DNA of 64,000 nucleotides, from contig NZ_WLVL01000039.1 of NCBI RefSeq assembly GCF_009707125.1, positions 62,001-126,000 of the forward strand. The letters run 5' to 3'. The position numbers were made by a program, and so were the translations under genes. The number at the start of each line of letters is the position of its first letter. Positions within the stretch are counted from its first letter, which is position 1. The notes below the pieces were generated by a model. That model searched no databases. It saw nothing but the letters and a program-made list of their open reading frames with translations, and had not been told where the DNA came from. The stretch comes from Arsenicicoccus cauae (GTDB lineage: Bacteria; Actinomycetota; Actinomycetes; Actinomycetales; Dermatophilaceae). This document shows, piece after piece, positions 1-64,000 of this stretch.

Positions 1-781
1 TGTAGGCGATGACGGTGCCCTGGCCGTTGACCTGCTCGGTGTGCCGGATCATCGCGAACATCGACCGCGCCTGCGGCTCGCCGTCGATGACGACGTCGGC
101 GTTGAAGATCTTGTGGCGGCAGTGCTCGGAGTTGGCCTGGGCGAACATCATCAGCTCGACGTCGGTGGGATTGCGCTCCAGACCGGTGAACGCCTCGACC
201 AGGTAGTCGATCTCGTCGTCGGACAGAGCGAGCCCGAGGCTGAGGTTGGCAGCCTCGAGCGCACCGCGCCCCGCCCCCAGCACGTCCACGTGCTCCAGCG
301 GCTCGGCCTCGCGCTCGGTCGCGAGCAGCGCGGCGTCCTCGCGGCGCATCAGGACAGTCTCGGTCATCCGGTCGTGCAGCACCGCGGCCGCGGCGGCCCA
401 CTGCTCGTCGTCGAGGGCGGGCCCGTGCAGGAGGTACTCGACGACCCGCTCGACGCGGTGCAGGTCCAGCCCGCAGCTGTGCGCGATGTCGGTGGCCTTG
501 GACGCCCAGGGGGATACGGTGCCGAGCCGCGGCGCGACGACGACCAGCGTCCCGTCGCTGCTCCCCGTCCACGGCTCGCCGTAGGTCAGCAGGCTCTCGA
601 GGGTGGCCCGCGCCTGCGGCGTCAGCTCCTGCGCGCTCGCGACCCAGTGGACGTGGCGCGCGTCGATCCCCGTGACCTGCGGCACGACTGCGCGGACCCG
701 GTCCAGCAGCGCCGCTGCCCGGAAGTCGGAGAGCGCCCGACCCCCCTCGACGACGGAGAGGACGTGGGCGGGCGACGACAT
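1..781 (-). CDS. purL: Phosphoribosylformylglycinamidine synthase, large single-chain type (5' part)
   Basis: FGAR amidotransferase, the ATP- and glutamine-dependent fourth step of purine synthesis in the cytosol. About 260 N-terminal residues are present; the gene runs off the left edge. Residues 1-70 resemble the PurS-like N-terminal domain of the E. coli-type enzyme ([14 protein letters not shown], then [10 protein letters not shown]). The strongest mark is [19 protein letters not shown] near residue 217, typical of the roughly 1300-residue enzyme rather than the small PurL that needs separate PurS and PurQ. ATG at 781 has a GAGGAG ribosome site six bases upstream. It lies downstream of a PurS-like gene, purC and purD on the same strand. 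Family assignment is secure; the ATPase and glutaminase domains lie outside the window. Confidence 0.93.
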
Positions 782-835
782 GGAGGGCTCCTCGGGGCGC
801 GACGGTCGAGCGCCCTTTAGGCTACCGGCTCCCGG

Positions 836-1261
836 TCAGTCGTCCTCACCGGTGTAGACGCCGGTGCTGGAGGTGTCCGTGACGCGGGCCAGGTCGACGT
901 CGTGGTGGGCCGTGCGGCGCACCTCGCGCCGCCCCGCACCCTCGGGGATGGGGGCGACGGCGCCGATCCCGGCGTCGTAGGCGTCCCAGTCGTCGTCGTA
1001 GTCCCCCACCGTGATGGTCGCGCCCTCCGCGTGGACCCCGGCGACCTCGTGGTGCTCGGGGGCGAGCGCGTCACCGAGGGCACGGGCGCGGGCGAGCAGC
1101 TCCTCGGTCACCTCGCCGGGCGCGCTGAGGACGAAGCGCCGGCCCTGACGGATGCGCGTGAACTCGCCGTAGCCCAGCTCAACCGCCCGCGGCAGCGCCT
1201 CGTGCCCCTCGGCGTCCGGGGCGTCGGCGGTGGGCATGATGTTGACGACGATGCGTCCCAT
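836..1261 (-). CDS. PurS-like protein with C-terminal extension
   Basis: A 141-residue protein. Residues 1-80 resemble PurS, the small dimeric scaffold of the three-part FGAM synthase: MGRIVVNIMP at the start, then a charged strand FTRIRQGRRFVLSAPGEV, matching PurS features such as the RQGKRF-type segment. The last 60 residues are acidic and unlike PurS (usually about 80-85 residues). ATG at 1261 follows an AGGAGG site. It sits between purC and purL and is probably co-transcribed with them. The neighbour purL is the large type that already contains a PurS-like domain, so a separate PurS should be unnecessary. It may be a relic, a regulator or a protein with a new role; identity is by motif likeness only. 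Confidence 0.65.
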   Translation of the reverse strand: MGRIVVNIMPTADAPDAEGHEALPRAVELGYGEFTRIRQGRRFVLSAPGEVTEELLARARALGDALAPEHHEVAGVHAEGATITVGDYDDDWDAYDAGIGAVAPIPEGAGRREVRRTAHHDVDLARVTDTSSTGVYTGEDD

Positions 1262-1362
1262 GTCGAGAGCCTCCTGGGTCCGGCGGACGGGTGCGCCCAG
1301 GATATCGACCGGCCTCGTATGCCGTCCCGGCGCCCCCGGCATACCGCTCCGAGGCGAGCCGG

Positions 1363-2271
1363 TCAGGCGAATCGACGGCCGGTCAGGGCCTCGAAGGCCT
1401 CGACGTACTTGGCGCGGGTGCGCTCGACGACGTCCTGCGGCAGCGGGGGCGGCGCGTCGCCGGAGTCCTTGTCCCAGCCGGACGCGGTCGAGGTGAGCCA
1501 GTCGCGGACGTACTGCTTGTCGTAGGACTCCTGCCGGGCGCCCGGCTGCCAGGTCGCGGCGGGCCAGAACCGGGAGGAGTCGGGGGTGAGGACCTCGTCC
1601 GCGAGGACCAGCTGGGGCTCGGCGCCCTCGCTGCGGCGCACGCCGAACTCGACCTTGGTGTCGGCGATGAGGATGCCACGGTCCTCGGCGATCGCGTTGC
1701 CCCGGGCCAGGATCCGCCGGGTCAGGTCGCTGACGCGGGCCGTGAGGTCGGCGCCGATCTCGGCCTCGACCTCGGCCAGCGTCATGGGCAGGTCGTGCTC
1801 GCCGACGGGCGCCTTGGTCGTGGGGGTGAAGATCGGCTCGGGCAGGGCGGACCCGTCCTGCAGCCCCTCGGGGAGGGGGACGCCGCACACGCCGCCGGTG
1901 CTGCGGTAGTCGTCGAGCCCGCCTCCCGTGAGGTAGGCGCGCCCGATGCACTCCACCGGGAGCATCTCGAGCCGCTCGCACAACACCGCACGCCCGGCCA
2001 CGGCGGCTGGCACGTCGGTCGAGACGACGTGGTGGGGCACGAGGTCGGCAAGCTGGTCGAACCACCACAGGCTCAGCTGGGTGAGGACCGCACCCTTGTC
2101 GGGGATGGGCGTCTCGAGCACGTGGTCGTAGGCCGACAGTCGGTCGCTCGCCACCAGCAGCAGCTGGTCGGGGCGCGCCTCGCCCGTGGCCGGGTCGATC
2201 GGCGCGTAGAGGTCACGCACCTTGCCGGAGTAGACGTGCGTGTAGCCGGGGAGCGCGAGCGTGGGTGCCAC
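1363..2271 (-). CDS. purC: SAICAR synthase
   Basis: Phosphoribosylaminoimidazole-succinocarboxamide synthase joins CAIR and aspartate using ATP in purine synthesis. The 302-residue product has the family landmarks: GYTHVYSGKVRDLY near residue 8, LLLVASDRLSAYDHVL near 35, the substrate loop PVECIGRAYLTGGGLDDY near 110, and the segment ILIADTKVEFGV near 200. The C-terminal SYDKQYVRDWL is also typical. Length is normal for the monofunctional enzyme of this group. A GTG at 2271 is chosen because conserved sequence begins at once and GAGAGG lies about eight bases upstream; upstream in-frame sequence is antisense to purD. It lies 46 bases after purD and upstream of the PurS-like gene, in a pur cluster. 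Confidence 0.95.
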   Translation of the reverse strand: MAPTLALPGYTHVYSGKVRDLYAPIDPATGEARPDQLLLVASDRLSAYDHVLETPIPDKGAVLTQLSLWWFDQLADLVPHHVVSTDVPAAVAGRAVLCERLEMLPVECIGRAYLTGGGLDDYRSTGGVCGVPLPEGLQDGSALPEPIFTPTTKAPVGEHDLPMTLAEVEAEIGADLTARVSDLTRRILARGNAIAEDRGILIADTKVEFGVRRSEGAEPQLVLADEVLTPDSSRFWPAATWQPGARQESYDKQYVRDWLTSTASGWDKDSGDAPPPLPQDVVERTRAKYVEAFEALTGRRFA

Positions 2272-2317
2272 AACAGGCCTCTCGTGGGGGTCGGACAGGT
2301 GGTCGGGCGTGCGGGTG

Positions 2318-3598
2318 TCAGACGACGACCTCGCCGCGCTGGGCGGCGAGGGCGATGTCGGTGCGGTGGTGCGAGCCGGGCAGGTCGATCCGGTCGACGG
2401 CGGCGTACGCCCGCTTGCGGGCCTGCGCGAGGTCGGCCCCGAGGGCCACGACGGACAGCACGCGGCCACCGGCGGAGACGAGCAGGCCCTCGTCGTCGAG
2501 GCGGGTGCCGGCATGCAGGACATAGGCCTCGGGTCCGGTGCCGACCTCCTCGACGCCGCTGATGGGGCCGCCGGTGACCGGCGCCGCCGGATAGCCCTCG
2601 GAGGCGATCACGACGGTGACGGCGTGCTCGTCGCGCCAGCGCAGGACGGGCTGCTCGTCGAGCTGCCCGATGGCGGCAGCCCGCAGCAGCGCGCCGAGGG
2701 GGGCGTCCAGGCGGGCCAGCACGACCTGCGTCTCGGGGTCGCCGAACCGGGCGTTGAACTCCACGACCCGCAGCCCGCGCGCGGTGAGGGCCAGCCCGAC
2801 GTACAGCACGCCGACGAAGGGCGTGCCCCGGCGCGCCATCTCGTCGATCGTCGGCTGCGCGACCCGCGCGAGCACCTCGTCGACCAGCCCGGTGGGAGCC
2901 CAGGCGAGGGGCGAGTAGGCGCCCATCCCACCGGTGTTGGGGCCGCTGTCGCCGTCGCCCACCCGCTTGAAGTCCTGGGCCGGGGCGAGCGGGACGACGG
3001 TCGTGCCGTCGCAGAGGCAGAAGAGCGAGACCTCGGGGCCGTCGAGGAACTCCTCCACGAGCACCTGACCGCCCGGCTTGTCCAGGCAGTCCTGCGCGTG
3101 CTGGAGGGCGGCCGCCCGGTCGTCGGTGACCACGACGCCCTTGCCCGCCGCGAGCCCGTCGTCCTTGACCACGTAGGGCGCCCCGAAACCGTCGATCGCA
3201 GCCGCCACCTCGTCGACGGCGCTGCACACATGGGCCATCGCGGTGGGGACGCCCGCAGCCGCCATGACCTCCTTGGCGAAGGCCTTGGAGCCCTCCAGCC
3301 GGGCCGCCTCGGCGGAGGGTCCGAAGCACGCGATGCCGCGCTCCCGCACCACGTCCGCCACCCCCGCCACGAGCGGCGCCTCGGGCCCCACCACGACCAG
3401 GTCGGCACCCAGCTCCTCGGCGAGGTCGGCGATCGCGGCCCCGTCGGTGATGCCGCCGGGCAGGTCGCGGCACAGCGCCACCTGGTCGATGCCCGGGTTG
3501 CCGGGCGCGGCGACGACCGCCTCGACGGTGGGGTCCCGGGTCAGCGCGTGGACGATGGCGTGCTCACGGGCACCGGTGCCGATGACGAGTACCTTCAC
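2318..3598 (-). CDS. purD: Phosphoribosylamine-glycine ligase (GAR synthetase)
   Basis: GAR synthetase couples 5-phosphoribosylamine to glycine with ATP, the second step of purine synthesis. The 426-residue protein begins [15 protein letters not shown], the nucleotide-fold opening of the family, and has an ATP-grasp core ([17 protein letters not shown] near 140, [14 protein letters not shown] near 180, [12 protein letters not shown] near 220, [13 protein letters not shown] near 285). Length is normal. The start is GTG at 3598, seven bases after a TAGGGT box (3606-3611), which suggests a leaderless transcript. It is the first gene of the purD-purC-purS-like-purL run and is divergent from the HelD gene across about 145 bases. 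Confidence 0.96.
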
Positions 3599-3743
3599 GC
3601 GCCCAACCCTAGTAGGTCCTCCGTCCGCCTCCCCCAGGTGGCGCGAGTGCCGCGCACGCGCTGGTCGACGCGACTAGAGTGGATGGTTGCGTGGTCGCGC
3701 CCCGCGACCCGCCCCGACGCGAGACCAGCAGGTGAGAGCACAC

Positions 3744-5978
3744 GTGACGGATGCCGAGCAGACCCCCGCCACCGCGGCGGAGGACGCCCTGCGTGCCGAG
3801 CTGGCCATCGAGCAGGAGCACGTGGACCGCGTCTACGCCGAGCTCGAGCGGGCGTCCGTGCGCGCCCGCCTGCTGGAGGCCGAGGGCCTGAGCCGGGGCC
3901 GCACCGACCGCGTCGGGGACGTCCGCGACGAGGAGGCGTCCGCGCTCTTCGAGCGGGACGCCCTGATGTTCAACGCGGCTCGCCGCCGGGCCTCCCTGGA
4001 CAGCCAGCACGAGGGCCTGGTCTTCGGCCGGCTCGACCTCGACCACCCGCCGGGCCCCGGGGAGGGGCGCGAGGTGCGATACGTCGGTCGGCTGGGCGTG
4101 CGGGACGAGGACTACGAGCCGCTCGTCATCGACTGGCGCGCGCCGGCCGCCGCCCCCTTCTACCGCTCCACCCCTGTCGAGCCCCTCGACGTCCTGCGCC
4201 GTCGGGTGCTGCGGTGCCGCGGACCGCGGGTCGTCGGCGTGGAGGACGACCTGTTGGTCCCCGAGGCGCCCGAGGACATCGTCGTGATCGGTGACGGCGC
4301 GCTCATGGCCGCCCTCACCCGCTCGCGCGGGGCCCGCATGCGGGACATCGTCGCGACCATCCAGCAGCACCAGGACGAGGCGATCCGCGCCAAGGCCTCG
4401 GGCGTCACCGAGATCACGGGCGGTCCCGGCACCGGCAAGACCGTCGTCGCGCTGCACCGCGCGGCCTACCTCCTCTACTCCGACCGTCGTCGCTTCGAGA
4501 GCGGCGGGGTGCTCGTGGTGGGGCCGAGCGCCGCCTACACGGCCTACATCGAGCGGGTGCTGCCCTCGCTGGGCGAGGACTCGGTGTCGCTGCGGGCCCT
4601 CGGCGACCTCGTCGACGGCATCTCGACCGACCGGGTCGACGCACCCGCCGCGGCGGCCGTCAAGGGGTCGATGCGCATGCGCTCGGTCCTGTCCCGCGCG
4701 GTCCGCGGACGAGACCCGTTGGCGCCCACGGAGTTTCGTGCCATGATCGCCGGTCACCCGGTGCGTCTCGACGCCGGCGCGCTCGACCGCGTCCGCCGCC
4801 AGGTCCTGCGCCGCCAGCGCCGCAACGGCTCCTGGGACGCCGCCGGGGAGGCGCTCGGCGAGGCCGCCTGGGGCACCGTGCACGGCGGGGACCGCGAGGA
4901 GTTCTTCGACGCCTACGACGACCACCTCGAGGTCGACGCCTTCCTGCGCGAGTGGTGGCGGCCGCTCGACCCCCGCGAGGTGCTGCTGTGGCTCGCCGAC
5001 CCCGAGGTCCTCGCCCGGCACGCGCGGGGCATCCTCTCGGACGCCGAGCAGGCCGAGGTCGTCGCCTCCCTCGAGGTCGCCCTGCGGACCGGCACCTGGT
5101 CGGTCGCCGACGTCGCGCTGGTCGACGACCTGGCGGCCCGGCTCGGGCCGCCCGTCGAGCTCGAGCAGGAGGAGCGCGGCTTCTACGAGATCGAGGAGCT
5201 GGACGCGACCGAGCGGCACGGCGTCCAGGAGGTCACCGTCGGTCGGCAGCGCCTCGCCGCCGTCGAGCCGCGCGCCGAGCTCACCCCCGCCACGGCCCGA
5301 GAGCGCCTGCTGGCCGGGCGGATCGGCGAGGTCGACGAGTACGCCCACGTCCTCGTCGACGAGGCCCAGGACGTCTCGCCCATGCAGTGGCGCTCCCTCG
5401 GCCGACGCGGCCGGTGGGGGTCCTGGACCGTGGTCGGCGACGCGGCCCAGGCCTCCTGGCCGGACCCGGTCGAGGCGGCCGCCGCCCGCGACGAGGCCTG
5501 GGGCGGCAAGGAGCCCGCGCGCTTCCACATGACGACCAACTACCGCAACGCCGCCGAGATCTTCGACTACGCCTCGCGCGTCATCCGGGCGGCGGTGCCC
5601 GACGCCGACATCCCGCAGGCCGTCCGCGAGACCGGCGTCGACCCCCTGGACCTGACCGTCCCCCGCGCCGAGCTCGCCGAGCGCGTCGTCGCGGCGGCCC
5701 GCGAGCTGCTGCACGAGGTCGACGGCCTGGTGACCGTCATCCTGCCGGCGTCCTGGGACGCGCTGCGTCCGGCCCTGGGGCCGCTCGGCGACCGGGTGGT
5801 CGCCATCGACCCGCTGTCCACCAAGGGCCTGGAGTACGACGCGACGGTGGTCGTCGACCCGGACGCGATCGTGGCCGAGACCGCCGGCGGCATACGGACC
5901 CTGTATGTCGTGCTGACGCGCGCAGCCCACCGCATGACGGTGGTCCGTCCTGACGCACGCCGACCCGACACACGCTGA
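3744..5978 (+). CDS. HelD-type RNA polymerase recycling ATPase (UvrD-like superfamily 1)
   Basis: A 744-residue superfamily 1 helicase-like ATPase of the HelD/HelR group, which removes stalled RNA polymerase from DNA; actinobacterial members can protect polymerase from rifamycins. The N-terminal 80 residues form a charged helical arm (EDALRAELAIEQEHVDRVYAEL), as expected for the part that enters the polymerase secondary channel. Walker A is GGPGTGKTVVALHRAAYLLY near residue 227, Walker B VLVDEAQDVSPMQW near 536, and the late helicase motif STKGLEYDATVVV near 693. GTG at 3744 follows AGGTGAGAG. I saw no rifamycin-associated element upstream, so an antibiotic-linked role is not supported by the promoter. 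Confidence 0.88.
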   Translation: MTDAEQTPATAAEDALRAELAIEQEHVDRVYAELERASVRARLLEAEGLSRGRTDRVGDVRDEEASALFERDALMFNAARRRASLDSQHEGLVFGRLDLDHPPGPGEGREVRYVGRLGVRDEDYEPLVIDWRAPAAAPFYRSTPVEPLDVLRRRVLRCRGPRVVGVEDDLLVPEAPEDIVVIGDGALMAALTRSRGARMRDIVATIQQHQDEAIRAKASGVTEITGGPGTGKTVVALHRAAYLLYSDRRRFESGGVLVVGPSAAYTAYIERVLPSLGEDSVSLRALGDLVDGISTDRVDAPAAAAVKGSMRMRSVLSRAVRGRDPLAPTEFRAMIAGHPVRLDAGALDRVRRQVLRRQRRNGSWDAAGEALGEAAWGTVHGGDREEFFDAYDDHLEVDAFLREWWRPLDPREVLLWLADPEVLARHARGILSDAEQAEVVASLEVALRTGTWSVADVALVDDLAARLGPPVELEQEERGFYEIEELDATERHGVQEVTVGRQRLAAVEPRAELTPATARERLLAGRIGEVDEYAHVLVDEAQDVSPMQWRSLGRRGRWGSWTVVGDAAQASWPDPVEAAAARDEAWGGKEPARFHMTTNYRNAAEIFDYASRVIRAAVPDADIPQAVRETGVDPLDLTVPRAELAERVVAAARELLHEVDGLVTVILPASWDALRPALGPLGDRVVAIDPLSTKGLEYDATVVVDPDAIVAETAGGIRTLYVVLTRAAHRMTVVRPDARRPDTR

Positions 5979-6023
5979 GACGGACCTACCCGCTCGCGAG
6001 GGGACAGGACAGACTCGGGCCCC

Positions 6024-6356
6024 ATGAGCGAGCAGGACCACCGGTCGACCGAGGCCGCCGGCGACGACCCGGTCCTGGCGGCCTACCGCCAGAGCATCGA
6101 CAACATCGACGCCGCCCTGATCCACATGCTGGCCGAGCGGTTCAAGGTCACGCAGAAGGTCGGGGAGTACAAGGCCACCGCCGAGCTGCCCCCGGCCGAC
6201 CCGCAGCGCGAGGAGCGGCAGATCGCCCGGCTCCGGCGCCTCGCCGAGGCCGCCCAGCTCGACCCCGAGTTCAGCGAGAAGTTCCTGCGCTTCGTCATCG
6301 ACGAGGTGATCCACCACCACGAGCGGATCCGCGAGCGCGAGCACGCCGACGGCTGA
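6024..6356 (+). CDS. Chorismate mutase, AroQ class
   Basis: Small (110-residue) all-helical chorismate mutase, converting chorismate to prephenate for phenylalanine and tyrosine synthesis. The family pattern is visible: YRQSIDNIDAALIHMLAERFKVTQKVGEYKA split over residues 22-52, with the catalytic Arg/Lys positions in the R-x(6)-D-x(6)-L-x(2)-R-x(3)-K-like spacing, and REERQIARL near 72. The C-terminal FLRFVIDEVIHHHERIRE completes the third helix. No signal peptide, so it is the cytosolic type. It starts 45 bases after the HelD gene and converges on purA with only 12 bases between the stops. Confidence 0.9.
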   Translation: MSEQDHRSTEAAGDDPVLAAYRQSIDNIDAALIHMLAERFKVTQKVGEYKATAELPPADPQREERQIARLRRLAEAAQLDPEFSEKFLRFVIDEVIHHHERIREREHADG

Positions 6357-6368
6357 GGCGCCGTGCCG

Positions 6369-7685
<1,317 letters not shown>

Positions 7686-7739
7686 TCAGTGCGCACGAGA
7701 CAGGCGCCCGTGCCCCCCGAGTTTACGGGACGGGCCTGA

Positions 7740-8738
7740 TCAGGGGCGCTGCCGACCCGGTATGCCGCCGCTGCCGGCCGCACGCCGGGCCACCGCCATG
7801 CCCAGCTGGAACCGCGTCTCGACGCCCGCCTCGTCCATGAGCAGCGCCACCCGCCGGCGCACGGTCCGCAGCGAGACCCCCAGGTGGCGGGCGATCACCT
7901 CGTCCTTGTGCCCGGCCGCGAGCAGGGTCAGCAGCCGGCGCGTGTCCCCGTCGTCGGCCGCAGCGTCCGGCGGGGGTTGCCCCGCCTCCCAGGCCAGGTC
8001 GAAGAGCCGCTGGAAGGCCGCGACCAGCATGGGGTCGCGCACCTTGACGTAGTCGGCCTCGAGACTGCCCCAGTCCGTGGTGGCGAGCACCAGGTCATCG
8101 CCGAAGACGACGAACTCGCTGAGGGGCTCGCGCACCAGGCGTTGCTCCTCCCCCACCTTGGCGAACCGAGCCATCCACATCCGGGAGGAGGCCGACGCGA
8201 TGGCGGCCATGGGGTACAGCGAGCGCATCGACCGGCCGGACTCGATCGTGCGCCGCGACAGGTCGAGGACCTGCTCGATGCCGTCCGGGCTCCACTCGGC
8301 GCTGATGGCGGAGGACCGGATCACGCCCGAGGTGGTCTGGATGCCCTCCAGCACGACCCCCGTCATGAGGTCCGACGGCACGACCTCCCAGGTGGGGCGG
8401 CGCACCCCCGCCCGCACGCCGGCGTGGTCGACCGCGAAGTGAGCGATGGCGTTGCGGGTGCGCTCGAGGTTGCCCTGGCGTCGGCGCACGTCATGCAGCC
8501 CGGACTCCACCAGCCTGCCGATCGCCGCCCGCGGGTCGTCGGCGTCCAGGGTCCCGTCGGGGTTCTCGCTGACCAGGCCTCGGTCGATCAGGTGCACCGC
8601 GGCCGAGCGCACCGCGTCCTCCGACCAGCCGAGCCTGGCGGCGAGCTCGTCAACGCTGACGGGGGCGCTGCGGAGCACCCGCCGGTAGAGTCGCTCGGCA
8701 TCGCGGTCGATGTCCAAGGAGCTGAGGAAAGAGGTCAT
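7740..8738 (-). CDS. LuxR-family transcriptional regulator with N-terminal winged-helix-like segment
   Basis: A 332-residue regulator. The C-terminal 65 residues are a LuxR-type helix-turn-helix (RRLLTLLAAGHKDEVIARHL, then GVSLRTVRRRVALLMDEAGV). Residues 1-60 (AERLYRRVLRSAPVSVDELA, GWSEDAVRSAAVHLIDRGLV) resemble the TrmB-like helix-turn-helix found in a widespread actinobacterial group of orphan LuxR proteins. The central 180 residues match no sensor domain I recognise but align with the phospholipase-D-like regulatory region seen in such proteins. No receiver or PAS domain, so the signal is unknown. ATG at 8738. The upstream 285 bases are unusually AT-rich locally and probably carry its promoter. 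Confidence 0.75.
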   Translation of the reverse strand: MTSFLSSLDIDRDAERLYRRVLRSAPVSVDELAARLGWSEDAVRSAAVHLIDRGLVSENPDGTLDADDPRAAIGRLVESGLHDVRRRQGNLERTRNAIAHFAVDHAGVRAGVRRPTWEVVPSDLMTGVVLEGIQTTSGVIRSSAISAEWSPDGIEQVLDLSRRTIESGRSMRSLYPMAAIASASSRMWMARFAKVGEEQRLVREPLSEFVVFGDDLVLATTDWGSLEADYVKVRDPMLVAAFQRLFDLAWEAGQPPPDAAADDGDTRRLLTLLAAGHKDEVIARHLGVSLRTVRRRVALLMDEAGVETRFQLGMAVARRAAGSGGIPGRQRP

Positions 8739-8942
8739 CGCACCTGCTCAGAGGGGGTGTTACAGATCATCCCTGGCAGGTTAGTGCCATTGGCCAAAAA
8801 GCGACACCCGGGCACGTTCCGTTGCGACATACTGGGGACAACGCGAACGAGGAACATGCGATGTGACTGAGCACCACATCGCTCTCGTCCGCCGAACGAG
8901 GCCACGCGCTTGATGGCGGCGCCAGCCTCACAGGGGGAAACG
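8739..8942. other. Promoter-bearing intergenic region upstream of the LuxR-type gene
   Basis: Non-coding stretch with a locally lower GC content than its surroundings, between the regulator on the minus strand and the DUF3151 gene. The AT-richer core around 8760-8870 is the natural place for the regulator's promoter, but I could not choose a convincing -10/-35 pair. No conserved protein reading is visible on either strand. Confidence 0.4.
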
Positions 8943-8971
8943 GGTGCCGGGGCAGGGGATGCCCCGGCACC
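8943..8971. terminator. Hairpin terminator
   Basis: Perfect 11-bp inverted repeat (GGTGCCGGGGC / GCCCCGGCACC) with a 7-base loop and no T tract, as is usual in high-GC actinobacteria. It lies 53 bases beyond the stop of the DUF3151 gene, and so probably ends the fba-DUF3151 transcript. Confidence 0.7.
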
Positions 8972-9023
8972 ACCCATGTCCGGGGAGGGTCGGGCATGGC
9001 GACCCCCCGCCGGGCGGGGCCGG

Positions 9024-9446
9024 TCAGGCCGGCGGGACCAGGCCCATCTGACGGGCGGCCTCCATGGAGGAGTCGCGCAGCAGCTGGGCGCAGCGCTCCC
9101 GCTCGTCCTCCTCACCGATGGCGTCGGCCGCGTAGGCGAGCGCCGCGACGGCACAGAGGAATCCGCGGTTGGGCTCGTGCTCCCAGGGCACCTCGCCCTG
9201 GCCACGCCACCCGGCGCGCCGCAACGCGTCGAGCCCGCGGTGGTATCCCGTGCGGGCATAGGCATAGGCCTCGACCGGGCGGCCGCCCTGCAGCGCGGAC
9301 TCGGCGAGGGTGGCCCAGGCCAGCGACGAGGTGGGGTTGGCCGCCGCGACGGCCGTGGCGTCCTGCCCGGACGCGAGCGACGCGGCCGCCGGGTCCACCG
9401 GCAGCCGCGTCGGCTCGGGCCCCAGCAGGTTGGGGCGCTCAGTCAT
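9024..9446 (-). CDS. DUF3151 family protein
   Basis: A 140-residue protein of the actinobacterial DUF3151 family, function unknown. Typical features are the N-terminal TERPNLLGPEPTRLP, the all-helical core with SSLAWATLAESAL and YAYARTGYHRGLDALRRAGW, and the C-terminal RGFLCAVAALAYAADAIGE. The helical spacing resembles a tetratricopeptide-like fold. No signal peptide or membrane segment. It starts 12 bases after the aldolase gene on the same strand, so the two are almost certainly co-transcribed; DUF3151 next to class II aldolase is a familiar actinobacterial pairing. A hairpin at 8943-8971 follows. Confidence 0.85.
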   Translation of the reverse strand: MTERPNLLGPEPTRLPVDPAAASLASGQDATAVAAANPTSSLAWATLAESALQGGRPVEAYAYARTGYHRGLDALRRAGWRGQGEVPWEHEPNRGFLCAVAALAYAADAIGEEDERERCAQLLRDSSMEAARQMGLVPPA

Positions 9447-9458
9447 GTCGTCCTCGAC

Positions 9459-10487
9459 TCACTGGTGGGTGCCGGCGGAACGGAGGTTCTCGCAGGCCTC
9501 GACGACGCGGCGGGCCATGCCGGCCTCCGCCTCCTTGCCCCACGCACGAGGGTCGTACTGCTTCTTGTTGCCGACCTCGCCGTCGATCTTGAGGACGCCG
9601 TCGTAGTTCTTGAGCATCCAGTCGGCGACCGGGCGGGTGAAGGCGTACTGCGTGTCGGTGTCGACGTTCATCTTGATGACGCCGTAGTCGACCGCGTCGG
9701 AGATCTCCTGCGGCAGCGAGCCCGAGCCGCCGTGGAAGACGAGGTCGAGCGGCTTGTCGCCCTTGTCGCTGCCGTACTTGGCGACGATCGCGTCCTGGCA
9801 CTGCTTGAGGATCTCGGGGCGCAGCTTGACGTTGCCGGGCTTGTAGACGCCGTGCACGTTGCCGAAGGTGAGGGCGGCCATGTAGCGGCCCTTGTCGCCG
9901 AGGCCGAGGGCCTCGACAGTCTTCAGCGCGTCGTCGGTGGTGGTGTACAGCTGCTCGTTGATCTCGTTGGCGACACCGTCCTCCTCGCCGCCGACGACAC
10001 CGATCTCGACCTCAAGGACCACGTCGAGCTTGTTGCAGATCTCCAGCAGCTCCTGGGCGATCTCGAGGTTGCGGTCGAGCGGCACCGCCGAGCCGTCCCA
10101 CATGTGGGACTGGAAGATCGGGACGCCGTACTTGTCGTAGTTGGCCCTGGACGCCTCGAGGAGCGGCCGGACGAACCCGTCCAGCTTGTTCTCGGGGCAG
10201 TGGTCGGTGTGCAGGGCGATGTTGACGTCGTAGTTCTTGGCGACCTCGGTGGCGTACGCGGCCAGGGCCAGGGACCCGGTCACCATGTCCTTGATGGTCG
10301 AGCCGGAGAGGTACTCCGCGCCGCCGGTCGACACCTGGATGATGCCGTCGCTGCCAGCCTCGGCGAAACCGCGGATCGCGGCCGTCGCGGTCTGGGAGGA
10401 GGTGACGTTGATGGCCGGGTACGCGAAGGAGCCAGCCTTCGCGCGGTCGAGCATGTCGCGGTAGACCTCAGGGGTTGCGATGGGCAT
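9459..10487 (-). CDS. fba: Class II fructose-bisphosphate aldolase
   Basis: Zinc-dependent aldolase that splits fructose 1,6-bisphosphate in glycolysis and reverses in gluconeogenesis. The 342-residue protein starts MPIATPEVYRDMLDRAK; zinc-binding HTDHCPENK is near residue 95, the DGSAVPLDRNLE segment near 135, VYKPGNVKLRPEIL near 235 and the phosphate-binding FHGGSGS near 260. It is the long class IIA form with the acidic EVEIGVVGGEEDGV insertion. ATG at 10487 follows GAAGGAGA with good spacing; the possible upstream start lacks conservation. An inverted repeat at 10651-10687 lies in its leader. Confidence 0.95.
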   Translation of the reverse strand: MPIATPEVYRDMLDRAKAGSFAYPAINVTSSQTATAAIRGFAEAGSDGIIQVSTGGAEYLSGSTIKDMVTGSLALAAYATEVAKNYDVNIALHTDHCPENKLDGFVRPLLEASRANYDKYGVPIFQSHMWDGSAVPLDRNLEIAQELLEICNKLDVVLEVEIGVVGGEEDGVANEINEQLYTTTDDALKTVEALGLGDKGRYMAALTFGNVHGVYKPGNVKLRPEILKQCQDAIVAKYGSDKGDKPLDLVFHGGSGSLPQEISDAVDYGVIKMNVDTDTQYAFTRPVADWMLKNYDGVLKIDGEVGNKKQYDPRAWGKEAEAGMARRVVEACENLRSAGTHQ

Positions 10488-10650
10488 GTGCGAGTTCTCC
10501 TTCGGTTGGGCTGTCGGTGACCGGCGCACGGCCGGAGGCACGTTCCCATCCTTCCATCACCAGGCCCAGGACGGCGACCGGCCCCCGCAGGGGTCCAGCT
10601 GGTGGGCGCGAAAGGCCACGGGCTGGACGCCGGCGAGGGCCGGGACGATG

Positions 10651-10687
10651 GTGCGCGATGCACCTCCCCCCCTGGTGCATCGCGCAC
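10651..10687. repeat. 14-bp perfect inverted repeat upstream of fba
   Basis: Arms GTGCGCGATGCACC and GGTGCATCGCGCAC are perfect complements around a 9-base pyrimidine loop. It is 164 bases before the fba start and 110 bases past the methyltransferase stop (both on the minus strand). It could terminate the methyltransferase transcript or serve as an operator for fba. Each arm also contains a shorter palindrome (TGCGCGATGCA-like), which leans towards a protein-binding site, but this is inference. Confidence 0.5.
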
Positions 10688-10744
10688 GACCAGGCTAGGA
10701 GCGCCCCGCGGGCTCGCACATGGGTATCCGTACCTACCCCAGGT

Positions 10745-10844
10745 AGTCACATCAACCGGCCTTCGTCCCCCAGGCTGATGCCCCTACCCCCGGCAGTCAC
10801 ATCGACCGGCCTTCGTCCGCCAGGCTGATGCCCCTACCCCCGGT
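10745..10844. repeat. 50-bp direct repeat, two copies, overlapping the methyltransferase 3' end
   Basis: Copy 1 (10745-10794) and copy 2 (10795-10844) are head-to-tail and near identical: each contains AGTCACATC, then ACCGGCCTTCGTC, then CAGGCTGATGCCCCTACCCC. Only a few mismatches are seen. Copy 2 contains the last codons and stop of the SpoU methyltransferase; copy 1 lies wholly beyond the stop. It therefore looks like a tandem duplication of the gene's 3' end. Confidence 0.85.
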
Positions 10845-11633
10845 AGGTCCGAACGCGTGCCGCCGGACCCACGCGTGCATCGCGATCGCGGCCGCGGCCC
10901 CGGCGTTGATCGACCGCGTCGACCCGAACTGCGTGATGTGCACGACCGAGTCCGCCGCGTCCAGCAGCTCGCGCGTGAGCCCCGGCCCCTCCTGGCCGAA
11001 CGCCAGCACGCACCGCCGCGGCAGCTCGAAGGTCTCCAGCGGCACGCTCCCCGGCACGTTGTCCACCGCGATCAGCGGCATACCTCCGCCCTGCCCCGGA
11101 CCCGCCCCCGGCCGTATGCCGGGGCGCCCGCCCGGCACCTCGTCACCCTCCTGCGCGCGGCACCAGCCCACCAGGTCCGCCACGTCGGGGTGGTGGATCT
11201 CGTGCTGGTAGCGGTCGGTGACCATCGCCCCGCGGCGGTTCCAGCGGCGGCGGCCCACCACGTGGAAGGCCGCGACGTTGAACGCATTGGCCGTGCGGAT
11301 CACTGACCCGATGTTGAGGTCGTGCTCCCAGTTCTCGACGGCGACGTGGAGCTCGTGCCGCGTCTCGTCGAGCGCGGCCACGATCGCCTCCATCGTCAGG
11401 TAGCGGAACCGGTCCTCGACGTTGCGGCGGTCACCATCCCGCAGCAGGGTCGGGTCGTAGCGCGGGTCCGGCGACCCGTCCGCCCGAGTGGGCCACGGCC
11501 CCGGCCACGGCCCGACACCGACCGTCGCGCCAGGGACCTCCCCCGTCGTCGCGGCTCCTCCGCCGGATGCCTGCTCGCCCACGCGCGGCAGGCTACCGGC
11601 ATACGAGGTGGGTCCTGCACCACCGCCCGCCAC
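10797..11633 (-). CDS. TrmH/SpoU-family RNA 2'-O-methyltransferase
   Basis: A 278-residue RNA ribose methyltransferase of the knotted SPOUT fold, using S-adenosylmethionine. Motif 1 NIGSVIRTANAFNVAAFHVV lies near residue 110, motif 2 LAFGQEGPGLTRELL near 225, and motif 3 SINAGAAAAIAMHAW near 252. The substrate (tRNA or rRNA) cannot be read from sequence. The first 55 residues are Gly/Pro-rich and poorly conserved, so the GTG at 11633 may be upstream of the true start; the core begins near DPRYDPTLLRD. A Gly/Pro insert (PGIRPGAGPGQGGG) interrupts the core. It is divergent from the DedA gene, 53 bases away. Confidence 0.85.
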   Translation of the reverse strand: MAGGGAGPTSYAGSLPRVGEQASGGGAATTGEVPGATVGVGPWPGPWPTRADGSPDPRYDPTLLRDGDRRNVEDRFRYLTMEAIVAALDETRHELHVAVENWEHDLNIGSVIRTANAFNVAAFHVVGRRRWNRRGAMVTDRYQHEIHHPDVADLVGWCRAQEGDEVPGGRPGIRPGAGPGQGGGMPLIAVDNVPGSVPLETFELPRRCVLAFGQEGPGLTRELLDAADSVVHITQFGSTRSINAGAAAAIAMHAWVRRHAFGPTGGRGISLADEGRSM

Positions 11634-11686
11634 CGCCTCAGCGGTGCGACAGCGGGTGGACAGGAATCCCCCGTACCCTGGTCGGC

Positions 11687-12370
11687 GTGATCACCCCCCA
11701 CCTGATGTCCTCCCTGAGCTGGATGGACCCGCAGTACCTGCTCGACCACTACGGCAACGCCTTCTTCTGGCTGTCCATGGCGATCGTCTTCGTCGAGTGC
11801 GGCCTGCTGTTCCCGATCCTGCCGGGTGACTCGCTGCTCTTCGCCATCGGCATGTTCATCAAGCGCGGCGACGTGGACATCAGCCTCGGCCTGGCCCTGC
11901 TGCTGCTGTCGGTCGCGGCGTTCGCGGGCAACGTCGTGGGCTACGAGATCGGTCGGGCCATCGGCACCCCGCTCTACCACCGGGACGGGCGTCTGCTCAA
12001 GAAGAAGTACTTCGACCAGACCATCGCCTTCTTCGACCAGTACGGCAACAAGGCGCTGGTGATCGGCCGGTTCGTGCCGATCGTGCGGACCTTCATCACC
12101 GTCGTGGCGGGCGTGGGCCAGATGGACCGCCGCCGGTTCTTCACCTGGTCGGCCGTGGGCGCGGTGCTGTGGGCGTGCGGTGTGACCCTGCTCGGCTACT
12201 TCCTCGGCGCCATCCCCGCGGTGCACGACAACCTCGAGGCCGCGATCCTGCTGATCGTCGCCATCTCGATGCTCCCCATGGTCTTCGAGTGGTGGATGCA
12301 CCGGCGCCGCCGAGCCCGCGCCACCGTCGACCCCACCCCCGGCGCGGGCAGCACCCACCACGAGGCCTGA
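11687..12370 (+). CDS. DedA-family membrane protein
   Basis: A 227-residue integral membrane protein of the DedA/VTT superfamily, whose bacterial members act as lipid-carrier flippases (undecaprenyl phosphate or phosphatidylethanolamine). Visible marks are the N-terminal reentrant segment with FPILPGDSLLFAIG, then VVGYEIGRAIG, and the conserved GRFVPIVRTFITVVAGVGQM near residue 125, followed by two further membrane segments. The C-terminus is basic then acidic-rich. GTG at 11687 lies seven bases after TACCCT (11674-11679), suggesting a leaderless start; ATG at 11705 is the alternative. Confidence 0.87.
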   Translation: MITPHLMSSLSWMDPQYLLDHYGNAFFWLSMAIVFVECGLLFPILPGDSLLFAIGMFIKRGDVDISLGLALLLLSVAAFAGNVVGYEIGRAIGTPLYHRDGRLLKKKYFDQTIAFFDQYGNKALVIGRFVPIVRTFITVVAGVGQMDRRRFFTWSAVGAVLWACGVTLLGYFLGAIPAVHDNLEAAILLIVAISMLPMVFEWWMHRRRRARATVDPTPGAGSTHHEA

Positions 12371-12410
12371 GTCTCGCCGCCCGGCTCAGCACCGCAGCAG
12401 CTGAGCACCA

Positions 12411-12451
12411 CGCAGGACGCCCACCCCGAGGATCGGGGTGGGCGTCCTGCG
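12411..12451. terminator. Shared terminator between DedA and LemA genes
   Basis: Perfect 18-bp stem (CGCAGGACGCCCACCCCG and its complement) with a 5-base loop AGGAT. It lies between two converging genes, 40 bases past the DedA stop and 23 bases past the LemA stop, so it can end both transcripts. Confidence 0.9.
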
Positions 12452-12474
12452 TGCTGGGGACCTGTTGCCGTCGC

Positions 12475-13356
12475 CTACTGCTGGGGCTTGTCCGGCTGGG
12501 TGGACGGCCAGCTCAGCGCGCCGCCCTCCTGGTGCGGGTTGACGTCGGCGACGCCGCCCTGGCGACCGGCGCCCTGGGCGTTGTCGGCGGCACCGGGGGG
12601 CAGGCCGCCGGCCGGGGCGTGCGCGCCCTCCGCGGTGCCGGGCTGGCCGAGACCCGGCTGGCCGGAGCCGGCCTGGCCGGGGGCAGGAGCCGGGGTGGCG
12701 GGCTGGGCCGGGGCGACGGGGGTCGCCCCTTGCGAGGGGCCGCCCTGCTGGGGCTCGGGAGCGGACTCGTAGGTGCGCGGCGACCCCGTGTCGAAGTTGA
12801 CCTGTGGGGTGCTGCGGGCCTGCGCCTCGGCCTCGAAGTACTGCTCCTGGTGGATCCCGAACTGCTTGGCGATCATGTTGCTCGGGAAGGACTCGACCTT
12901 GGTGTTGAGCTCGCGCACCGTCGCGTTGTAGTAGCGGCGACCGGACGCGATGCGGTCCTCGGTGGAGGCGAGCTCCTGCTGCAGGGCCAGGAAGCTCGAG
13001 TTGGCCTGGAGCTGCGGGTAGGCCTCGGCGACGGCCATCAGGCGCCCCACGGCGCCGGTGAGCTGCTGCTCGGCGGCGGCGGTCTCAGCGGGGCTGCCGC
13101 CGGCGCTGACGGCCGCGGACCGCGCCCGCATCACGTCGTCGAGCGTGCCGCGCTCGTGCGTCGCGAAGCCCTTGACGGTCTCGACGAGGTTGGGGATCAG
13201 GTCGTGCCGCCGCTTGAGCTCGACGTCGATCTGCCGCCAGGACTCCTGCGTGCGGTTGCGCAGCCCGATGAGGCTGTTGTGCATGCCGACGAGCCACATG
13301 ACGATCAGGGCGATGATGACGAGCAGGACGATCAGCGTGATGAGGACGGGTGTCAC
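12475..13356 (-). CDS. LemA family protein
   Basis: A 293-residue LemA-type protein. One membrane segment (residues 4-25, LITLIVLLVIIALIVMWLVG) leads directly into the family core: HNSLIGLRNRTQESWRQIDV, ELKRRHDLIPNLVETVKGFA and YPQLQANSSFLALQQEL, then the end pattern TKVESFPSNMIAKQFGI. Unlike the usual 180-200-residue LemA, it carries a 100-residue Pro/Gln/Gly/Ala-rich tail from residue 190, probably disordered. The cellular role of LemA is unsettled. GTG at 13356 is preceded by GGAGGGAG. It converges on DedA. Confidence 0.9.
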   Translation of the reverse strand: MTPVLITLIVLLVIIALIVMWLVGMHNSLIGLRNRTQESWRQIDVELKRRHDLIPNLVETVKGFATHERGTLDDVMRARSAAVSAGGSPAETAAAEQQLTGAVGRLMAVAEAYPQLQANSSFLALQQELASTEDRIASGRRYYNATVRELNTKVESFPSNMIAKQFGIHQEQYFEAEAQARSTPQVNFDTGSPRTYESAPEPQQGGPSQGATPVAPAQPATPAPAPGQAGSGQPGLGQPGTAEGAHAPAGGLPPGAADNAQGAGRQGGVADVNPHQEGGALSWPSTQPDKPQQ

Positions 13357-13433
13357 GTCGGCTCCCTCCAGAGCGGGACTGAGATCGTGACCAGCCTAGT
13401 CGGACGGTCACGGCGGTTGCCCGTATGACGACC

Positions 13434-13465
13434 CGCCCGCCCCGGACGTTCCCTCGGGGCGGGCG
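13434..13465. terminator. Hairpin terminator downstream of pyrE
   Basis: Arms CGCCCGCCCCG and CGGGGCGGGCG form an 11-bp perfect stem with a 10-base loop. It lies 22 bases beyond the stop of pyrE on the minus strand and upstream of lemA. Confidence 0.7.
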
Positions 13466-13486
13466 GCGGGCGTGCTGCCGGACCGG

Positions 13487-14056
13487 TCAGGCCAGGCCGA
13501 GCTCCTCGAGGGAGTAGACGTGGAGGTAGGGCACGCCCGCCTCGTCCTGGATGCGCTCCCCGGCGCCCGTCGCCCGGTCGGCGATCGTGGCGACCGCGAC
13601 GACCTCGGCGCCGTCCTCGCGGGCGGCGGCCACGGCGTCGAGCGGCGACCCGCCGGTGGTCGTGGTGTCCTCGACCACCAGCACCCGGCGGCCCCGGACG
13701 GACGGTCCCTCGATGCGCTGCTGCAGGCCGTGCGCCTTGCCGGCCTTGCGGACGACGAACGCGTCGAGACGCTCGCCCGCAGCGGCCGAGGCGTGCAGCA
13801 TCGACGTGGCGACGGGGTCGGCCCCGAGCGTGAGACCACCCACCGCGTCATACGCGAGGTCCCTGGTGAGGTCCCGCATCACGATCCCGACCAGCGGGGC
13901 CGCCTCGCCGTCGAGGGTGATGCGCCGCAGGTCGACGTAGTAGTCGGCCTCCGTGCCGGAGGAGAGGGTGACGCGGCCGTGCACGACGGCCTTGTCCTTG
14001 ATGATCTCGAGCAGGCGGGCGCGGGCGTCGGCGGGGTTCGTGGGCGCGGGGTTCAT
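13487..14056 (-). CDS. pyrE: Orotate phosphoribosyltransferase
   Basis: Makes OMP from orotate and PRPP in pyrimidine synthesis. The 189-residue protein has the substrate segment GRVTLSSGTEADYYVDLRR near residue 27, FVVRKAGKAHGLQQRIEG near 100, and the PRPP-binding loop GRRVLVVEDTTTTGGS near 122. Length is as expected for bacterial OPRTase. ATG at 14056. It lies apart from other pyr genes here. Downstream hairpin at 13434-13465; the SDR gene lies 37 bases upstream on the same strand. Confidence 0.95.
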   Translation of the reverse strand: MNPAPTNPADARARLLEIIKDKAVVHGRVTLSSGTEADYYVDLRRITLDGEAAPLVGIVMRDLTRDLAYDAVGGLTLGADPVATSMLHASAAAGERLDAFVVRKAGKAHGLQQRIEGPSVRGRRVLVVEDTTTTGGSPLDAVAAAREDGAEVVAVATIADRATGAGERIQDEAGVPYLHVYSLEELGLA

Positions 14057-14093
14057 GGGGCCCCAGCGTAGTTGCGGCTCGCGGGCAGCGCCC

Positions 14094-14870
14094 TCAGCGG
14101 GCGGTGCGCCGCCCCGAGGCGAGGCCCCCGCTCACGCGCCGGACGAGGCCTCGCGGCGCCACCTGGACGAGGCCCACGAGCGTCTTGTAGACGCCGCCGG
14201 GCACGCTCACCGCACGACCTCGTGCGACGTCGTCCAGGCAGTCCTGCACGAGCCGGTCGGCGTCGAGCCACGCGACGTCGGGCAGGTGCGACATGCTCAT
14301 GGCGGCCCGCTGGTGGAACTCCGTGCGGGTGAAGCCCGGGCAGAGCGCCGTGGCGGTGACCCCCGTGCCCTGCAGCTCGTTGGCGAGACCCTCGGTGAAC
14401 GTCGTGCACCACGCCTTGGCGGCGGAGTAGGTCCCCATCTGCACGAACGACGCCACCGACGAGACGTTGACGATCGCCCCGCGCCCCCGCTCGCGCATCG
14501 CCAGCGCCGCCGCCTGCGACACGACGAGTACCGCGCGGGTGTGGATCATGAGATGGTGCTCCTCTTGGTCGATCGGGGTGCGCAGGAAGTCGGTCCGCAG
14601 GCCGTAGCCGGCGTTGTTGACCACGAGGTCCACGGGACGCTCCCGGTCGGCGACGCGATCGGCCACACGCTGCAGCTGGTCGCGCTCGGCGACGTCGGCG
14701 ACCAGCACCTCGCAGCGCGTCCCGTGCAGGTCGCGCAGGTCGTCGGCGACCTCCTGCAGCCGGTCATGGTTGCGGGCCACCAGGACGAGGTCGTGGCCGC
14801 GGCAGGCCAGCTCACGGACGAAGGCCAGGCCGATGCCGGCGGACGCGCCGGTGACGAGTGCGGTTGCCAT
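14094..14870 (-). CDS. Short-chain dehydrogenase/reductase
   Basis: A 258-residue classical SDR oxidoreductase using NAD(P). The cofactor motif TGASAGIG is at residues 7-14, NNAGYGLRTDF near 87, the catalytic Ser in GAIVNVSSVASF near 138, and the catalytic pair in YSAAKAW near 152. An Arg/Asn-rich segment after strand two (VARNHDRLQEV) suggests NADP preference. The substrate is unknown; the C-terminal basic tail is typical of lipid-related members. ATG at 14870; the xth gene diverges from it 48 bases away. Confidence 0.85.
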   Translation of the reverse strand: MATALVTGASAGIGLAFVRELACRGHDLVLVARNHDRLQEVADDLRDLHGTRCEVLVADVAERDQLQRVADRVADRERPVDLVVNNAGYGLRTDFLRTPIDQEEHHLMIHTRAVLVVSQAAALAMRERGRGAIVNVSSVASFVQMGTYSAAKAWCTTFTEGLANELQGTGVTATALCPGFTRTEFHQRAAMSMSHLPDVAWLDADRLVQDCLDDVARGRAVSVPGGVYKTLVGLVQVAPRGLVRRVSGGLASGRRTAR

Positions 14871-14918
14871 GGACGACAGCGTAGGGGCTCGGTCCGACGG
14901 CTCCGGTAGGTTGGCGAG

Positions 14919-15713
14919 GTGCGCATCGCAACCTGGAACGTCAACAGCATCCGGACCCGCGTCGACCGCGTCGTCGCCTTCCTCGAGCGCCACGACGTGG
15001 ACGTGCTGGCCATGCAGGAGACCAAGTGCAAGGACGCGCAGTTCCCGATGCTGCCGTTCGAGCAGGGGGGCTATGAGGTGGCCCACCACGGCCTCAACCA
15101 GTGGAACGGCGTCGCCATCGCCTCCCGCGTCGGGCTCGCCGACGTGCAGGTCGGCTTCGAGCAGATGCCGACCTACGGGGAGCCGGACGCGGTCGCCGAG
15201 GCACGCGCGCTCGGGGCGACCTGCGACGGGGTCCGCGTCTGGTCGCTCTACGTCCCCAACGGGCGCGAGGTCGGGCACGCCCACTACGCCTACAAGCTCG
15301 ACTGGCTCGCCCGGCTCCGGGCGGACGGCGAGCGCTGGCTGGCCGAGGACCCGGCGGCCCAGGTCGCGCTCATGGGTGACTGGAACGTCGCCCCGCAGGA
15401 CGAGGACGTCTGGGACATGGCCTTCTTCGAGGGCAAGACGCACGTCTCGAGGCCGGAGCGTGATGCCTTTGCGGCCGTGGTGGACGCGGGCTTCGCCGAC
15501 GTGGTCCGGCCGTACACCTCCGAGCCCCGCACCTACACCTACTGGGACTACACCCAGCTGCGCTTCCCCAAGAAGCAGGGCATGCGCATCGACTTCTGCC
15601 TGGCCAGCCCTGCGCTGGCGCGGCGCGTCACCGGCGCCTCCATCGACCGCGAGGAGCGCAAGGGCAAGGGCGCCAGCGACCATGCCCCCGTCATCGTCGA
15701 CCTCGACGCCTAG
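14919..15713 (+). CDS. xth: Exodeoxyribonuclease III
   Basis: Base-excision repair enzyme: 3'-5' exonuclease and AP endonuclease. The 264-residue protein starts MRIATWNVNSIRTRVDRV, with the metal ligand Glu in LAMQETKCKD near residue 35, the catalytic GDWNVAPQDEDVWD near 152, TYTYWDYTQLRF near 207, and the end motif SDHAPVIVDLD. The start is GTG at 14919, six bases after TAGGTT (14907-14912), so the transcript is probably leaderless. Length is normal. It converges on the next gene with 12 bases between stops. Confidence 0.94.
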   Translation: MRIATWNVNSIRTRVDRVVAFLERHDVDVLAMQETKCKDAQFPMLPFEQGGYEVAHHGLNQWNGVAIASRVGLADVQVGFEQMPTYGEPDAVAEARALGATCDGVRVWSLYVPNGREVGHAHYAYKLDWLARLRADGERWLAEDPAAQVALMGDWNVAPQDEDVWDMAFFEGKTHVSRPERDAFAAVVDAGFADVVRPYTSEPRTYTYWDYTQLRFPKKQGMRIDFCLASPALARRVTGASIDREERKGKGASDHAPVIVDLDA

Positions 15714-15725
15714 GCACCGGGAGCC

Positions 15726-16190
15726 TCAGGCCACCACCTCCAGCCTCGGGAGCAGCTCCACGCCGCGGCTGCCCAGGACGTAGCACCCCAGGTCGAGCAC
15801 GCCCCTGGCCTGCCAGCAGCGCTGCGCCACCTCCTGCCACGTGCGGTCGGCCGCGGTGGCGTGCGCCGGTCCGGGGCGCACGAGGAGCACGACGACCGAT
15901 CCGTGCTCGCCGACCACCTCGGCGACGGCGTCGAGGAGCACGTGCATGCGGGCGGGGTCGCCGGGCCACGGCAGGTCGCGGAAGTACATCGGGGCGACGA
16001 GGTGCCCGTTGAGGTCCCCGACGAGGACCGCGACGTCGTGCTCGCGCGGTCCGGGAGGGGGCATGGTCTCGCGGATCGCCCGCCGCAGGCGGGCGACGTC
16101 ACGCATCGAGTGACCGTCGAGCAGCTCGTCGAGCCTGAGCGGGACGTCGGCGGTGGTGCCGGGGGTGTGCGTGCTGGGTGTGATGTCCAT
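15726..16190 (-). CDS. Hypothetical protein
   Basis: A 154-residue protein with no family I recognise. It alternates beta and helix: VAVLVGDLNGHLVAPMYFRD, then SVVVLLVRPGPAHATAADRT and WQEVAQRCWQARGVLDLGCY. A helical N-terminus (LDELLDGHSMRDVARLRRAI) precedes this. There is no signal peptide or membrane segment. The two hydrophobic strands followed by helices look like a small Rossmann-like or RNase-H-like fold, but no catalytic motif is clear. ATG at 16190 is used since the upstream in-frame extension is unlike coding sequence. It is divergent from the thiamine operon. Confidence 0.6.
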   Translation of the reverse strand: MDITPSTHTPGTTADVPLRLDELLDGHSMRDVARLRRAIRETMPPPGPREHDVAVLVGDLNGHLVAPMYFRDLPWPGDPARMHVLLDAVAEVVGEHGSVVVLLVRPGPAHATAADRTWQEVAQRCWQARGVLDLGCYVLGSRGVELLPRLEVVA

Positions 16191-16333
16191 GCGGCGATCG
16201 TCGCCACCGGCCACCCGCGCCCACCACCCCCTCCCGGCGTCCTGTGGACGACGACGCGGATCCACGTGCCCGCGGCGAGGGCTGTGGACAACCTCGGGAC
16301 CAGTCCCGCGATCACCCCGCTTGCGCGGTCCGT

Positions 16334-16339
16334 TAGGGT
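16334..16339 (+). promoter_or_regulatory. Likely -10 box of the thiamine operon
   Basis: TAGGGT ends about seven bases before the first base of the TPP riboswitch, matching the TANNNT -10 type seen elsewhere in the window. No convincing -35 hexamer could be chosen. Transcription would begin near 16346. Confidence 0.5.
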
Positions 16340-16344
16340 GCAGG

Positions 16345-16426
16345 CAGACGCGGGGTGCCTGGCCGTCGGCCGGGCTGAGATCACACCCGTCGCACCTGAT
16401 CTAGGTCGTGCTAGCGAAGGGACGTC
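16345..16426 (+). promoter_or_regulatory. TPP riboswitch (THI box)
   Basis: Contains the conserved THI-box elements in order: GGGGTGCC at 16352, GGGCTGAGATCACACCCG at 16372-16389 (pyrimidine-sensor arm), CACCTGATCTAGGTCGTGCT at 16393-16412, and AGCGAAGGGACG closing P1. It ends three bases before the thiM ATG, so the ribosome site lies within P1 or its flank; TPP binding would hide it and block translation of the operon. The variable P3 arm (CTGGCCGTCGGCCGG) is a short GC hairpin. Confidence 0.95.
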
Positions 16427-16428
16427 GT

Positions 16429-17253
16429 ATGACGGACGCATCCGTGGACCCGGTGACCGCAGTCACCCCCGACCAGGTGGGCGAGGCGCTCGCCCGGCTC
16501 AGGGACACCACGCCTCTGGTCCAGAGCCTCACCAACATCGTCGTGGCTCAGTGGACGGCCAACGTCCTGCTGGCCGCGGGCGCCGCCCCCGCCATGGTGG
16601 ACAACCCGCACGAGGCGGACGCCTTCGCCCGGGTCGCGGGCGGCGTGCTGGTCAACACCGGTACGCCGTACGACGACACGACCGCCGGCATGCGGGCCGC
16701 CGTCACGGGCGCGCAGGCCGCCGGCACGCCCTGGGTCCTCGACCCGGTCGCCGCCGGGGGCCTGGCCTGGCGCACCGAGGTCGCGGTCTCGCTCATGGAC
16801 GTGCACCCACCGGCGATCGTGCGCGGCAACGCCTCCGAGATCGCTGGGCTGCTGGGCGGGCTCGGTGGCCGCGGGGTCGACAGCGCCGACTCGCCCGAGC
16901 AGGTGCTGGACCGCGCCCGCGAGCTCGCCACCTCCCGCGGCACCGTCGTGGCGGTCAGCGGCGCCGTCGACCACCTCACGGACGGCGAGCGCCTGGTCCG
17001 GGTGCACAACGGTGACCCCGTGATGACCAAGGTCACCGGCGTGGGCTGCGCCCTCGGTGCCCTGATGGCGGGCTTCGCGGCCGGGTGCGACGACGCCCTG
17101 CTCGCCGCCACGAGCGCCACCGCCCTGCTGACGGTGGCGGCCGAGCGAGCGGCCCGGGCGTCGCGCGGCCCCGGCAGCTTCGCCGTGGGGCTGCTCGACG
17201 AGCTGAGCCTGGTCACCCCGGACGAGCTGGCCGGCGCCCTGGTGCTGTCATGA
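16429..17253 (+). CDS. thiM: Hydroxyethylthiazole kinase
   Basis: Salvages the thiazole half of thiamine by phosphorylating hydroxyethylthiazole. The 274-residue ribokinase-like protein shows TPLVQSLTNIVVAQWTANVL near residue 28, GAAPAMVDNPHEADAFA near 50, PWVLDPVAAGG near 103, IVRGNASEIAGL near 128, and the catalytic anion-hole segment KVTGVGCALGALMAGF near 202 with its Cys. ATG at 16429 is directly behind the riboswitch. Its stop overlaps the thiE start (ATGA). Presence of thiM, thiE, thiD and tenA without thiC or thiG nearby indicates a salvage-focused operon, although synthesis genes may lie elsewhere. Confidence 0.95.
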   Translation: MTDASVDPVTAVTPDQVGEALARLRDTTPLVQSLTNIVVAQWTANVLLAAGAAPAMVDNPHEADAFARVAGGVLVNTGTPYDDTTAGMRAAVTGAQAAGTPWVLDPVAAGGLAWRTEVAVSLMDVHPPAIVRGNASEIAGLLGGLGGRGVDSADSPEQVLDRARELATSRGTVVAVSGAVDHLTDGERLVRVHNGDPVMTKVTGVGCALGALMAGFAAGCDDALLAATSATALLTVAAERAARASRGPGSFAVGLLDELSLVTPDELAGALVLS

Positions 17254-17990
17254 CGGGACCCCTGCGCGCCGCGCTCGACGGTCGGGACCTCGACCTCACG
17301 CTCTACCTCGTCACCGACACCACCCTGTGCGGCGGCGACGATGAGGTCGGGCGGGTCGCCCGCGCTGCCGTCGACGGCGGCGCGACGCTCGTGCAGGTCC
17401 GTGATCCGGACGCCGACGACGAGCGCATCCTGCGCCTGACCCGATCGGTCGTCCGGGCGCTCGAGGGCACCGGCGTCCCCGTCGTCATCAACGACCGCGT
17501 CGACCTCGTCGAGGCGGCAGGCGCCGCGGGAGCCCACGTCGGCCAGGGCGACCTGCCGCCCGAGCGAGCCCGCGCGCTCCTCGGCCCCGACAAGGTCCTC
17601 GGCCTGTCCTGCCAGACCCTCGCCCACGTGGAGGCAGCCCGGTCCCTGCCCGCGGGCACGCTGGACTACCTCGGGCTGGGGCCGGTGTGGGAGCAGAGCA
17701 CCAAGCCCGACGCCGCCACGCCCGCGGGGCCAGAGGGCATCGCCGCCCTCGTCGCGGCGAGCCCGTGGCCGACGGTGGCCATCGGCGGGATCGGCATCGA
17801 CCGCATCCACCAGCTGCCCGCCACCGGCGTCGACGGCGCCGCGGTGGTCAGCGCCATCTGCGCCGCGCCCGACCCCCGCGAGGCTGCGGCTACGCTGCTG
17901 GCCCGGTGGCGGGAGGCGGCGGAACGGCATACGACCGAGCCGAGCGAGCCGACCGACTCGCCCGAGCCGACCAACGAGAAGGCCCGATGA
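17250..17990 (+). CDS. thiE: Thiamine-phosphate synthase
   Basis: Joins HMP pyrophosphate and HET phosphate to make thiamine monophosphate. The 246-residue TIM-barrel has TLYLVTDTTLCGG near residue 16, ATLVQVRDPDADD near 46, VPVVINDRVDLVEAAGA near 77, HVGQGDLPPERAR near 97, the GLGPVWEQSTKP loop near 142 and the phosphate site GGIGIDRIHQL near 176. In most ThiE the strand reads VQLRDK; here VQVRDP is a mild variant. The tail after residue 225 is a Glu/Pro/Ser/Thr-rich extension. The ATG at 17250 overlaps the thiM stop, and its own stop overlaps thiD. Confidence 0.93.
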   Translation: MTGPLRAALDGRDLDLTLYLVTDTTLCGGDDEVGRVARAAVDGGATLVQVRDPDADDERILRLTRSVVRALEGTGVPVVINDRVDLVEAAGAAGAHVGQGDLPPERARALLGPDKVLGLSCQTLAHVEAARSLPAGTLDYLGLGPVWEQSTKPDAATPAGPEGIAALVAASPWPTVAIGGIGIDRIHQLPATGVDGAAVVSAICAAPDPREAAATLLARWREAAERHTTEPSEPTDSPEPTNEKAR

Positions 17991-18826
17991 ACACGCCCCC
18001 CAGCCCGCCCCCCACGGCCCTGTCCATCGCCGGGAGCGACCCCTCCGGGGGCGCCGGGATCCAGGCCGACCTCAAGACCTTCAGCGCGCTCGGCGCCTAC
18101 GGCATGTGCGTCATCACAGCCCTGACCGCCCAGTCCACCCAGGGCGTGACGGGGGTGCACGCGGTGCCCGCCGACTTCGTGACGCAGCAGCTGGAGACCC
18201 TGCTCGGCGACATCACCCCCGACGCCGTCAAGATCGGCATGCTCGCCGACGCGGACGTCACCCGGGCGGTCGGTCGCGTGCTGGGGCGGCTGAGGGCCGA
18301 GGAGGACGACGAGCTGCCGATCGTCCTCGACCCCGTCATGGTGGCCACCAGCGGGGACCGGCTGCTCGACGAGTCCGCCGTCGCCGCCGTCCGCGAGCTC
18401 GTGCCACTCGCGAGCATCATCACCCCCAACCTGCCCGAGGCCGCGGTGCTCCTGGACGCCGAGCCGGCGACCACCGTCGACGAGATGGTCGAGCAGGCGC
18501 GGGCCCTCGTCACCGCCGGGGCGCGCCGCGCCTACGTCAAGGGCGGTCACCACACCGGCACCGAGCAGGCCACCGACGTCCTCGCCGACACCCACGGTCA
18601 CGTGCTGATCACGGCCGAGCGGGTGCCGACCCGGCACACCCACGGCACCGGCTGCACGCTGTCCTCCGCCCTGGCGGCGCTGCGCCCCCGCCGCCCCGAC
18701 TGGGAGACGACCTGCCGGGACGCCAAGTCCTGGCTCACCGAGGCGTTGCGCCACGCCGACGAGCTGCACGTCGGCCACGGGCACGGACCGGTCCACCACT
18801 TCCACGACGTCTGGAGCCGAGCATGA
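17987..18826 (+). CDS. thiD: Bifunctional hydroxymethylpyrimidine kinase/phosphomethylpyrimidine kinase
   Basis: Phosphorylates HMP and HMP phosphate to HMP pyrophosphate, the pyrimidine donor for ThiE. The 279-residue protein has ALSIAGSDPSGGAGIQADLK near residue 12, GAYGMCVITALTAQ near 37, DAVKIGMLADADV near 83, LDPVMVATSGDRLLDE near 118, and the anion-hole motif THGTGCTLSSALA near 228. Length is normal. ATG at 17987 overlaps the thiE stop by ATGA, and the stop overlaps the tenA start in the same way, so translation of the four genes is probably coupled. Confidence 0.96.
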   Translation: MNTPPSPPPTALSIAGSDPSGGAGIQADLKTFSALGAYGMCVITALTAQSTQGVTGVHAVPADFVTQQLETLLGDITPDAVKIGMLADADVTRAVGRVLGRLRAEEDDELPIVLDPVMVATSGDRLLDESAVAAVRELVPLASIITPNLPEAAVLLDAEPATTVDEMVEQARALVTAGARRAYVKGGHHTGTEQATDVLADTHGHVLITAERVPTRHTHGTGCTLSSALAALRPRRPDWETTCRDAKSWLTEALRHADELHVGHGHGPVHHFHDVWSRA

Positions 18827-19470
18827 CCTTCACCACCGACGCCTGGACCCGCACGGCGGGCGTCCGGACCGCCATCGACGAGCTGCCCTTCGTGCAGGGG
18901 CTGGCCGACGGGACCCTCGACCGCGAGCGCTTCACCTACTACATGGCCCAGGACGCGCTCTACCTCGCGGACTACGGCCGGGTGCTGGCCGCGCTCGCGA
19001 GCCAGGCGACCGACCCGGACGAGATGCTCTTCTGGGCCGAGTCCGCGCGCACCACCGTCGTCGTCGAGCGGGAGCTGCACGGCGCCCACGTCGCCGACCT
19101 CGCCGCGGCGCGCCGCTCCCCCACGTGCCTGGCCTACACGTCCTATCTCGCCTCGCTCACCACCCAGGGTTCGTATGCCGTGGCCGCGGCCGGCGTGCTC
19201 CCCTGCTTCTGGATCTACCAGGACGTGGGCGACCACCTGCTGCGGCAGGCCGGGGCGCTCGACGGGCACGCCTACGGCGACTGGATCGGGATGTACTCCG
19301 ACGCGGAGTTCGCCGCCTCGGTGGAGCGGGCCAAGGCGATCGTGGACCGCTGCGCCGAGGGCGCTGACGACTCCACCGTGCAGCGGATGCACGAGGCGTA
19401 CTCCACGGCGGCGCGCTACGAGTGGATGTTCTGGGACGCCGCCTGGCGCCGGGAGACCTGGCCGGTCTGA
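18823..19470 (+). CDS. tenA: TenA/thiaminase II family protein
   Basis: Hydrolase that recovers aminopyrimidines from degraded thiamine for salvage. The 215-residue helical protein carries FVQGLADGTLDRERFTYYMA near residue 25, DALYLADYGRVLAALAS near 44, and the segment AAAGVLPCFWIYQDVG near 125, which has the Cys at the place of the TenA catalytic cysteine. The C-terminal YEWMFWDAAWRRETWPV is the conserved family end. Last gene of the riboswitch-controlled operon, fused to thiD by an ATGA overlap. Confidence 0.93.
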   Translation: MTFTTDAWTRTAGVRTAIDELPFVQGLADGTLDRERFTYYMAQDALYLADYGRVLAALASQATDPDEMLFWAESARTTVVVERELHGAHVADLAAARRSPTCLAYTSYLASLTTQGSYAVAAAGVLPCFWIYQDVGDHLLRQAGALDGHAYGDWIGMYSDAEFAASVERAKAIVDRCAEGADDSTVQRMHEAYSTAARYEWMFWDAAWRRETWPV

Positions 19471-19492
19471 GTCGAGGCTGCGGGAAGGACGC

Positions 19493-19650
19493 TCAGAGAG
19501 CCCAGGTGTATCGCCGCTCCGGTCTGCCTGTCGAGCCGTAGCGGAGTGCGACCGTCGCCTGGCCGGAGTCTGCGAGGTGCTCGAGATGACGACGAACGCT
19601 CACCCGGGAGAGCCGGACGAGCTCGACGCACTCGGTGGCAGTCAAGGACT
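19493..19650 (-). pseudogene. C-terminal HTH fragment of a CitB/DcuR-type response regulator
   Basis: The last 50 codons read [20 protein letters not shown], then LEHLADSGQATVALRYGSTG and RPERRYTWAL, which is the C-terminal DNA-binding end of citrate/malate two-component response regulators. No receiver domain or start precedes it: the reading continues straight into antisense bioA sequence at about 19650. It is therefore the tail of a gene cut by a deletion or rearrangement. The ends in tenA (19470) and this fragment converge. Confidence 0.75.
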
Positions 19651-19655
19651 CGGCC

Positions 19656-19922
19656 CCACGAACGCTGATGCACGGGCCGACGTTCATGGGCAACCCCCTG
19701 GCCTGCGCGATCGCCCTCGCCTCGTGGGACCTGCTCGAGGCCCGCGGGTGGGCGTCATACAGCTGGACGAGCCCGTCCGGGTGGCCGAGGTGACCCGCGC
19801 GGCCCTCGACCGGGGTTTGTGGGTGCGGCCGTTCCGCGACCTCGCCTACACGATGCCGCCGTACGCGTGCACCGACGCCGACGTCGCCACCATCACGCGC
19901 GCCCTGGTGGAGTCCCCCCGCC
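19656..19922 (+). pseudogene. bioA: Remnant of adenosylmethionine-8-amino-7-oxononanoate aminotransferase
   Basis: The piece at 19668-19730 reads [20 protein letters not shown], then DLLEARG, the conserved C-terminal part of BioA. The reading then shifts frame and continues as [20 protein letters not shown], then RGLWVRPFRDLAYTMPPYAC and TDADVATITRALVES to about 19920. Roughly 20-25 residues between the two pieces are missing, and everything before residue about 300 is lost. BioA would make DAPA in biotin synthesis; this copy cannot. It lies directly before intact bioD, as in a normal bioA-bioD order. Confidence 0.85.
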
Positions 19923-19949
19923 CTGGTCCACGGCTGAGAGGCTGGGGAC

Positions 19950-20657
19950 ATGAGCACCGAGACCACCGCACCCGTCATCGTCGTCACGGGCACGGGCCCC
20001 GACGTCGGCAAGACCGTCGCGACCGCCGCCCTCGCCGTCGGCTTCCGCGACCAGGGGCTGCGCGTCGCCGTGGTCAAGCCCTGCCAGACGGGCGTCGGTC
20101 CAGGCGAGGACGGAGACCTCGCGCAGGTGCGCCAGCTGGCCGGGGACGTCCAGACCCACGAGCTGGTGCGGCTGCCCGATCCGCTCGCGCCGGACGCCGC
20201 CGCGCGTCGGGCCGGGGTCTCGATCCCGCCCGTGCCCGTGCTGGCCTCGCAGGCCGCCCAGGTGGCGCGGCGCGAGGACGTCGACCTCGTCCTGGTCGAG
20301 GGCACCGGTGGGCTGCTCGTGCGGCTCGACCTCGCGGGCGGCACCCTCGCCGACCTCGCCCTGTCCGTGCAGGAGCTCGGCCTGCGGGTGGGCGTCGTCG
20401 TGGTGGCCGCCGCCGGCCTCGGCACGCTCAACCACTCGGCCCTGACGGCCGAGGCGCTGCAGCTGCGAGGCCTGGACTGCCTGGGCTTCGTCATCGGGTC
20501 ATGGCCCGAGGACCCCGACCTGGCGATGACGTTCAACCTCGAGGACCTCCCCGAGGTGACCGGTGCCCCTCTCCTCGGTCGCATCCCCGAGGGCGCGGGG
20601 TCGTGGGATCCCCAGACCTTCCAGGACCGGGCGGGCGCCTGGCTGCCGATCTTTTGA
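19950..20657 (+). CDS. bioD: Dethiobiotin synthetase
   Basis: ATP-dependent carboxylation and ring closure of DAPA to dethiobiotin, the step after BioA. The 235-residue protein has the P-loop VTGTGPDVGKTVATAAL near residue 12, AVVKPCQTGV near 40, LVLVEGTGGLLVRLD near 112 (magnesium-binding Glu), VVVVAAAGLGTLNH near 148, and the adenine-binding end segment. All expected active motifs are intact although the neighbouring bioA is a fragment. Whether it still serves biotin synthesis depends on a bioA, bioF and bioB elsewhere. It is followed by a terminator shared with clpB. Confidence 0.93.
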   Translation: MSTETTAPVIVVTGTGPDVGKTVATAALAVGFRDQGLRVAVVKPCQTGVGPGEDGDLAQVRQLAGDVQTHELVRLPDPLAPDAAARRAGVSIPPVPVLASQAAQVARREDVDLVLVEGTGGLLVRLDLAGGTLADLALSVQELGLRVGVVVVAAAGLGTLNHSALTAEALQLRGLDCLGFVIGSWPEDPDLAMTFNLEDLPEVTGAPLLGRIPEGAGSWDPQTFQDRAGAWLPIF

Positions 20658-20786
20658 GCTCCCCAGGGGCCGCCACGCAGCGGTGGCTCGAGGGTGCCGT
20701 TCCACGACGCCCATCCGCCAGGACCCTCACCCACCGTCAGCGCCCCTCGCCACGAGTGCCCGCCAGCAGCGCCACCGCCGCGCGCC

Positions 20787-20819
20787 GACAGGCCCCGGAC
20801 CGGGGGTCCGGGGCCTGTC
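20787..20819. terminator. Shared terminator between bioD and clpB
   Basis: Perfect 14-bp stem GACAGGCCCCGGAC / GTCCGGGGCCTGTC with a 5-base loop, 13 bases past the stop of clpB and 130 past bioD, which converge here. Confidence 0.88.
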
Positions 20820-20831
20820 CAGTGCGAGACG

Positions 20832-23396
20832 TCAGCGCAGGGTCAGCGCGTCGGCGTCACCGTCGCGGTCGACCACGACGGTCTGGCCGTCGCGGATCTC
20901 CCCCGCCAGCAGAGCCTTGGCCAGCCGGTCGCCGATCTCGCGCTGCACGAGCCGGCGCAGCGGTCGGGCGCCGTACGCCGGGTCATAGCCGGTGAGCGCG
21001 AGCCACTCGCGGGCCGCGTCGGTCACCTCGAGGGTGATCCGGCGGTCGGAGAGGCGACGCGCCATCTCGTCGACCTGCAGGCCGACGATGTGGCCGAGCT
21101 CGTCCATCGACAGCGGGTCGAAGATGACGGTCTCGTCCAGGCGGTTGAGGAACTCCGGCTTGAACGCCGAGCGGACCGTCTGCATGACCGCATCGCGCTT
21201 GGCGGCGTCGTCCATCGTCGGGTCGACGAGGAACTGCGAGCCGAGGTTGGAGGTCATCACCAGGATCACGTTGCGGAAGTCCACCGTCCGGCCCTGGCCG
21301 TCGGTCAGCCGACCGTCGTCGAGGACCTGCAGCAGGATGTCGAAGGTCTCCGGGTGGGCCTTCTCGACCTCGTCGAGCAGGACGACGCTGTAGGGGCGAC
21401 GCCGGACGGCCTCCGTGAGCTGCCCGCCCTCCTCGTAGCCGACGTAGCCGGGAGGGGCGCCGACCAGCCGGGCGACGGAGTGCCGCTCGGAGTACTCCGA
21501 CATGTCGATCCGCACCATGGCGCGCTCGTCGTCGAAGAGGAAGTCCGCGAGCGACTTGGCGAGCTCGGTCTTGCCCACACCGGTGGGCCCGAGGAAGAGG
21601 AAGGACCCGGTCGGGCGATTGGGGTCGGCGACCCCGGCCCGCGAGCGCCGCACCGCGTCGGAGACGGCCTGGACGGCGGCGGTCTGACCGATCAGGCGGC
21701 GTCCGATGACCTCCTCCATGTGCAGGAGCTTGTCGGTCTCACCCTCGAGCAGGCGCCCGGCGGGGATGCCGGTCCAGGCGGAGATGACGTCGGCGATGGC
21801 GTCGGCGTCGACCTGCTCCTGGACCATCGGCGCGCCGACGGTGGCCGCGGAGGACGCGGCCTCGGACTCGGCGGCCTGGGCGGCCTCGACCTCGCGCTGG
21901 AGGGCGGGGATCTCGCCATACATGATCGGCGCGGCCTCGTCGAGACGTCCCTCGCGCACGAGCACCTCGGCCCGCGAACGGGCCTCGTCGAGGCGGGCCT
22001 TGAGGTCACCGACCTTGTTGAGTCCGGCCTTCTCGGCCTCCCACCGCGCGGTCAGGGCATCGAGCTCCTCGCTGCGGTCCGCGATCTCGCGCTGCAGGCG
22101 GTCGAGCCGCTCGCGCGACGCCTCGTCGGACTCCTTGGCGAGGTGCAGCTCCTCCATGCGCAGCCGGTCGACCTGACGGCGCAGCTCGTCGATCTCGACC
22201 GGGGAGGAGTCGATCTCCATGCGCAGCCGGGACGCGGCCTCGTCGACGAGGTCGATGGCCTTGTCGGGCAGCTGCCGGCCGGTGATGTAGCGGTCGGACA
22301 GGCTGGCGGCGGCGACGAGGGCGGAGTCGGCGATGGCGACCTTGTGGTGCGCCTCGTAGCGCTCCTTGAGGCCGCGCAGGATGGCGATGGTGTCCTCGAC
22401 GGAGGGCTCCCCGACGAAGACCTGCTGGAAGCGACGCTCCAGGGCCGAGTCCTTCTCGATGTTCTCGCGGTACTCGTCCAGGGTGGTCGCGCCGATCAGG
22501 CGCAGCTCGCCACGGGCCAGGAGGGGCTTCAGCATGTTGCCTGCGTCCATGGAGGAGTCGCCGGACGCACCCGCGCCCACGATGGTGTGGATCTCGTCGA
22601 TGAACGTGACGACCTCGCCCTCGGCGGAGCGGATCTCGTCCAGGACGGCCTTGAGGCGCTCCTCGAACTCGCCGCGGTACTTCGCGCCGGCGACCATGGC
22701 CCCGAGGTCCAAGGAGATCAGCCGCTTGCCGCGCAGGCTCTCGGGCACGTCGCCCGCCACGATCCGCTGGGCCAGGCCCTCGACGACGGCGGTCTTGCCG
22801 ACGCCGGGCTCGCCGATGAGGACGGGGTTGTTCTTGGTGCGGCGGGACAGCACCTGCACCACGCGGCGGATCTCGGAGTCGCGGCCGATGACCGGGTCGA
22901 GCTTGCCGTCACGCGCGATCGCGGTGAGGTCGGTGCCGTACTTGTCGAGCGCCTCGAAGGTGCCCTCGGGGGTCGCGGACGTGACCTTGCGGCCGCCGCG
23001 GACCTGCGGGATCTGCGCCTCGAGGGCGTCCGGGTCGAGGCCGAACCGGCCGGCGCGTGCCAGCGCGGCGAGCAGGTGGTCGGTCGAGATGTAGGTGTCC
23101 CCCATCGCGGCGGCGGCGTTGCCGGCCTGCTGCAGGACGGACGCGGTGGCCTGCGAGGCACCGGGTGTGCTGGTGGACCCGGACACGGTCGGCAGGCCGG
23201 CGAGCGCCTGGGCGGCGGCCCGGCCCACCTCCTGCGGGTCTGCGCCGGACGCGGAGATCAGCGGCGCGGTGGTCGTCTCCTGCTGGCCCAGCAGGGCGAG
23301 CAGGAGGTGGGCGGGCTCCACCTGCGCGTGGTGCGCTGCGGTGGCGTCGTGCACGGCCGCGTTGACGGCCTCGGCCGACTTGGTGGTCAGCTCCAT
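20832..23396 (-). CDS. clpB: ATP-dependent disaggregase ClpB
   Basis: Hexameric Hsp100 chaperone that, with DnaK, pulls proteins out of aggregates. The 854-residue protein has an N-terminal Clp repeat region ([14 protein letters not shown]), NBD1 Walker [19 protein letters not shown] near residue 200, a coiled-coil middle domain near 400-520 ([20 protein letters not shown]), NBD2 Walker [19 protein letters not shown] near 600, and the C-terminal sensor-2 [16 protein letters not shown]. No IGF/L loop for ClpP binding is seen, as expected. ATG at 23396. An HspR-type inverted repeat at 23458-23478 lies 62 bases upstream, placing it in the HspR regulon with the dnaK operon. Confidence 0.97.
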
Positions 23397-23457
23397 GGGG
23401 CGACTCCTCGGGTGGTATGCCGGACGGCCCGGCCTCACAGATATCAACCTCAGCAAA

Positions 23458-23478
23458 GTTGAGTCTATTCCGCTCAAC
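23458..23478 (-). promoter_or_regulatory. HAIR site (HspR operator) of clpB
   Basis: GTTGAGT, a 7-base spacer, then GCTCAAC: this fits the HspR-associated inverted repeat (consensus CTTGAGT-N7-ACTCAAG) with the arms perfectly complementary apart from the last pair positions. It lies in the clpB promoter region. HspR itself is encoded at 30915-31379. Confidence 0.88.
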
Positions 23479-23689
23479 CCACGTGGTCGACCTGGGCCCG
23501 ACCCCATCATGAACGTTCACAGCTGTGAGATGCACCACACTGGATCACCTCCCAGAGATGCTTTCCGTGACCGGTCCATCACCAATCGTCCCTTCGGGGG
23601 CAACGACGGACGACGCCCGGGTTAACAGTCGGCGACGCGGTGACGGAGATCCATCGTCGGCGTTCCCCACCCCTCGCGCGCACCTCACA

Positions 23690-24937
23690 ATGGTTGTCGT
23701 GGACGTATCCCTCATCCTCCTCGTGCTGGTGGTCGTGACGGCCCTCGCCTTCGACTTCACCAACGGCTTCCACGACACCGGCAACGCGATGGCGACGTCC
23801 ATCGCGACCGGCGCCCTCAAGCCCAAGACCGCGGTCGCCCTCTCGGGCCTGCTCAACCTCATCGGCGCCTTCCTCAGCGTGGAGGTCGCCCTCACCGTCA
23901 CCAACGCCGTCATCAAGATCCAGAACAAGGACGGCTCCCCGATCACGTCACTCGTGTCCGACCACGGCCAGGCGCTCCTGCTGATCGTGCTGGCCGGACT
24001 CATCGGCGGCATCGTCTGGAACCTCCTGACCTGGCTCCTCGGCCTGCCGTCCAGCTCGTCGCACGCGCTCTTCGGCGGCCTGATCGGGTCGACGATCGCC
24101 GGCATCGGCTGGGCCGGCGTCAAGTGGAACGGCGACGGCAGCAAGCTGGACGGCGTCCTCGGCAAGGTGATCATGCCCGCGCTCCTGTCGCCCGTGATCG
24201 CCGCCGTCGTCGCCGCGGCCGGCACCTGGCTGATCTACAAGATCACCGAGGGCGTCAACGAGCGGTGGAAGGAGTCCGGCTTCCGCTGGGGCCAGATCGG
24301 CTCCGCCTCGCTGGTCTCCCTGGCCCACGGCACCAACGACGCGCAGAAGACGATGGGTGTCATCACCCTCGCCCTCATCGCCTACGGCTCCCACACCGAC
24401 ACCCACTCCGTGCCGTTCTGGGTCAAGCTCTCGTGCGCCCTGGCCATCGCCCTCGGCACCTACCTCGGCGGCTGGCGGATCATCCGCACGCTCGGCAAGG
24501 GCCTGGTCGAGATCGCCTCCCCGCAGGGCATGGCCGCCGAGTCCGCCTCGGCCGCCGTCATCCTCACCTCCAGCCACCTCGGCTTCGCGCTGTCGACGAC
24601 CCACGTCGCCACGGGCTCGATCCTCGGCACCGGCATCGGCAAGAAGGGCGCCGAGGTCCGCTGGGGCGTCGCCGCCCGTATGGTCGCGGCCTGGTTCATC
24701 ACGCTGCCCGCCGCTGCGCTGGTTGGTGCCGTCATGTGGTTCGTCGGCCACACGGTCGGCGGGCTGGCCGGGGTCATCACGATCTTTGCGGTCCTGTGCC
24801 TGCTGTCCGGCTACATGTACCACCGCTCTCGCCAGGCCCCGGTCGACCACAACAACGTCAACGACGACTGGGACGCCTCGGGGGTCCCCGCCGAGACCGC
24901 CGACGCCATGGCCGCCTCGTCGCGGTCCGGCCGCTGA
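23690..24937 (+). CDS. pit: PiT-family inorganic phosphate transporter
   Basis: Proton-coupled low-affinity phosphate carrier in the cytoplasmic membrane. The 415-residue protein has the two inverted PiT signature segments: FDFTNGFHDTGNAMATSIAT near residue 18 and SLVSLAHGTNDAQKTMGVIT near 205. About ten hydrophobic segments are seen, with LLGLPSSSSHALFGGLIGS near 118 and its counterpart STTHVATGSILGTGIGKKGA near 305. ATG at 23690 has no clear ribosome site; the frame is open further upstream but without conserved sequence. It is followed by a small membrane protein 13 bases downstream, which likely shares its transcript. Confidence 0.94.
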   Translation: MVVVDVSLILLVLVVVTALAFDFTNGFHDTGNAMATSIATGALKPKTAVALSGLLNLIGAFLSVEVALTVTNAVIKIQNKDGSPITSLVSDHGQALLLIVLAGLIGGIVWNLLTWLLGLPSSSSHALFGGLIGSTIAGIGWAGVKWNGDGSKLDGVLGKVIMPALLSPVIAAVVAAAGTWLIYKITEGVNERWKESGFRWGQIGSASLVSLAHGTNDAQKTMGVITLALIAYGSHTDTHSVPFWVKLSCALAIALGTYLGGWRIIRTLGKGLVEIASPQGMAAESASAAVILTSSHLGFALSTTHVATGSILGTGIGKKGAEVRWGVAARMVAAWFITLPAAALVGAVMWFVGHTVGGLAGVITIFAVLCLLSGYMYHRSRQAPVDHNNVNDDWDASGVPAETADAMAASSRSGR

Positions 24938-24950
24938 GAGGACTGCCCAG

Positions 24951-25256
24951 ATGACCCAGAACCTCACCCTCCTGATCGACGCGGCCTGGAAGGTCCTCGC
25001 CGTCGGTCTCGTCCTCGGCGCCGGCCTGCCCGCGCTGTTCGCCCTGGGCATCAGGTCCATGGCCTACGGTGTCGGGGGGTCCGCCGAGATCGACAGCACG
25101 GCCCGCCCGCACCCGGCGGGGCGCGTCATCGGCATCCTGTGCTTCGCTCTGGTGGCGGCGGCCATCCTGCTCGGCATCACGATCATCGTGGCGTCGGGCT
25201 TCGGCAAGGCCGTCAGCTTCGAGCACGTCTACCCGACCATCGTCGACAAGCACTGA
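24951..25256 (+). CDS. Small two-segment membrane protein adjacent to pit
   Basis: A 101-residue protein with two membrane segments, about residues 10-35 (AWKVLAVGLVLGAGLPALFA) and 56-80 (VIGILCFALVAAAILLGITI), separated by a short loop with ARPHPAGR. No known catalytic motif. Such small proteins are often found directly behind pit in actinobacteria, so it may be a Pit partner, but this is by context only. ATG at 24951 lies behind GAGAGGA. It is followed by the first DUF3349 gene five bases later. Confidence 0.8.
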   Translation: MTQNLTLLIDAAWKVLAVGLVLGAGLPALFALGIRSMAYGVGGSAEIDSTARPHPAGRVIGILCFALVAAAILLGITIIVASGFGKAVSFEHVYPTIVDKH

Positions 25257-25261
25257 CGGCC

Positions 25262-25657
25262 ATGACGGACAACCCCTTCGCCCGTCTGCTGACCTGGCTG
25301 CGCGGCGGCTACCCCCACGGGGTGCCGCAGAGCGACTACGTCGCCCTCTACGGCATCCTGCACCGCGACCTCACCGAGACCGAGGTCACCGAGATCGCGG
25401 TCGCCCTGCGCCGCTCGCGCGGGGTGCCGGAGGACGAGATCAGCCGCGATCAGATCGCGGACCAGATCCGCCGCTCGGCCCTGGAGAGGCCCTCCGAGGA
25501 GGACGTCGCCCGGGTCGCCGGGCGTCTGGCCGCCGGCGGGTGGCCGCTGGCGACGGCGTCCGCGCCCGTCGAGCCGGCGGCCCCCGCCGGCGATGTCACC
25601 AGCCCGGACGAGGCGCCGACGAGGGATGCCGACAACCCCACCCCGAGCGGCGCCTGA
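25262..25657 (+). CDS. DUF3349 family protein
   Basis: A 131-residue member of the actinobacterial DUF3349 family, function unknown. Typical are LLTWLRGGYPHGVPQSDYVA near residue 8, LTETEVTEIAVALRR near 36 and EDVARVAGRLAAGGWPLA near 80. The last 30 residues are a Pro/Ala-rich tail absent from the paralogue that follows. All-helical fold without membrane segments. ATG at 25262 is five bases after the small membrane gene, so it belongs to the pit transcript. The paralogue at 25699 shares the WLRxGYPxGVPxxDY signature, so the two are a tandem duplication. Confidence 0.88.
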   Translation: MTDNPFARLLTWLRGGYPHGVPQSDYVALYGILHRDLTETEVTEIAVALRRSRGVPEDEISRDQIADQIRRSALERPSEEDVARVAGRLAAGGWPLATASAPVEPAAPAGDVTSPDEAPTRDADNPTPSGA

Positions 25658-25698
25658 AGGCATACTGGAGGTCCCTCCGAGCCCCGAGGACCAGGTCC

Positions 25699-26010
25699 AT
25701 GAACTCCTTCATCGAGCGCGCGCTCAACTGGCTGCGCGCCGGCTACCCCAACGGCGTTCCCGACACCGACTACCAGCCCCTGCTCGCCCTCCTGCGCCGT
25801 CGCCTCACCGACGAGGAGGTGGACGAGCTCGGGCAGGAGCTGGTCCGCAGCGGGCTGGTGCCCGCGGACAAGGTCGACGTCGGCGTCGGCATCATCAAGG
25901 TCACCGACGACCTGCCCACCGACGAGGAGATGACCCGCGTCGGGGAGCGCCTGCGCGAGGGCGGCTGGCCCGTCGACCTCGACGAGGCCCGTCACCACCG
26001 CGAGCCGTGA
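25699..26010 (+). CDS. DUF3349 family protein, second copy
   Basis: A 103-residue DUF3349 protein: ALNWLRAGYPNGVPDTDYQP near residue 9, LTDEEVDELGQELVRSGLV near 36 and RVGERLREGGWPVDLDE near 81. The shared signature with the preceding gene shows tandem paralogy, but the middle sections have diverged, with KVDVGVGIIKVTDDLPTDEE here. No tail. ATG at 25699 starts 41 bases after the first copy ends. It is followed after 84 bases by cardiolipin synthase. Confidence 0.88.
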   Translation: MNSFIERALNWLRAGYPNGVPDTDYQPLLALLRRRLTDEEVDELGQELVRSGLVPADKVDVGVGIIKVTDDLPTDEEMTRVGERLREGGWPVDLDEARHHREP

Positions 26011-26094
26011 CGCGCTGAGGCCGTCCCCCACCTCCCGCCACCACGCGTGCCAGACTCGGCACAGGAGGTGGCCGCGCGCCGGGAGGAGGTGAGC

Positions 26095-27591
26095 ATGGAC
26101 TGGTGGTTCGGCTGGTTCGGGTGGTTCGACTGGCCCCCGACCTGGGGCAACGTGGGCGTCGAGCTGCTGATCCTGCTCGACCTCGCGTTCCGCGTCGTGG
26201 CGGCCTCCGTGGTCTCCAACAACCGGCGCCCGTCCAGCGCCGTCGCCTGGCTCCTCGCGATCTTCTTCATCCCCTTCCTCGGCCTGATCGCGTTCATCGT
26301 GATCGGGTCGCCCAAGCTGCCGCGCCGTCGCCGCAACAAGCAGCGCCGGGTGTCGGAGGTGATCCTGCAGCGGACGGCCGACATGGACACGCAGGGGCCG
26401 GACTCCGCGCCCCCCTGGCTCGAGCCCGTCGCCCGCATGAACCGCCGGCTCGGGGCCATGCCGATGGTCGCGGGGTCGGACGCCACCGTCGAGACGGACT
26501 ACGTCCGCTCGCTGGGGATGATGGCCGAGGAGATCGACCTGGCCCGCGAGTACGTCCACGCGGAGTTCTACATCCTGAGCCTGGACCGGACCACCGCCCC
26601 GGTCTTCGACGCCCTCGAACGAGCCGTCGCCCGCGGCGTGGAGGTGCGCGTCCTGTTCGACCACCTCGCGTCCCTGCGGATCCCCGGCTACCGCCGGACC
26701 ATCAAGCGGCTCGACGCCATGGGCGCGCAATGGGCGCGCATGCTGCCGTTCACCCCGTTCAAGCGCGAGATCCTGCGACCCGACCTGCGCAACCACCGCA
26801 AGCTGCTCATCATCGACGGCGTCGCGGGCTACATCGGCTCGCAGAACCTCATCGACGCGCGCTACGGCAAGCGGCGCAACCGCCGCCTGGGGCGCGAGTG
26901 GATCGACATCATGGCGCGCTTCACCGGCCCGGTGGTCCTCGAGCTGGACGCCGTCTTCCGCACGGACTGGTACTCCGAGACGGACGAGCTCCTCGACGTC
27001 GGCGCGGCGCAGGGCCTCCCGCAGGCCCGGGTCACCGGCGACCTCTACGCCCAGTGCGTGCCGAGCGGCCCGGGCTTCGACGCCGAGAACAACCTCAAGC
27101 TCTTCAACTCCCTCATCTACAACGCCTTGCGGTCGGTGCGGATGATCAGCCCCTACTTCGTGCCGGACGAGTCGCTGCTGATGGCCGTCACCACGGCCGC
27201 CCAGCAGGGCCTCGAGGTGGAGCTGTTCGTGTCCGAGCAGGGGGACCAGTTCCTGGTGCACCACGCCCAGCGGTCCTACTACGAGATCCTCCTCGGCGCC
27301 GGCGTCGTGATCTGGATGTATCCCCAGCCCTATGTCCTGCACGCCAAGACCCTCACCGTGGACGGCCAGACCTCGGTGATCGGGTCGTCCAACCTGGACA
27401 TGAGGTCGTTCACCCTCAACCTGGAGGTGTCCGCCCTCGTCGAGGGTCGCGAGTTCGCCGAGGACCTGGAGGCGTTCGAGGACCAGCTGCGGTCCCGCTC
27501 GCGCCGGCTGGAGCTCACCGAGTGGAAGCGCCGGCCCTGGCACGAGCAGGTGGCGGACGGGTTCTGCCGGCTCGCCTCCGCGCTCATGTGA
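26095..27591 (+). CDS. cls: Cardiolipin synthase
   Basis: Phospholipase-D-type membrane enzyme that condenses phosphatidylglycerol to cardiolipin. The 498-residue protein has an N-terminal membrane hairpin (residues 15-75, with VELLILLDLAFRVVAA and AWLLAIFFIPFLGLIAFIVI), then two PLD domains with HKD motifs NHRKLLIIDGVAGYIGSQNL near residue 238 and LHAKTLTVDGQTSVIGSSNL near 416. Both His-Lys-Asp sets are intact. ATG at 26095 follows a strong GGGAGGAGG ribosome site; an upstream in-frame ATG lacks one. A terminator overlaps its stop. Confidence 0.94.
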   Translation: MDWWFGWFGWFDWPPTWGNVGVELLILLDLAFRVVAASVVSNNRRPSSAVAWLLAIFFIPFLGLIAFIVIGSPKLPRRRRNKQRRVSEVILQRTADMDTQGPDSAPPWLEPVARMNRRLGAMPMVAGSDATVETDYVRSLGMMAEEIDLAREYVHAEFYILSLDRTTAPVFDALERAVARGVEVRVLFDHLASLRIPGYRRTIKRLDAMGAQWARMLPFTPFKREILRPDLRNHRKLLIIDGVAGYIGSQNLIDARYGKRRNRRLGREWIDIMARFTGPVVLELDAVFRTDWYSETDELLDVGAAQGLPQARVTGDLYAQCVPSGPGFDAENNLKLFNSLIYNALRSVRMISPYFVPDESLLMAVTTAAQQGLEVELFVSEQGDQFLVHHAQRSYYEILLGAGVVIWMYPQPYVLHAKTLTVDGQTSVIGSSNLDMRSFTLNLEVSALVEGREFAEDLEAFEDQLRSRSRRLELTEWKRRPWHEQVADGFCRLASALM

Positions 27592-27638
27592 CCAGGCCGT
27601 ATGCCGGGGCGCCGGCCCTCCCCGACATACGGCCTGGT
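27591..27638 (+). terminator. Terminator of cls
   Basis: Perfect 13-bp arms ACCAGGCCGTATG and CATACGGCCTGGT, starting on the last base of the cls stop codon; inside them CGGGG pairs with CCCCG to extend the stem. Contains the GTATGCC word noted under findings. Confidence 0.85.
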
Positions 27639-27754
27639 GCGCGAAGGCCGGTGCCAGACGACGGCGACGAACGCCCTGGCGGCTGCCGTCACGGCACCCG
27701 GCGGGCCGGGTGGTTCCAGGGCCGGCGCCCGGCCCGCGTCGTAGGCTGGGAGGC

Positions 27755-28282
27755 ATGGCTGGCATCGAGATCGTCCAGGGCGACATCACCACCCAGGCCG
27801 TCGACGCGATCGTCAACGCCGCGAACTCCTCCCTCATGGGGGGTGGTGGCGTGGACGGGGCGATCCACCGCGCCGCGGGGCCGACCCTGCGGGAGGAGTG
27901 CCGCCACCTGCGGGCCACCGACTACCCCGAGGGGCTGCCCGTCGGCGATGCCGTCGCCACCGGTGCGGGTGACCTGCCGTGCCGCTATGTCATCCACACG
28001 GTCGGGCCCAACCGGCACGAGGGGCAGATCGATCCTCGGCTCCTGGCCTCCTGCTACACCCGCGCGCTGGACGTCGCGCAGCAGCTCGGCGTCCGCACCA
28101 TCGCCTTCCCGGCGGTCAGCGCCGGCGCCTACGGCTGGAAGGTCGCCGACGTCGCACGCATCGCCCTCGGCACGGTCGCGGCCCACCCCAGGGACGGCAT
28201 CGACCTGGTGCGTTTCGTGCCCTACGACCCCACGTCGTGCGTCGCCTTCGAGGCCGCGTTCGCCGGGCTGGCGGCGTCGTGA
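27755..28282 (+). CDS. Macrodomain protein (O-acetyl-ADP-ribose deacetylase-like)
   Basis: A 175-residue single macrodomain that binds ADP-ribose; MacroD/YmdB-type members remove acetyl from O-acetyl-ADP-ribose or ADP-ribose from proteins. Signature segments: IEIVQGDITTQAVDAIVNAA near residue 4, NAANSSLMGGGGVDGAIH near 22 (the glycine-rich and catalytic loop), CRYVIHTVGPN near 75, and FPAVSAGAYGWKV near 120. ATG at 27755 lies seven bases after TAGGCT. Its stop overlaps the GTG of a nitrilase-family gene (GTGA), so the two are translationally coupled and probably act on related metabolites. Confidence 0.9.
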   Translation: MAGIEIVQGDITTQAVDAIVNAANSSLMGGGGVDGAIHRAAGPTLREECRHLRATDYPEGLPVGDAVATGAGDLPCRYVIHTVGPNRHEGQIDPRLLASCYTRALDVAQQLGVRTIAFPAVSAGAYGWKVADVARIALGTVAAHPRDGIDLVRFVPYDPTSCVAFEAAFAGLAAS

Positions 28283-29049
28283 GGCGCTGGCGCGTCGCGG
28301 CCGGCCAGCTCGCCAGCACCGACGACGTGCAGCACAACCTCGAGCAGGCCTGCCGCCTGGTGGCCGAGGCGGCGGAGGCCGGTGCCCGGCTGGTGGTCCT
28401 CCCCGAGGCGACCATGGTGACCTTCGCGGTGCCGGTGGGTCCCCACGCCGAGCCCCTCGACGGGCCGTTCGCCGAGGCCCTGCGCGAGGCGGCCCGTCGG
28501 CACGAGATCACCGTCGTGGCAGGGATGTTCGAGCCCGCCGACGACGGGCGGGTCCACAACACCCTGCTGCTCACGGGTCCGCACGCGGAGGCCACCTACC
28601 GCAAGGTGCACCTGTTCGACGCCTACACCACGACGGAGTCCGAGACGGTGGCCCCGGGGTCCGACTACGTCAGCGTCGAGGTGGACGGGGTCCGCGTGGG
28701 TCTGGCGACCTGCTTCGACGTGCGCTTCCCCGACCAGTTCACCGAGCTCGGCCGCGCGGGCGTGGAGGTCGTGGCGCTCACCGCGTCCTGGGGCGACGGC
28801 CCGGGCAAGGCGCAGCAGTGGGACCTGCTCACGGCGGCCCGGGCCCACGACTCCCAGGCCTGGCTGGTCGCCGCGGGGCAGGCCTGGCGCCCCGACTCGA
28901 TCCGCAAGCCGCTCGGGATCGGGCGAAGCGCGGTCGTGGACCCGACGGGCGCGGTGCGCGCCAGGCTCGGCGGGGCACCCGACCTGCTGGTGGCCGACCT
29001 CGACCTCGACCTGGTGGAGCGCACCCGCGCCCAGGTGCCGATCCTCTAG
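28279..29049 (+). CDS. Carbon-nitrogen hydrolase (nitrilase superfamily)
   Basis: A 256-residue amidase of the nitrilase superfamily. The catalytic triad is visible: Glu in LVVLPEATMVTF near residue 44, Lys in ATYRKVHLFDAY near 112, and Cys in GLATCFDVRFPDQF near 145. Sequence around HLFDAY and the CFDVRFP site resembles the Nit1/omega-amidase-like branch, which deaminates damaged glutathione or 2-oxoglutaramate, but the substrate cannot be fixed. GTG at 28279 overlaps the macrodomain stop. No signal peptide, so it is cytosolic. Confidence 0.9.
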   Translation: MRRWRVAAGQLASTDDVQHNLEQACRLVAEAAEAGARLVVLPEATMVTFAVPVGPHAEPLDGPFAEALREAARRHEITVVAGMFEPADDGRVHNTLLLTGPHAEATYRKVHLFDAYTTTESETVAPGSDYVSVEVDGVRVGLATCFDVRFPDQFTELGRAGVEVVALTASWGDGPGKAQQWDLLTAARAHDSQAWLVAAGQAWRPDSIRKPLGIGRSAVVDPTGAVRARLGGAPDLLVADLDLDLVERTRAQVPIL

Positions 29050-29186
29050 CGTCGCGAACCGACCGGCGGGTCACTGACGGTGACGGATTCCTCTTTGTCG
29101 GCCACTCACAGTATTTGGTTACGGCGCACGGGTTTTCACCCAGGTGACGGAGCCCTCACAACCCGGGCGTCGCCTCTCCCCTCCGC

Positions 29187-29192
29187 TACATT
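29187..29192 (+). promoter_or_regulatory. -10 box of the VWA gene
   Basis: TACATT lies six bases before the ATG at 29199, a spacing that places the start of the RNA at or next to the start codon. The AT-richer stretch 29080-29130 upstream may hold activator sites, but none is recognised. Confidence 0.5.
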
Positions 29193-29198
29193 GCGGCC

Positions 29199-30887
29199 AT
29201 GGGACGCCACTCTGCCCCTCGCACCATCCCCAAGGCCGCGGTCCTCGCGCTCCCCCTCGCTGCCGTCGTCGGCATCGCGGGCGTCGCGGCGCTGGTCGAC
29301 GACGACTCCCGGGGCAATGACGCGGCTGGCTCGACGTCGCCGCGGACCGGCCTGTCCGCCTGCTCCTCGGTCACGCCCATGCGCATCACCACCACCGAGG
29401 ACCTCGCGCCCGTCCTCGGTCAGGTGGTCCAGCGGGAGGAGACCCGCGGCGACGACTGCATCGACTACACCGTGGACGTGCAGAGCTCGTCGGTGACCGC
29501 GTCCGCCCTCATGAGCGGGGACGACGACCGCACGCAGGTGTGGATCCCCGACTCCACCCTGTGGGCCGAGCGCGTCACGTCCGCGGCGCCCAGCACCAAG
29601 CTCGACCTGGGGTCGGTCGTCGCGACGTCGCCGGTCGTGTTCGCCATACCTCGAGCCGCCGCCAGCGCGGCCCGCCCCGGGCCGCTCACCTGGTCCCAGC
29701 TCATCTCCCAGCACGCCGTGCCGCTCAAGGTCGCGAGCCCCGAGCGCAGCACCTCGTCCCTGCTGGCGCTGCTCGGTGCCAAGCAGGCCGTCGCCTCCTC
29801 GCCGCAGGACACCCGGGCCCTGCAGGGCCTGCTGCTCACCCTGTCCCGCAGCACGACCGACGAGGGAAGCCTGCGGCGCCAGGCCCTGACGCAAGCGGTC
29901 GCCGCGCCGGCCTTCCCCACCTCCGAGCAGCAGCTCGCGCACCTCAACCAGACCAACCCCAAGACTCCGCTCCGGGCGATGACACCCAGCGACGCCACCC
30001 CCCAGCTGGACTACCGGGTCGTGACGGTCGCCGGCGCCAACGCGCCCTCGGACGACTCTGTCGCCAAGCTGCGCGACGCCCTCGCGGACGCCCAGTCCGT
30101 CGATGCCCTGCGCAGGGCGGGCTTCCGGGTCGGCGCGTCCGAGGGCCCGGACCTTCAGGGCGTGCCCGCCACCTTGCCCAAGGTCATCGGGACACCCCGC
30201 GCCACCGACGCGGACACCGCGCTGCGCACCTGGGTGACCATGTCCCGGCAGACCCGCATGCTGGCGGTCATCGACACCTCCGAGTCGATGAAGAAGCCGG
30301 CCATCCCCGGCATGAACCGCCTCCAGCTCGCGTCCGGTGCGGCGCTCAAGGCGCTCGAGAAGTTCCCGCCGAGCAGCGAGATCGGGCTGTGGACCTTCGA
30401 CCTCGCCCACGGCTCGCAGCCCAGGGACTGGGTCGAGCGCGTCCCGATCCGGCGCGTCGACGACAAGGTCGGCCCCGTCACCCAGCGCCAGGCCCTCGCG
30501 CGGTCCGCCATGAGCCTGCAGTGGCAGCGCGCCAACGGGACGGCGGTCCACGACACGATCTGGGCCGGCTACCAGCAGCTGCAGCGCACCTACCAGCCGG
30601 ACTACGCCAACGCGCTCGTGCTGCTGACGGACGGCAAGAACGAGGACCCCGGCTCCATGAGCGAGGCGCAGCTCGTCGCCAACCTGCGGCAGGTCGGCAA
30701 GGACAGCTCGCGGCCGGTGCGGCTCGTGCTCATCGCGATCAGCGAGGACGCCGACCTCGCGGCGCTGCAGCGCATCGCCAAGGCCGTGCCGGACGGGCAG
30801 GCCTACGACGCGCGCCAGCCGGAGAACATCCTGGGCATCATGCAGACCGCCCTGAGCAGCCGGGAGATCGCGGCGCCCGCGCAGTAG
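29199..30887 (+). CDS. Secreted substrate-binding-like/von Willebrand factor A protein
   Basis: A 562-residue exported protein. Residues 11-33 (PKAAVLALPLAAVVGIAGVAAL) form a signal or anchor segment. Residues 55-320 resemble the extracellular solute-binding fold seen in actinobacterial SBP/VWA proteins (TQVWIPDSTLWAERV, SPVVFAIPRAAA). From about 345 there is a VWA domain with the MIDAS DTSESMKKP near 363, a conserved Thr, and VLLTDGKNEDPGSM near 475. The closing MIDAS Asp is present, so metal-dependent binding is likely. Such proteins sit at the cell surface, and the ligand is unknown. It is monocistronic, converging on hspR. Confidence 0.8.
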   Translation: MGRHSAPRTIPKAAVLALPLAAVVGIAGVAALVDDDSRGNDAAGSTSPRTGLSACSSVTPMRITTTEDLAPVLGQVVQREETRGDDCIDYTVDVQSSSVTASALMSGDDDRTQVWIPDSTLWAERVTSAAPSTKLDLGSVVATSPVVFAIPRAAASAARPGPLTWSQLISQHAVPLKVASPERSTSSLLALLGAKQAVASSPQDTRALQGLLLTLSRSTTDEGSLRRQALTQAVAAPAFPTSEQQLAHLNQTNPKTPLRAMTPSDATPQLDYRVVTVAGANAPSDDSVAKLRDALADAQSVDALRRAGFRVGASEGPDLQGVPATLPKVIGTPRATDADTALRTWVTMSRQTRMLAVIDTSESMKKPAIPGMNRLQLASGAALKALEKFPPSSEIGLWTFDLAHGSQPRDWVERVPIRRVDDKVGPVTQRQALARSAMSLQWQRANGTAVHDTIWAGYQQLQRTYQPDYANALVLLTDGKNEDPGSMSEAQLVANLRQVGKDSSRPVRLVLIAISEDADLAALQRIAKAVPDGQAYDARQPENILGIMQTALSSREIAAPAQ

Positions 30888-30914
30888 GGCCGTCGCCCTC
30901 GGCCCGCGCCCCGC

Positions 30915-31379
30915 TCAGCGGGTCGTGTCGGGACGCCAGACGACCAGGGCCTGGCTCGTGGAGCGGACGGCGCTCGGGCGCTGACCGGGCGGCATGGCCA
31001 CCACGTCGCCGCGACGCCCGGCCGCGAACACCCGCTGGCCGTAGCGCGCCTGCGGGCGCAGCTGCTCGACCTCGGACAGCGCCTCGGCGAGCCGCGCCTC
31101 GAGCGCGCTCACGTGGTCCTCCAGCTCCAGGATCCGCCGTATGCCGGAAAGGCTCACGCCCTCCTCCTGGGAGAGCCGCTGCACCTCGCGCAGCTGGGCC
31201 ACGTCGCGCGCCGAGTAGCGACGGCCGCCGCCCCCGGACCGCTGCGGCACGACCAGCCCGAGCCGGTCGTACTGACGCAGCGTCTGCGCGTGCAGGCCGG
31301 CGAGCTGCGCCGCCACCGAGATCACGAAGGTCGGGGTGTCGTCGTCGGGGACGAACTCGCGTCGCTCGGGAGCGGCCAC
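30915..31379 (-). CDS. hspR: HspR, MerR-type heat shock repressor
   Basis: Represses dnaK and clpB by binding HAIR sites, using DnaK as a co-repressor. The 154-residue protein has the MerR-type winged helix: TFVISVAAQLAGLHAQTLRQ near residue 13, YDRLGLVVPQRSGGGGRRYS near 34, and DVAQLREVQRLSQEEGVSLS, followed by a coiled coil (ILELEDHVSALEARLAEALS). The GTG start at 31379 lies four bases after the dnaJ stop, so it is coupled to it. The C-terminal 35 residues are Arg/Ser-rich. Last gene of the dnaK-grpE-dnaJ-hspR operon, the classical actinobacterial order, giving negative feedback. Confidence 0.93.
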   Translation of the reverse strand: MAAPERREFVPDDDTPTFVISVAAQLAGLHAQTLRQYDRLGLVVPQRSGGGGRRYSARDVAQLREVQRLSQEEGVSLSGIRRILELEDHVSALEARLAEALSEVEQLRPQARYGQRVFAAGRRGDVVAMPPGQRPSAVRSTSQALVVWRPDTTR

Positions 31380-31383
31380 GAGG

Positions 31384-32403
31384 TCACGCCCTCGCCGCTC
31401 GAGCCCGCAGGTCGGCGCGGACGTCGGTCTCGGCATCCGCGGCGGCCAGCACCTCGATGGCGGCGCGCATCTCGTCGGTCAGGTGCTGGGGCACGACCAC
31501 GTGGACGGTGGCGATCAGGTCGCCAGTCGAGGTCTTGGTGGCGATGCCGCGGCCCTTGACGCGCAGCCGCTGGCCGCTCTGGGTGCCGGCGGCGATCTTG
31601 ACGCCGACCAGGTCGCCGCCGAGGGTCGGGACCTTGATGGTGGCGCCGAGCGCGGCCTCGGCGAAGGTCACGGGGACGTCGACGGTGAGGTTGTCGCCGT
31701 CCCGCCCGAACACCTCGTGGGGCGTGACGGTGACGTTGAGGAAGAGGTCTCCACGCGGGGCCTGCGGGTCGCCGAAGCCACCCTTGCCGCGCAGCCGGAT
31801 GCGCTGACCGTCCTTGACACCCGCGGGGACCCGCGTGGTGATGCGCTCGCCGTCGGCCGCGGTCAGCGTGACGGTGTCGCCGCGCACCGCCTCGGGGAAG
31901 CCGATGGTCACGGTGGCCTCGACGTCGGCGCCGGGTCGCGGTCCGGTGGGGGCGCCATACGCGCCGTATCCCTGGCCGAAGGGGCTCTGCCCCCCTCCTC
32001 CGCCGAACATCCGCAGTAGGTCCTCCATGTCCGGCTGGGCGCCGCCGGGCCCGCCGCTCGTGGTGAACCGCATGCCGGGGCCGCCGCCACCGCCCGTGAA
32101 CAGGTTGCTGAAGACGTCCTCGAAGCCGCCGTTGCCGCCGGCCCCGGGCGCGAACCGGGCGCCACCGTGGGCCATCTGACGGATCGCGTCGTACTGCTTG
32201 CGCTGCTCGGCGTCGGACAGGACGGCGTAGGCCTCGCCGATCTCCTTGAACCGCTGCTCGGCGGCCGTGTCGCCGGGGTTCTGGTCCGGGTGCAGCTTGC
32301 GGGCGAGCTTGCGGTACTCGCGCTTGACGGTCGCCGCGTCGGCGTCCTCGTCCACGCCGAGCGTGGCGTAGAAGTCCTTCTCGAACCAGTCCTGGCTGGC
32401 CAT
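31384..32403 (-). CDS. dnaJ: DnaJ-type co-chaperone without zinc fingers
   Basis: Hsp40 partner of DnaK. The 339-residue protein has a J domain (DFYATLGVDEDADAATVKRE, the HPDQNPGD loop near residue 37), a Gly/Phe-rich region (residues 75-140) and two C-terminal substrate-binding beta domains with the IRLRGKGGFGDPQAPRGDL segment near 210. No CxxCxGxG repeats and no cysteines are present, so this is the CbpA/type II layout although it occupies the operon slot often held by zinc-finger DnaJ1. ATG at 32403 follows AAGGAG. The gap after grpE holds a hairpin. Confidence 0.92.
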   Translation of the reverse strand: MASQDWFEKDFYATLGVDEDADAATVKREYRKLARKLHPDQNPGDTAAEQRFKEIGEAYAVLSDAEQRKQYDAIRQMAHGGARFAPGAGGNGGFEDVFSNLFTGGGGGPGMRFTTSGGPGGAQPDMEDLLRMFGGGGGQSPFGQGYGAYGAPTGPRPGADVEATVTIGFPEAVRGDTVTLTAADGERITTRVPAGVKDGQRIRLRGKGGFGDPQAPRGDLFLNVTVTPHEVFGRDGDNLTVDVPVTFAEAALGATIKVPTLGGDLVGVKIAAGTQSGQRLRVKGRGIATKTSTGDLIATVHVVVPQHLTDEMRAAIEVLAAADAETDVRADLRARAARA

Positions 32404-32455
32404 CGGCGACTCCTTCCATGGGTCAAAGGTGCTGCGCAAAGGGGGTGGTCCCCGG

Positions 32456-32502
32456 CCGGCCCGCCAGCGGCGGGCGGTCTGGCGGGCCTGCTGGCGGGCC
32501 GG
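32456..32502. other. Hairpin between grpE and dnaJ
   Basis: CCGGCCCGCCAG (32456-32467) pairs with CTGGCGGGCCGG (32491-32502), a perfect 12-bp stem with a 23-base GC-rich loop. It sits 13 bases after the grpE stop inside the operon, so it may be a partial terminator or an mRNA processing site lowering dnaJ and hspR expression relative to dnaK. Confidence 0.6.
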
Positions 32503-32514
32503 TGGGGGACGGTG

Positions 32515-33267
32515 CTACTGCGGGTCGGCGACCGAGACGCGCGCGGCGCGCAGGACGCGGTCACCCTGCCGGTAGCCGGGCTGCAGGACCTGGACGACCG
32601 TCGTGGTGGTGGCCCCCTCGGGGAGCTCCGCCTCGACGTGCATCAGGGCCTCGTGCAGGGCCGGGTCGAACTCGTCGCCCGCCTTGCCGTAGGCCTCCAG
32701 GCCGAACCGGCCGAGGGCCTGCTGCAGCTTGTCGGCGATCGATGCGAAGGGCGTGCCCTCGCCGAGGTCGCCGTGCTGGCGGGCCAGCGCGATCTCGTCG
32801 AGGACCGGCATGAGGGCCTCGATGACCGAGGACGCGCCGAGGTCCTTGAGCAGGACCTTGTCGCGATCGACCCGCCGCTTGTAGTTGACGTACTCGGCCT
32901 GCAGACGTTGCAGGTCGGCGAGCCGCTCGGCCGCGAGCACCGTGTCCGGGTGCTCGCCGTCCGCCTCGGCCCGCTCGGCCGCGGCGTCCGCCTCCGCCGC
33001 GCTGACCTGGGCGTCGTGGACCGCCGACTCCTCGGCGGAGAAGGGGTCCTGCGGCATACCGTCCTGCTGGTCACCGGGCTTGTGCTGGTCTGACGGGTCG
33101 GACATCGGGGTCTCCCTGTCGTCGCTCGCGGTGGGTTCGGTGGGCTCGGGAGCCGGCTGGCGCACCTCGCCCGTGGCGGGGTCGATGCGTCGCTTGTCCC
33201 GGATCACCGGGCCGCTGGGCTCCCCCTCGTCGGGGGAACCCACGTGGCCGGTGGTCTCGTCGGTCAC
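32515..33267 (-). CDS. grpE: Nucleotide exchange factor GrpE
   Basis: Releases ADP from DnaK. The 250-residue protein has a long acidic, disordered N-terminus (residues 1-85), a helical dimer stalk ([20 protein letters not shown] near 117), and the beta domain with the family pattern [20 protein letters not shown] near 205 and [20 protein letters not shown] at the end. The GTG start at 33267 overlaps the dnaK stop as GTGA; an internal ATG (MSDPSDQ, residue 55) could be used too. The N-terminus is longer than in E. coli GrpE, as is usual in actinobacteria. Confidence 0.94.
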
Positions 33268-35135
33268 TTCATATCCGTGTCGTCGTCCACGACCTCGGCG
33301 TCGATGACGTCGTCATCGGCCCTGGCCCCGGCATCGCCGGCTCCGGCCGCCCCGGCACCCGCACCGCTCTCGTCCGCCTGCTGGGCGTAGAGCGCGGAGC
33401 CGAGCTTCTGGGACTCCTCGGACAGCCTGGTCGCCTTGGTGGAGATGTCCTCGGACGAGGTGCTCTCGGCGGCCAGCGCGTCCTTGAGGTCCTTGAGGGC
33501 CTCGTCGACGGGCTTGCGGCCGTCCTCAGGAAGCTTGTCCGTGTTGTCCGCGAGGAACTTCTCGGTGGAGTAGACGAGCTGCTCGGCGTTGTTGCGAGCC
33601 TCGGCCTCCTCGCGGCGCTTCTTGTCCTCCTCGGCGTGCGCCTCGGCATCCTTGACCATGCGGTCGATCTCCTCCTTGGACAGCGCGCTGCCGCCGGAGA
33701 TCGTCATCGACTGCTCCTTGCCCGTGCCCTGGTCCTTGGCGGACACGTGCACGATGCCGTTGGCGTCGATGTCGAAGGTCACCTCGATCTTGGGCATGCC
33801 ACGGGGAGCCGGGGCGATGCCGGTGAGCTCGAAGGTGCCGAGGCCCTTGTTCTGCTGGGCCAGCTCGCGCTCGCCCTGGAAGACCTGGATCAGCACGGAC
33901 GGCTGGTTGTCGTCGGCGGTCGTGAAGACCTCGGACCGCTTGGTCGGGATGGCGGTGTTGCGCTCGATGAGCTTGGTGAACAGCCCACCCTTGGTCTCGA
34001 TGCCGAGGGACAGCGGGGTGACGTCGATGAGCAGGACGTCCTTGCGCTCACCCTTGAGGACACCGGCCTGCAGCGCCGCGCCCATGGCCACGACCTCGTC
34101 CGGGTTGACGCCCTTGTTGGGCTCCTTGCCGGTGAGCTCCTTGACGAGGTTGGACACGGCCGGCATACGGGTCGAGCCGCCGACCAGGACGACGTGCGCG
34201 ATGTCGCTGACCTTGACGCCCGCGTCCTTGACGACGTTGTGGAAGGGCTCCTTGGTCCGCTCGAGCAGGTCGGCGGTCATCTGCTCGAACTGGGTGCGCG
34301 TGAGCGTCTCGTCGAGGTGGATGGGGCCGTTCTCGCTCATGGAGAGGTACTGCAGGTTGATGTTGGTGCTGGTCGCGGTGGACAGCTCCTTCTTGGCCTG
34401 CTCCGCGGCGTCCTTGAGACGCTGCATGGCGATCTTGTCGCCCGACAGGTCGACGCCGGTGGTGTTCTTGACCTGGGTGAGCAGGTGCTTGACGATCCGG
34501 TCGTCCCAGTCGTCGCCGCCGAGGCGGTTGTCGCCGTTGGTGGCGCGGACCTGGATGGTCGCGAAGCCGTCCTCGGCGTCCTTGCCGACCTCGAGGAGGG
34601 ACACGTCGAAGGTGCCGCCACCGAGGTCGAAGACGAGGATGAGCTCGTCCTCCTTGCCCTTGTCCAGGCCGTAGGCGAGCGCCGCGGCGGTGGGCTCGTT
34701 GACGATGCGCAGGACGTTGAGGCCCGCGATCTCGCCGGCCTCCTTGGTGGCCTGGCGCTCGGCGTCGTCGAAGTACGCCGGGACGGTGATGACCGCGTCG
34801 GTGACGGGCTCGCCGAGGTAGGACTCGGCGTCGCGCTTGAGCTTCATCAGCGTGCGGGCGCTGATCTCCTGCGCGGTGTAGTCCTTGCCGTCGATCTCCT
34901 GCTTCCAGTCGGTGCCCATGTGGCGCTTGACCGAGCGGATGGTGCGGTCGACGTTGGTGACGGCCTGGCGCTTGGCGATCTCGCCGACGAGCACCTCGCC
35001 GTTCTTGCTGAAGGCCACGACCGACGGGGTCGTGCGACCACCCTCGGCGTTGGCGATGATCTCCGGCTCGCCGCCCTCGAGGACGGCGACGGCGGAGTTG
35101 GTGGTGCCGAGGTCGATACCGACTGCACGTGCCAT
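33264..35135 (-). CDS. dnaK: Hsp70 chaperone DnaK
   Basis: ATP-driven chaperone. The 623-residue protein starts [20 protein letters not shown], has the actin-fold phosphate motifs ([19 protein letters not shown] near 180, [14 protein letters not shown] near 318), the linker [19 protein letters not shown] near 370, and the substrate domain with [20 protein letters not shown] near 440. It ends in an acidic tail [13 protein letters not shown]. First gene of the operon; two HspR operators lie upstream at 35166-35186 and 35228-35248. ATG at 35135 follows AAGGAGA. Confidence 0.98.
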
Positions 35136-35165
35136 GTTGGGGCTTCTCCTTGATGACTAGCGGAT

Positions 35166-35186
35166 GTTGAGTCGTCAGCACTCAAG
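35166..35186 (-). promoter_or_regulatory. HAIR site 1 of the dnaK operon
   Basis: GTTGAGT, seven-base spacer, ACTCAAG: a 20-of-21 type match to the HspR-associated inverted repeat, 31 bases before the dnaK ATG. Binding here would block the promoter or early elongation. Confidence 0.92.
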
Positions 35187-35227
35187 GTATGACCGCCTGC
35201 GATCCTGTGCAAGCTCGTGTCAGTGAA

Positions 35228-35255
35228 CTTGAGTCTGTCACGCTCAACCTTGAGC
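35228..35255 (-). promoter_or_regulatory. HAIR site 2 plus extra half site
   Basis: CTTGAGT, seven bases, GCTCAAC (35228-35248) is a second HspR operator, centred 62 bases upstream of the first. Its right arm is reused with CCTTGAGC to make a close palindrome (GCTCAA-CC-TTGAGC, 35242-35255), so the array offers five half sites. Multiple HAIRs before dnaK are known in Streptomyces. Confidence 0.85.
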
Positions 35256-35320
35256 GTCGTGGTTTCATTCCCGGGCCGCCATCATCAAGGCAGGGTGCGC
35301 CACCTGGGGTTGTCTGTCGG

Positions 35321-35389
35321 ATCTCACTGAAGGTGTCGCAGTCTCACTGGACGTGTCATCGATGTGTCGCGATCTCGCTCAACATGTCG
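35321..35389. repeat. Short imperfect repeats, possible IS end remnants
   Basis: Three related 18-base units, ATCTCACTGAAGGTGTCGC (35321), GTCTCACTGGACGTGTCA (35341) and ATCTCGCTCAACATGTCG (35372), share TCTC-C-TC-A-RTGTC. Such sequences are common next to the ends of IS481/IS3-type elements in actinobacteria. They lie beside an IS3 orfA fragment. Confidence 0.45.
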
Positions 35390-35423
35390 TAGGTCATCCT
35401 TCGGTCATGGACGGACCAGCCGG

Positions 35424-35570
35424 AACCTCACGCTCCAGCTCGGTGATCCGCGCCGCCTCGGCCGTGGTCGTGCCCGGCCGGTCACCAGCATCGACCTCGG
35501 CCTGGGTCACCCAGTTCCGCAACGTCTCAGGGTTGATCCCCAACTGCTCACTGAGGAGCTCGACGCCACA
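35424..35570 (-). mobile_element. IS3-family transposase orfA fragment
   Basis: About 50 codons read CGVELLSEQLGINPETLRNW, then VTQAEVDAGDRPGTTTAEAA and RITELEREV, the helix-turn-helix and leucine-zipper portion of IS3-family OrfA. It lacks the start and continues into unrelated sequence at both ends; no orfB with its DDE residues is present. A dead remnant, embedded next to the stump of an aldo/keto reductase. Confidence 0.8.
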
Positions 35571-35571
35571 C

Positions 35572-35796
35572 CCGCCGCTGGCCTGTCTCCAAGCCCAGGG
35601 CGAGACCTTCGGGCTGCCAGTCGTGCCCATCCCCGGGACGCGCAGCGCCGCCCGGGTCGCCGAGAACGCCGCGAGCACCGCCCTGGTCCTGACCGGCGAC
35701 CAGCGGTCGCGCCTCGCCCGGGCGGCGGACCTCGCCCACGGCACCCGCAACCTCGACTTCGCCGGGCCTGACTGGATCAGCGCCGGACGCGAGTGA
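35572..35796 (+). pseudogene. Aldo/keto reductase C-terminal remnant
   Basis: Reads LACLQAQGETFGLPVVPIPG, TRSAARVAENAASTALVLTG, then DQRSRLARAADLAHGTRNLD and ends at a stop at 35796. This is the last quarter of an aldo/keto reductase (compare the usual ALAWLLAQG..PIPGT..V.EN pattern). The barrel with the catalytic Tyr and Lys is absent; the break coincides with the IS3 remnant. Confidence 0.75.
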
Positions 35797-35812
35797 GGTC
35801 AGCCGCAGACCG

Positions 35813-37042
35813 TCAGACCCAGATCGCCGCGTCGATCCCGTCGCTGAAGCGCTCCGGCAGCTCGGGGTGCCGCACGGCCTCTCCCCGCACGACCCGCGCC
35901 GCGCTCCAGGCCGCCGCCGCCGCGTCGAGCAGGTCGTCGGCGCCGCGGCGGTCCAGGGCCACGCCGCTCGGCAGCCGCACGCCCTGCGCGAGCAGCAGCC
36001 CCTCGCGCTCGTGGACACCCTCGACCGTCTTTTTGCTCGAGTCCAGCGGCGCACCCGCCATGACCGCGAAGCACAGCTCGGGGTGCACCTCCACGACCGG
36101 CACCCGCTCCGGGTCCTTTGAGCGCACGTACCCGTCGACGTCGAGGATGGCCCGCCGCAGCGCATAGCTCTGCGCCGCCAGGCTGGTCCCGCCCGTGCGG
36201 GCGACGCTGATCCGGCGGGCCTCGGCATACGACTCGGCCGCGAGCGCGTCGCGCACGGGAGTCGCAAAGACCGAGCTGCCCCGCCGCCCCAGCCGCCGTC
36301 GCACCAGCACGTCGGCCTGCCGCCGACCCGTGTCCGGCAGCCCGACGGGGGTGTCGACCGCGACGAGCCGGACCTCGCACCCGGCCCGTGCGCGCGACAC
36401 GAGGGTGTCCAGGTCCGGCCCGGCGACGAGCCGGACCGTGCCCCTCCCCGCGCTCGGCAGGAGCGCGCCGGTCCACCCGCCGCGCGCGCCGTCGACGCCG
36501 AGGACCCAGCCGTCGTATGCCGATTCGCCGCCCTCACGGGCCGGTGACCGCTCGAGGCCGAGATCCGTCAGGACCGCCGCCACGGCGTCCTCGGGCGAGG
36601 CCGCGTGGCGGGGTGCCCGCACGTCGTGGTCGGCCACCGGCACCTCGTCGAAGAGCCGCAACCCACCGAGAAGCACCACCGGCACCCCGGTCCGGGCCGC
36701 GAGCGCGATCTCGCTGACCGTCCCCCAGCTGTTGCCCACCGCGATCACCGCGTCGCAGGCCCGCACGAGCAGGGCGTTGCGCATCTCCCCCAGGCCCGTG
36801 GGCACGGTGACCGACAGGTGCGGGTTGGCGGCGGCGCGGTCGTCGCCGGGCAGCAGGCCCAGGCTCGTGCCCCCTGCCTCGGTGCAGCCGCGGGCGGCAC
36901 CGGCCATCACCCCGCCGAGCCCTCCGGTCACGACGACCAGGCCCTGCTCGGCGAGCAGCCGGCCCACCGTGACCGCCTGCTGCACCTGCTCCGCCGTCGC
37001 CGAGCCCGGGCCGACGACACCGACATAGCCTCGTGGACGCAC
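35813..37042 (-). CDS. LOG-like Rossmann domain fused to DUF429
   Basis: A 409-residue two-domain protein. Residues 1-155 form a TIGR00725/LOG-like domain (lysine-decarboxylase/DprA fold): YVGVVGPGSATAEQV, VVVTGGLGGVMAGAARG, and the nucleotide-site segment GNSWGTVSEIALAARTGVPV. Residues 180-409 match DUF429, a predicted RNase-H-like nuclease: VLGVDGARGGWTGALLPSAG, RLVAVDTPVGLPDTGRRQAD, SVFATPVRDAL, and VVEVHPELCFAVMAG. Acidic residues for a metal site (VDGARGGW, VDTPVG, EVHPE) are kept. GTG at 37042. The combined role is unknown; the first domain may release or bind nucleotides. Fusion continuity is clear, with no stop or frameshift. Confidence 0.8.
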   Translation of the reverse strand: MRPRGYVGVVGPGSATAEQVQQAVTVGRLLAEQGLVVVTGGLGGVMAGAARGCTEAGGTSLGLLPGDDRAAANPHLSVTVPTGLGEMRNALLVRACDAVIAVGNSWGTVSEIALAARTGVPVVLLGGLRLFDEVPVADHDVRAPRHAASPEDAVAAVLTDLGLERSPAREGGESAYDGWVLGVDGARGGWTGALLPSAGRGTVRLVAGPDLDTLVSRARAGCEVRLVAVDTPVGLPDTGRRQADVLVRRRLGRRGSSVFATPVRDALAAESYAEARRISVARTGGTSLAAQSYALRRAILDVDGYVRSKDPERVPVVEVHPELCFAVMAGAPLDSSKKTVEGVHEREGLLLAQGVRLPSGVALDRRGADDLLDAAAAAWSAARVVRGEAVRHPELPERFSDGIDAAIWV

Positions 37043-37109
37043 GCCTTCAGGATGGCATCCCGCGAGGTCCAGGACGGGGTAGGCAGGCGGGCAGCTGCGC
37101 TCGGCGGCG

Positions 37110-37232
37110 ATGAGCCCGACCGCAGCAGCGCAGTCCGCCGTGGCCGTGGCCTACGCCCTGGGCTTCGGGGCGGTCCTGCTCGTCGGGCTGCTGATGTCGC
37201 AGCCGCTGCTGGTCCGGGGGCGCACGACCTAG
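37110..37232 (+). CDS. Possible 40-residue membrane miniprotein
   Basis: An ATG at 37110 opens 40 codons with one strong hydrophobic segment (VAVAYALGFGAVLLVGLLMS) and a short basic end (RGRTT). No ribosome site was seen, and it sits in a 199-base gap between two real genes, ending as the promoter box TAGAGT of the next gene begins. Composition fits coding, but the support is weak and it may be chance. Confidence 0.3.
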   Translation: MSPTAAAQSAVAVAYALGFGAVLLVGLLMSQPLLVRGRTT

Positions 37233-37241
37233 AGTGCCGTC

Positions 37242-37961
37242 ATGGTCGCACCTGCATCCGACGACGCCGCGCTGCGGGCGGGCATCCTGGACCTGCTGGG
37301 CCGGCGTGGCGCGGACGTCACGATCTGCCCCTCTGAGGTGGCGCGGGCGCTCGGTGGCGATCACTGGCGCGACCTGATGACGCCGACTCGCGAGGCCGCG
37401 GCCCGGCTGGCCGGGAGGGGCCTCGTCGAGGTGGTGCAGCACGGCGAGCCCGTCGACGTGCGGGTGGCCCGGGGTCCCGTGCGCCTGCGTCGCGGACCGG
37501 CCTGGCCCGCAGCGGCTCCCGCCACCTCGGCCGGTGCGCCGACGCACTGGCTGCTCCCGATCGACCCGGCGGCGCACGCCGAGCACCAACCCGCGGACTG
37601 GCGCACCCGGCCCGACGCCACCCCCGTCTGGGAGGCCATCGCGCGCTCCCAGCCGATCGACCGCTGGTGCCTGCGCTCTGGCTACCGGACGATGCGGACG
37701 GGCGACACGATCTGGGCCTACCTGTCGCGGCGGCAGGAGCTGTGCGCGGTCGGCTCGGTGCGCGAGGTCGTCCACGAGGGCGACGCCTGGCACGTCCTGG
37801 TGGACTGGGACGACGCGCGCACGGCCGCGCTCGCCCGACATCCCTTGCCGCGCAAGGCGTTCGGACAGGTCCCGATGTCGACCTGCCGCGCAGGCGAGCG
37901 CGCAGCCGGGGTCCTGACGGAGCGGTATGCCGACCTCCCCGGCTCCCGGCATACGACCTGA
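37242..37961 (+). CDS. DUF3253 winged-helix protein fused to EVE-like (PUA-fold) domain
   Basis: A 239-residue two-domain protein. Residues 10-85 are DUF3253: GILDLLGRRGADVTICPSEV near 14, then HWRDLMTPTREAAARLAGRG, a winged helix normally found alone at 80-100 residues. Residues 100-225 look like an EVE-type PUA fold: HWLLPIDPAAHAE, TIWAYLSRRQELCAVGSVRE and WHVLVDWDDARTAAL, expected to bind modified bases in DNA or RNA. ATG at 37242 lies six bases after TAGAGT, so it is probably leaderless. Role unknown; a nucleic-acid-modification sensor is a reasonable guess. Confidence 0.7.
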   Translation: MVAPASDDAALRAGILDLLGRRGADVTICPSEVARALGGDHWRDLMTPTREAAARLAGRGLVEVVQHGEPVDVRVARGPVRLRRGPAWPAAAPATSAGAPTHWLLPIDPAAHAEHQPADWRTRPDATPVWEAIARSQPIDRWCLRSGYRTMRTGDTIWAYLSRRQELCAVGSVREVVHEGDAWHVLVDWDDARTAALARHPLPRKAFGQVPMSTCRAGERAAGVLTERYADLPGSRHTT

Positions 37962-37974
37962 GCCCCCCGTGACG

Positions 37975-38925
37975 TCAGTCCGCGGCAGCGGCGAGGCGGG
38001 CGGCGACGTCACGGGCCGCCTGCCGCAGCTCGGGACCACCGACGATGCGCCACGGGTGCGGGACCTGGGCGAGACGCTCGACGACATACATCTCCGCGTC
38101 GTTGGTCGATCCTCGCAGCTCGCACCCGCCCTCGACCTGCGTGAGCGTCCCGGAGACGGCGCCGACCCACCGCGAGACCTCCGCGAGGGGCGCGTCGAAC
38201 CGCACGTGCGTCTCGAGCTCCCACCCGGCTCCGAGCGCCTCCTCGAGGGCGGCCACGGGGTCGAGGTCGGCGGGCACGGAGCAACGCTCGGACGTCGGGG
38301 TCGCCGCCACCACGCGGTCGACGCGCAGCGTCCGTGTCGCCTGGGCGTGGTGGGCGTGCCCGAGGAGGTACCACCGGCCGTGACGCACCACCAGCGCCCA
38401 CGGGTCGACGAGCCACGCGTGCGCTCTCCCCGACTCGCTGCGGTAGTCGAGCTGCACCCGACGACCGTCCGCGATGGCCGCGACCAGGGCGCTGGTGACC
38501 GTGGGCTCCGGCAGCGGGTCGGGGCGGCCGGCCCCGCTGGCGGTGTCGCGCACGACCGCGGCCTGCTGCCGAGTCCTGGCGGGGAGCGCGCGGATGACCT
38601 TGTCGAGGGCCTCGCGCCGGATGTCGGTCCCCTGCCGTTGGCCGGCCGTGGCCGACAGCACCGCCGTGACCAGGGCGATCGCCTCGTCCTCGGTGAACAC
38701 GACAGGAGGGAGGCGGGCGCCGCGCCCCAACCGGTAGCCGCCATACGGCCCCCGGGAGGACTCGACCGGCACACCCGCCTCGCGCAGCGTCAGGACATAG
38801 CGCCGCACCGCCCGCTCGGTGACGCCGAGGCGGTCGGCCAGCTGGGCAGCCGTCACCCCCGGCCGGTCCTGGATCGCCTCGAGCGCCAGGAGCGTCCGCA
38901 CCAGCGGGGTGGCGCCGTCGTCCAT
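37975..38925 (-). CDS. HTH/WYL-domain transcriptional regulator
   Basis: A 316-residue repressor or activator of the YafY type. Residues 5-60 form the helix-turn-helix (TPLVRTLLALEAIQDRPGVT, QLADRLGVTERAVRRYVLTL); RGPYGGYRLGRGARLPPVVF follows; the WYL domain spans 145-225 (RRVQLDYRSESGRAHAWLVD, PWALVVRHGRWYLLGHAH), and a C-terminal WCX extension follows. The WYL part may bind nucleotides or nucleic acid. ATG at 38925 lies six bases after TACGCT on the same strand; earlier in-frame starts lie upstream of that box. It is divergent from the TSUP transporter. Confidence 0.88.
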   Translation of the reverse strand: MDDGATPLVRTLLALEAIQDRPGVTAAQLADRLGVTERAVRRYVLTLREAGVPVESSRGPYGGYRLGRGARLPPVVFTEDEAIALVTAVLSATAGQRQGTDIRREALDKVIRALPARTRQQAAVVRDTASGAGRPDPLPEPTVTSALVAAIADGRRVQLDYRSESGRAHAWLVDPWALVVRHGRWYLLGHAHHAQATRTLRVDRVVAATPTSERCSVPADLDPVAALEEALGAGWELETHVRFDAPLAEVSRWVGAVSGTLTQVEGGCELRGSTNDAEMYVVERLAQVPHPWRIVGGPELRQAARDVAARLAAAAD

Positions 38926-38991
38926 GCCGTCAGCGTAGGTGTCGACGACCGACCGAGCCGCCCGACCCACGCAGCAGCTACCATCCAGCAC

Positions 38992-39066
38992 ATGGCTGAG
39001 GTCGGCATCCGCGCGCTCCACCTGGCCGCGTCGGGGCCCGCCCGCCCGGTCACCGCATGGAGCTGA
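38992..39066 (+). CDS. Possible leaderless upstream ORF before the TSUP transporter
   Basis: ATG at 38992 lies seven bases after TACCAT (38979-38984) and opens 24 codons (MAEVGIRALHLAASGPARPV plus TAWS) whose stop at 39064-39066 lies inside the TSUP gene, overlapping its ATG (39057) in another frame. The layout fits a leaderless leader peptide whose translation delivers ribosomes to the transporter start, which has no clear ribosome site of its own. It carries no Cys or run of rare residues, so the signal, if any, is unclear. Confidence 0.4.
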   Translation: MAEVGIRALHLAASGPARPVTAWS

Positions 39067-39800
39067 CTACCTTCGTCCTGCTCGTGCTGGCAGGGTTGGC
39101 AACGGGTTTCGTGGGCTACCTGACCGGGATGGCCTCGCTCGTGTCCTATCCCGCCATGCTCGCGGCCGGGCTGTCGCCCGTCGCCGCCAACGTCAGCCAG
39201 ACGCTCGGCCTGATCGGGATCGGCGTCGGTGCGGCCACCCGCGGGATGCCGACCCTGCTCGCCGGCGGCCGACGCGACCTGCTCCCCCAGCTCGCCCTCG
39301 CGGCCCTCGGCGGCGGGATCGGCGCCGCGGTCCTGCTGCTCGGCGGGGAGGGGTCCTTCACGCTCGTCGTGCCGTGGCTGCTCCTCGTGGCCTCGCTCAT
39401 GGTCCTCGTCTCCCCGCGGCTGCGGTCCCTGCAGGGCGAGCGGTCCGCGCCCCGCTGGGTCTACCTCGCCGGGGTCCTCGCGGTGAGCACGTATGGCGGG
39501 TACTTCGGCGCCGGCGCGGGCACGATCTACCTCGCGGTCGCGCTGCTCGCCTCCAGCGACGCGTTCGGCCGGTCGATGATCCTGAAGTCCGTGCTGCTGG
39601 CGGCCACCAACGTCGTGGCCGCGGTGCTGTTCATCGCGTTCGGGCCGGTGAGCTGGTGGGCGGCGCTCGCGCTCGGCCTCGGCTGCCTGCTGGGGGGCAA
39701 CCTCGGGCCTGCCGCGCGGCGGCTGATCCCCGAGCGGGTCATGCGGTGGCTCGTCGCGGTGGCCGGCGTCGGTCTGGCCGCCTGGCTGGCGCTGGCCTGA
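39057..39800 (+). CDS. TSUP-family (TauE/SafE) membrane transporter
   Basis: A 247-residue transporter of the sulfite exporter TauE/SafE family. About eight membrane segments in two related halves: half one begins LAGLATGFVGYLTGMASLVS and includes SPVAANVSQTLGLIGIGVGA near residue 40; half two begins AVSTYGGYFGAGAGTIYLAV near 142, with FGRSMILKSVLLAATNVVAA near 175. The GYFGAGAGTI motif is the family signature. Substrates range from sulfite to organosulfonates, and none can be assigned here. ATG at 39057 overlaps a small upstream frame. Confidence 0.87.
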   Translation: MELTTFVLLVLAGLATGFVGYLTGMASLVSYPAMLAAGLSPVAANVSQTLGLIGIGVGAATRGMPTLLAGGRRDLLPQLALAALGGGIGAAVLLLGGEGSFTLVVPWLLLVASLMVLVSPRLRSLQGERSAPRWVYLAGVLAVSTYGGYFGAGAGTIYLAVALLASSDAFGRSMILKSVLLAATNVVAAVLFIAFGPVSWWAALALGLGCLLGGNLGPAARRLIPERVMRWLVAVAGVGLAAWLALA

Positions 39801-39826
39801 CGCCACCCCGCCTCCTGCTCCCGCCT

Positions 39827-39848
39827 CCGCCGTCTCCCCCGACGGCGG
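39827..39848. terminator. Hairpin between TSUP and DUF72 genes
   Basis: CCGCCGTC / GACGGCGG, an 8-bp perfect stem with a 6-base loop, between converging genes (27 bases past the TSUP stop and 15 past the DUF72 stop). Confidence 0.6.
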
Positions 39849-39862
39849 GTGAGCCGCGGGCG

Positions 39863-40603
39863 TCAGGTCTGGGCGGCGACCAGCTCCTTGAGGCGGAGGC
39901 CGTTGAACGCGGCATACCCGTAGTTGTCGTTGTTGAAGTAGCAGTAGGCAGGTCGGCCGCCCGCCGTGAGACCCCGCAGGTGCCCCACCCACCGCGTGAG
40001 GGCCTCGTCGTCGAAGGACCCGCCATACCGCCACTCGGGGTCGCTGTTGTGGAACCGCACGTAGGCCAGGCGACCGGACGCCCGCAGCACGGGCTCGCGC
40101 CCGGCGACCACGGACACCACGAAGCCCGCGCCGTGCCGGTCGAGCAGGTCGAACACCCCGTCGTCGAGCCAGGACTCGTGCTGCGGCTCGACCGCGACCC
40201 GCACCCGCTCGGGCAGCATCCCGAGAAAGGTCGACAGGCGGTCGTCGTCGCGGTGCAGGTCGGCGGGGAGCTGCACGACGAGCGGGCCCGCCTTGTCGCC
40301 GAGCAGGTCGTGGGTGTGCGTGATCCGCTCCACCCAGTCGGCCGGGTCCTTGAGCTTGCGGTAGTGGGACAGGTAGCGCGACGCCTTGACCGTCATCTCG
40401 AAGCCTTGCGGGAGGCGGTCGCGCCAGCCCTCGACGGTGGTGTCGGCCGGCCAGCGGTAGTGCGAGCCGTTGAGCTCGACGGTGTCGAACCGCTCGGCGT
40501 AGTAGTCGAGCTGGTCCGCGATGCGCAGGCCGTCGGGGTAGAAGGTGCCGCGCCAGTGCTTGTAGGTCCAGCCCGACGTCCCGATCCGCACGTCCATGCT
40601 CAT
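39863..40603 (-). CDS. DUF72 family protein
   Basis: A 246-residue TIM-barrel protein of the DUF72/YecE family, function unknown. Landmarks are IGTSGWTYKHWRGTFYPDGL near residue 6, YAERFDTVELNGSHYRWPAD near 32, RLPQGFEMTVKASRYLSHY near 60, VAVEPQHESW near 130, and YVRFHNSDPEWRYGGSF near 176, and it ends with the CYFNNDNYGYAAFNGLRL pattern. All conserved family residues appear intact. ATG at 40603 or two codons later (40597). It precedes the cation diffusion facilitator end by 16 bases on the same strand side. Confidence 0.92.
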   Translation of the reverse strand: MSMDVRIGTSGWTYKHWRGTFYPDGLRIADQLDYYAERFDTVELNGSHYRWPADTTVEGWRDRLPQGFEMTVKASRYLSHYRKLKDPADWVERITHTHDLLGDKAGPLVVQLPADLHRDDDRLSTFLGMLPERVRVAVEPQHESWLDDGVFDLLDRHGAGFVVSVVAGREPVLRASGRLAYVRFHNSDPEWRYGGSFDDEALTRWVGHLRGLTAGGRPAYCYFNNDNYGYAAFNGLRLKELVAAQT

Positions 40604-40619
40604 GCTCCGACTCGTCCCG

Positions 40620-41609
40620 TCACGCGCGGTCCGCGAGCGGGTCCGGCATGTCACCGATCCGGCTCACCGGCATGATCACCACGTCGTCCAGCTTCCAGTC
40701 CAGGGCTCGTATGGCGGCCGCCGCCGCCTCGACGTCCGCCGTCAGCGCCGAGGATCCGCGTGGCACCACGAAGGACTCGACGTGCAGCACGTGGCCCATG
40801 TCGCGGACCCGGCTGCGCGAGTCCGAGACCCACCCGCATCCCCGCAGGACCGCGTCGACCTCCGCGACCAGGGGGTGGGTGTGGGCGGAGTCGTAGGTCC
40901 TGGCCCGGCCGTCCATGAGGTTGCGCCCGGCATACCGCAGGTTGGTCCAGCCGTCCTTGACGATGGACACGGCGATGCCGCTGGCCACCGCCGCGTCCGC
41001 CCACCACCAGCCCAGACCGATGCCGATGATGCCGGCGATGGATCCGGCCGCGGTCATCCAGTCGGCCTTCTGCATGTCCGCGTCGGCGTAGAGGATGCGG
41101 TCGTGCAGGGCCTCGGCCAGCGGCATCTTGCGTCGCGCGATGATGATCGGCCCGACGAGGGTGTAGGCCATGACCGCGATCATCACCCAGCCCGCCCAGA
41201 CGGTGTGCCCGAGCAGCTGGAGGGTGCCGATCGGTGGGTGCTCCGCCTTGACCAGCCCGGTGACGGAGTCCCACAGCAGCATCGCGCCGACCAGCAGCAG
41301 CGCCACCGAGGCGGCGAGGTGGCCGCTGGCGACGGCGCGGTGGCGTCCGTAGGGATACTCGGGCGAGGGGCTCTTGCCGACCTGCTTCCGAGCGATCAGG
41401 AAGGCGATGGGCGGCACGAACGCGAGCAGGTCCTCGATCCAGGCGGCCTTCATCGCCTGGGACGAACCCATGACGAGGTAGACGGCGGCCACGCAGGTCA
41501 CCATGTAGGTGATGGTGATCCACTCGAGGCGGGTCGCGCGGTGCAGGGCGTCGCGCTGCTCCTCCGGCAGCGTCGTCCCGCCGAACCTCGTCGTCGACGA
41601 GCGGCTCAC
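40620..41609 (-). CDS. Cation diffusion facilitator family transporter
   Basis: A 329-residue metal-proton antiporter of the CDF family with about six membrane segments (ITYMVTCVAAVYLVMGSSQA near 38, AASVALLLVGAMLLWDSVTG near 100, VWAGWVMIAVMAYTLVGPII near 135, AAGSIAGIIGIGLGWWWADA near 185) and a cytosolic C-terminal domain. The usual HxxxD metal motif is recast: the second site reads ADADMQKADW near 172 and the first is not obvious, so metal choice is uncertain. The GTG at 41609 overlaps the stop of an upstream lipoprotein gene (GTGA). Confidence 0.85.
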   Translation of the reverse strand: MSRSSTTRFGGTTLPEEQRDALHRATRLEWITITYMVTCVAAVYLVMGSSQAMKAAWIEDLLAFVPPIAFLIARKQVGKSPSPEYPYGRHRAVASGHLAASVALLLVGAMLLWDSVTGLVKAEHPPIGTLQLLGHTVWAGWVMIAVMAYTLVGPIIIARRKMPLAEALHDRILYADADMQKADWMTAAGSIAGIIGIGLGWWWADAAVASGIAVSIVKDGWTNLRYAGRNLMDGRARTYDSAHTHPLVAEVDAVLRGCGWVSDSRSRVRDMGHVLHVESFVVPRGSSALTADVEAAAAAIRALDWKLDDVVIMPVSRIGDMPDPLADRA

Positions 41610-42121
41610 GAGGCCCCTCCCGCCGAGCTGTCGAGCCAGCGCTCGAGGTCGGACAGGAGGGCGTTCTCCCCCGCCGGGACGGCCAGGACGTGCTGCCGGG
41701 TCTGGCCGCCGGGGTCCGTGGACTCGGCATAGGGCCGGGTCAGTCCGACCTCGGCGGCCCAGGGGCTGGTGGCGTCGAGCCCGGCCACCACGAGGTCGAC
41801 CTCTCCGTCGGACAGGTCCTCGACGAGGGCGGCTTCGCTGTCGGTGGTCCACTCGACGCGGGCGCCGAGATGCTCGGCATACCGCTGGGCGAGCTCGGGC
41901 TCGGGCCCGCTCGGGGTCTCCTCGGGGCCGGTGACGACGACGCGCGGCGGCGCATGGGTCACCCCGACGCGCAGCACCCGCTCGGACCGGACCCGGTCCA
42001 GGGTGAGTCCGGGATCGGTGGGGACCTGCACCCCGCAGGCCGAGACCGCCGCGATCATCAGTGCCGCGAGCGGCGACCGTGCGAGCAACCCTGCCCCTGC
42101 AGGGAGTCGACCAGTGTTCAT
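41606..42121 (-). CDS. Short lipoprotein with a half solute-binding (SBP family 3) domain
   Basis: A 171-residue exported lipoprotein: signal peptide with lipobox AAVSAC (Cys near residue 29), then a single lobe of an SBP-type fold: LRVGVTHAPPRVVVTGPEET near 50, ELAQRYAEHLGARVEWTTDS near 75, and DGEVDLVVAGLDATSPWAAE near 103. The second lobe of the usual 230-residue domain is missing, but the gene has no frameshift and is translationally coupled to the CDF transporter (GTGA), so the short form looks real. It may pass or sense a ligand for that transporter; this is inference. Confidence 0.75.
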   Translation of the reverse strand: MNTGRLPAGAGLLARSPLAALMIAAVSACGVQVPTDPGLTLDRVRSERVLRVGVTHAPPRVVVTGPEETPSGPEPELAQRYAEHLGARVEWTTDSEAALVEDLSDGEVDLVVAGLDATSPWAAEVGLTRPYAESTDPGGQTRQHVLAVPAGENALLSDLERWLDSSAGGAS

Positions 42122-42163
42122 GCACCGAACCCTAGGCGACCTCGGCCGGCACGAGGGGCGTTG

Positions 42164-42589
42164 TCAGTGCCCGAGCGGCTGCACCTCAACCCCCAGCTCG
42201 CCGAGGAGCTCGGTCACCCGGCGCCGTATGTCGTTCCGGATGGGTCGCACGGCCTCGACGCCCTGACCGGCGGGGTCGGCGAGCTCCCAGTCCTCGTAGC
42301 GCGTCCCGGGGTAGTAGGGGCAGGCGTCCCCGCAGCCCATCGTGATCACGACGTCAGAGGCCTGCACCGCCTCGGGAGTGAGCATCTTGGGCCTCTCGGC
42401 GGAGATGTCGATGCCCTCCTCGAGCATCGCCTCGCGCACGGCGGGGTTGACGGCGTCGGCGGGGGCCGAGCCCCCCGATCGCACCTCGACGGCCCCGCCG
42501 GACAGGTGGTGGGTGTAGGCCGCGCCCATCTGGGAGCGGCCGGCATTGTGGACGCACACGAACATGACGGACGGTCGGCGGTCGCTCAT
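42164..42589 (-). CDS. arsC: Arsenate reductase (low-molecular-weight phosphatase type)
   Basis: Reduces arsenate to arsenite for export. The 141-residue protein has the phosphatase P-loop VCVHNAGRSQM (Cys-x5-Arg) near residue 11, the GIDISAERPKMLTPEAV segment near 64, and MGCGDACPYYPGTRYEDWEL near 88, the pattern of actinobacterial thiol-dependent enzymes; mycothiol/mycoredoxin is the likely electron donor by family knowledge. ATG at 42589. It follows acr3 by 13 bases on the same strand, so the two are one operon, divergent from arsR. Confidence 0.93.
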   Translation of the reverse strand: MSDRRPSVMFVCVHNAGRSQMGAAYTHHLSGGAVEVRSGGSAPADAVNPAVREAMLEEGIDISAERPKMLTPEAVQASDVVITMGCGDACPYYPGTRYEDWELADPAGQGVEAVRPIRNDIRRRVTELLGELGVEVQPLGH

Positions 42590-42602
42590 CGGGGCTCCTC
42601 GG

Positions 42603-43697
42603 TCAACGAGAGGTGTCAGCGGGGGTGTCAACAGCGTGCGGGAAGCGGCGGCGCAGCCACAGGCTCACGTAGACCAGGCCGACGAGGACGGGCACCTCGA
42701 TGAGCGGGCCGACGACGCCGGCGAGCGCCTGCCCGGAGGTGACGCCGAAGGTCGCGATGGCCACGGCGATGGCCAGCTCGAAGTTGTTGCCCGCGGCGGT
42801 GAAGGCCAGGGTCGTGGTGCGCTCGTAGCTCATCGAGAGCGCGCGCCCGAGGACGTAGGAGACGCCCCACATCAGCGCGAAGTAGACGAGCAGCGGCAGC
42901 GCGATCCGTGCGACGTCCATCGGCCGGCCGGTGATCTGCTCCCCCTGCAGAGCGAACAGGATGACGATGGTGAACAGCAGCCCGTAGAGCGCCCACGGCC
43001 CGACCCGCGGGAGGAAGGAGCGCTCGTAGGACGCACGGCCCCAACGCTTCTCCCCGAGGCGGCGGGACAGGTAGCCGGCCAGCAGCGGGATCCCGAGGAA
43101 GATCAGGACGCTCCTGGCGATCTCCCACGGGGAGACGTCCAGGGCGGACTGCTCGAGCCCGAGCCAGCCGGGCAGCACCGACAGGTAGAACCAGCCGAGG
43201 GCGGCGAACGCGATGACCTGGAAGATCGAGTTGAGGGCCACGAGGACGGCGGCGGCCTCGCGGTCGCCGCAGGCCAGGTCGTTCCAGATGATCACCATGG
43301 CGATGCAGCGGGCGAGCCCGACGATGATCAGGCCGGTGCGGTACTCCGGCAGGTCCGGGAGGAAGGTCCACGCGAGCGCGAACATCAGCGCGGGCCCGAC
43401 GATCCAGTTGAGGACGAGGCTGGAGCCGAGCATCCGGTGGTCGGAGGTGACGGTGTCCAGCCGGTCGTAGCGCACCTTGGCGAGCACGGGGTACATCATC
43501 ACGAGCAGGCCGATGGCGATGGGGAGCGAGACCCCGTCGATCTCGACGGCGGCGAGTGCGTCACCCAGGCCCGGGACGAGGCGACCGAGGAGCAGGCCCC
43601 CCACCATGGCGGCGCCGATCCACGCGGGCAGGTAGCGGTCGAGCGTGGACAGGCGCGCCGCGACCGAGGACTCGGGCGCGCGGTCGGTGGTGGTCAT
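42603..43697 (-). CDS. acr3: Arsenite efflux permease, ACR3 family
   Basis: Arsenite-proton exporter of the BART superfamily. The 364-residue protein has ten membrane segments and the family Cys in LIIVGLARCIAMVIIWNDLA near residue 130, with the conserved AACGDREAAA-like loop (here LACGDREAAAVLVALNSIFQ), and FTAAGNNFELAIAVAIATFG near 302, the discontinuous helix with Glu. Length and motifs are normal. ATG at 43697; the space to arsR (81 bases) holds the shared operator. With arsC it makes the arsenate and arsenite resistance unit. Confidence 0.95.
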   Translation of the reverse strand: MTTTDRAPESSVAARLSTLDRYLPAWIGAAMVGGLLLGRLVPGLGDALAAVEIDGVSLPIAIGLLVMMYPVLAKVRYDRLDTVTSDHRMLGSSLVLNWIVGPALMFALAWTFLPDLPEYRTGLIIVGLARCIAMVIIWNDLACGDREAAAVLVALNSIFQVIAFAALGWFYLSVLPGWLGLEQSALDVSPWEIARSVLIFLGIPLLAGYLSRRLGEKRWGRASYERSFLPRVGPWALYGLLFTIVILFALQGEQITGRPMDVARIALPLLVYFALMWGVSYVLGRALSMSYERTTTLAFTAAGNNFELAIAVAIATFGVTSGQALAGVVGPLIEVPVLVGLVYVSLWLRRRFPHAVDTPADTSR

Positions 43698-43742
43698 GGC
43701 TTCCTCTCATCGACGTCCGTCGATACGGAGCCTGGCACTCGC

Positions 43743-43758
43743 ATTGATAGTTGTCAAT
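43743..43758. promoter_or_regulatory. Likely ArsR operator
   Basis: ATTGATAGTTGTCAAT is an imperfect palindrome (ATTGA..TCAAT ends exact) and the most AT-rich point of the arsR-acr3 gap. ArsR family repressors bind ATTGAC/GTCAAT-like dyads; here it would cover both divergent promoters. Confidence 0.75.
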
Positions 43759-43778
43759 ATGAGGACTACCCTCGACGT

Positions 43779-44138
43779 ATGACGACCCTGGCCACCGCCT
43801 CGACGGACTGCTGCGCCGCGGCCAGCACCCCCCTGATGCCCGCGGATCGCGCCGTCTGCCTCGCCGAGATCTTCAAGGCGCTGGGCGACCCGACCCGCGT
43901 GCGGCTCGTGGGCTACCTGGCCTCGGCGCAGGGCGGCACGGTGTGCGCCTGCCACCTGCCGGACGAGCTGGGGATCAGCCAGCCCACCCTGAGCCACCAC
44001 CTCAAGAGGCTCGTCAGCGCGGGGATCATCACGCGCGAGCAGCGCGGTCGCTGGGCGCACTACGCCGTCGTGCCCGAGGTCCTGGACGTGGCACGCGCTT
44101 TCCTCGGCACCACCACCGGCGACGCCCGCTGCTGCTGA
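43779..44138 (+). CDS. arsR: ArsR-family arsenite-responsive repressor
   Basis: A 119-residue winged-helix repressor. The core reads AEIFKALGDPTRVRLVGYLA near residue 29, CACHLPDELGISQPTLSHHL near 56, and VSAGIITREQRGRWAHYAVV near 78. Cysteines occur as a pair near residue 11, in CAC near 56 and as the final CC, offering a three-thiol arsenite site like that of actinobacterial ArsR rather than the E. coli CVC helix. ATG at 43779 lies six bases after TACCCT, so the RNA is probably leaderless. It is divergent from acr3-arsC. Confidence 0.93.
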   Translation: MTTLATASTDCCAAASTPLMPADRAVCLAEIFKALGDPTRVRLVGYLASAQGGTVCACHLPDELGISQPTLSHHLKRLVSAGIITREQRGRWAHYAVVPEVLDVARAFLGTTTGDARCC

Positions 44139-44180
44139 TCCCGACCCACTGCCGCCACTCGCGGCACCGGGCGCGACGGA

Positions 44181-45092
44181 TCAGGCGTGGACGTGCGCCT
44201 CGTGGTCGCGATGGGACACCGCCTCGAGCTGGAAGGTCGAGTGCTCCACGCTGACCGCGAAGTGCCCGGCCACGCACTCCTGCAGGTGGTCGAGGATCCG
44301 CAGCGCGTGCCCGTCGGAGAAGCACTCGTCGGCGAGCACCACGTGGGCGGACAGGACGGGCAGGCCGGTGGCGACGACCGAGGCGTGCAGGTCGTGCACG
44401 TCGACGACGTGGTCCACCCCGAGGATGTGCCGGCGCACCTCCTCCAGGTCCAGCCCGGACGGCACGCTCTCGAGCAGGATCGACCCGGACTCGCGCAGCA
44501 GCACGAGCGCGCGGGGGACGATCAGGGCCGCGACGGCCAGGCCCGCCACGGCGTCGGCCCGGGCCCACCCGGTCGTGGCGATCACGATCGCGGCGACGAT
44601 GACGGCGACCGAGCCCAGGGCGTCGTTGACCACCTCGAGGAAGGCGGCCCGCATGTTGAGGTTGCTGCCCCGGCTCCCGCTCAGCACGAGCATCGCCACG
44701 AGGTTGCCGATCAGGCCGACCACGCCGACCAGGACCAGGGCGGAGGGCCGGATCTCGGGCGGGGCGAGGAGTCGCTGCACCCCCTCGACGACGGCATACA
44801 CCCCGACGGCCAGCAGGATCGTCGCCTGGCCACCGGCCGCGAGGACCTCGGCCCGCTGCCACCCCCATGTGCGGCGGGCCGACGGCGGTCGCGCCATCAG
44901 GGCCGCGGCCACGAGAGCCACCGCGAGGCCGATGGTGTCGGTGAGCATGTGGGCGGCGTCCACGAGCAGGGCCAGGCTCCCGGTCACCACGGCTCCCACG
45001 ACCTCCGCCACGAGGATGGCCGCGGTGATGCCCAGCGCGATCGCCAGCCGCGTGCGGTTGGAGGTGTCGTGGCCGTGGACGTGGTCGTGCAT
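44181..45092 (-). CDS. Cation diffusion facilitator (CzcD/ZitB type)
   Basis: A 303-residue zinc/cobalt/cadmium exporter. A His-rich N-terminus (HDHVHGHD) precedes six membrane segments; the metal site HxxxD pairs are visible as LVDAAHMLTDTIGLAVALVA near residue 43 and AAFLEVVNDALGSVAVIVAA near 148 (here Asn replaces His: EVVND rather than HxxxD, typical of the altered second site in some CzcD relatives). The C-terminal domain has DVHDLHASVVATGLPVLSAH near 222, and the end is again His-rich. ATG at 45092. It converges on arsR, 42 bases apart. Confidence 0.92.
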   Translation of the reverse strand: MHDHVHGHDTSNRTRLAIALGITAAILVAEVVGAVVTGSLALLVDAAHMLTDTIGLAVALVAAALMARPPSARRTWGWQRAEVLAAGGQATILLAVGVYAVVEGVQRLLAPPEIRPSALVLVGVVGLIGNLVAMLVLSGSRGSNLNMRAAFLEVVNDALGSVAVIVAAIVIATTGWARADAVAGLAVAALIVPRALVLLRESGSILLESVPSGLDLEEVRRHILGVDHVVDVHDLHASVVATGLPVLSAHVVLADECFSDGHALRILDHLQECVAGHFAVSVEHSTFQLEAVSHRDHEAHVHA

Positions 45093-45236
45093 GCGTCGAG
45101 GTTAGCCCCCGCCGACCCCGACTCCGCCGGCCGGCAGGACGCACCGCACTCGCCGACCAGCAGCAAGAGCAACCAGCGGACAGCTCCTGACCGCAGAGGC
45201 CTGGGATGGCACCCACACCTCTGCCATGCTCGCCTC

Positions 45237-46252
<1,016 letters not shown>

Positions 46253-46256
<4 letters not shown>

Positions 46257-47098
46257 GCACGCTCCTCGCCGACGCCAGCACCATCGCCCGACGAAACCTG
46301 ATCAAGATCAAGCGCGTTCCCGACCTGATCGTCTTCACGACGCTGCAGCCGATCATGTTCATCCTGCTGTTCGGCTATGTCTTCGGGTCGCTCGCGGGGT
46401 CCGGCAACGGCCAGGGCTACCGCGAGTTCCTGATGGCCGGGATCTTCGCCCAGACCATCATCTTCGGCGCCACCATCACCGGGTCCGGCATGGCCGAGGA
46501 CATGCAGAAGGGCGTCATCGACCGCTTCCGCACCCTGCCCATGCACCCCGGCGCCGTGCTCACCGGCCGCACCTTCAGCGACCTGCTCAACAACGTGATC
46601 GTGCTCGTCATCATGACGCTGACCGGCCTCGCCATCGGGTGGCGGATCCGCGACGGCCTGCTCAAGGCCGTCCTGGCCTACGCCCTCATGCTGGGCTTCG
46701 CCTACGCCGTGAGCTGGGTCATGGCCTACATCGGGCTCAAGGTGCGTGCGCCGGAGATCTTCAACAACGCGACCTTCATGATCATCTTCCCGCTGACCTT
46801 CATCGCCAACACCTTCGTGCCCAGCGAGAACATGCCTGCCGTGCTGCGCACCATCGCCGGGTGGAACCCCGTCTCCACCATCACGCACGCCGCGCGCGAC
46901 AACTTCGGCAACCTCTTCGCCCTGGCCCCCGGCGGCGGGGCGGGCGGTGGCGCGGGCGCGCAGCAGCTGCGCGAGCAGATCGAGTACACCTGGGCGCTGC
47001 AGCACGCGGAGATCTACACCCTCGCCTGGATCGTGGGTCTGCTGCTGGTGTTCGTGCCGCTGTCGATCCGCGCCTACCAGCGGTCGGTCGCCCGCTGA
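46253..47098 (+). CDS. ABC-2 type permease (DrrB type)
   Basis: Membrane half of the exporter. The 281-residue protein has six membrane segments and the ABC-2 family core: RRNLIKIKRVPDLIVFTTLQ near residue 14, PIMFILLFGYVFGSLAG, KGVIDRFRTLPMHPGAVLTG near 86 (coupling region), and NTFVPSENMPAVLRTIAGWN near 185, followed by PVSTITHAARDNFG. A Gly/Ala-rich loop (GGGAGGGAGA) lies near 228. Translationally coupled to the ATPase (ATGA). Confidence 0.93.
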
Positions 47099-47182
47099 GC
47101 CGGTCGCCTCTCCCTCCCGGCCGTATGCCGGTACCCGGGCCGCAGCTCTCGCAGCGCGTGACGCTCCGCTACGCTCTGAGAG

Positions 47183-47968
47183 GTGCGGCTGCCCAAACTC
47201 ACCCGCGAGGCGGTTCTGATGTCCATCGAGGAGTGTCAGGCCTCATCTGAGGCCACGTTCCTAGATGTTTGCGGATTCGGTATGTACAACATCCAGCATC
47301 GCATTGAGCACCAAGGAGCTACCTACCCAGCGAAGGCCGTCATGGGCCGCGCCTTTTGGCACGTAGACGAAACGGTGGCATGCGCCGCCGATCTTCACGG
47401 CGAGGGCGGCCAGCACGCAATGAAACGACTTGCAGAGGTGGGTTTCTACCCGCCACCCGCTGCAAGCCCGGCGGCGAGCGCGAGCACGGGCACGGCACTG
47501 GGTCCCGTCGTCACGGTTGTGCCGTGCGAGAAGAACACTGCGACAGCGTTCGCGACTGGCCCACAGCCAGCCGGAACAGGTTGCCGCAGCGAGGCCGACC
47601 TCATGCGACGCCTCGAGGAGCAACTTCGCGGGCTGGGGCACCACCCCGGCAGGCTTCGCATCCAGCCAGCCAGCGGCGAGGGCTCCTTCGTCACTGACAC
47701 TTATGACGCCACGTCCAACGTCCTCTACGAGGTGAAGGAGGGGGCGAACCGCGAATCCGTGCGCATGGCCATCGGCCAATTGCTCGATTACTCGAGGTAT
47801 CGGACGCCACTCCCCCATCTCGCCATCGTGCTGCCCGAGTGGCCGGGGCAAGATCTGGCGGACTTGGTGCAGTCGACCGGCATGGCCTTGATCGTCGGCT
47901 CAGAAGCGGGGTTCGTCGGATTGCCCGAGGTCCAGAAGCTGCCGGCGCCACGAACGTCACGACCGTGA
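47183..47968 (+). CDS. Candidate restriction protein: McrA-like head domain with PD-(D/E)XK nuclease
   Basis: A 261-residue protein, less GC-rich than its neighbours. Residues 4-90 resemble the N-terminal head domain of ScoMcrA-like modification-dependent enzymes: LTREAVLMSIEECQASSEAT, then FGMYNIQHRIEHQGATYPAK and MKRLAEVGFY. After a Ser/Ala linker, residues 135-250 look like a PD-(D/E)XK nuclease: FVTDTYDATSNVLYEVKEGA near 170, with Asp then Glu-x-Lys, and ESVRMAIGQLLDYSRYRTPL. It lacks the HNH of ScoMcrA. GTG at 47183 is seven bases after TACGCT (47170-47175). It precedes the Mrr-like gene by 37 bases. Activity is inferred from fold-level likeness only. Confidence 0.6.
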   Translation: MRLPKLTREAVLMSIEECQASSEATFLDVCGFGMYNIQHRIEHQGATYPAKAVMGRAFWHVDETVACAADLHGEGGQHAMKRLAEVGFYPPPAASPAASASTGTALGPVVTVVPCEKNTATAFATGPQPAGTGCRSEADLMRRLEEQLRGLGHHPGRLRIQPASGEGSFVTDTYDATSNVLYEVKEGANRESVRMAIGQLLDYSRYRTPLPHLAIVLPEWPGQDLADLVQSTGMALIVGSEAGFVGLPEVQKLPAPRTSRP

Positions 47969-48005
47969 CAGTCTGTAGTCGTCGATCCCAGAGGAGATGA
48001 GAGCC

Positions 48006-49067
48006 ATGACGGCCATGTGGGGTATTCACAACGACGCGCTCGGCGCCGAGCTGGTGGAGAAGGGCTTCATCTCGATCGGCTGGGACGAGGTCGGCGACAT
48101 CCGGGCCATAGGCAACGACCGGTCATCGCTGAAGGCAGCCGTGACGCGGACGTACCCCGGGAGCAAGCCCGGCGCGTTCCCGGTATGGGCCGGGGTGCTG
48201 CACAGGTTCGCCTATGAGATCGAGGAGGGCGACCTCGTCGTGGCTCCCTACAAGGCGGACGGCACAATCAACTTCGGCAGGGTGGTCGGAGGCTACGAGT
48301 ACCACGCCGAGGAGCGCGTGCATCGCCATCGGCGGCGCGTCGAATGGCTCCGGACCGGCGTCGCCCGCGGCTTGTTCCCCCAATCAGCGCTCTACGAGAT
48401 CGGCTCGGCCGTGACGCTGTTCCGGATCCGCCGACACGAGCACATCTTCCAGGAGTTCCTCGCCACGCCTGACGAGGAGGCCTTCGAGGCAGCGGCGACT
48501 GCGGTCGAGGATGCAGCCACAGGGGCGGTCGATGCCGAGCCCGACGACGGGTTGGCTCCCACCCCTGCCGAGGAGGAGCCCAACGCCGACCGGATCCAGC
48601 AGCACACCCAGGACTTCATCGTGCGGACGCTGCACCGCAGCCTCACTCACGAGCAGTTCGAGCTCTTCACCGCTGATCTGCTCCGCGTGATGGGATACCA
48701 GGCCCGCACCACCAGCTATTCGCAGGATGGCGGGGTCGACGTGATCGCCCACAAGGACCGTCTCGGGCTCGAAGCGCCCCTCATCAAGGTGCAATGCAAG
48801 CACACGACCGTCAGCCAGGGGGCACCGCAGGTCCAGCAGCTCGTCGGCACGCTCTCGCGCGGAGAGGTCGGGCTCTTCGTGGCGTTGGGGACCTACACCC
48901 GGGACGCGCAGGCTGTGGAACGCATGCGACAGGATTTGCGGCTCCTGAGCGGCTCAGACATCGCCAATCTCGTCCTGAACCACTACGAGGCGCTCCCGAT
49001 CCGATGGCGGGACGTCATCAAGCTCCGCCGGGTGTACGTCGTGGACCTCCCGCCCGAGGAGCAATGA
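48006..49067 (+). CDS. EVE-like/Mrr-type restriction endonuclease
   Basis: A 353-residue two-domain protein. Residues 3-125 are an EVE/PUA-like base-reading domain (MWGIHNDALGAELVEKGFIS, GWDEVGDIRAIGNDR, DLVVAPYKADGTINFGRVVG). A Glu/Ala-rich linker covers 160-195. Residues 205-345 are an Mrr-type nuclease: HEQFELFTADLLRVMGYQAR near 220, TSYSQDGGVDVIAHKD near 240 and LIKVQCKHTTVSQGAPQVQQ near 262, giving the Asp and Gln-x-Lys catalytic set. Mrr-like enzymes cut modified DNA. ATG at 48006 has AGAGGAG nine bases upstream; the in-frame ATG at 47997 is too close to it. Probably one transcript with the preceding gene. Confidence 0.8.
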   Translation: MTAMWGIHNDALGAELVEKGFISIGWDEVGDIRAIGNDRSSLKAAVTRTYPGSKPGAFPVWAGVLHRFAYEIEEGDLVVAPYKADGTINFGRVVGGYEYHAEERVHRHRRRVEWLRTGVARGLFPQSALYEIGSAVTLFRIRRHEHIFQEFLATPDEEAFEAAATAVEDAATGAVDAEPDDGLAPTPAEEEPNADRIQQHTQDFIVRTLHRSLTHEQFELFTADLLRVMGYQARTTSYSQDGGVDVIAHKDRLGLEAPLIKVQCKHTTVSQGAPQVQQLVGTLSRGEVGLFVALGTYTRDAQAVERMRQDLRLLSGSDIANLVLNHYEALPIRWRDVIKLRRVYVVDLPPEEQ

Positions 49068-49107
49068 AAAACCCGGCCTCAGAGAGACCGGGTGGGTTAT
49101 GACTACA

Positions 49108-49147
49108 GATTAGCAGGGGTTGGGCATGGGCCCAACCCCTGCTAATC
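49108..49147. terminator. Strong bidirectional terminator
   Basis: GATTAGCAGGGGTTGGGC pairs perfectly over 18 bp with GCCCAACCCCTGCTAATC around a 4-base loop, between the Mrr-like gene and the NYN remnant, which converge. A smaller stem (ACCCGG / CCGGGT) lies just after the Mrr stop at about 49071-49093. Confidence 0.92.
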
Positions 49148-49152
49148 GGCCT

Positions 49153-49880
49153 TCACCAGTTGGGCGGCTTCGAGATCCGCTCGACCACGGGTGGGAGCTG
49201 GTGCTTCAGGAAGTCTTCCGGACCGAGCCTCCGCCACCAGTGCCTCCCTGCACCCTGGCCGCGTTGTCCTCGGAGGTCCCCGGCGTGCCTGTTGCCGTGC
49301 GGGTTGACCAGGCCGACGGGCACGCGCTCACGGGCGATGTGCACGGGCAGCTTCAGGTCCGAGTCGTTGGATATGACGACCGCCGCGTCAACAGCCCCGG
49401 TGAGGACGTCGGTGAGGAGGTGCGTGGCTACGTTGACGTCGGAGCCCTTCTCCTCCTGGTGCAGGATCGAGACCATGAACACAGCGTCGGCTCGAGAGGT
49501 GCCCATGGGCGCCTGAACCATCACCGGCCACGCCGGCGAAACCAGCTCGATGCCGCCAGGGTCCTTCTTGACCGCCAGAGGACGGTAGCGGACGCCTGTC
49601 TGATACTTGCCGAACTCGACAGGTCGACGCTCCCAGACTGCTGCAGCGCCTGGAAGTAGAGGAACTGCTTGGCGTATCCGGACGGATTGAGCCCTTGGTC
49701 AATCGGAGCGGAGCAGTACGCGACGCGCTCGATCTGAGCCTCCGGCCAACCCCGCTGCTCTTCAACCAAGGTCGCGCTGAGCCCTCGTACATCCAGCCAC
49801 CTCCAGCCTTCGGCATCACCGCACTGCTTGCGGCCGCCGTAGTAGAGGTTGAACCCGTCGACGTAGACCCCGACCTTCAT
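49153..49880 (-). pseudogene. NYN-domain (PIN-like) nuclease, frameshifted
   Basis: Starts MKVGVYVDGFNLYYGGRKQC, the NYN opening with the first catalytic Asp, and runs in frame to about 49620. There the reading shifts by one base, then continues as [54 protein letters not shown], and [20 protein letters not shown] (second acidic cluster) to a stop at 49153. A single missing base in the run CTGTCGAG would restore a protein of about 240 residues. Family members are metal-dependent RNases. The ATG overlaps the stop of the HsdR remnant (ATGA). A sequencing error is possible. Confidence 0.8.
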
Positions 49881-50450
49881 GACGTCCTGCCGGTGCTGTA
49901 CCTGGGAGCCATCACCTCCATCTGCTCGATCACCAGCCGGATGGCCTCAGGCTGCTTGTCCGGCGGGTAGTCGTACTTCACCAGCAGGCGCTTGACGGTG
50001 GACCGCAGCTTGGCCCGGACGTCTTCGCGCACGGTCCAGTCGGTGGAGGTGTCGCGGCGCATGATCGTGACGAGCTCGCGTGCGATCTGCGCGAGGACGT
50101 CGTCGCCGAGCAGGTCGCGGGCGGACTCGTTGGCGCCGACGGCGTCCCAGTAGGCCAGCTCGTCGCGGTCGAGGGGTGGCGTGAACCTCTCCTCGCGTTC
50201 GGCTTCCTCGCGGATCTCGTCGGCCACGCGGAGCAGCTCTTCGAGGACTTCGGCGGAGGTGAGCTGGCCGTTCACATAGCGGTTGGTCAGCTCGGCGAGG
50301 CGCTCGGAGAACTGGCGTTCGCGCACGATGTTGCCGCCGGTGAGGGTGCGCACGTCTTCGGTGAGGGCGGCGCGGAGCGCTTCGATGTACTGGTCGGCCT
50401 CTTCCTGGCCCTCATCGATGGGCTCGCGCCCCTGCTGTGGACCGTAGGTG
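49877..50450 (-). pseudogene. Tail of a type I restriction enzyme R subunit
   Basis: About 185 codons match the C-terminal helical domain of HsdR (DUF3387 region): QFSERLAELTNRYVNGQLTS, AEVLEELLRVADEIREEAER, LDRDELAYWDAVGANESARD, IARELVTIMRRDTSTDWTVR and VKRLLVKYDYPPDKQPEAIR. The PD-(D/E)XK nuclease and helicase motor, roughly 850 residues, are absent; homology starts abruptly near 50450, and no hsdM or hsdS is in the window. A stranded 3' end of a lost type I system. The frame remains open to 50569 but that part is not HsdR-like. Confidence 0.8.
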
Positions 50451-50771
50451 AGCAGTCGTCGCCGACGCTCTCGGCACCGCCACCAGACAGCGGCCCGCAT
50501 GCGGCGGAGCCGAGCTCCATGCCAACCGGCGCACGGCCACTCCCGTTGCACCCAGCGGCGGCCCGTCAAACGGCTCGGTCCCGACCGAGACCCACGTCGA
50601 GCCCATGAATGTCATCCACCAGACGGGGCGGCGATGACGAGAATTCTGGTGAGGCCCGCCCTCTTTTCGTCGCTACATCCTGCGTAGTTTCCGTCGGAGG
50701 CGTAGGTTGCCGGACGGGAAGATGCACGTCGACCTGTGAACCCTCTGTGACCTCAACGGAAGGAGGCACCC
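50451..50771. other. Breakpoint and upstream region of the MFS gene
   Basis: About 320 bases without a recognisable gene. The left part is where HsdR homology ends; the right part (50640-50771) is locally AT-richer and must contain the promoter of the MFS gene, whose ATG is preceded by GGAAGGAGG. No terminal inverted repeats or integrase traces were seen. Confidence 0.45.
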
Positions 50772-52244
50772 ATGACGGCTGCTGCATCCACCGAGGACAA
50801 GCCGGTCCGCAGCATGATCCCGGCGCGCATGGACAAGATGCCCTGGTCGCGCTTCCACTGGATGGTCATCTTCGGCCTCGGCACGGCCTGGATCCTCGAC
50901 GGTCTCGAGGTCCAGATCGTCGCCGCAGGCGGCTTCGAGAAGTCGCTCGGCATGAGCTCGGCGCAGGTCGGCCTGGCCGGCACCGTCTACCTGCTCGGCG
51001 AGGTGATCGGCGCGCTGACCTTCGGCCGGCTGACTGACTCCCTCGGCCGCAAGAAGCTGTTCGTCCTGACGCTGTTCGTCTACCTGGCCGGATCGGCGCT
51101 GGCCGCCATCTCCCCCAACATGTGGATCTTCCTCGCGTGCCGGTTCATCTCCGGGGCGGGCATCGGCGGCGAGTACTCCGCGGTCAACTCCGCCGTCGAC
51201 GAGCTCATCCCCGGCAGGTACCGCGGCCGCGTGGACCTGGCCATCAACGGCACCTACTGGCTCGGTGCCGGTCTCGGCGCCGCCGCGAGCGCGTACTTCC
51301 TGGCGGAGGGCCGCTTCGACGACAACCTCGGCTGGCGCATCGCCTTCCTGCTCGGCCCGATCCTCGGCCTCGGCATCATCTACCTGCGCCGCCACATCCC
51401 GGAGAGCCCTCGCTGGATGCTCACCCACGGCCGCGGCGAGGAGGCCGAGGGCATCGTCTCCGGCATCGAGCAGGACGCGCAGGCCCAGGGCAAGGCGCTG
51501 CCCGAGCTGTCCGAGGACCAGGCCATGTGGATCAAGCCCCGCGAGGGCCTGAGCCCCAAACAGCTGCGCTACGTCTTCTTCACGATGTACCCCTCGCGCA
51601 CCTTCCTCGGCGCCACGCTGATGATCACGCAGTCCTTCCTCTACAACGCGATCTTCTTCACCTACTCCCTCGTGCTGCAGAACTTCTACGGGCTCACTGC
51701 GGCGAGCGCGGCGATCTACTTCTTCCCCTTCGCCGTCGGCAACCTCCTCGGTCCGTTGCTGCTGGGACCGTTGTTCGACACCGTCGGGCGCCGCAAGATG
51801 ATTGCGGGCTGCTACTCCTTCGCCGCCGTCGTCCTGCTGGTCTCGGCGTGGATGTTCCAGGCCAACATGATCAACGCCTGGGTGCACACCGCCTTCTGGT
51901 GCGTGGCCTTCTTCTTCGCCTCCGCGGGCGCCTCGGCCGGCTACCTGACGGTCTCCGAGATCTTCCCGCTGGAGGTCCGCGGCCAGGCCATCTCCTACTT
52001 CTTCGCGATCGCCCAGGTCTTCGGCTCGATCGGCCCCGTCTTCTACGGCTGGCTGATCGGTGAGGGCAAGGACCGCGACCCGATGTTCTGGGGCTATGTC
52101 ATCGCGTCGGTGATCATGCTCTTCGGCGCCTTCGTGGCGGCGAAGTGGGGCGTCGACGCCGAGGGCAAGTCGCTCGAGGAGATCGCGCCCCCGCTCACGA
52201 GCTATGACGAGCAGGGCAACGAGACCACCAAGCTCCCGGTGTGA
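50772..52244 (+). CDS. MFS transporter (sugar porter/metabolite type)
   Basis: A 490-residue major facilitator with 12 membrane segments. The family A-loop appears as FGRLTDSLGRKKLFVLTLFV near residue 78, the segment ACRFISGAGIGGEYSAVNSA near 115 (sugar-porter-like R-x-G-G-E), PESPRWMLTHGRGEEAEGIV near 210 and the second-half loop FDTVGRRKMIAGCY near 335. RGxxGE and PESPRW mark it as a sugar/aromatic-acid porter relative. Substrate unknown. ATG at 50772 has GGAAGGAGG upstream. It is followed 10 bases later by a UspA gene, likely co-transcribed. Confidence 0.9.
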   Translation: MTAAASTEDKPVRSMIPARMDKMPWSRFHWMVIFGLGTAWILDGLEVQIVAAGGFEKSLGMSSAQVGLAGTVYLLGEVIGALTFGRLTDSLGRKKLFVLTLFVYLAGSALAAISPNMWIFLACRFISGAGIGGEYSAVNSAVDELIPGRYRGRVDLAINGTYWLGAGLGAAASAYFLAEGRFDDNLGWRIAFLLGPILGLGIIYLRRHIPESPRWMLTHGRGEEAEGIVSGIEQDAQAQGKALPELSEDQAMWIKPREGLSPKQLRYVFFTMYPSRTFLGATLMITQSFLYNAIFFTYSLVLQNFYGLTAASAAIYFFPFAVGNLLGPLLLGPLFDTVGRRKMIAGCYSFAAVVLLVSAWMFQANMINAWVHTAFWCVAFFFASAGASAGYLTVSEIFPLEVRGQAISYFFAIAQVFGSIGPVFYGWLIGEGKDRDPMFWGYVIASVIMLFGAFVAAKWGVDAEGKSLEEIAPPLTSYDEQGNETTKLPV

Positions 52245-52254
52245 GGAGGCCCAG

Positions 52255-52800
52255 ATGACCGAACGTCCGTACACCGTCGTCGTCGGCGTCAGCGCCACCT
52301 CCGGCTCGCCGGCCGCCCTGGCCTGGGCCCGCGACCAGGCGGAGACCCACGGGGGCGAGCTGGTCGCCGTACGCGCCTGGAAGGTCCCCAGCCCGCAGGC
52401 CACACCCTCCGGCATCTCGCCCGGCCGCGTCTCGGTCGCCGAGGACGTCGAGCGTGAGGCGTTGCGCTCGCTCGAGGCCGACGTCGAGGCCACGCTCGGG
52501 CGGGACCACGGCGCTCGGCTGCAGCTGGTGCGGGGCGGCAAGCGCAAGGCTCTGCTCGAGGCCGCCCAGGATGCCGACCTGCTCGTGGTCGACGCCCCGC
52601 GCGGGCTGCCCGCCACGGGCACCGCGTTCGCGCAGCGCCTGGTCTATGCCGCGGCCTGCCCGGTCGTCGTGATGCCGCCGCGGGTCACCGGCGACCAACC
52701 GGGCATGCTCAGCCGCGCGGCCGGAGCGCTCGGTCGCGGCGCCCTGCGCGCGGCGGCGACCGCCGGCCGGCCGGGATACCGCACCCCTCCCCCGGGGTGA
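52255..52800 (+). CDS. Universal stress protein (UspA family)
   Basis: A 181-residue single UspA domain: YTVVVGVSATSGSPAALAWA near residue 6, VAVRAWKVPSPQATPSG near 38, then [20 protein letters not shown] near 100 and YAAACPVVVMPPR near 130. The ATP-binding G-2x-G-9x-G(S/T) motif is not kept: the loop reads DAPRGLPATGTAFAQRL, so ATP binding is doubtful. A basic Ala/Gly-rich tail of 40 residues follows. ATG at 52255, behind GTGAGGAGG. It accompanies the MFS transporter, perhaps as a regulator of it. Confidence 0.85.
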   Translation: MTERPYTVVVGVSATSGSPAALAWARDQAETHGGELVAVRAWKVPSPQATPSGISPGRVSVAEDVEREALRSLEADVEATLGRDHGARLQLVRGGKRKALLEAAQDADLLVVDAPRGLPATGTAFAQRLVYAAACPVVVMPPRVTGDQPGMLSRAAGALGRGALRAAATAGRPGYRTPPPG

Positions 52801-53132
52801 CATGGCCTGCTGCCTCTCGACGATCTCATGGCGGCCTGCGGTCTCGCCCCGGGCGTGGCTCAGCAGGCGGTCGACCTGGAGCTCGCGATCGCGCAGGTGT
52901 CCTGGGACCGTCCGTACGGCGACACGACGACGAGGCGCTCACCAAGTCGATGACCTGGGAGGCGCTGCGCGACCTGGCCGGCGTCGACGTGCTGCTGCTC
53001 CTGCAGGGACTGGGCTGCCCGGACCCGGGACGCCTGCCGCTCGACGTCATTCAGCCCACTGCTCGTGGCTGTCCGCGGAGGCGCGGGGATGTGCCGTGGC
53101 CAAGGTCGACGCGGTCGTCCTCCACATCGGCT
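52801..53132 (+). pseudogene. Unrecognised decayed coding sequence
   Basis: Two readable pieces in different frames suggest a dead gene: LPLDDLMAACGLAPGVAQQA, VDLELAIAQVSWDRPYGDT (about 52809-52925), then after a frameshift DDEALTKSMTWEALRDLAGV and DVLLLLQGLG (about 52925-53010). I do not recognise the family. The pieces are helical and their composition fits coding sequence. It abuts the MFS remnant. Confidence 0.45.
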
Positions 53133-53551
53133 GAGGGGTTGGCGTTCGTCGTCCGCGACCGCTACCTGCCGTGGCTGGTCGTCATCGGCGGCCTGTCCAA
53201 CCTCGGGCTGACCGGGTATGGCGCCCTCCTCGTCCTCTACCTGGTACGGAACCTGGGGCTCACCACCGACATGGTCGGCTAGTACTTCACGACCGGCGCG
53301 ATCGGCGGGGTCATCGGCTCCGTGATCGCCGTCCCCCTGGCCAGCCGCGTCGGCACCGGTCGCCTCCACACCGCCGTCCTGCTCGCATGCCGCTCGCGGG
53401 GGTGCTGGCCGGCTGGCTCGGCAGCACCCTCGGCGTGCGCCCCACGATCCTCGCGATGGCCGGCCTGCACATGGTGGCGTGCTGGCTGGTCGTCGCGAGC
53501 CCCCTCGTCCGGCTCGGTGAGCTGCCGGCCCGTGAGCGGACGACGGTCTGA
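53133..53551 (+). pseudogene. MFS transporter remnant
   Basis: Reads EGLAFVVRDRYLPWLVVIGG, LSNLGLTGYGALLVLYLVRN and LGLTTDMVG, meets an in-frame TAG at 53281, and resumes as YFTTGAIGGVIGSVIAVPLA and SRVGTGRLHTAVLLA. After a gap comes AGWLGSTLGVRPTILAMAGL and HMVACWLVVASPLVRLGELP to a stop at 53551. This is the second half of an MFS-type permease with a nonsense codon and an internal deletion of at least 40 residues; the first half is missing. Confidence 0.75.
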
Positions 53552-53564
53552 CATGCTGGCGCCC

Positions 53565-54032
53565 ATGAGCGCGTGGACCCCGCCCGAGCTGCCCGTGTCG
53601 GCGGGCGCCATCCTCCTCGACGAGCAGGGCCGCCTGCTGATCCTCAAGCCGACCTACAAGTCCGGGTGGACCATCCCCGGGGGCGTCATGGAGGCCGACG
53701 GGGAGTCCCCGTGGGACGCGTGCCGCCGCGAGGTGCGGGAGGAGACGGGGCTCGAGGTCGACGCGGGGCGCCTCGTCGTCGTCGACACCCGCCCCGGCAA
53801 GGACGGCGCCAAGCTCGGGCTGCGCCTGCTCTTTCACTGCGGCACGGTCACGACGCGTGCCGCGAGGCGCATCCGCCTGCAGGAGGAGGAGATCAGCGAG
53901 CACCGCTTCGCGCCGGTCGACGAGGCGCTGCAGCTGCTCCGCAAGCCGGTGCGTCGCCGCGTCGCCGTCGGCCTGGAGGCCGAGCACGCCACCTATCTCG
54001 AGAACGGCCGCCCCGCCCCCGGGATCCGCTGA
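53565..54032 (+). CDS. NUDIX hydrolase
   Basis: A 155-residue hydrolase of nucleoside-diphosphate-linked compounds. The Nudix box is complete: GGVMEADGESPWDACRREVR followed by EETGL, near residues 36-60. Before it comes SAGAILLDEQGRLLILKPTY and after it LRLLFHCGTVTT. The substrate cannot be predicted. ATG at 53565 lies seven bases after CATGCT, while an in-frame ATG at 53553 overlaps that box and is less likely. The HAD phosphatase gene follows after eight bases with AGGAGA, so the two are probably co-transcribed. Confidence 0.9.
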   Translation: MSAWTPPELPVSAGAILLDEQGRLLILKPTYKSGWTIPGGVMEADGESPWDACRREVREETGLEVDAGRLVVVDTRPGKDGAKLGLRLLFHCGTVTTRAARRIRLQEEEISEHRFAPVDEALQLLRKPVRRRVAVGLEAEHATYLENGRPAPGIR

Positions 54033-54040
54033 GGAGACAC

Positions 54041-54850
54041 ATGTTTCGCCTGATCGCCGTCGACATCGACGGGACCCTGCTGCGGTCCGACAAGACCGTC
54101 TCCCCCCGCACGCGTGACGCCCTCCGCACCGCTCGCGACCAGGGCGCGGTCCTCATGCTCGCCTCGGGGCGGCCCGAGCACGGCCTGCGCCACCTCGCCG
54201 AGACGCTCGGCCTGGGCCTGGAACGGCTGGTGCTGGCCTCGTGCAACGGTGCGGCCGTGGTGGACGCCGAGACGGAGGAGATCATCTGCCACCGCACGCT
54301 CGACCCGGCCCTCGTCGTGCGGGTGCTCGACCTGGTCGAGGAGCTGGGCCTCGCGGCGATGACGCCGCTCGGCCACGTGGTGCAAGCGACCCGCGAGGAC
54401 GGCTACAACGTCTCCGCCGAGGCACCCGCCAACGGCATGGAGCTGGCCATCACGCCGCGCTTCGAGGACCTGGGCGAGCCCCTCCACAAGGTCCTGGTCT
54501 GCGCCGAGCCCGCCCTGCTCGCCCGGCACGTCGAGACCTTCCGGCGCGAGCTGCACGGCCAGGCCGAGCTGGCGCTGTCCGCCCCCTTCTACCTCGAGAT
54601 CACGCCACCCGGCGTCGACAAGGGGTCGGGGCTGCTCGACTACTGCGCGGCCCGCGACCTCGACCCCGCCGAGGCGGCTGCCTTCGGGGACAACGAGAAC
54701 GACCTGCCGATGCTCCGCGCCGCCGGGACCGGCGTCGCGATGGGCAACGCGCTCGACCACGTCAAGGACGGCGCCGACCGGGTCACGGCCTCCAACGACG
54801 ACGACGGCATCGCGGTCGTCCTCGAGGAGCATTTCGCGTCAACGAGCTGA
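54041..54850 (+). CDS. Cof-type HAD phosphatase
   Basis: A 269-residue HAD-family phosphatase with a C2B (Cof) cap, acting on small sugar or nucleotide phosphates. Motif I is FRLIAVDIDGTLLRSDKTVS at the start (nucleophile Asp and acid/base Asp), motif II LASGRPEHGLRHLAE near 40, the motif III Lys in GVDKGSGLLDYC near 190, and motif IV AAFGDNENDLPMLRAAG near 210. All four are intact. ATG at 54041 follows GAGGAGA. It lies at the edge of a decayed stretch: seven bases beyond its stop the beta-glucosidase remnant begins. Confidence 0.92.
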   Translation: MFRLIAVDIDGTLLRSDKTVSPRTRDALRTARDQGAVLMLASGRPEHGLRHLAETLGLGLERLVLASCNGAAVVDAETEEIICHRTLDPALVVRVLDLVEELGLAAMTPLGHVVQATREDGYNVSAEAPANGMELAITPRFEDLGEPLHKVLVCAEPALLARHVETFRRELHGQAELALSAPFYLEITPPGVDKGSGLLDYCAARDLDPAEAAAFGDNENDLPMLRAAGTGVAMGNALDHVKDGADRVTASNDDDGIAVVLEEHFASTS

Positions 54851-55456
<606 letters not shown>

Positions 55457-55615
55457 CGGTATGCCGGGGGGGCGCGCGGGCATGGCTCGTGGCGCCCTCG
55501 CGGCGTCCCAAAACAGCCTCTGACCTGCAGAAATATGTAAATGACCCCTTCCCTTGGAGACAGGCCCTGCGGTAGTCTGGAGGTATCCCGGGACGAGGTC
55601 GAGGAGGTGGTCCCG

Positions 55616-57436
55616 ATGGTGTCGAGGTCCCTGTCCGAGGTCGTCGCGGAGCACCTCCGCGAGGCGCTCGAGCCCATCCTGGCGCTTGCCACCGACACAC
55701 CCTGCGCCGGTGGCGCGGGTCACGAGGGGGACGCCGGCAGCTCGGACCTGGAGCGGGCGCGGCGCTCGCTCGCCGTGGTCGTGGCCGTCCATCGCGCGAC
55801 CGCCTGCCTGGAGGCCCTCGCGGTGACGGCCCACGCCGACCTGGTCGACGCCGTCGTCGACGACCTGCGTCGGTCCGAGGCCGAGCACGGACGACACCCG
55901 GGGCCCGAGTCGCTGCGCGCCGACGCCCGCGGGCTGACCACCGACGAGATCGTCGCCGCCACCGGGCTCGGCGTGGGCGCCGTCCAGCGGCGGGCGCGCC
56001 TCGCGTCGGGAGCGGCAGCGGTGCGCGATCCGCTGGTGGAGGCGATGGCCGGGGGCACCTGCACGCTCGAGCGCGCCACGACGCTGCGCGACGACACCGA
56101 TCGCCTGCCCGACGAGGTCGCCGCAGAGGTCGTCGTGCGGGTGCTGCGCCCCAAGCGCGGGTACGCCCCCGACGACCGGTCGCCGGACGCCGTCGTCGGT
56201 CAGCGCCTCTTCCGCCAGCGCATCCGCGCGGAGGTGGTCAAGGAGGAGGCCCGTCTGGGGCTCGACGACCAGGCTCGCGCCGACCACCTGGCCCGACGCG
56301 ACGTGCACGCCACCACCACGAGCCATGGCACGGGCGAGCTGTGCGCCACCGGCACGGCCGAGCAGGCCGCGGCAGCGCGGGACCGGATCGATGCGATGGC
56401 GCGAGCGGCCAAGAGCCGCGGCGAGTCCCGGACGCTCGCCCAGCTCCGGTCGGACATCGCCTTCGCCCTGCTCCTCCACGGCACGGTCAACCACGGCACG
56501 GGCGACGGGACGGTCGACGGCGGCGAGGAGCTCCGCCCGGCGGGGTCGTTCGTTCGGCCCGAGCCCCTCGGCACGCCAGCGCCATTCACGCACGCTCGCC
56601 GCCGCCGGCTGATCGGCCTTGACGGCCTGCTGCTCGACCCGAGGACCGGCGAGGTGCTGGGACCCTTCGGGCCGGGGGTGCGTGGCCGAGGAGCGCGCAG
56701 GGCGGAGCGACAGGCGGCCGAGAGCGCCAAGCACGCCGCCTCGCCATTCGCTGACCTGCCGTTGCACGAGCCCCTCCGCACCGACCCACCACCGACGCTG
56801 CCGCAGCATCCAGACCCCTGGCTGGTCGCGACCGCGACACTCCTCGCCTCCCTGCCGACTCCCGCCGCCCGCATCGACGTCCGGGTCAACCTGACCACCC
56901 TGCTCGGGCTGCGCGACGACCCGGCCGAGCTCGTCGGTCACGGTTGGCTCAGCGCGGACCTCGCCCGCGAGATCGCGCTGCGCACCGACAGCGTGTGGCA
57001 CCGCATCGTCCACGACCCCGTCACCGGCACGCTGCTCGAGCGGACCACCCACACCTACGGGCCCACCGAGAGCATGCGGGCCGACGTGCAGGCCCGTGAC
57101 CTCACCTGCCGCGTCCCCGGGTGCGACAGACGGTCCGAGCTGTGCGACCTCGACCACAGCACGCCGTGGCCCGCCGGGCCCACCAGCCCGGACAACCTCG
57201 TGGCCCTATGCCGCCACCACCACCAGCTCAAGACATCGGAGCGCTGGCAGCACGAGCTCCGCCCGGACGGCTCCCTGCGCATCAAGACCTACCTCGGGCA
57301 GCTGCTCTCGAGCCGCCCGCACGAGCACGAGGACCCCGACACGTGCGCTGCCGAGAGGGCCCGGCGCCTGGCCCGGGACCGAGCGCTCGTCCAGGCCGGG
57401 TTCCTCGTCCAGCCCCCCGTCGGACGCGTGGCATGA
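55616..57436 (+). CDS. HNH endonuclease-like protein with DUF222 (13E12 repeat family)
   Basis: A 606-residue member of the DUF222-HNH family, abundant in actinobacteria and often linked to mobile or repeated loci. DUF222 covers roughly residues 60-400 (GLTTDEIVAATGLGVGAVQR, RRSLAVVVAVHRATACLEAL). The HNH part near 500-550 reads RDLTCRVPGCDRRSELCDLD, HSTPWPAGPTSPDNLVALCR and HHHQLKTSERW, with both Cys pairs and the His-Asn-His residues kept. ATG at 55616 follows GAGGAGG; a TAGTCT box lies at about 55573. It stands between two dead beta-glucoside genes, and may have arrived during that loss. Confidence 0.88.
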   Translation: MVSRSLSEVVAEHLREALEPILALATDTPCAGGAGHEGDAGSSDLERARRSLAVVVAVHRATACLEALAVTAHADLVDAVVDDLRRSEAEHGRHPGPESLRADARGLTTDEIVAATGLGVGAVQRRARLASGAAAVRDPLVEAMAGGTCTLERATTLRDDTDRLPDEVAAEVVVRVLRPKRGYAPDDRSPDAVVGQRLFRQRIRAEVVKEEARLGLDDQARADHLARRDVHATTTSHGTGELCATGTAEQAAAARDRIDAMARAAKSRGESRTLAQLRSDIAFALLLHGTVNHGTGDGTVDGGEELRPAGSFVRPEPLGTPAPFTHARRRRLIGLDGLLLDPRTGEVLGPFGPGVRGRGARRAERQAAESAKHAASPFADLPLHEPLRTDPPPTLPQHPDPWLVATATLLASLPTPAARIDVRVNLTTLLGLRDDPAELVGHGWLSADLAREIALRTDSVWHRIVHDPVTGTLLERTTHTYGPTESMRADVQARDLTCRVPGCDRRSELCDLDHSTPWPAGPTSPDNLVALCRHHHQLKTSERWQHELRPDGSLRIKTYLGQLLSSRPHEHEDPDTCAAERARRLARDRALVQAGFLVQPPVGRVA

Positions 57437-57475
57437 GGTCGGCCCGGACGGGAGGTGCCCCGTGCAGACGGCGTG

Positions 57476-58231
57476 GGGACGGCACCGAGGTCGTGCTCAC
57501 CGGACGTGGCCTCGGCTTCCAGCGGCGCGCCGGCGAGGAGGTCGACCCGCTCAAGGTCGTCCGCGTCTTCGAGCCGACCGACGGTCGAGACCCCGACACG
57601 CTGGGCGGGCTGGTCGCCGCCATACCGCCGGAGCACATCGCCCTGGCCGAGGAGGCCCTGGACCTCGTCGGGGTGCCGGTCACCGCGACGACCCTCGTCG
57701 CGGTCGCCGACCACCTCAGCTTTGCCATCAAGCGGGTGCACCAGGGCATCGAGCTCGAGATGCCCCTGCGCGCCGAGGTGGAGCACCTCTATCCCCGCGA
57801 GCTCGAGCGCGCCCGCCGCGTGCTCGAGCACGTCAACGGCCGGCTCCCGGAGCCGCTCCCGCAGGACGAGGCCGTCGCCATCGCGATGCACCTGGTCAAC
57901 GCCGCGATGATGGGCGGCGACCTGTCGGAGACCTATGCGATGACGGGGATCATCAAGCAGCTCTTCGAGGTGATCGAGAGCTCGCTTCATCACGCACCTG
58001 CGCTACTTCCTCGTGCGGGTCAAGGGCGACCGGCAGCTGACCGGCGAGGCCGGCCCGCTGCGCGAGGCCATCCGGTCGTCCTACCCCGGGGCCTACGCGT
58101 GCGCGCAGCGGTGCCGGACCGTCCTGGAGCTGCGCCTCGGCCGGTCCGTCACGCAGGACGAGGTCGTCTACCTCACCCTCCACGTCGCACGACTGACCAC
58201 CGAGGGTGCTGATCGCTCCGGCACGTCCTGA
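57476..58231 (+). pseudogene. BglG/LicT-type antiterminator, truncated and frameshifted
   Basis: Opens inside the RNA-binding CAT domain (EVVLTGRGLGFQRRAGEEVD, PLKVVRVFEPTDGRD), continues through PRD1 (HLSFAIKRVHQGIELEMPLR, AVAIAMHLVNAAM) to EVIESS near 57985, then shifts frame and goes on as RFITHLRYFLVRVKGDRQLT and QDEVVYLTLHVARLTTE (PRD2) to 58231. The first 25-30 residues are missing. Such proteins switch on beta-glucoside PTS operons. Phospho-acceptor His residues of the PRDs remain visible, but the product cannot be whole. Confidence 0.85.
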
Positions 58232-58241
58232 GGTCGGCCGA

Positions 58242-58439
58242 TCAGCTGCCGGCTTTGCGGCGGAACATCTGCTGAGAGGCCTCACGACCGTGCCCCTGCC
58301 CGGAGACCTTGGACCGGTCGTTGTCGTCGGCCGAGACGTCCCGTCCCGCGTGAGACCTCTTGGCGTCGAGGGCCGCTCGCATCCTTTGCTTGACCTCGTC
58401 CGGGACGGGGGCGTGGTGCGGCTTGTCCTTGGCAGACAT
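58242..58439 (-). CDS. DUF5302 family protein
   Basis: A 65-residue hydrophilic protein of the actinobacterial DUF5302 family: MSAKDKPHHAPVPDEVKQRM followed by RAALDAKRSHAG, then a Gly/Asp/Lys-rich end with MFRRKAGS. Function unknown; the ending RRKAG(S) is the best conserved part of the family. ATG at 58439 with GAGAGGAGA upstream. Probably intrinsically disordered. Confidence 0.8.
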   Translation of the reverse strand: MSAKDKPHHAPVPDEVKQRMRAALDAKRSHAGRDVSADDNDRSKVSGQGHGREASQQMFRRKAGS

Positions 58440-58520
58440 CGTCGTCTCCTCTCGCTGGGCGTCCGCCCACTCTCCCACCCCGGACCCCCGCCCTCAACGC
58501 CTTTTGGCGGGGCCGTGACG

Positions 58521-58812
58521 TCAGGGAGTCACGTCGTCGGGGTCCAACCGGGTCGCTCCCCCGGCGCGCGAGTCGCCACGGTCCTTGCCCTGGCGCCACC
58601 CCCGGCGCAGGGCGACGACCACCCCGGCGAAGGGCACGGCCAAGAAGACGCCGACCAGACCGAGGGCCACGCCACCGGCCGTGGAACACCGTGATCAGCA
58701 GGACGGTGAGGGCGGACGACAGGAGGCCGGCGCCGGCGGCCGCGACCGACCCCAGCCGGGTGAAGATCTCCCCCACCCGGTCCCTCGCCGCCTCCACGCC
58801 CTGGTCCAGCAG
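58521..58812 (-). pseudogene. AI-2E family transporter remnant
   Basis: Two pieces in different frames: DQGVEAARDRVGEIFTRLGS and VAAAGAGLLSSALTVLLITV (about 58812-58680), which is the middle of an AI-2E (PF01594) permease, then VALGLVGVFLAVPFAGVVVA and LRRGWRQGKDRGD to a stop at 58521, its C-terminal end. The intervening 120 or so residues are gone with a frameshift at about 58680. AI-2E members export small molecules; this copy is dead. Confidence 0.75.
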
Positions 58813-58915
58813 GTCGCCGCAAGGAAGGCGGCGACCGCGACGATCTCCACCTGGCGCAGGAGCCACCCCGGCAGGCTCGCCCATCGCGGGCGGCCGCGTC
58901 TCTACCGCCCAGCGG

Positions 58916-60541
58916 TCACGACCGAGAGGCCATCCCGGCCACCCAGGTCCGGTAGCCGCCGTCCAGGTTGCGGACGGACCGGCCGGACGCCTGCAGGATC
59001 CTGGTCGCCAGGTGTGCCCGGACACCCACCGCGCAGTGGACGACGAGGTCTCCCTCGGGCACCTCGTCGAGGCGGTCCCTGACCTCGTCGACCGGGACGT
59101 TGACGGCCCCCGGTATGGCGCCCGCCGCGAACTCCTCCGGCGTGCGCACGTCCACCACGGTCACCCCGTCCCGCTGGGCGTCCTCGACCTCGTGCCACTG
59201 GATGCTGTCGGTCAGGCCGCTCGCGAGGTTCTCGTCGACGAAGCCCAGCATGTTGACGGGGTCCTTCGCGGACCCGAACTGCGGGGCGTAGGCCAGCTCG
59301 AGCTCGGCCAGGTCGCTCGCGGTCAGGCCGCCGCGCATGGCCGTCGCGATGACGTCGATGCGCTTGTCGGCGCCGTCCCGGCCCACGGCCTGGGCCCCGA
59401 GGATCGCGTCGGTGCCGGGGTCCACGAGCAGCTTGAGCGCAAGCCCCTGCGCCCCGGGGTAGTAACCGGCGTGCGAGAGGGGGTGGGTGTGGATGACCCG
59501 GTGGGCGCGGCCGGCGGCGACCAGGCGCTTCTCGTTCCACCCCACGGTCGCCACCTGCAGCCCGAGGACCCCGACGATGGCGGTGCCGAGGACCGGCCGG
59601 TCGCGGACGTCGCGACCCGCGATCAGGTCGGCCACGCGCCGGCCCTGCAGGTTGGCGGTGTTGGCGAGGGGCACCAGCACCGGGGAGCCGTCAAGGGCGT
59701 CGGCCTTCTCCACCGCGTCGCCGACGGCGTAGATCGCGGGGTCGCTCGTACGCAGGTGGTCGTCGACGACGATCCCGCCGCGCGCGCCGATCTCGAGGCC
59801 GGCAGCCTGCGCGAGGCCCGTGTCGGGACGGACCCCGATCGCCGCGACCACGAGGTCGGCGGGGACCCGCTCCCCCGTGGACAGCTCGACGTCCCGCTCG
59901 CCGATGGCGGTGACCGAGGCCGACAGGCGCAGGTCGATCCCGGCCTCGCGCAGGGCGGCGTGGACCGGGGCACCCATCTCCGGGTCGAGGGGCGCCATGA
60001 CCTGCGGGGTCGCCTCGACCATGGTCACGGCGAGGCCGCGGTGCAGGAGGTTCTCGGCGGTCTCGACGCCGATGAACCCCCCGCCCACGACGACGGCGGT
60101 GCGGGCCCCTGCCACGGCGGCCACCATCGCGTCGGTGTCCTCCACGCTGCGCAGCGCGAGGGCGCGCTCGATGCCGGGGATCGCAGGCCGGACGGGTCGG
60201 GCGCCGGGGGCGAGCACGAGGGCGTCATACGGCAGCTCGCTCTCCGATCCGCCCATGAGCGAGCGCACGACGACGACCCGGCGGTCACGGTCGATCCGCA
60301 CCGCCTCGGTCTGCACCCGCACGTCCAGCTCGAAGCGCGCCCGCAGCGCCTCGGGCGTCTGCAGGAGCAGCGCCGAGCGCTCGGGGATGACCCCGCCGAC
60401 GTGATAGGGGAGCCCACAGTTGGCGAAGGACACGTGCCCGCTGCGCTCGACGACGGTGATGGTGGCCGACTCGTCCAGGCGGCGCAGTCTCGCGGCCGCC
60501 GACATCCCGCCGGCCACGCCTCCGATGATCACGATGTTCAT
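58916..60541 (-). CDS. CoA-disulfide reductase/rhodanese fusion (NADH-dependent persulfide reductase type)
   Basis: A 541-residue flavoprotein. Residues 1-440 form a pyridine-nucleotide disulfide oxidoreductase: FAD motif GGVAGGMSAAARLRRL near 7, the single redox Cys42 in SFANCGLPYHVGG, the NAD site VVVGGGFIGVETAENL near 150, and IYAVGDAVEKADALDGSPV near 268. Residues 455-541 are a rhodanese domain with VVDVRTPEEFAAGAIPGAVN and the active Cys503 in VHCAVGVRAH. This layout is that of CoADR-Rhd enzymes, which reduce CoA disulfide and persulfides or polysulfide. ATG at 60541. It is divergent from the CstR-like gene unit, sharing an operator at 60551-60566. Confidence 0.92.
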   Translation of the reverse strand: MNIVIIGGVAGGMSAAARLRRLDESATITVVERSGHVSFANCGLPYHVGGVIPERSALLLQTPEALRARFELDVRVQTEAVRIDRDRRVVVVRSLMGGSESELPYDALVLAPGARPVRPAIPGIERALALRSVEDTDAMVAAVAGARTAVVVGGGFIGVETAENLLHRGLAVTMVEATPQVMAPLDPEMGAPVHAALREAGIDLRLSASVTAIGERDVELSTGERVPADLVVAAIGVRPDTGLAQAAGLEIGARGGIVVDDHLRTSDPAIYAVGDAVEKADALDGSPVLVPLANTANLQGRRVADLIAGRDVRDRPVLGTAIVGVLGLQVATVGWNEKRLVAAGRAHRVIHTHPLSHAGYYPGAQGLALKLLVDPGTDAILGAQAVGRDGADKRIDVIATAMRGGLTASDLAELELAYAPQFGSAKDPVNMLGFVDENLASGLTDSIQWHEVEDAQRDGVTVVDVRTPEEFAAGAIPGAVNVPVDEVRDRLDEVPEGDLVVHCAVGVRAHLATRILQASGRSVRNLDGGYRTWVAGMASRS

Positions 60542-60550
60542 GAGTCCAGC

Positions 60551-60566
60551 ATACCCCAGGGGGTAT
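60551..60566. promoter_or_regulatory. CsoR/CstR-type operator
   Basis: ATACCCCAGGGGGTAT is a near-perfect palindrome with the TACCCC/GGGGTA core typical of CsoR-family operators. It is centred in the 73-base gap between the divergent CoADR-rhodanese gene and the Cys-rich miniprotein/CstR-like pair, so it can control both. Confidence 0.88.
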
Positions 60567-60614
60567 ATGCTGTGTATTGAAGCACGTCACACCCCACCCC
60601 TGAAGGAGACCGAC

Positions 60615-60782
60615 ATGTGTCGCCCCGTCACCTGCACGACCTGCGGCAAGACCACCTGGGCCGGCTGCGGCCAGCACGTCGACCAGGTGCGCCGCTCCGT
60701 CCCCGCGGGCCAGTGGTGCCCCGGCCACCCGGACCAGCCGGCCCAGCGGGGCGGCCTCCTCGGTCGCCTCCTGGGGCGCTGA
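60615..60782 (+). CDS. Cys-rich miniprotein
   Basis: A 55-residue protein with five cysteines: MCRPVTCTTCGKTTWAGCGQ, then HVDQVRRSVPAGQWCPGH and a short Gly/Leu/Arg end. The CxxC (residues 7-10) with further Cys18, His21 and Cys35 suggests a small zinc- or sulfur-binding knot. Similar small proteins occur in actinobacteria beside CsoR-type regulators. ATG at 60615 follows TGAAGGAGA. It precedes the CstR-like gene by three bases and is surely co-transcribed. It might carry persulfide sulfur or metal; this is inference. Confidence 0.8.
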   Translation: MCRPVTCTTCGKTTWAGCGQHVDQVRRSVPAGQWCPGHPDQPAQRGGLLGRLLGR

Positions 60783-61049
<267 letters not shown>

Positions 61050-61079
61050 GCGGGCGGCCGGGCGGGTAGGAAGGAGGTC

Positions 61080-61952
61080 ATGTCCCCTCACCTGCCCGAG
61101 TCGCTCGTCTCCGGCCTGGAGGTATGCCGCGCCACTGCCCTCAGCGGTGGCGACATCGCCCTGGCGTACCGCCTCGACACCCCCGACGGCCCCTTCTTCC
61201 TCAAGACCAAGGAGCGTCCGACGCCGGACCTCTTCGAGCGGGAGGCCGCCGGGCTGGCGATCCTGCGCGAGCACGCCCCCGAGCAGATCGGGGTCCCCGA
61301 GGTGGTCCGCGCCGACGCCAGCGGCCTGGTCCTGGAGTGGATCGAGGAGGGGCGGCCGGGGCGGCATACGGAGGAGTCCCTCGGCCGGGGGCTGGCCGGG
61401 TTGCACCGGGCGACCCACCCGACGTTCGGGGCCATCGACGGTGCGCTGGCCGGCTACCTGGGCTCGGCGCAGGTGGACCTGACTCCGACCGACTCGTGGC
61501 GCGACTTCTACGTTGAGCGACGGCTGCGTCCCCTCACCGAGCGCGCGGTGAGGGAGGGCCGCGTCGACCCCGTGGCGCTGCGGCTGGTCGACCAGCTCGC
61601 CGGCAGGGCCGAGGAGCTGTGCGGTCCACCCGAGCCGCCGGCGCTGCTGCACGGCGACCTGTGGGGCGGAAACCGCTTGGTGGACCAGGGCGGTCGCAGC
61701 TGGCTGATCGACCCGGCCGCGTACTGGGGCCACCGTGAGGTCGACCTGGCGATGATGCAGCTGTTCGGCGGGTTCGGGGAGGAGTGCTACCGCGCCTACG
61801 ACGAGACCTACCCCCTTGCCGACGGGTGGCGCGAGCGCGTGCCGTGGTACCAGCTGCCCCCGCTGCTGGTGCACGCCATCCTCTTCGGCGGTGGCTACGG
61901 CGCGAGCGCGCTGCGCGTCCTGCGTTCCTACGCCGAGGGTGCAGATTCCTAG
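61080..61952 (+). CDS. Fructosamine kinase family protein
   Basis: A 290-residue kinase of the fructosamine-3-kinase/aminoglycoside-phosphotransferase fold, removing sugar adducts from proteins or amino acids. The Lys/Glu ATP pair lies in GPFFLKTKERPTPDLFEREA near residue 38, the catalytic loop LHGDLWGGNRLVDQ near 193 and the metal Asp in SWLIDPAAYWGHREVDLAMM near 210; FGGFGEECYRAYDETYPL follows. All are typical. ATG at 61080 follows GGAAGGAGG. It lies 30 bases behind the CstR-like gene and may be read through from it. Confidence 0.92.
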   Translation: MSPHLPESLVSGLEVCRATALSGGDIALAYRLDTPDGPFFLKTKERPTPDLFEREAAGLAILREHAPEQIGVPEVVRADASGLVLEWIEEGRPGRHTEESLGRGLAGLHRATHPTFGAIDGALAGYLGSAQVDLTPTDSWRDFYVERRLRPLTERAVREGRVDPVALRLVDQLAGRAEELCGPPEPPALLHGDLWGGNRLVDQGGRSWLIDPAAYWGHREVDLAMMQLFGGFGEECYRAYDETYPLADGWRERVPWYQLPPLLVHAILFGGGYGASALRVLRSYAEGADS

Positions 61953-62045
61953 GCAACTCATACCTGCGCGACAGATTCCCGACAGCCCACGACGCCAGGC
62001 TCGGTCGCGACCAGCTCAGTGACAGGGAGTCGACAGGGAGTTCCG

Positions 62046-62531
62046 ATGTCCGACAACAACCGCATCCTCACCGCCGGCGCCGTCGTCGCTGCCGGCCTCA
62101 TGATCGCGGGGGGTGCGGCCGCCGCCCAGGCAGCCACCTCGACCACCCCCGCAGCCACGGGGTATGGCGCACAGCCCGGGTATGGCGCACAGCCCGGGTA
62201 TGGCGACGGCCGCAGGCACGGCGGCCACGACCACACCACCGTGACCGGCGACGAGGCCGCCAAGGTCAGGGCCGCCGTCAAGGCCAAGGACGCGACCCTC
62301 ACCGTCGAGCAGGTGCGCAAGGACCCCGACGGGTCCTACGACGCGATGGGGACCAAGGCCGGACAGCACGTCATGGTCGAGGTGTCCAAGGACCTCGCGA
62401 CCGTCGAGGTGCGCACCGGCGGGCCGGGCGGACACGGCCGCCACGGCGGGCACGGCGGCCGGGACCGTGGGCCCGGCCAGGCGCCGACCCCCGGCGCCAG
62501 CGCCGCCTCGCCCGCGGGCTACGCCGTCTGA
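62046..62531 (+). CDS. Secreted protein with one PepSY-like repeat
   Basis: A 161-residue exported protein with signal peptide residues 5-33 (ILTAGAVVAAGLMIAGGAAA, cleavage near AQAA). Then a GYGAQP repeat from an 18-base DNA repeat, a His/Gly stretch, and a domain near residues 63-125: HTTVTGDEAAKVRAAVKAKD, ATLTVEQVRKDPDGSYDAMG and QHVMVEVSKDLATVEVRTGG. The beta-helix-beta spacing resembles a PepSY-like fold. A Gly/His/Pro-rich tail ends it. ATG at 62046 follows GGGAGT. A paralogue with two such domains follows at 62683. Function unknown. Confidence 0.75.
   Translation: MSDNNRILTAGAVVAAGLMIAGGAAAAQAATSTTPAATGYGAQPGYGAQPGYGDGRRHGGHDHTTVTGDEAAKVRAAVKAKDATLTVEQVRKDPDGSYDAMGTKAGQHVMVEVSKDLATVEVRTGGPGGHGRHGGHGGRDRGPGQAPTPGASAASPAGYAV
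62160..62207 (+). repeat. 18-base tandem repeat inside the secreted protein gene
   Basis: GGGTATGGCGCACAGCCC occurs twice in tandem, followed by a partial third copy (GGGTATGGCG). It encodes GYGAQP-GYGAQP-GYG, so unit number can vary without a frameshift. Confidence 0.9.
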
Positions 62532-62682
62532 GCAGGATGCACAGGGAGGGCGCGCTGCTCCTAGGTGACCCCCACGGCGTTGACAGCGTCACGACAGCCC
62601 CGGCCGCGACCGTGGAGGTGCGAGTGAAGGACCCCTCAGGTGCACCAGCACCCGACCTGATCACGATCCACCAGGAGCAACG

Positions 62683-63411
62683 ATGTCCCCCAACAACCGC
62701 ACCCTCACCGCCGCCGCGGTGGCCGCTGCCGGGCTGATGATCGCCGGCGGGGCCGCTGCCGCCAACGCCGCCACCGGCGGGTCGCCACAGGCGTCCACCG
62801 GCTACGCCCAGTCGGCGCCAGGCGGCCAGCAGGGCTATGGCGCACCCGGCCAGGGTGGCCAGCGCGCCCCGCACGAGCACACCGCGGCCACGGCCGACCA
62901 GACCGCCAAGGTCAAGGCCGCCGTCACGGCCAAGGACTCCACCATCACCGTCACCACGGTGCAGAAGGACCCGGACGGCTCCTTCGACGTGCTCGGGACC
63001 AAGACGGGGCAGCAGGTCCGCGTCGATGTGTCGGCGGACTACCAGACCGTCACCGTGGACACCGGTGGCGGGCGCGGCCGGCACGGCGGGCAGGCCCAGC
63101 ACCAGCACACCGCCGTGACCGGGGACGAGCTGTCCAAGGTCAAGGCCGCGGTCACGGCCAAGGACTCTGCCGTCACGGTCAGCGACGTGCAGAAGGACCC
63201 GGACGGCTCCTACGACGTCCACGGCACCAAGGCCGGCCAGCCCGTCATGGTCGAGGTGTCCAAGGACCTGGCGACCGTCGAGGTCCGCACCGGCGGGCCC
63301 GGCCCTCCGGGCGGCCGGGGCGGCACCCCCGAGGGCCAGCAGGGCCAGCAGGGCCAGCAGGCACCCGGCGCCGGGGCGACCTCCGCCCCCAGCGCTGCCG
63401 CGTCAGCCTGA
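62683..63411 (+). CDS. Secreted protein with two PepSY-like repeats
   Basis: A 242-residue paralogue of the preceding gene, with the same signal peptide (LTAAAVAAAGLMIAGGAAAA). It holds two copies of the domain: copy A near residues 66-128 (HTAATADQTAKVKAAVTAKD, QKDPDGSFDVLG) and copy B near 143-205 (HTAVTGDELSKVKAAVTAKD, QPVMVEVSKDLATVEVRTGG). Copy B is nearly identical in DNA to the domain of the first gene, so copying or conversion was recent. The tail has GQQ repeats. ATG at 62683 behind AGGAGCA. Likely surface or secreted; function unknown. Confidence 0.75.
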   Translation: MSPNNRTLTAAAVAAAGLMIAGGAAAANAATGGSPQASTGYAQSAPGGQQGYGAPGQGGQRAPHEHTAATADQTAKVKAAVTAKDSTITVTTVQKDPDGSFDVLGTKTGQQVRVDVSADYQTVTVDTGGGRGRHGGQAQHQHTAVTGDELSKVKAAVTAKDSAVTVSDVQKDPDGSYDVHGTKAGQPVMVEVSKDLATVEVRTGGPGPPGGRGGTPEGQQGQQGQQAPGAGATSAPSAAASA

Positions 63412-63726
63412 CCCGCGAACCCGCGCGGCCCGTCCCCCCTCGGCCGCGCCATCCCAGGAGCCCGGCGACCCCCCGCGGTCGCCGGGCTCCGACGGACGCC
63501 CAGCCCGGTCACAGACCCGGTGACAGACCCGCGACGGTCCCTCGGCAGGACCGCGGCGCACCGTGGAGTCACGAGCACCCCCGCCGTCACCGTCCCCGAC
63601 GTCCACACCGACGCGCTCCCCGCCTCCCTCCCTGCAGCGCTCCCCGCCGCGCTCACGGCGTGGGCGATCCGCAGCACCAGGTCGGCTCAGTGACCACCGG
63701 CGGGCTCGGGCGGGCACAGTGGTCCC
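63412..63726. other. Intergenic region with terminator
   Basis: About 315 bases without a gene I can support. A strong hairpin lies at 63457-63490; a CACAGT box at 63715-63720 lies six bases before the next ATG and may be its -10. The rest is GC-rich with no further feature seen. Confidence 0.5.
63457..63490 (+). terminator. Terminator of the secreted protein genes
   Basis: GGAGCCCGGCGACC / GGTCGCCGGGCTCC forms a 14-bp perfect stem with a 6-base loop, 45 bases beyond the stop of the second secreted protein gene. Confidence 0.9.
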
Positions 63727-64000
63727 ATGGAGTCGATCGACCAGCTGGAGCGCGGCACCGACCTGGGGACGGCGCTGGCGGCCTACGACCGGATGGCGCC
63801 CGTGCCGGTGGCGCAGCTGCGCGGATGGTGGCGCGGCGCCGAGATCCCGACGGGGCATCCGCTCGGCGGCGCGCTGACGGCATACGGCTGGTGGGGCAAG
63901 TGGTTCGCCGGACCCGAGGACGCGCACCCCTTGGTGTTCCGCACCCAGGGTGGCCGGCGCTACGAGGTGGACCCGGGTCGCCTGCCGCTTGCGGTCGGCC
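63727..64000 (+). CDS. GXWXG/DUF4334 family protein (5' part)
   Basis: The first 91 codons of a protein with the GXWXG domain: LGTALAAYDRMAPVPVAQLR, GWWRGAEIPTGHPLGGALTA, then YGWWGKWFAGPEDAHPLVFR and RYEVDPGRLPL. The motif RGWWRGAEIPTGHP is the family hallmark; a DUF4334 domain is expected to follow to the right of the window edge. Members are small cytosolic proteins of unknown role. ATG at 63727; the window ends inside the gene. Confidence 0.87.
   Translation, partial: MESIDQLERGTDLGTALAAYDRMAPVPVAQLRGWWRGAEIPTGHPLGGALTAYGWWGKWFAGPEDAHPLVFRTQGGRRYEVDPGRLPLAVG

Follow-up and report, generated by a model that had tools for sequence, protein, structure and literature searches.

What is the role of two adjacent genes of Arsenicicoccus cauae that each join a putative recognition domain to a nuclease domain? 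An earlier note on the 64,000-nucleotide stretch of DNA analysed here (the window) had described them as intact, 37 bases apart on one strand, and possibly working together as a two-nuclease unit. We propose, with a probability of roughly 60%, that they form a small, co-transcribed, modification-dependent (type IV-like) cassette whose proteins would act independently on different marks.

Domain architecture of the two genes

Coordinates and reading frames bear out the description of the pair. Gene 1 is uninterrupted on the plus strand from a GTG start at 47183 to a stop at 47968 and encodes 261 amino acids; after a gap of 37 bases, on the same strand, follows the ATG of gene 2 at 48006. The earlier note read gene 1 as a ScoMcrA-like head followed by a Glu-x-Lys nuclease, and the profile and structure comparisons that it proposed recovered both domains. 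The head comprises residues 1–91 (47183–47455, plus strand). A profile built from five head domains matches ScoMcrA (PDB 5ZMM, residues 5–61) with an E-value of 8e-9, and residues 4–95 of the gene 1 model overlay residues 4–95 of 5ZMM with Z 10.7 (72 residues, 2.2 Å). The predicted structure has a mean pLDDT of 88, with the nuclease domain mostly above 90, and the stretch of about 40 residues between head and nuclease is modelled mostly with low confidence. Absent from gene 1 are the sulfur-binding domain, which takes up about 170 residues after the head in ScoMcrA-type enzymes, and the HNH nuclease.

By motif and fold, the C-terminal domain of gene 1 (47576–47923, plus strand) belongs to the PD-(D/E)XK type. 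It has an alpha-beta-beta-beta-alpha-beta core with an acidic-x-Lys catalytic set, and in an alignment of 57 relatives of this nuclease the residues E137, D172, E183, K185, Q199 and Y203 are invariant or nearly so. Its fold compares with those of the Can2, Card1, EndoMS and XisH nucleases at Z about 9–10. Foldseek returned weak matches (best E 0.007), so the PD-(D/E)XK claim draws on the motif and on the second structure aligner. No model in Pfam, PADLOC or NCBIfam matches gene 1. As judged from sequence and model, the gene is a head domain fused to a complete PD-(D/E)XK nuclease, and it is under purifying selection (dN/dS about 0.30 against the A. bolidensis copy). About 6–7 bases 5' of the GTG lies a TANNNT box (window positions 47172–47183) that is conserved in A. 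bolidensis and suggests a leaderless transcript.

Gene 2 (48006–49067, plus strand) is intact up to its stop at 49067; ATG 48006 is the best start, with an in-frame alternative at ATG 47997. The reading as an EVE-like domain joined to Mrr held up. The nuclease domain (48636–48971, plus strand), with its DGGVD and QCK motifs, matches Pfam Mrr_cat (PF04471) with an E-value of 1e-23 and a score of 84 bits, where the cut-off is 21; by sequence, gene 2 also matches MspJI (E 1e-4), and its C-terminal fold overlays MspJI and AspBHI. Residues 1–160 overlay EVE, YTH and VcaM4I domains with Z about 10 over 114–122 residues (10.0 for VcaM4I). The Pfam EVE model gave no match to gene 2 up to E 1, and the EVE/YTH assignment comes from the fold alone. 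Almost the whole PADLOC profile PDLC04819 is covered (positions 1–330 of 334, E 6e-104), and by this match gene 2 is already catalogued as the defence candidate PDC-S02. Selection is purifying here too (dN/dS about 0.12 against the A. bolidensis copy). Full-length relatives at 50–62% identity are spread across the family of the window; the gene 2 family as a whole is widespread, plasmids included, and some members sit inside type I loci, in the order hsdR-hsdS-gene 2-hsdM in one case (L062, gene names by eye).

In L198, L199, L200 and genome G069, distant relatives of gene 2 come directly 3' of the gene for a helicase-methyltransferase protein (about 1,590–1,600 amino acids); a tyrosine recombinase and an unbroken NYN gene adjoin them there. 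This neighbourhood looks like a mobile restriction island.

Relatives of the head and of the nuclease

Does the head read modified bases? The claim that each gene joins such a reader to a nuclease stood for both nucleases but not for the gene 1 head. In ScoMcrA the head is small, flexibly attached and without assigned function, and the sulfur mark is read by the separate sulfur-binding domain (PMC6224610), the very domain that gene 1 lacks. Among 297 genomes sampled from the class, 23 have the head; the sample holds one genome per species, and a simple GC-frame method served to call neighbouring genes, some of which were named by eye. Its partners are HNH nucleases, an McrB-like ATPase, a NOV_C-like domain (by eye) and, in short proteins, a zinc-ribbon-like tail. 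Within the family of the window, two genomes have it as the N terminus of an McrB-like protein beside an McrC-like gene. A search of viral contigs for relatives of the head found none. From these partner domains, we infer that the head might be a modification reader. It is conceivable, though we hold the idea only tentatively, that the head itself reads a DNA modification and that gene 1, as head plus nuclease, is the minimal natural form of such a protein; gene 1 would then define a new class of modification-dependent enzyme with an unnamed PD-(D/E)XK family, and the EVE-Mrr protein beside it in Arsenicicoccus would read a second mark. Among these arrangements, six short head proteins carry a C-terminal CxxC zinc-ribbon-like tail and no nuclease (L215, L218, L219, L222, L224, L225), and one gene (L209, 1435–2682) joins the head to a C-terminal NOV_C-like domain (by eye), another nuclease-like partner.

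The nuclease of gene 1 belongs to a larger family. A pattern scan of the genome collection with gene 1 alone gave no relative and a profile was needed; built from six sequences, it returned 148 candidate stretches, of which 80 were kept. Members are present in 25 of the 297 genomes of the class (about 8%) and in 14 viral contigs, and a plasmid search for gene 1 relatives at E 1e-5 returned none. With a strict profile, a ScoMcrA-type SRA domain precedes the nuclease in 83 of 108 strong domains, an earlier SRA label on all 90 members of one cluster having proved too broad. A profile match places this SRA domain on residues 269–348 of 5ZMM (E 7e-7). Other members carry an upstream EVE domain (PF01878; L014, Phycicoccus) or DpnI_C domain (PF17726, E 4e-21; L174, Leifsonia). 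Pfam gave no credible match to 57 members and NCBIfam none to the family; PADLOC calls five of ten SRA-nuclease proteins type IV enzymes, probably via their SRA part. The family is thus unnamed in all three libraries, and a literature search found no biochemical test of any member.

Beyond Arsenicicoccus, the head precedes this nuclease in two proteins, as head-SRA-nuclease in Rhizocola hellebori (L175) and as head-X-nuclease in a Chloroflexota MAG (L157). A nuclease-domain tree, computed from few columns, groups the Arsenicicoccus proteins in a single supported clade that lies among SRA proteins and excludes L175 and L157. This placement suggests repeated fusion of the head to the nuclease. 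The earlier note saw in gene 1 a PD-(D/E)XK domain in place of the HNH of ScoMcrA, and such a swap can be observed directly: over 202 residues, L157 (head-X-PD-(D/E)XK) is 39% identical to L205 (head-X-HNH), with E 5e-36. As they have the head-X part in common, nucleases are exchanged on one recognition part. In Amnibacterium flavum (L126, 5347–7338), a gene for an Mrr-domain protein that seems to have membrane helices comes 103 bp after an SRA-PD-(D/E)XK gene; here, independently, a member of the nuclease family neighbours an Mrr gene.

The same A. cauae genome holds a second intact head-nuclease gene (G000:C11:40748–41479; L003 6761–7486) of 241 residues, 56% identical to gene 1. Stops reported in it lie at or after its natural end and were rejected as breaks. 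It is divergent from a gene for a C5 DNA methyltransferase (E 2e-67), beyond which stands an HNH_2 protein (L003 7570–9081 and 9010–9876). An ISL3-like transposase and a resolvase, both named by eye, adjoin it as well. From this copy it follows that gene 1 needs no gene 2 as a neighbour.

The pair and its surroundings

In A. bolidensis (DSM 15745, NZ_AUFG01000007.1) both genes occupy the corresponding site, flanked by ABC transporter and MFS genes; an internal stop suspected in that copy is its natural stop codon. Between the two species, the pair has a synonymous divergence of 0.77 and 0.69, flanking genes one of 0.29 and 0.30, a difference of about 2.5 times, and this joint elevation suggests that genes 1 and 2 travel as one cassette with its own history. 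The pair is present in two of five genomes of the genus, the three other Arsenicicoccus members being without it. Co-occurrence, which the earlier note wished to see examined, was thus found in A. bolidensis but not elsewhere: among ten close full-length relatives of gene 2 from the family, no head or nuclease gene lies within about 7 kb on either side (less at contig ends), and a gene-1-like neighbour is likewise absent around seven relatives from the order (1.5 kb) and around two on viral contigs (up to 5 kb). The pairing is real and is known from one genus only, in two Arsenicicoccus species; given this confinement, it may reflect a chance neighbourhood in a defence island.

The composition of the pair is also distinct, as the earlier note had claimed. 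Its GC content of 65.8% (window mean 72.0%) ranks among the lowest 0.5% of segments of equal size. Total GC is also low in the adjoining ABC permease and MFS genes (66.8 and 67.3%); the contrast with these flanks is clear at third codon positions, where the proposed codon and GC profile gave 0.75 and 0.87 for the pair and 0.97 and 0.96 for those two neighbours.

Two strong hairpins (49071–49147, z −6.3) separate gene 2 from the NYN remnant and are predicted to close the two-gene unit in a terminator-like manner. The second (49108–49147), a perfect inverted repeat, has no other occurrence in the genome, and its interpretation as a mobile-element end was rejected. Beyond the hairpins, the broken NYN RNase and the type I HsdR tail noticed previously were both recognized. 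The NYN remnant (49153–49880, minus strand) has full-length homology and a single frameshift near 49620, which could be a sequencing error instead of decay. The HsdR C-terminal tail (49877–50401, minus strand; 165 residues, T1RH-like_C E 2e-57) resembles full-length HsdR proteins of the family at 60–75% identity and ends in a stop codon that overlaps the start of NYN; in one relative (L230) NYN likewise starts directly after HsdR. Both remnants do adjoin the pair, but nothing of either is found at the A. bolidensis site, and they are what is left of a neighbouring type I operon that has decayed, not parts of the cassette. NYN was also considered as a partner of gene 2 and rejected, being coupled to HsdR, on the opposite strand, behind the hairpins and missing in A. 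bolidensis. Distant relatives of gene 2 are near NYN genes in four genomes.

Proposed function and relation to known systems

How might the two proteins act? Gene 1 would dock on DNA via its ScoMcrA-type head and gene 2 via its EVE/YTH-like domain, and each would cut with its own C-terminal nuclease, PD-(D/E)XK in gene 1 and Mrr-type PD-QxK in gene 2. The target would be incoming phage or plasmid DNA with modifications foreign to the cell. The proteins most likely work independently, and their recognition of different marks would broaden coverage. A type IV-like function is favoured because the nuclease family of gene 1 is repeatedly fused to SRA, EVE and DpnI_C domains, which are readers of modified DNA or their kin, because the head recurs on restriction-type proteins (McrB-like beside McrC, HNH nucleases and ScoMcrA itself), and because gene 2, itself PDC-S02, has a nuclease fold resembling that of the modification-dependent enzymes MspJI and AspBHI and an N-terminal fold resembling VcaM4I and YTH. 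That the genes form one cassette, presumably transcribed as an operon, is argued by their shared site in A. bolidensis, their common synonymous divergence and the hairpins that close the unit.

The methyltransferase and HNH genes beside the second copy would also suit a conventional restriction enzyme. Gene 1 might accordingly be a sequence-specific enzyme blocked by modification, with the head as sequence reader, or else a solitary remnant. This we consider improbable, since the window copy has no methyltransferase alongside, a type II enzyme lacking protection would kill its host, a motif scan of 73 nuclease loci revealed no C5 methyltransferase neighbour and few others, and most relatives bear SRA, EVE or DpnI_C domains. 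Equally improbable is a role of gene 1, or of both genes, as solo housekeeping nucleases or as abortive-infection nucleases with a trigger other than modification: signal-activated Can2 and Card1 are among the closest folds to the gene 1 nuclease, but the spread is patchy, with the pair in two of five genomes of the genus, the domain partners are of restriction type, and a signalling domain or partner gene is absent nearby. The cooperating unit of the earlier note, in which the proteins form a complex with each other, or a double-strand cut requires both to be bound to marked DNA, appears the least probable, for although two species have the genes side by side on one strand, with a common rise in synonymous divergence, and the Amnibacterium flavum neighbourhood offers a parallel, the pair was found nowhere else, relatives of gene 2 (ten from the family, seven from the order, two viral) do without a gene-1-like neighbour, the gene 1 type also stands alone as the second copy, and the proteins have changed at unequal rates (68% identity to the A. 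bolidensis copy for gene 1, 85% for gene 2).

What are the implications of the proposed type IV-like cassette? In the 261 residues of gene 1 the head is the sole recognition part beside the nuclease, so its role can be tested apart from the other ScoMcrA domains. A model of the nuclease family would reveal many unannotated candidate type IV enzymes, which are possible tools for mapping DNA modifications.

Among known systems, ScoMcrA (PDB 5ZMM), a type IV enzyme of Streptomyces coelicolor, has the same N-terminal head and a similarly modular combination of recognition and nuclease parts; gene 1, in contrast, is without sulfur-binding, SRA and HNH domains and has PD-(D/E)XK instead. The DpnI-like winged-helix enzymes (PMC11037411) are linked to gene 1 through the DpnI_C domain on its Leifsonia nuclease relative, whereas gene 1 itself combines the head with a nuclease family that the libraries do not name. 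Gene 2 matches PDC-S02 (PDLC04819), a catalogued candidate, over its whole length; what differs here is its position after gene 1. With MspJI and AspBHI, which join an SRA-like reader to an Mrr-like nuclease, it has in common the nuclease fold and the reader-Mrr plan, but its N-terminal domain is EVE/YTH-like and not SRA. VcaM4I, a modification-dependent EVE-HNH enzyme (PMC7897488), has an EVE-type N terminus like that of gene 2, combined with HNH where gene 2 has Mrr.
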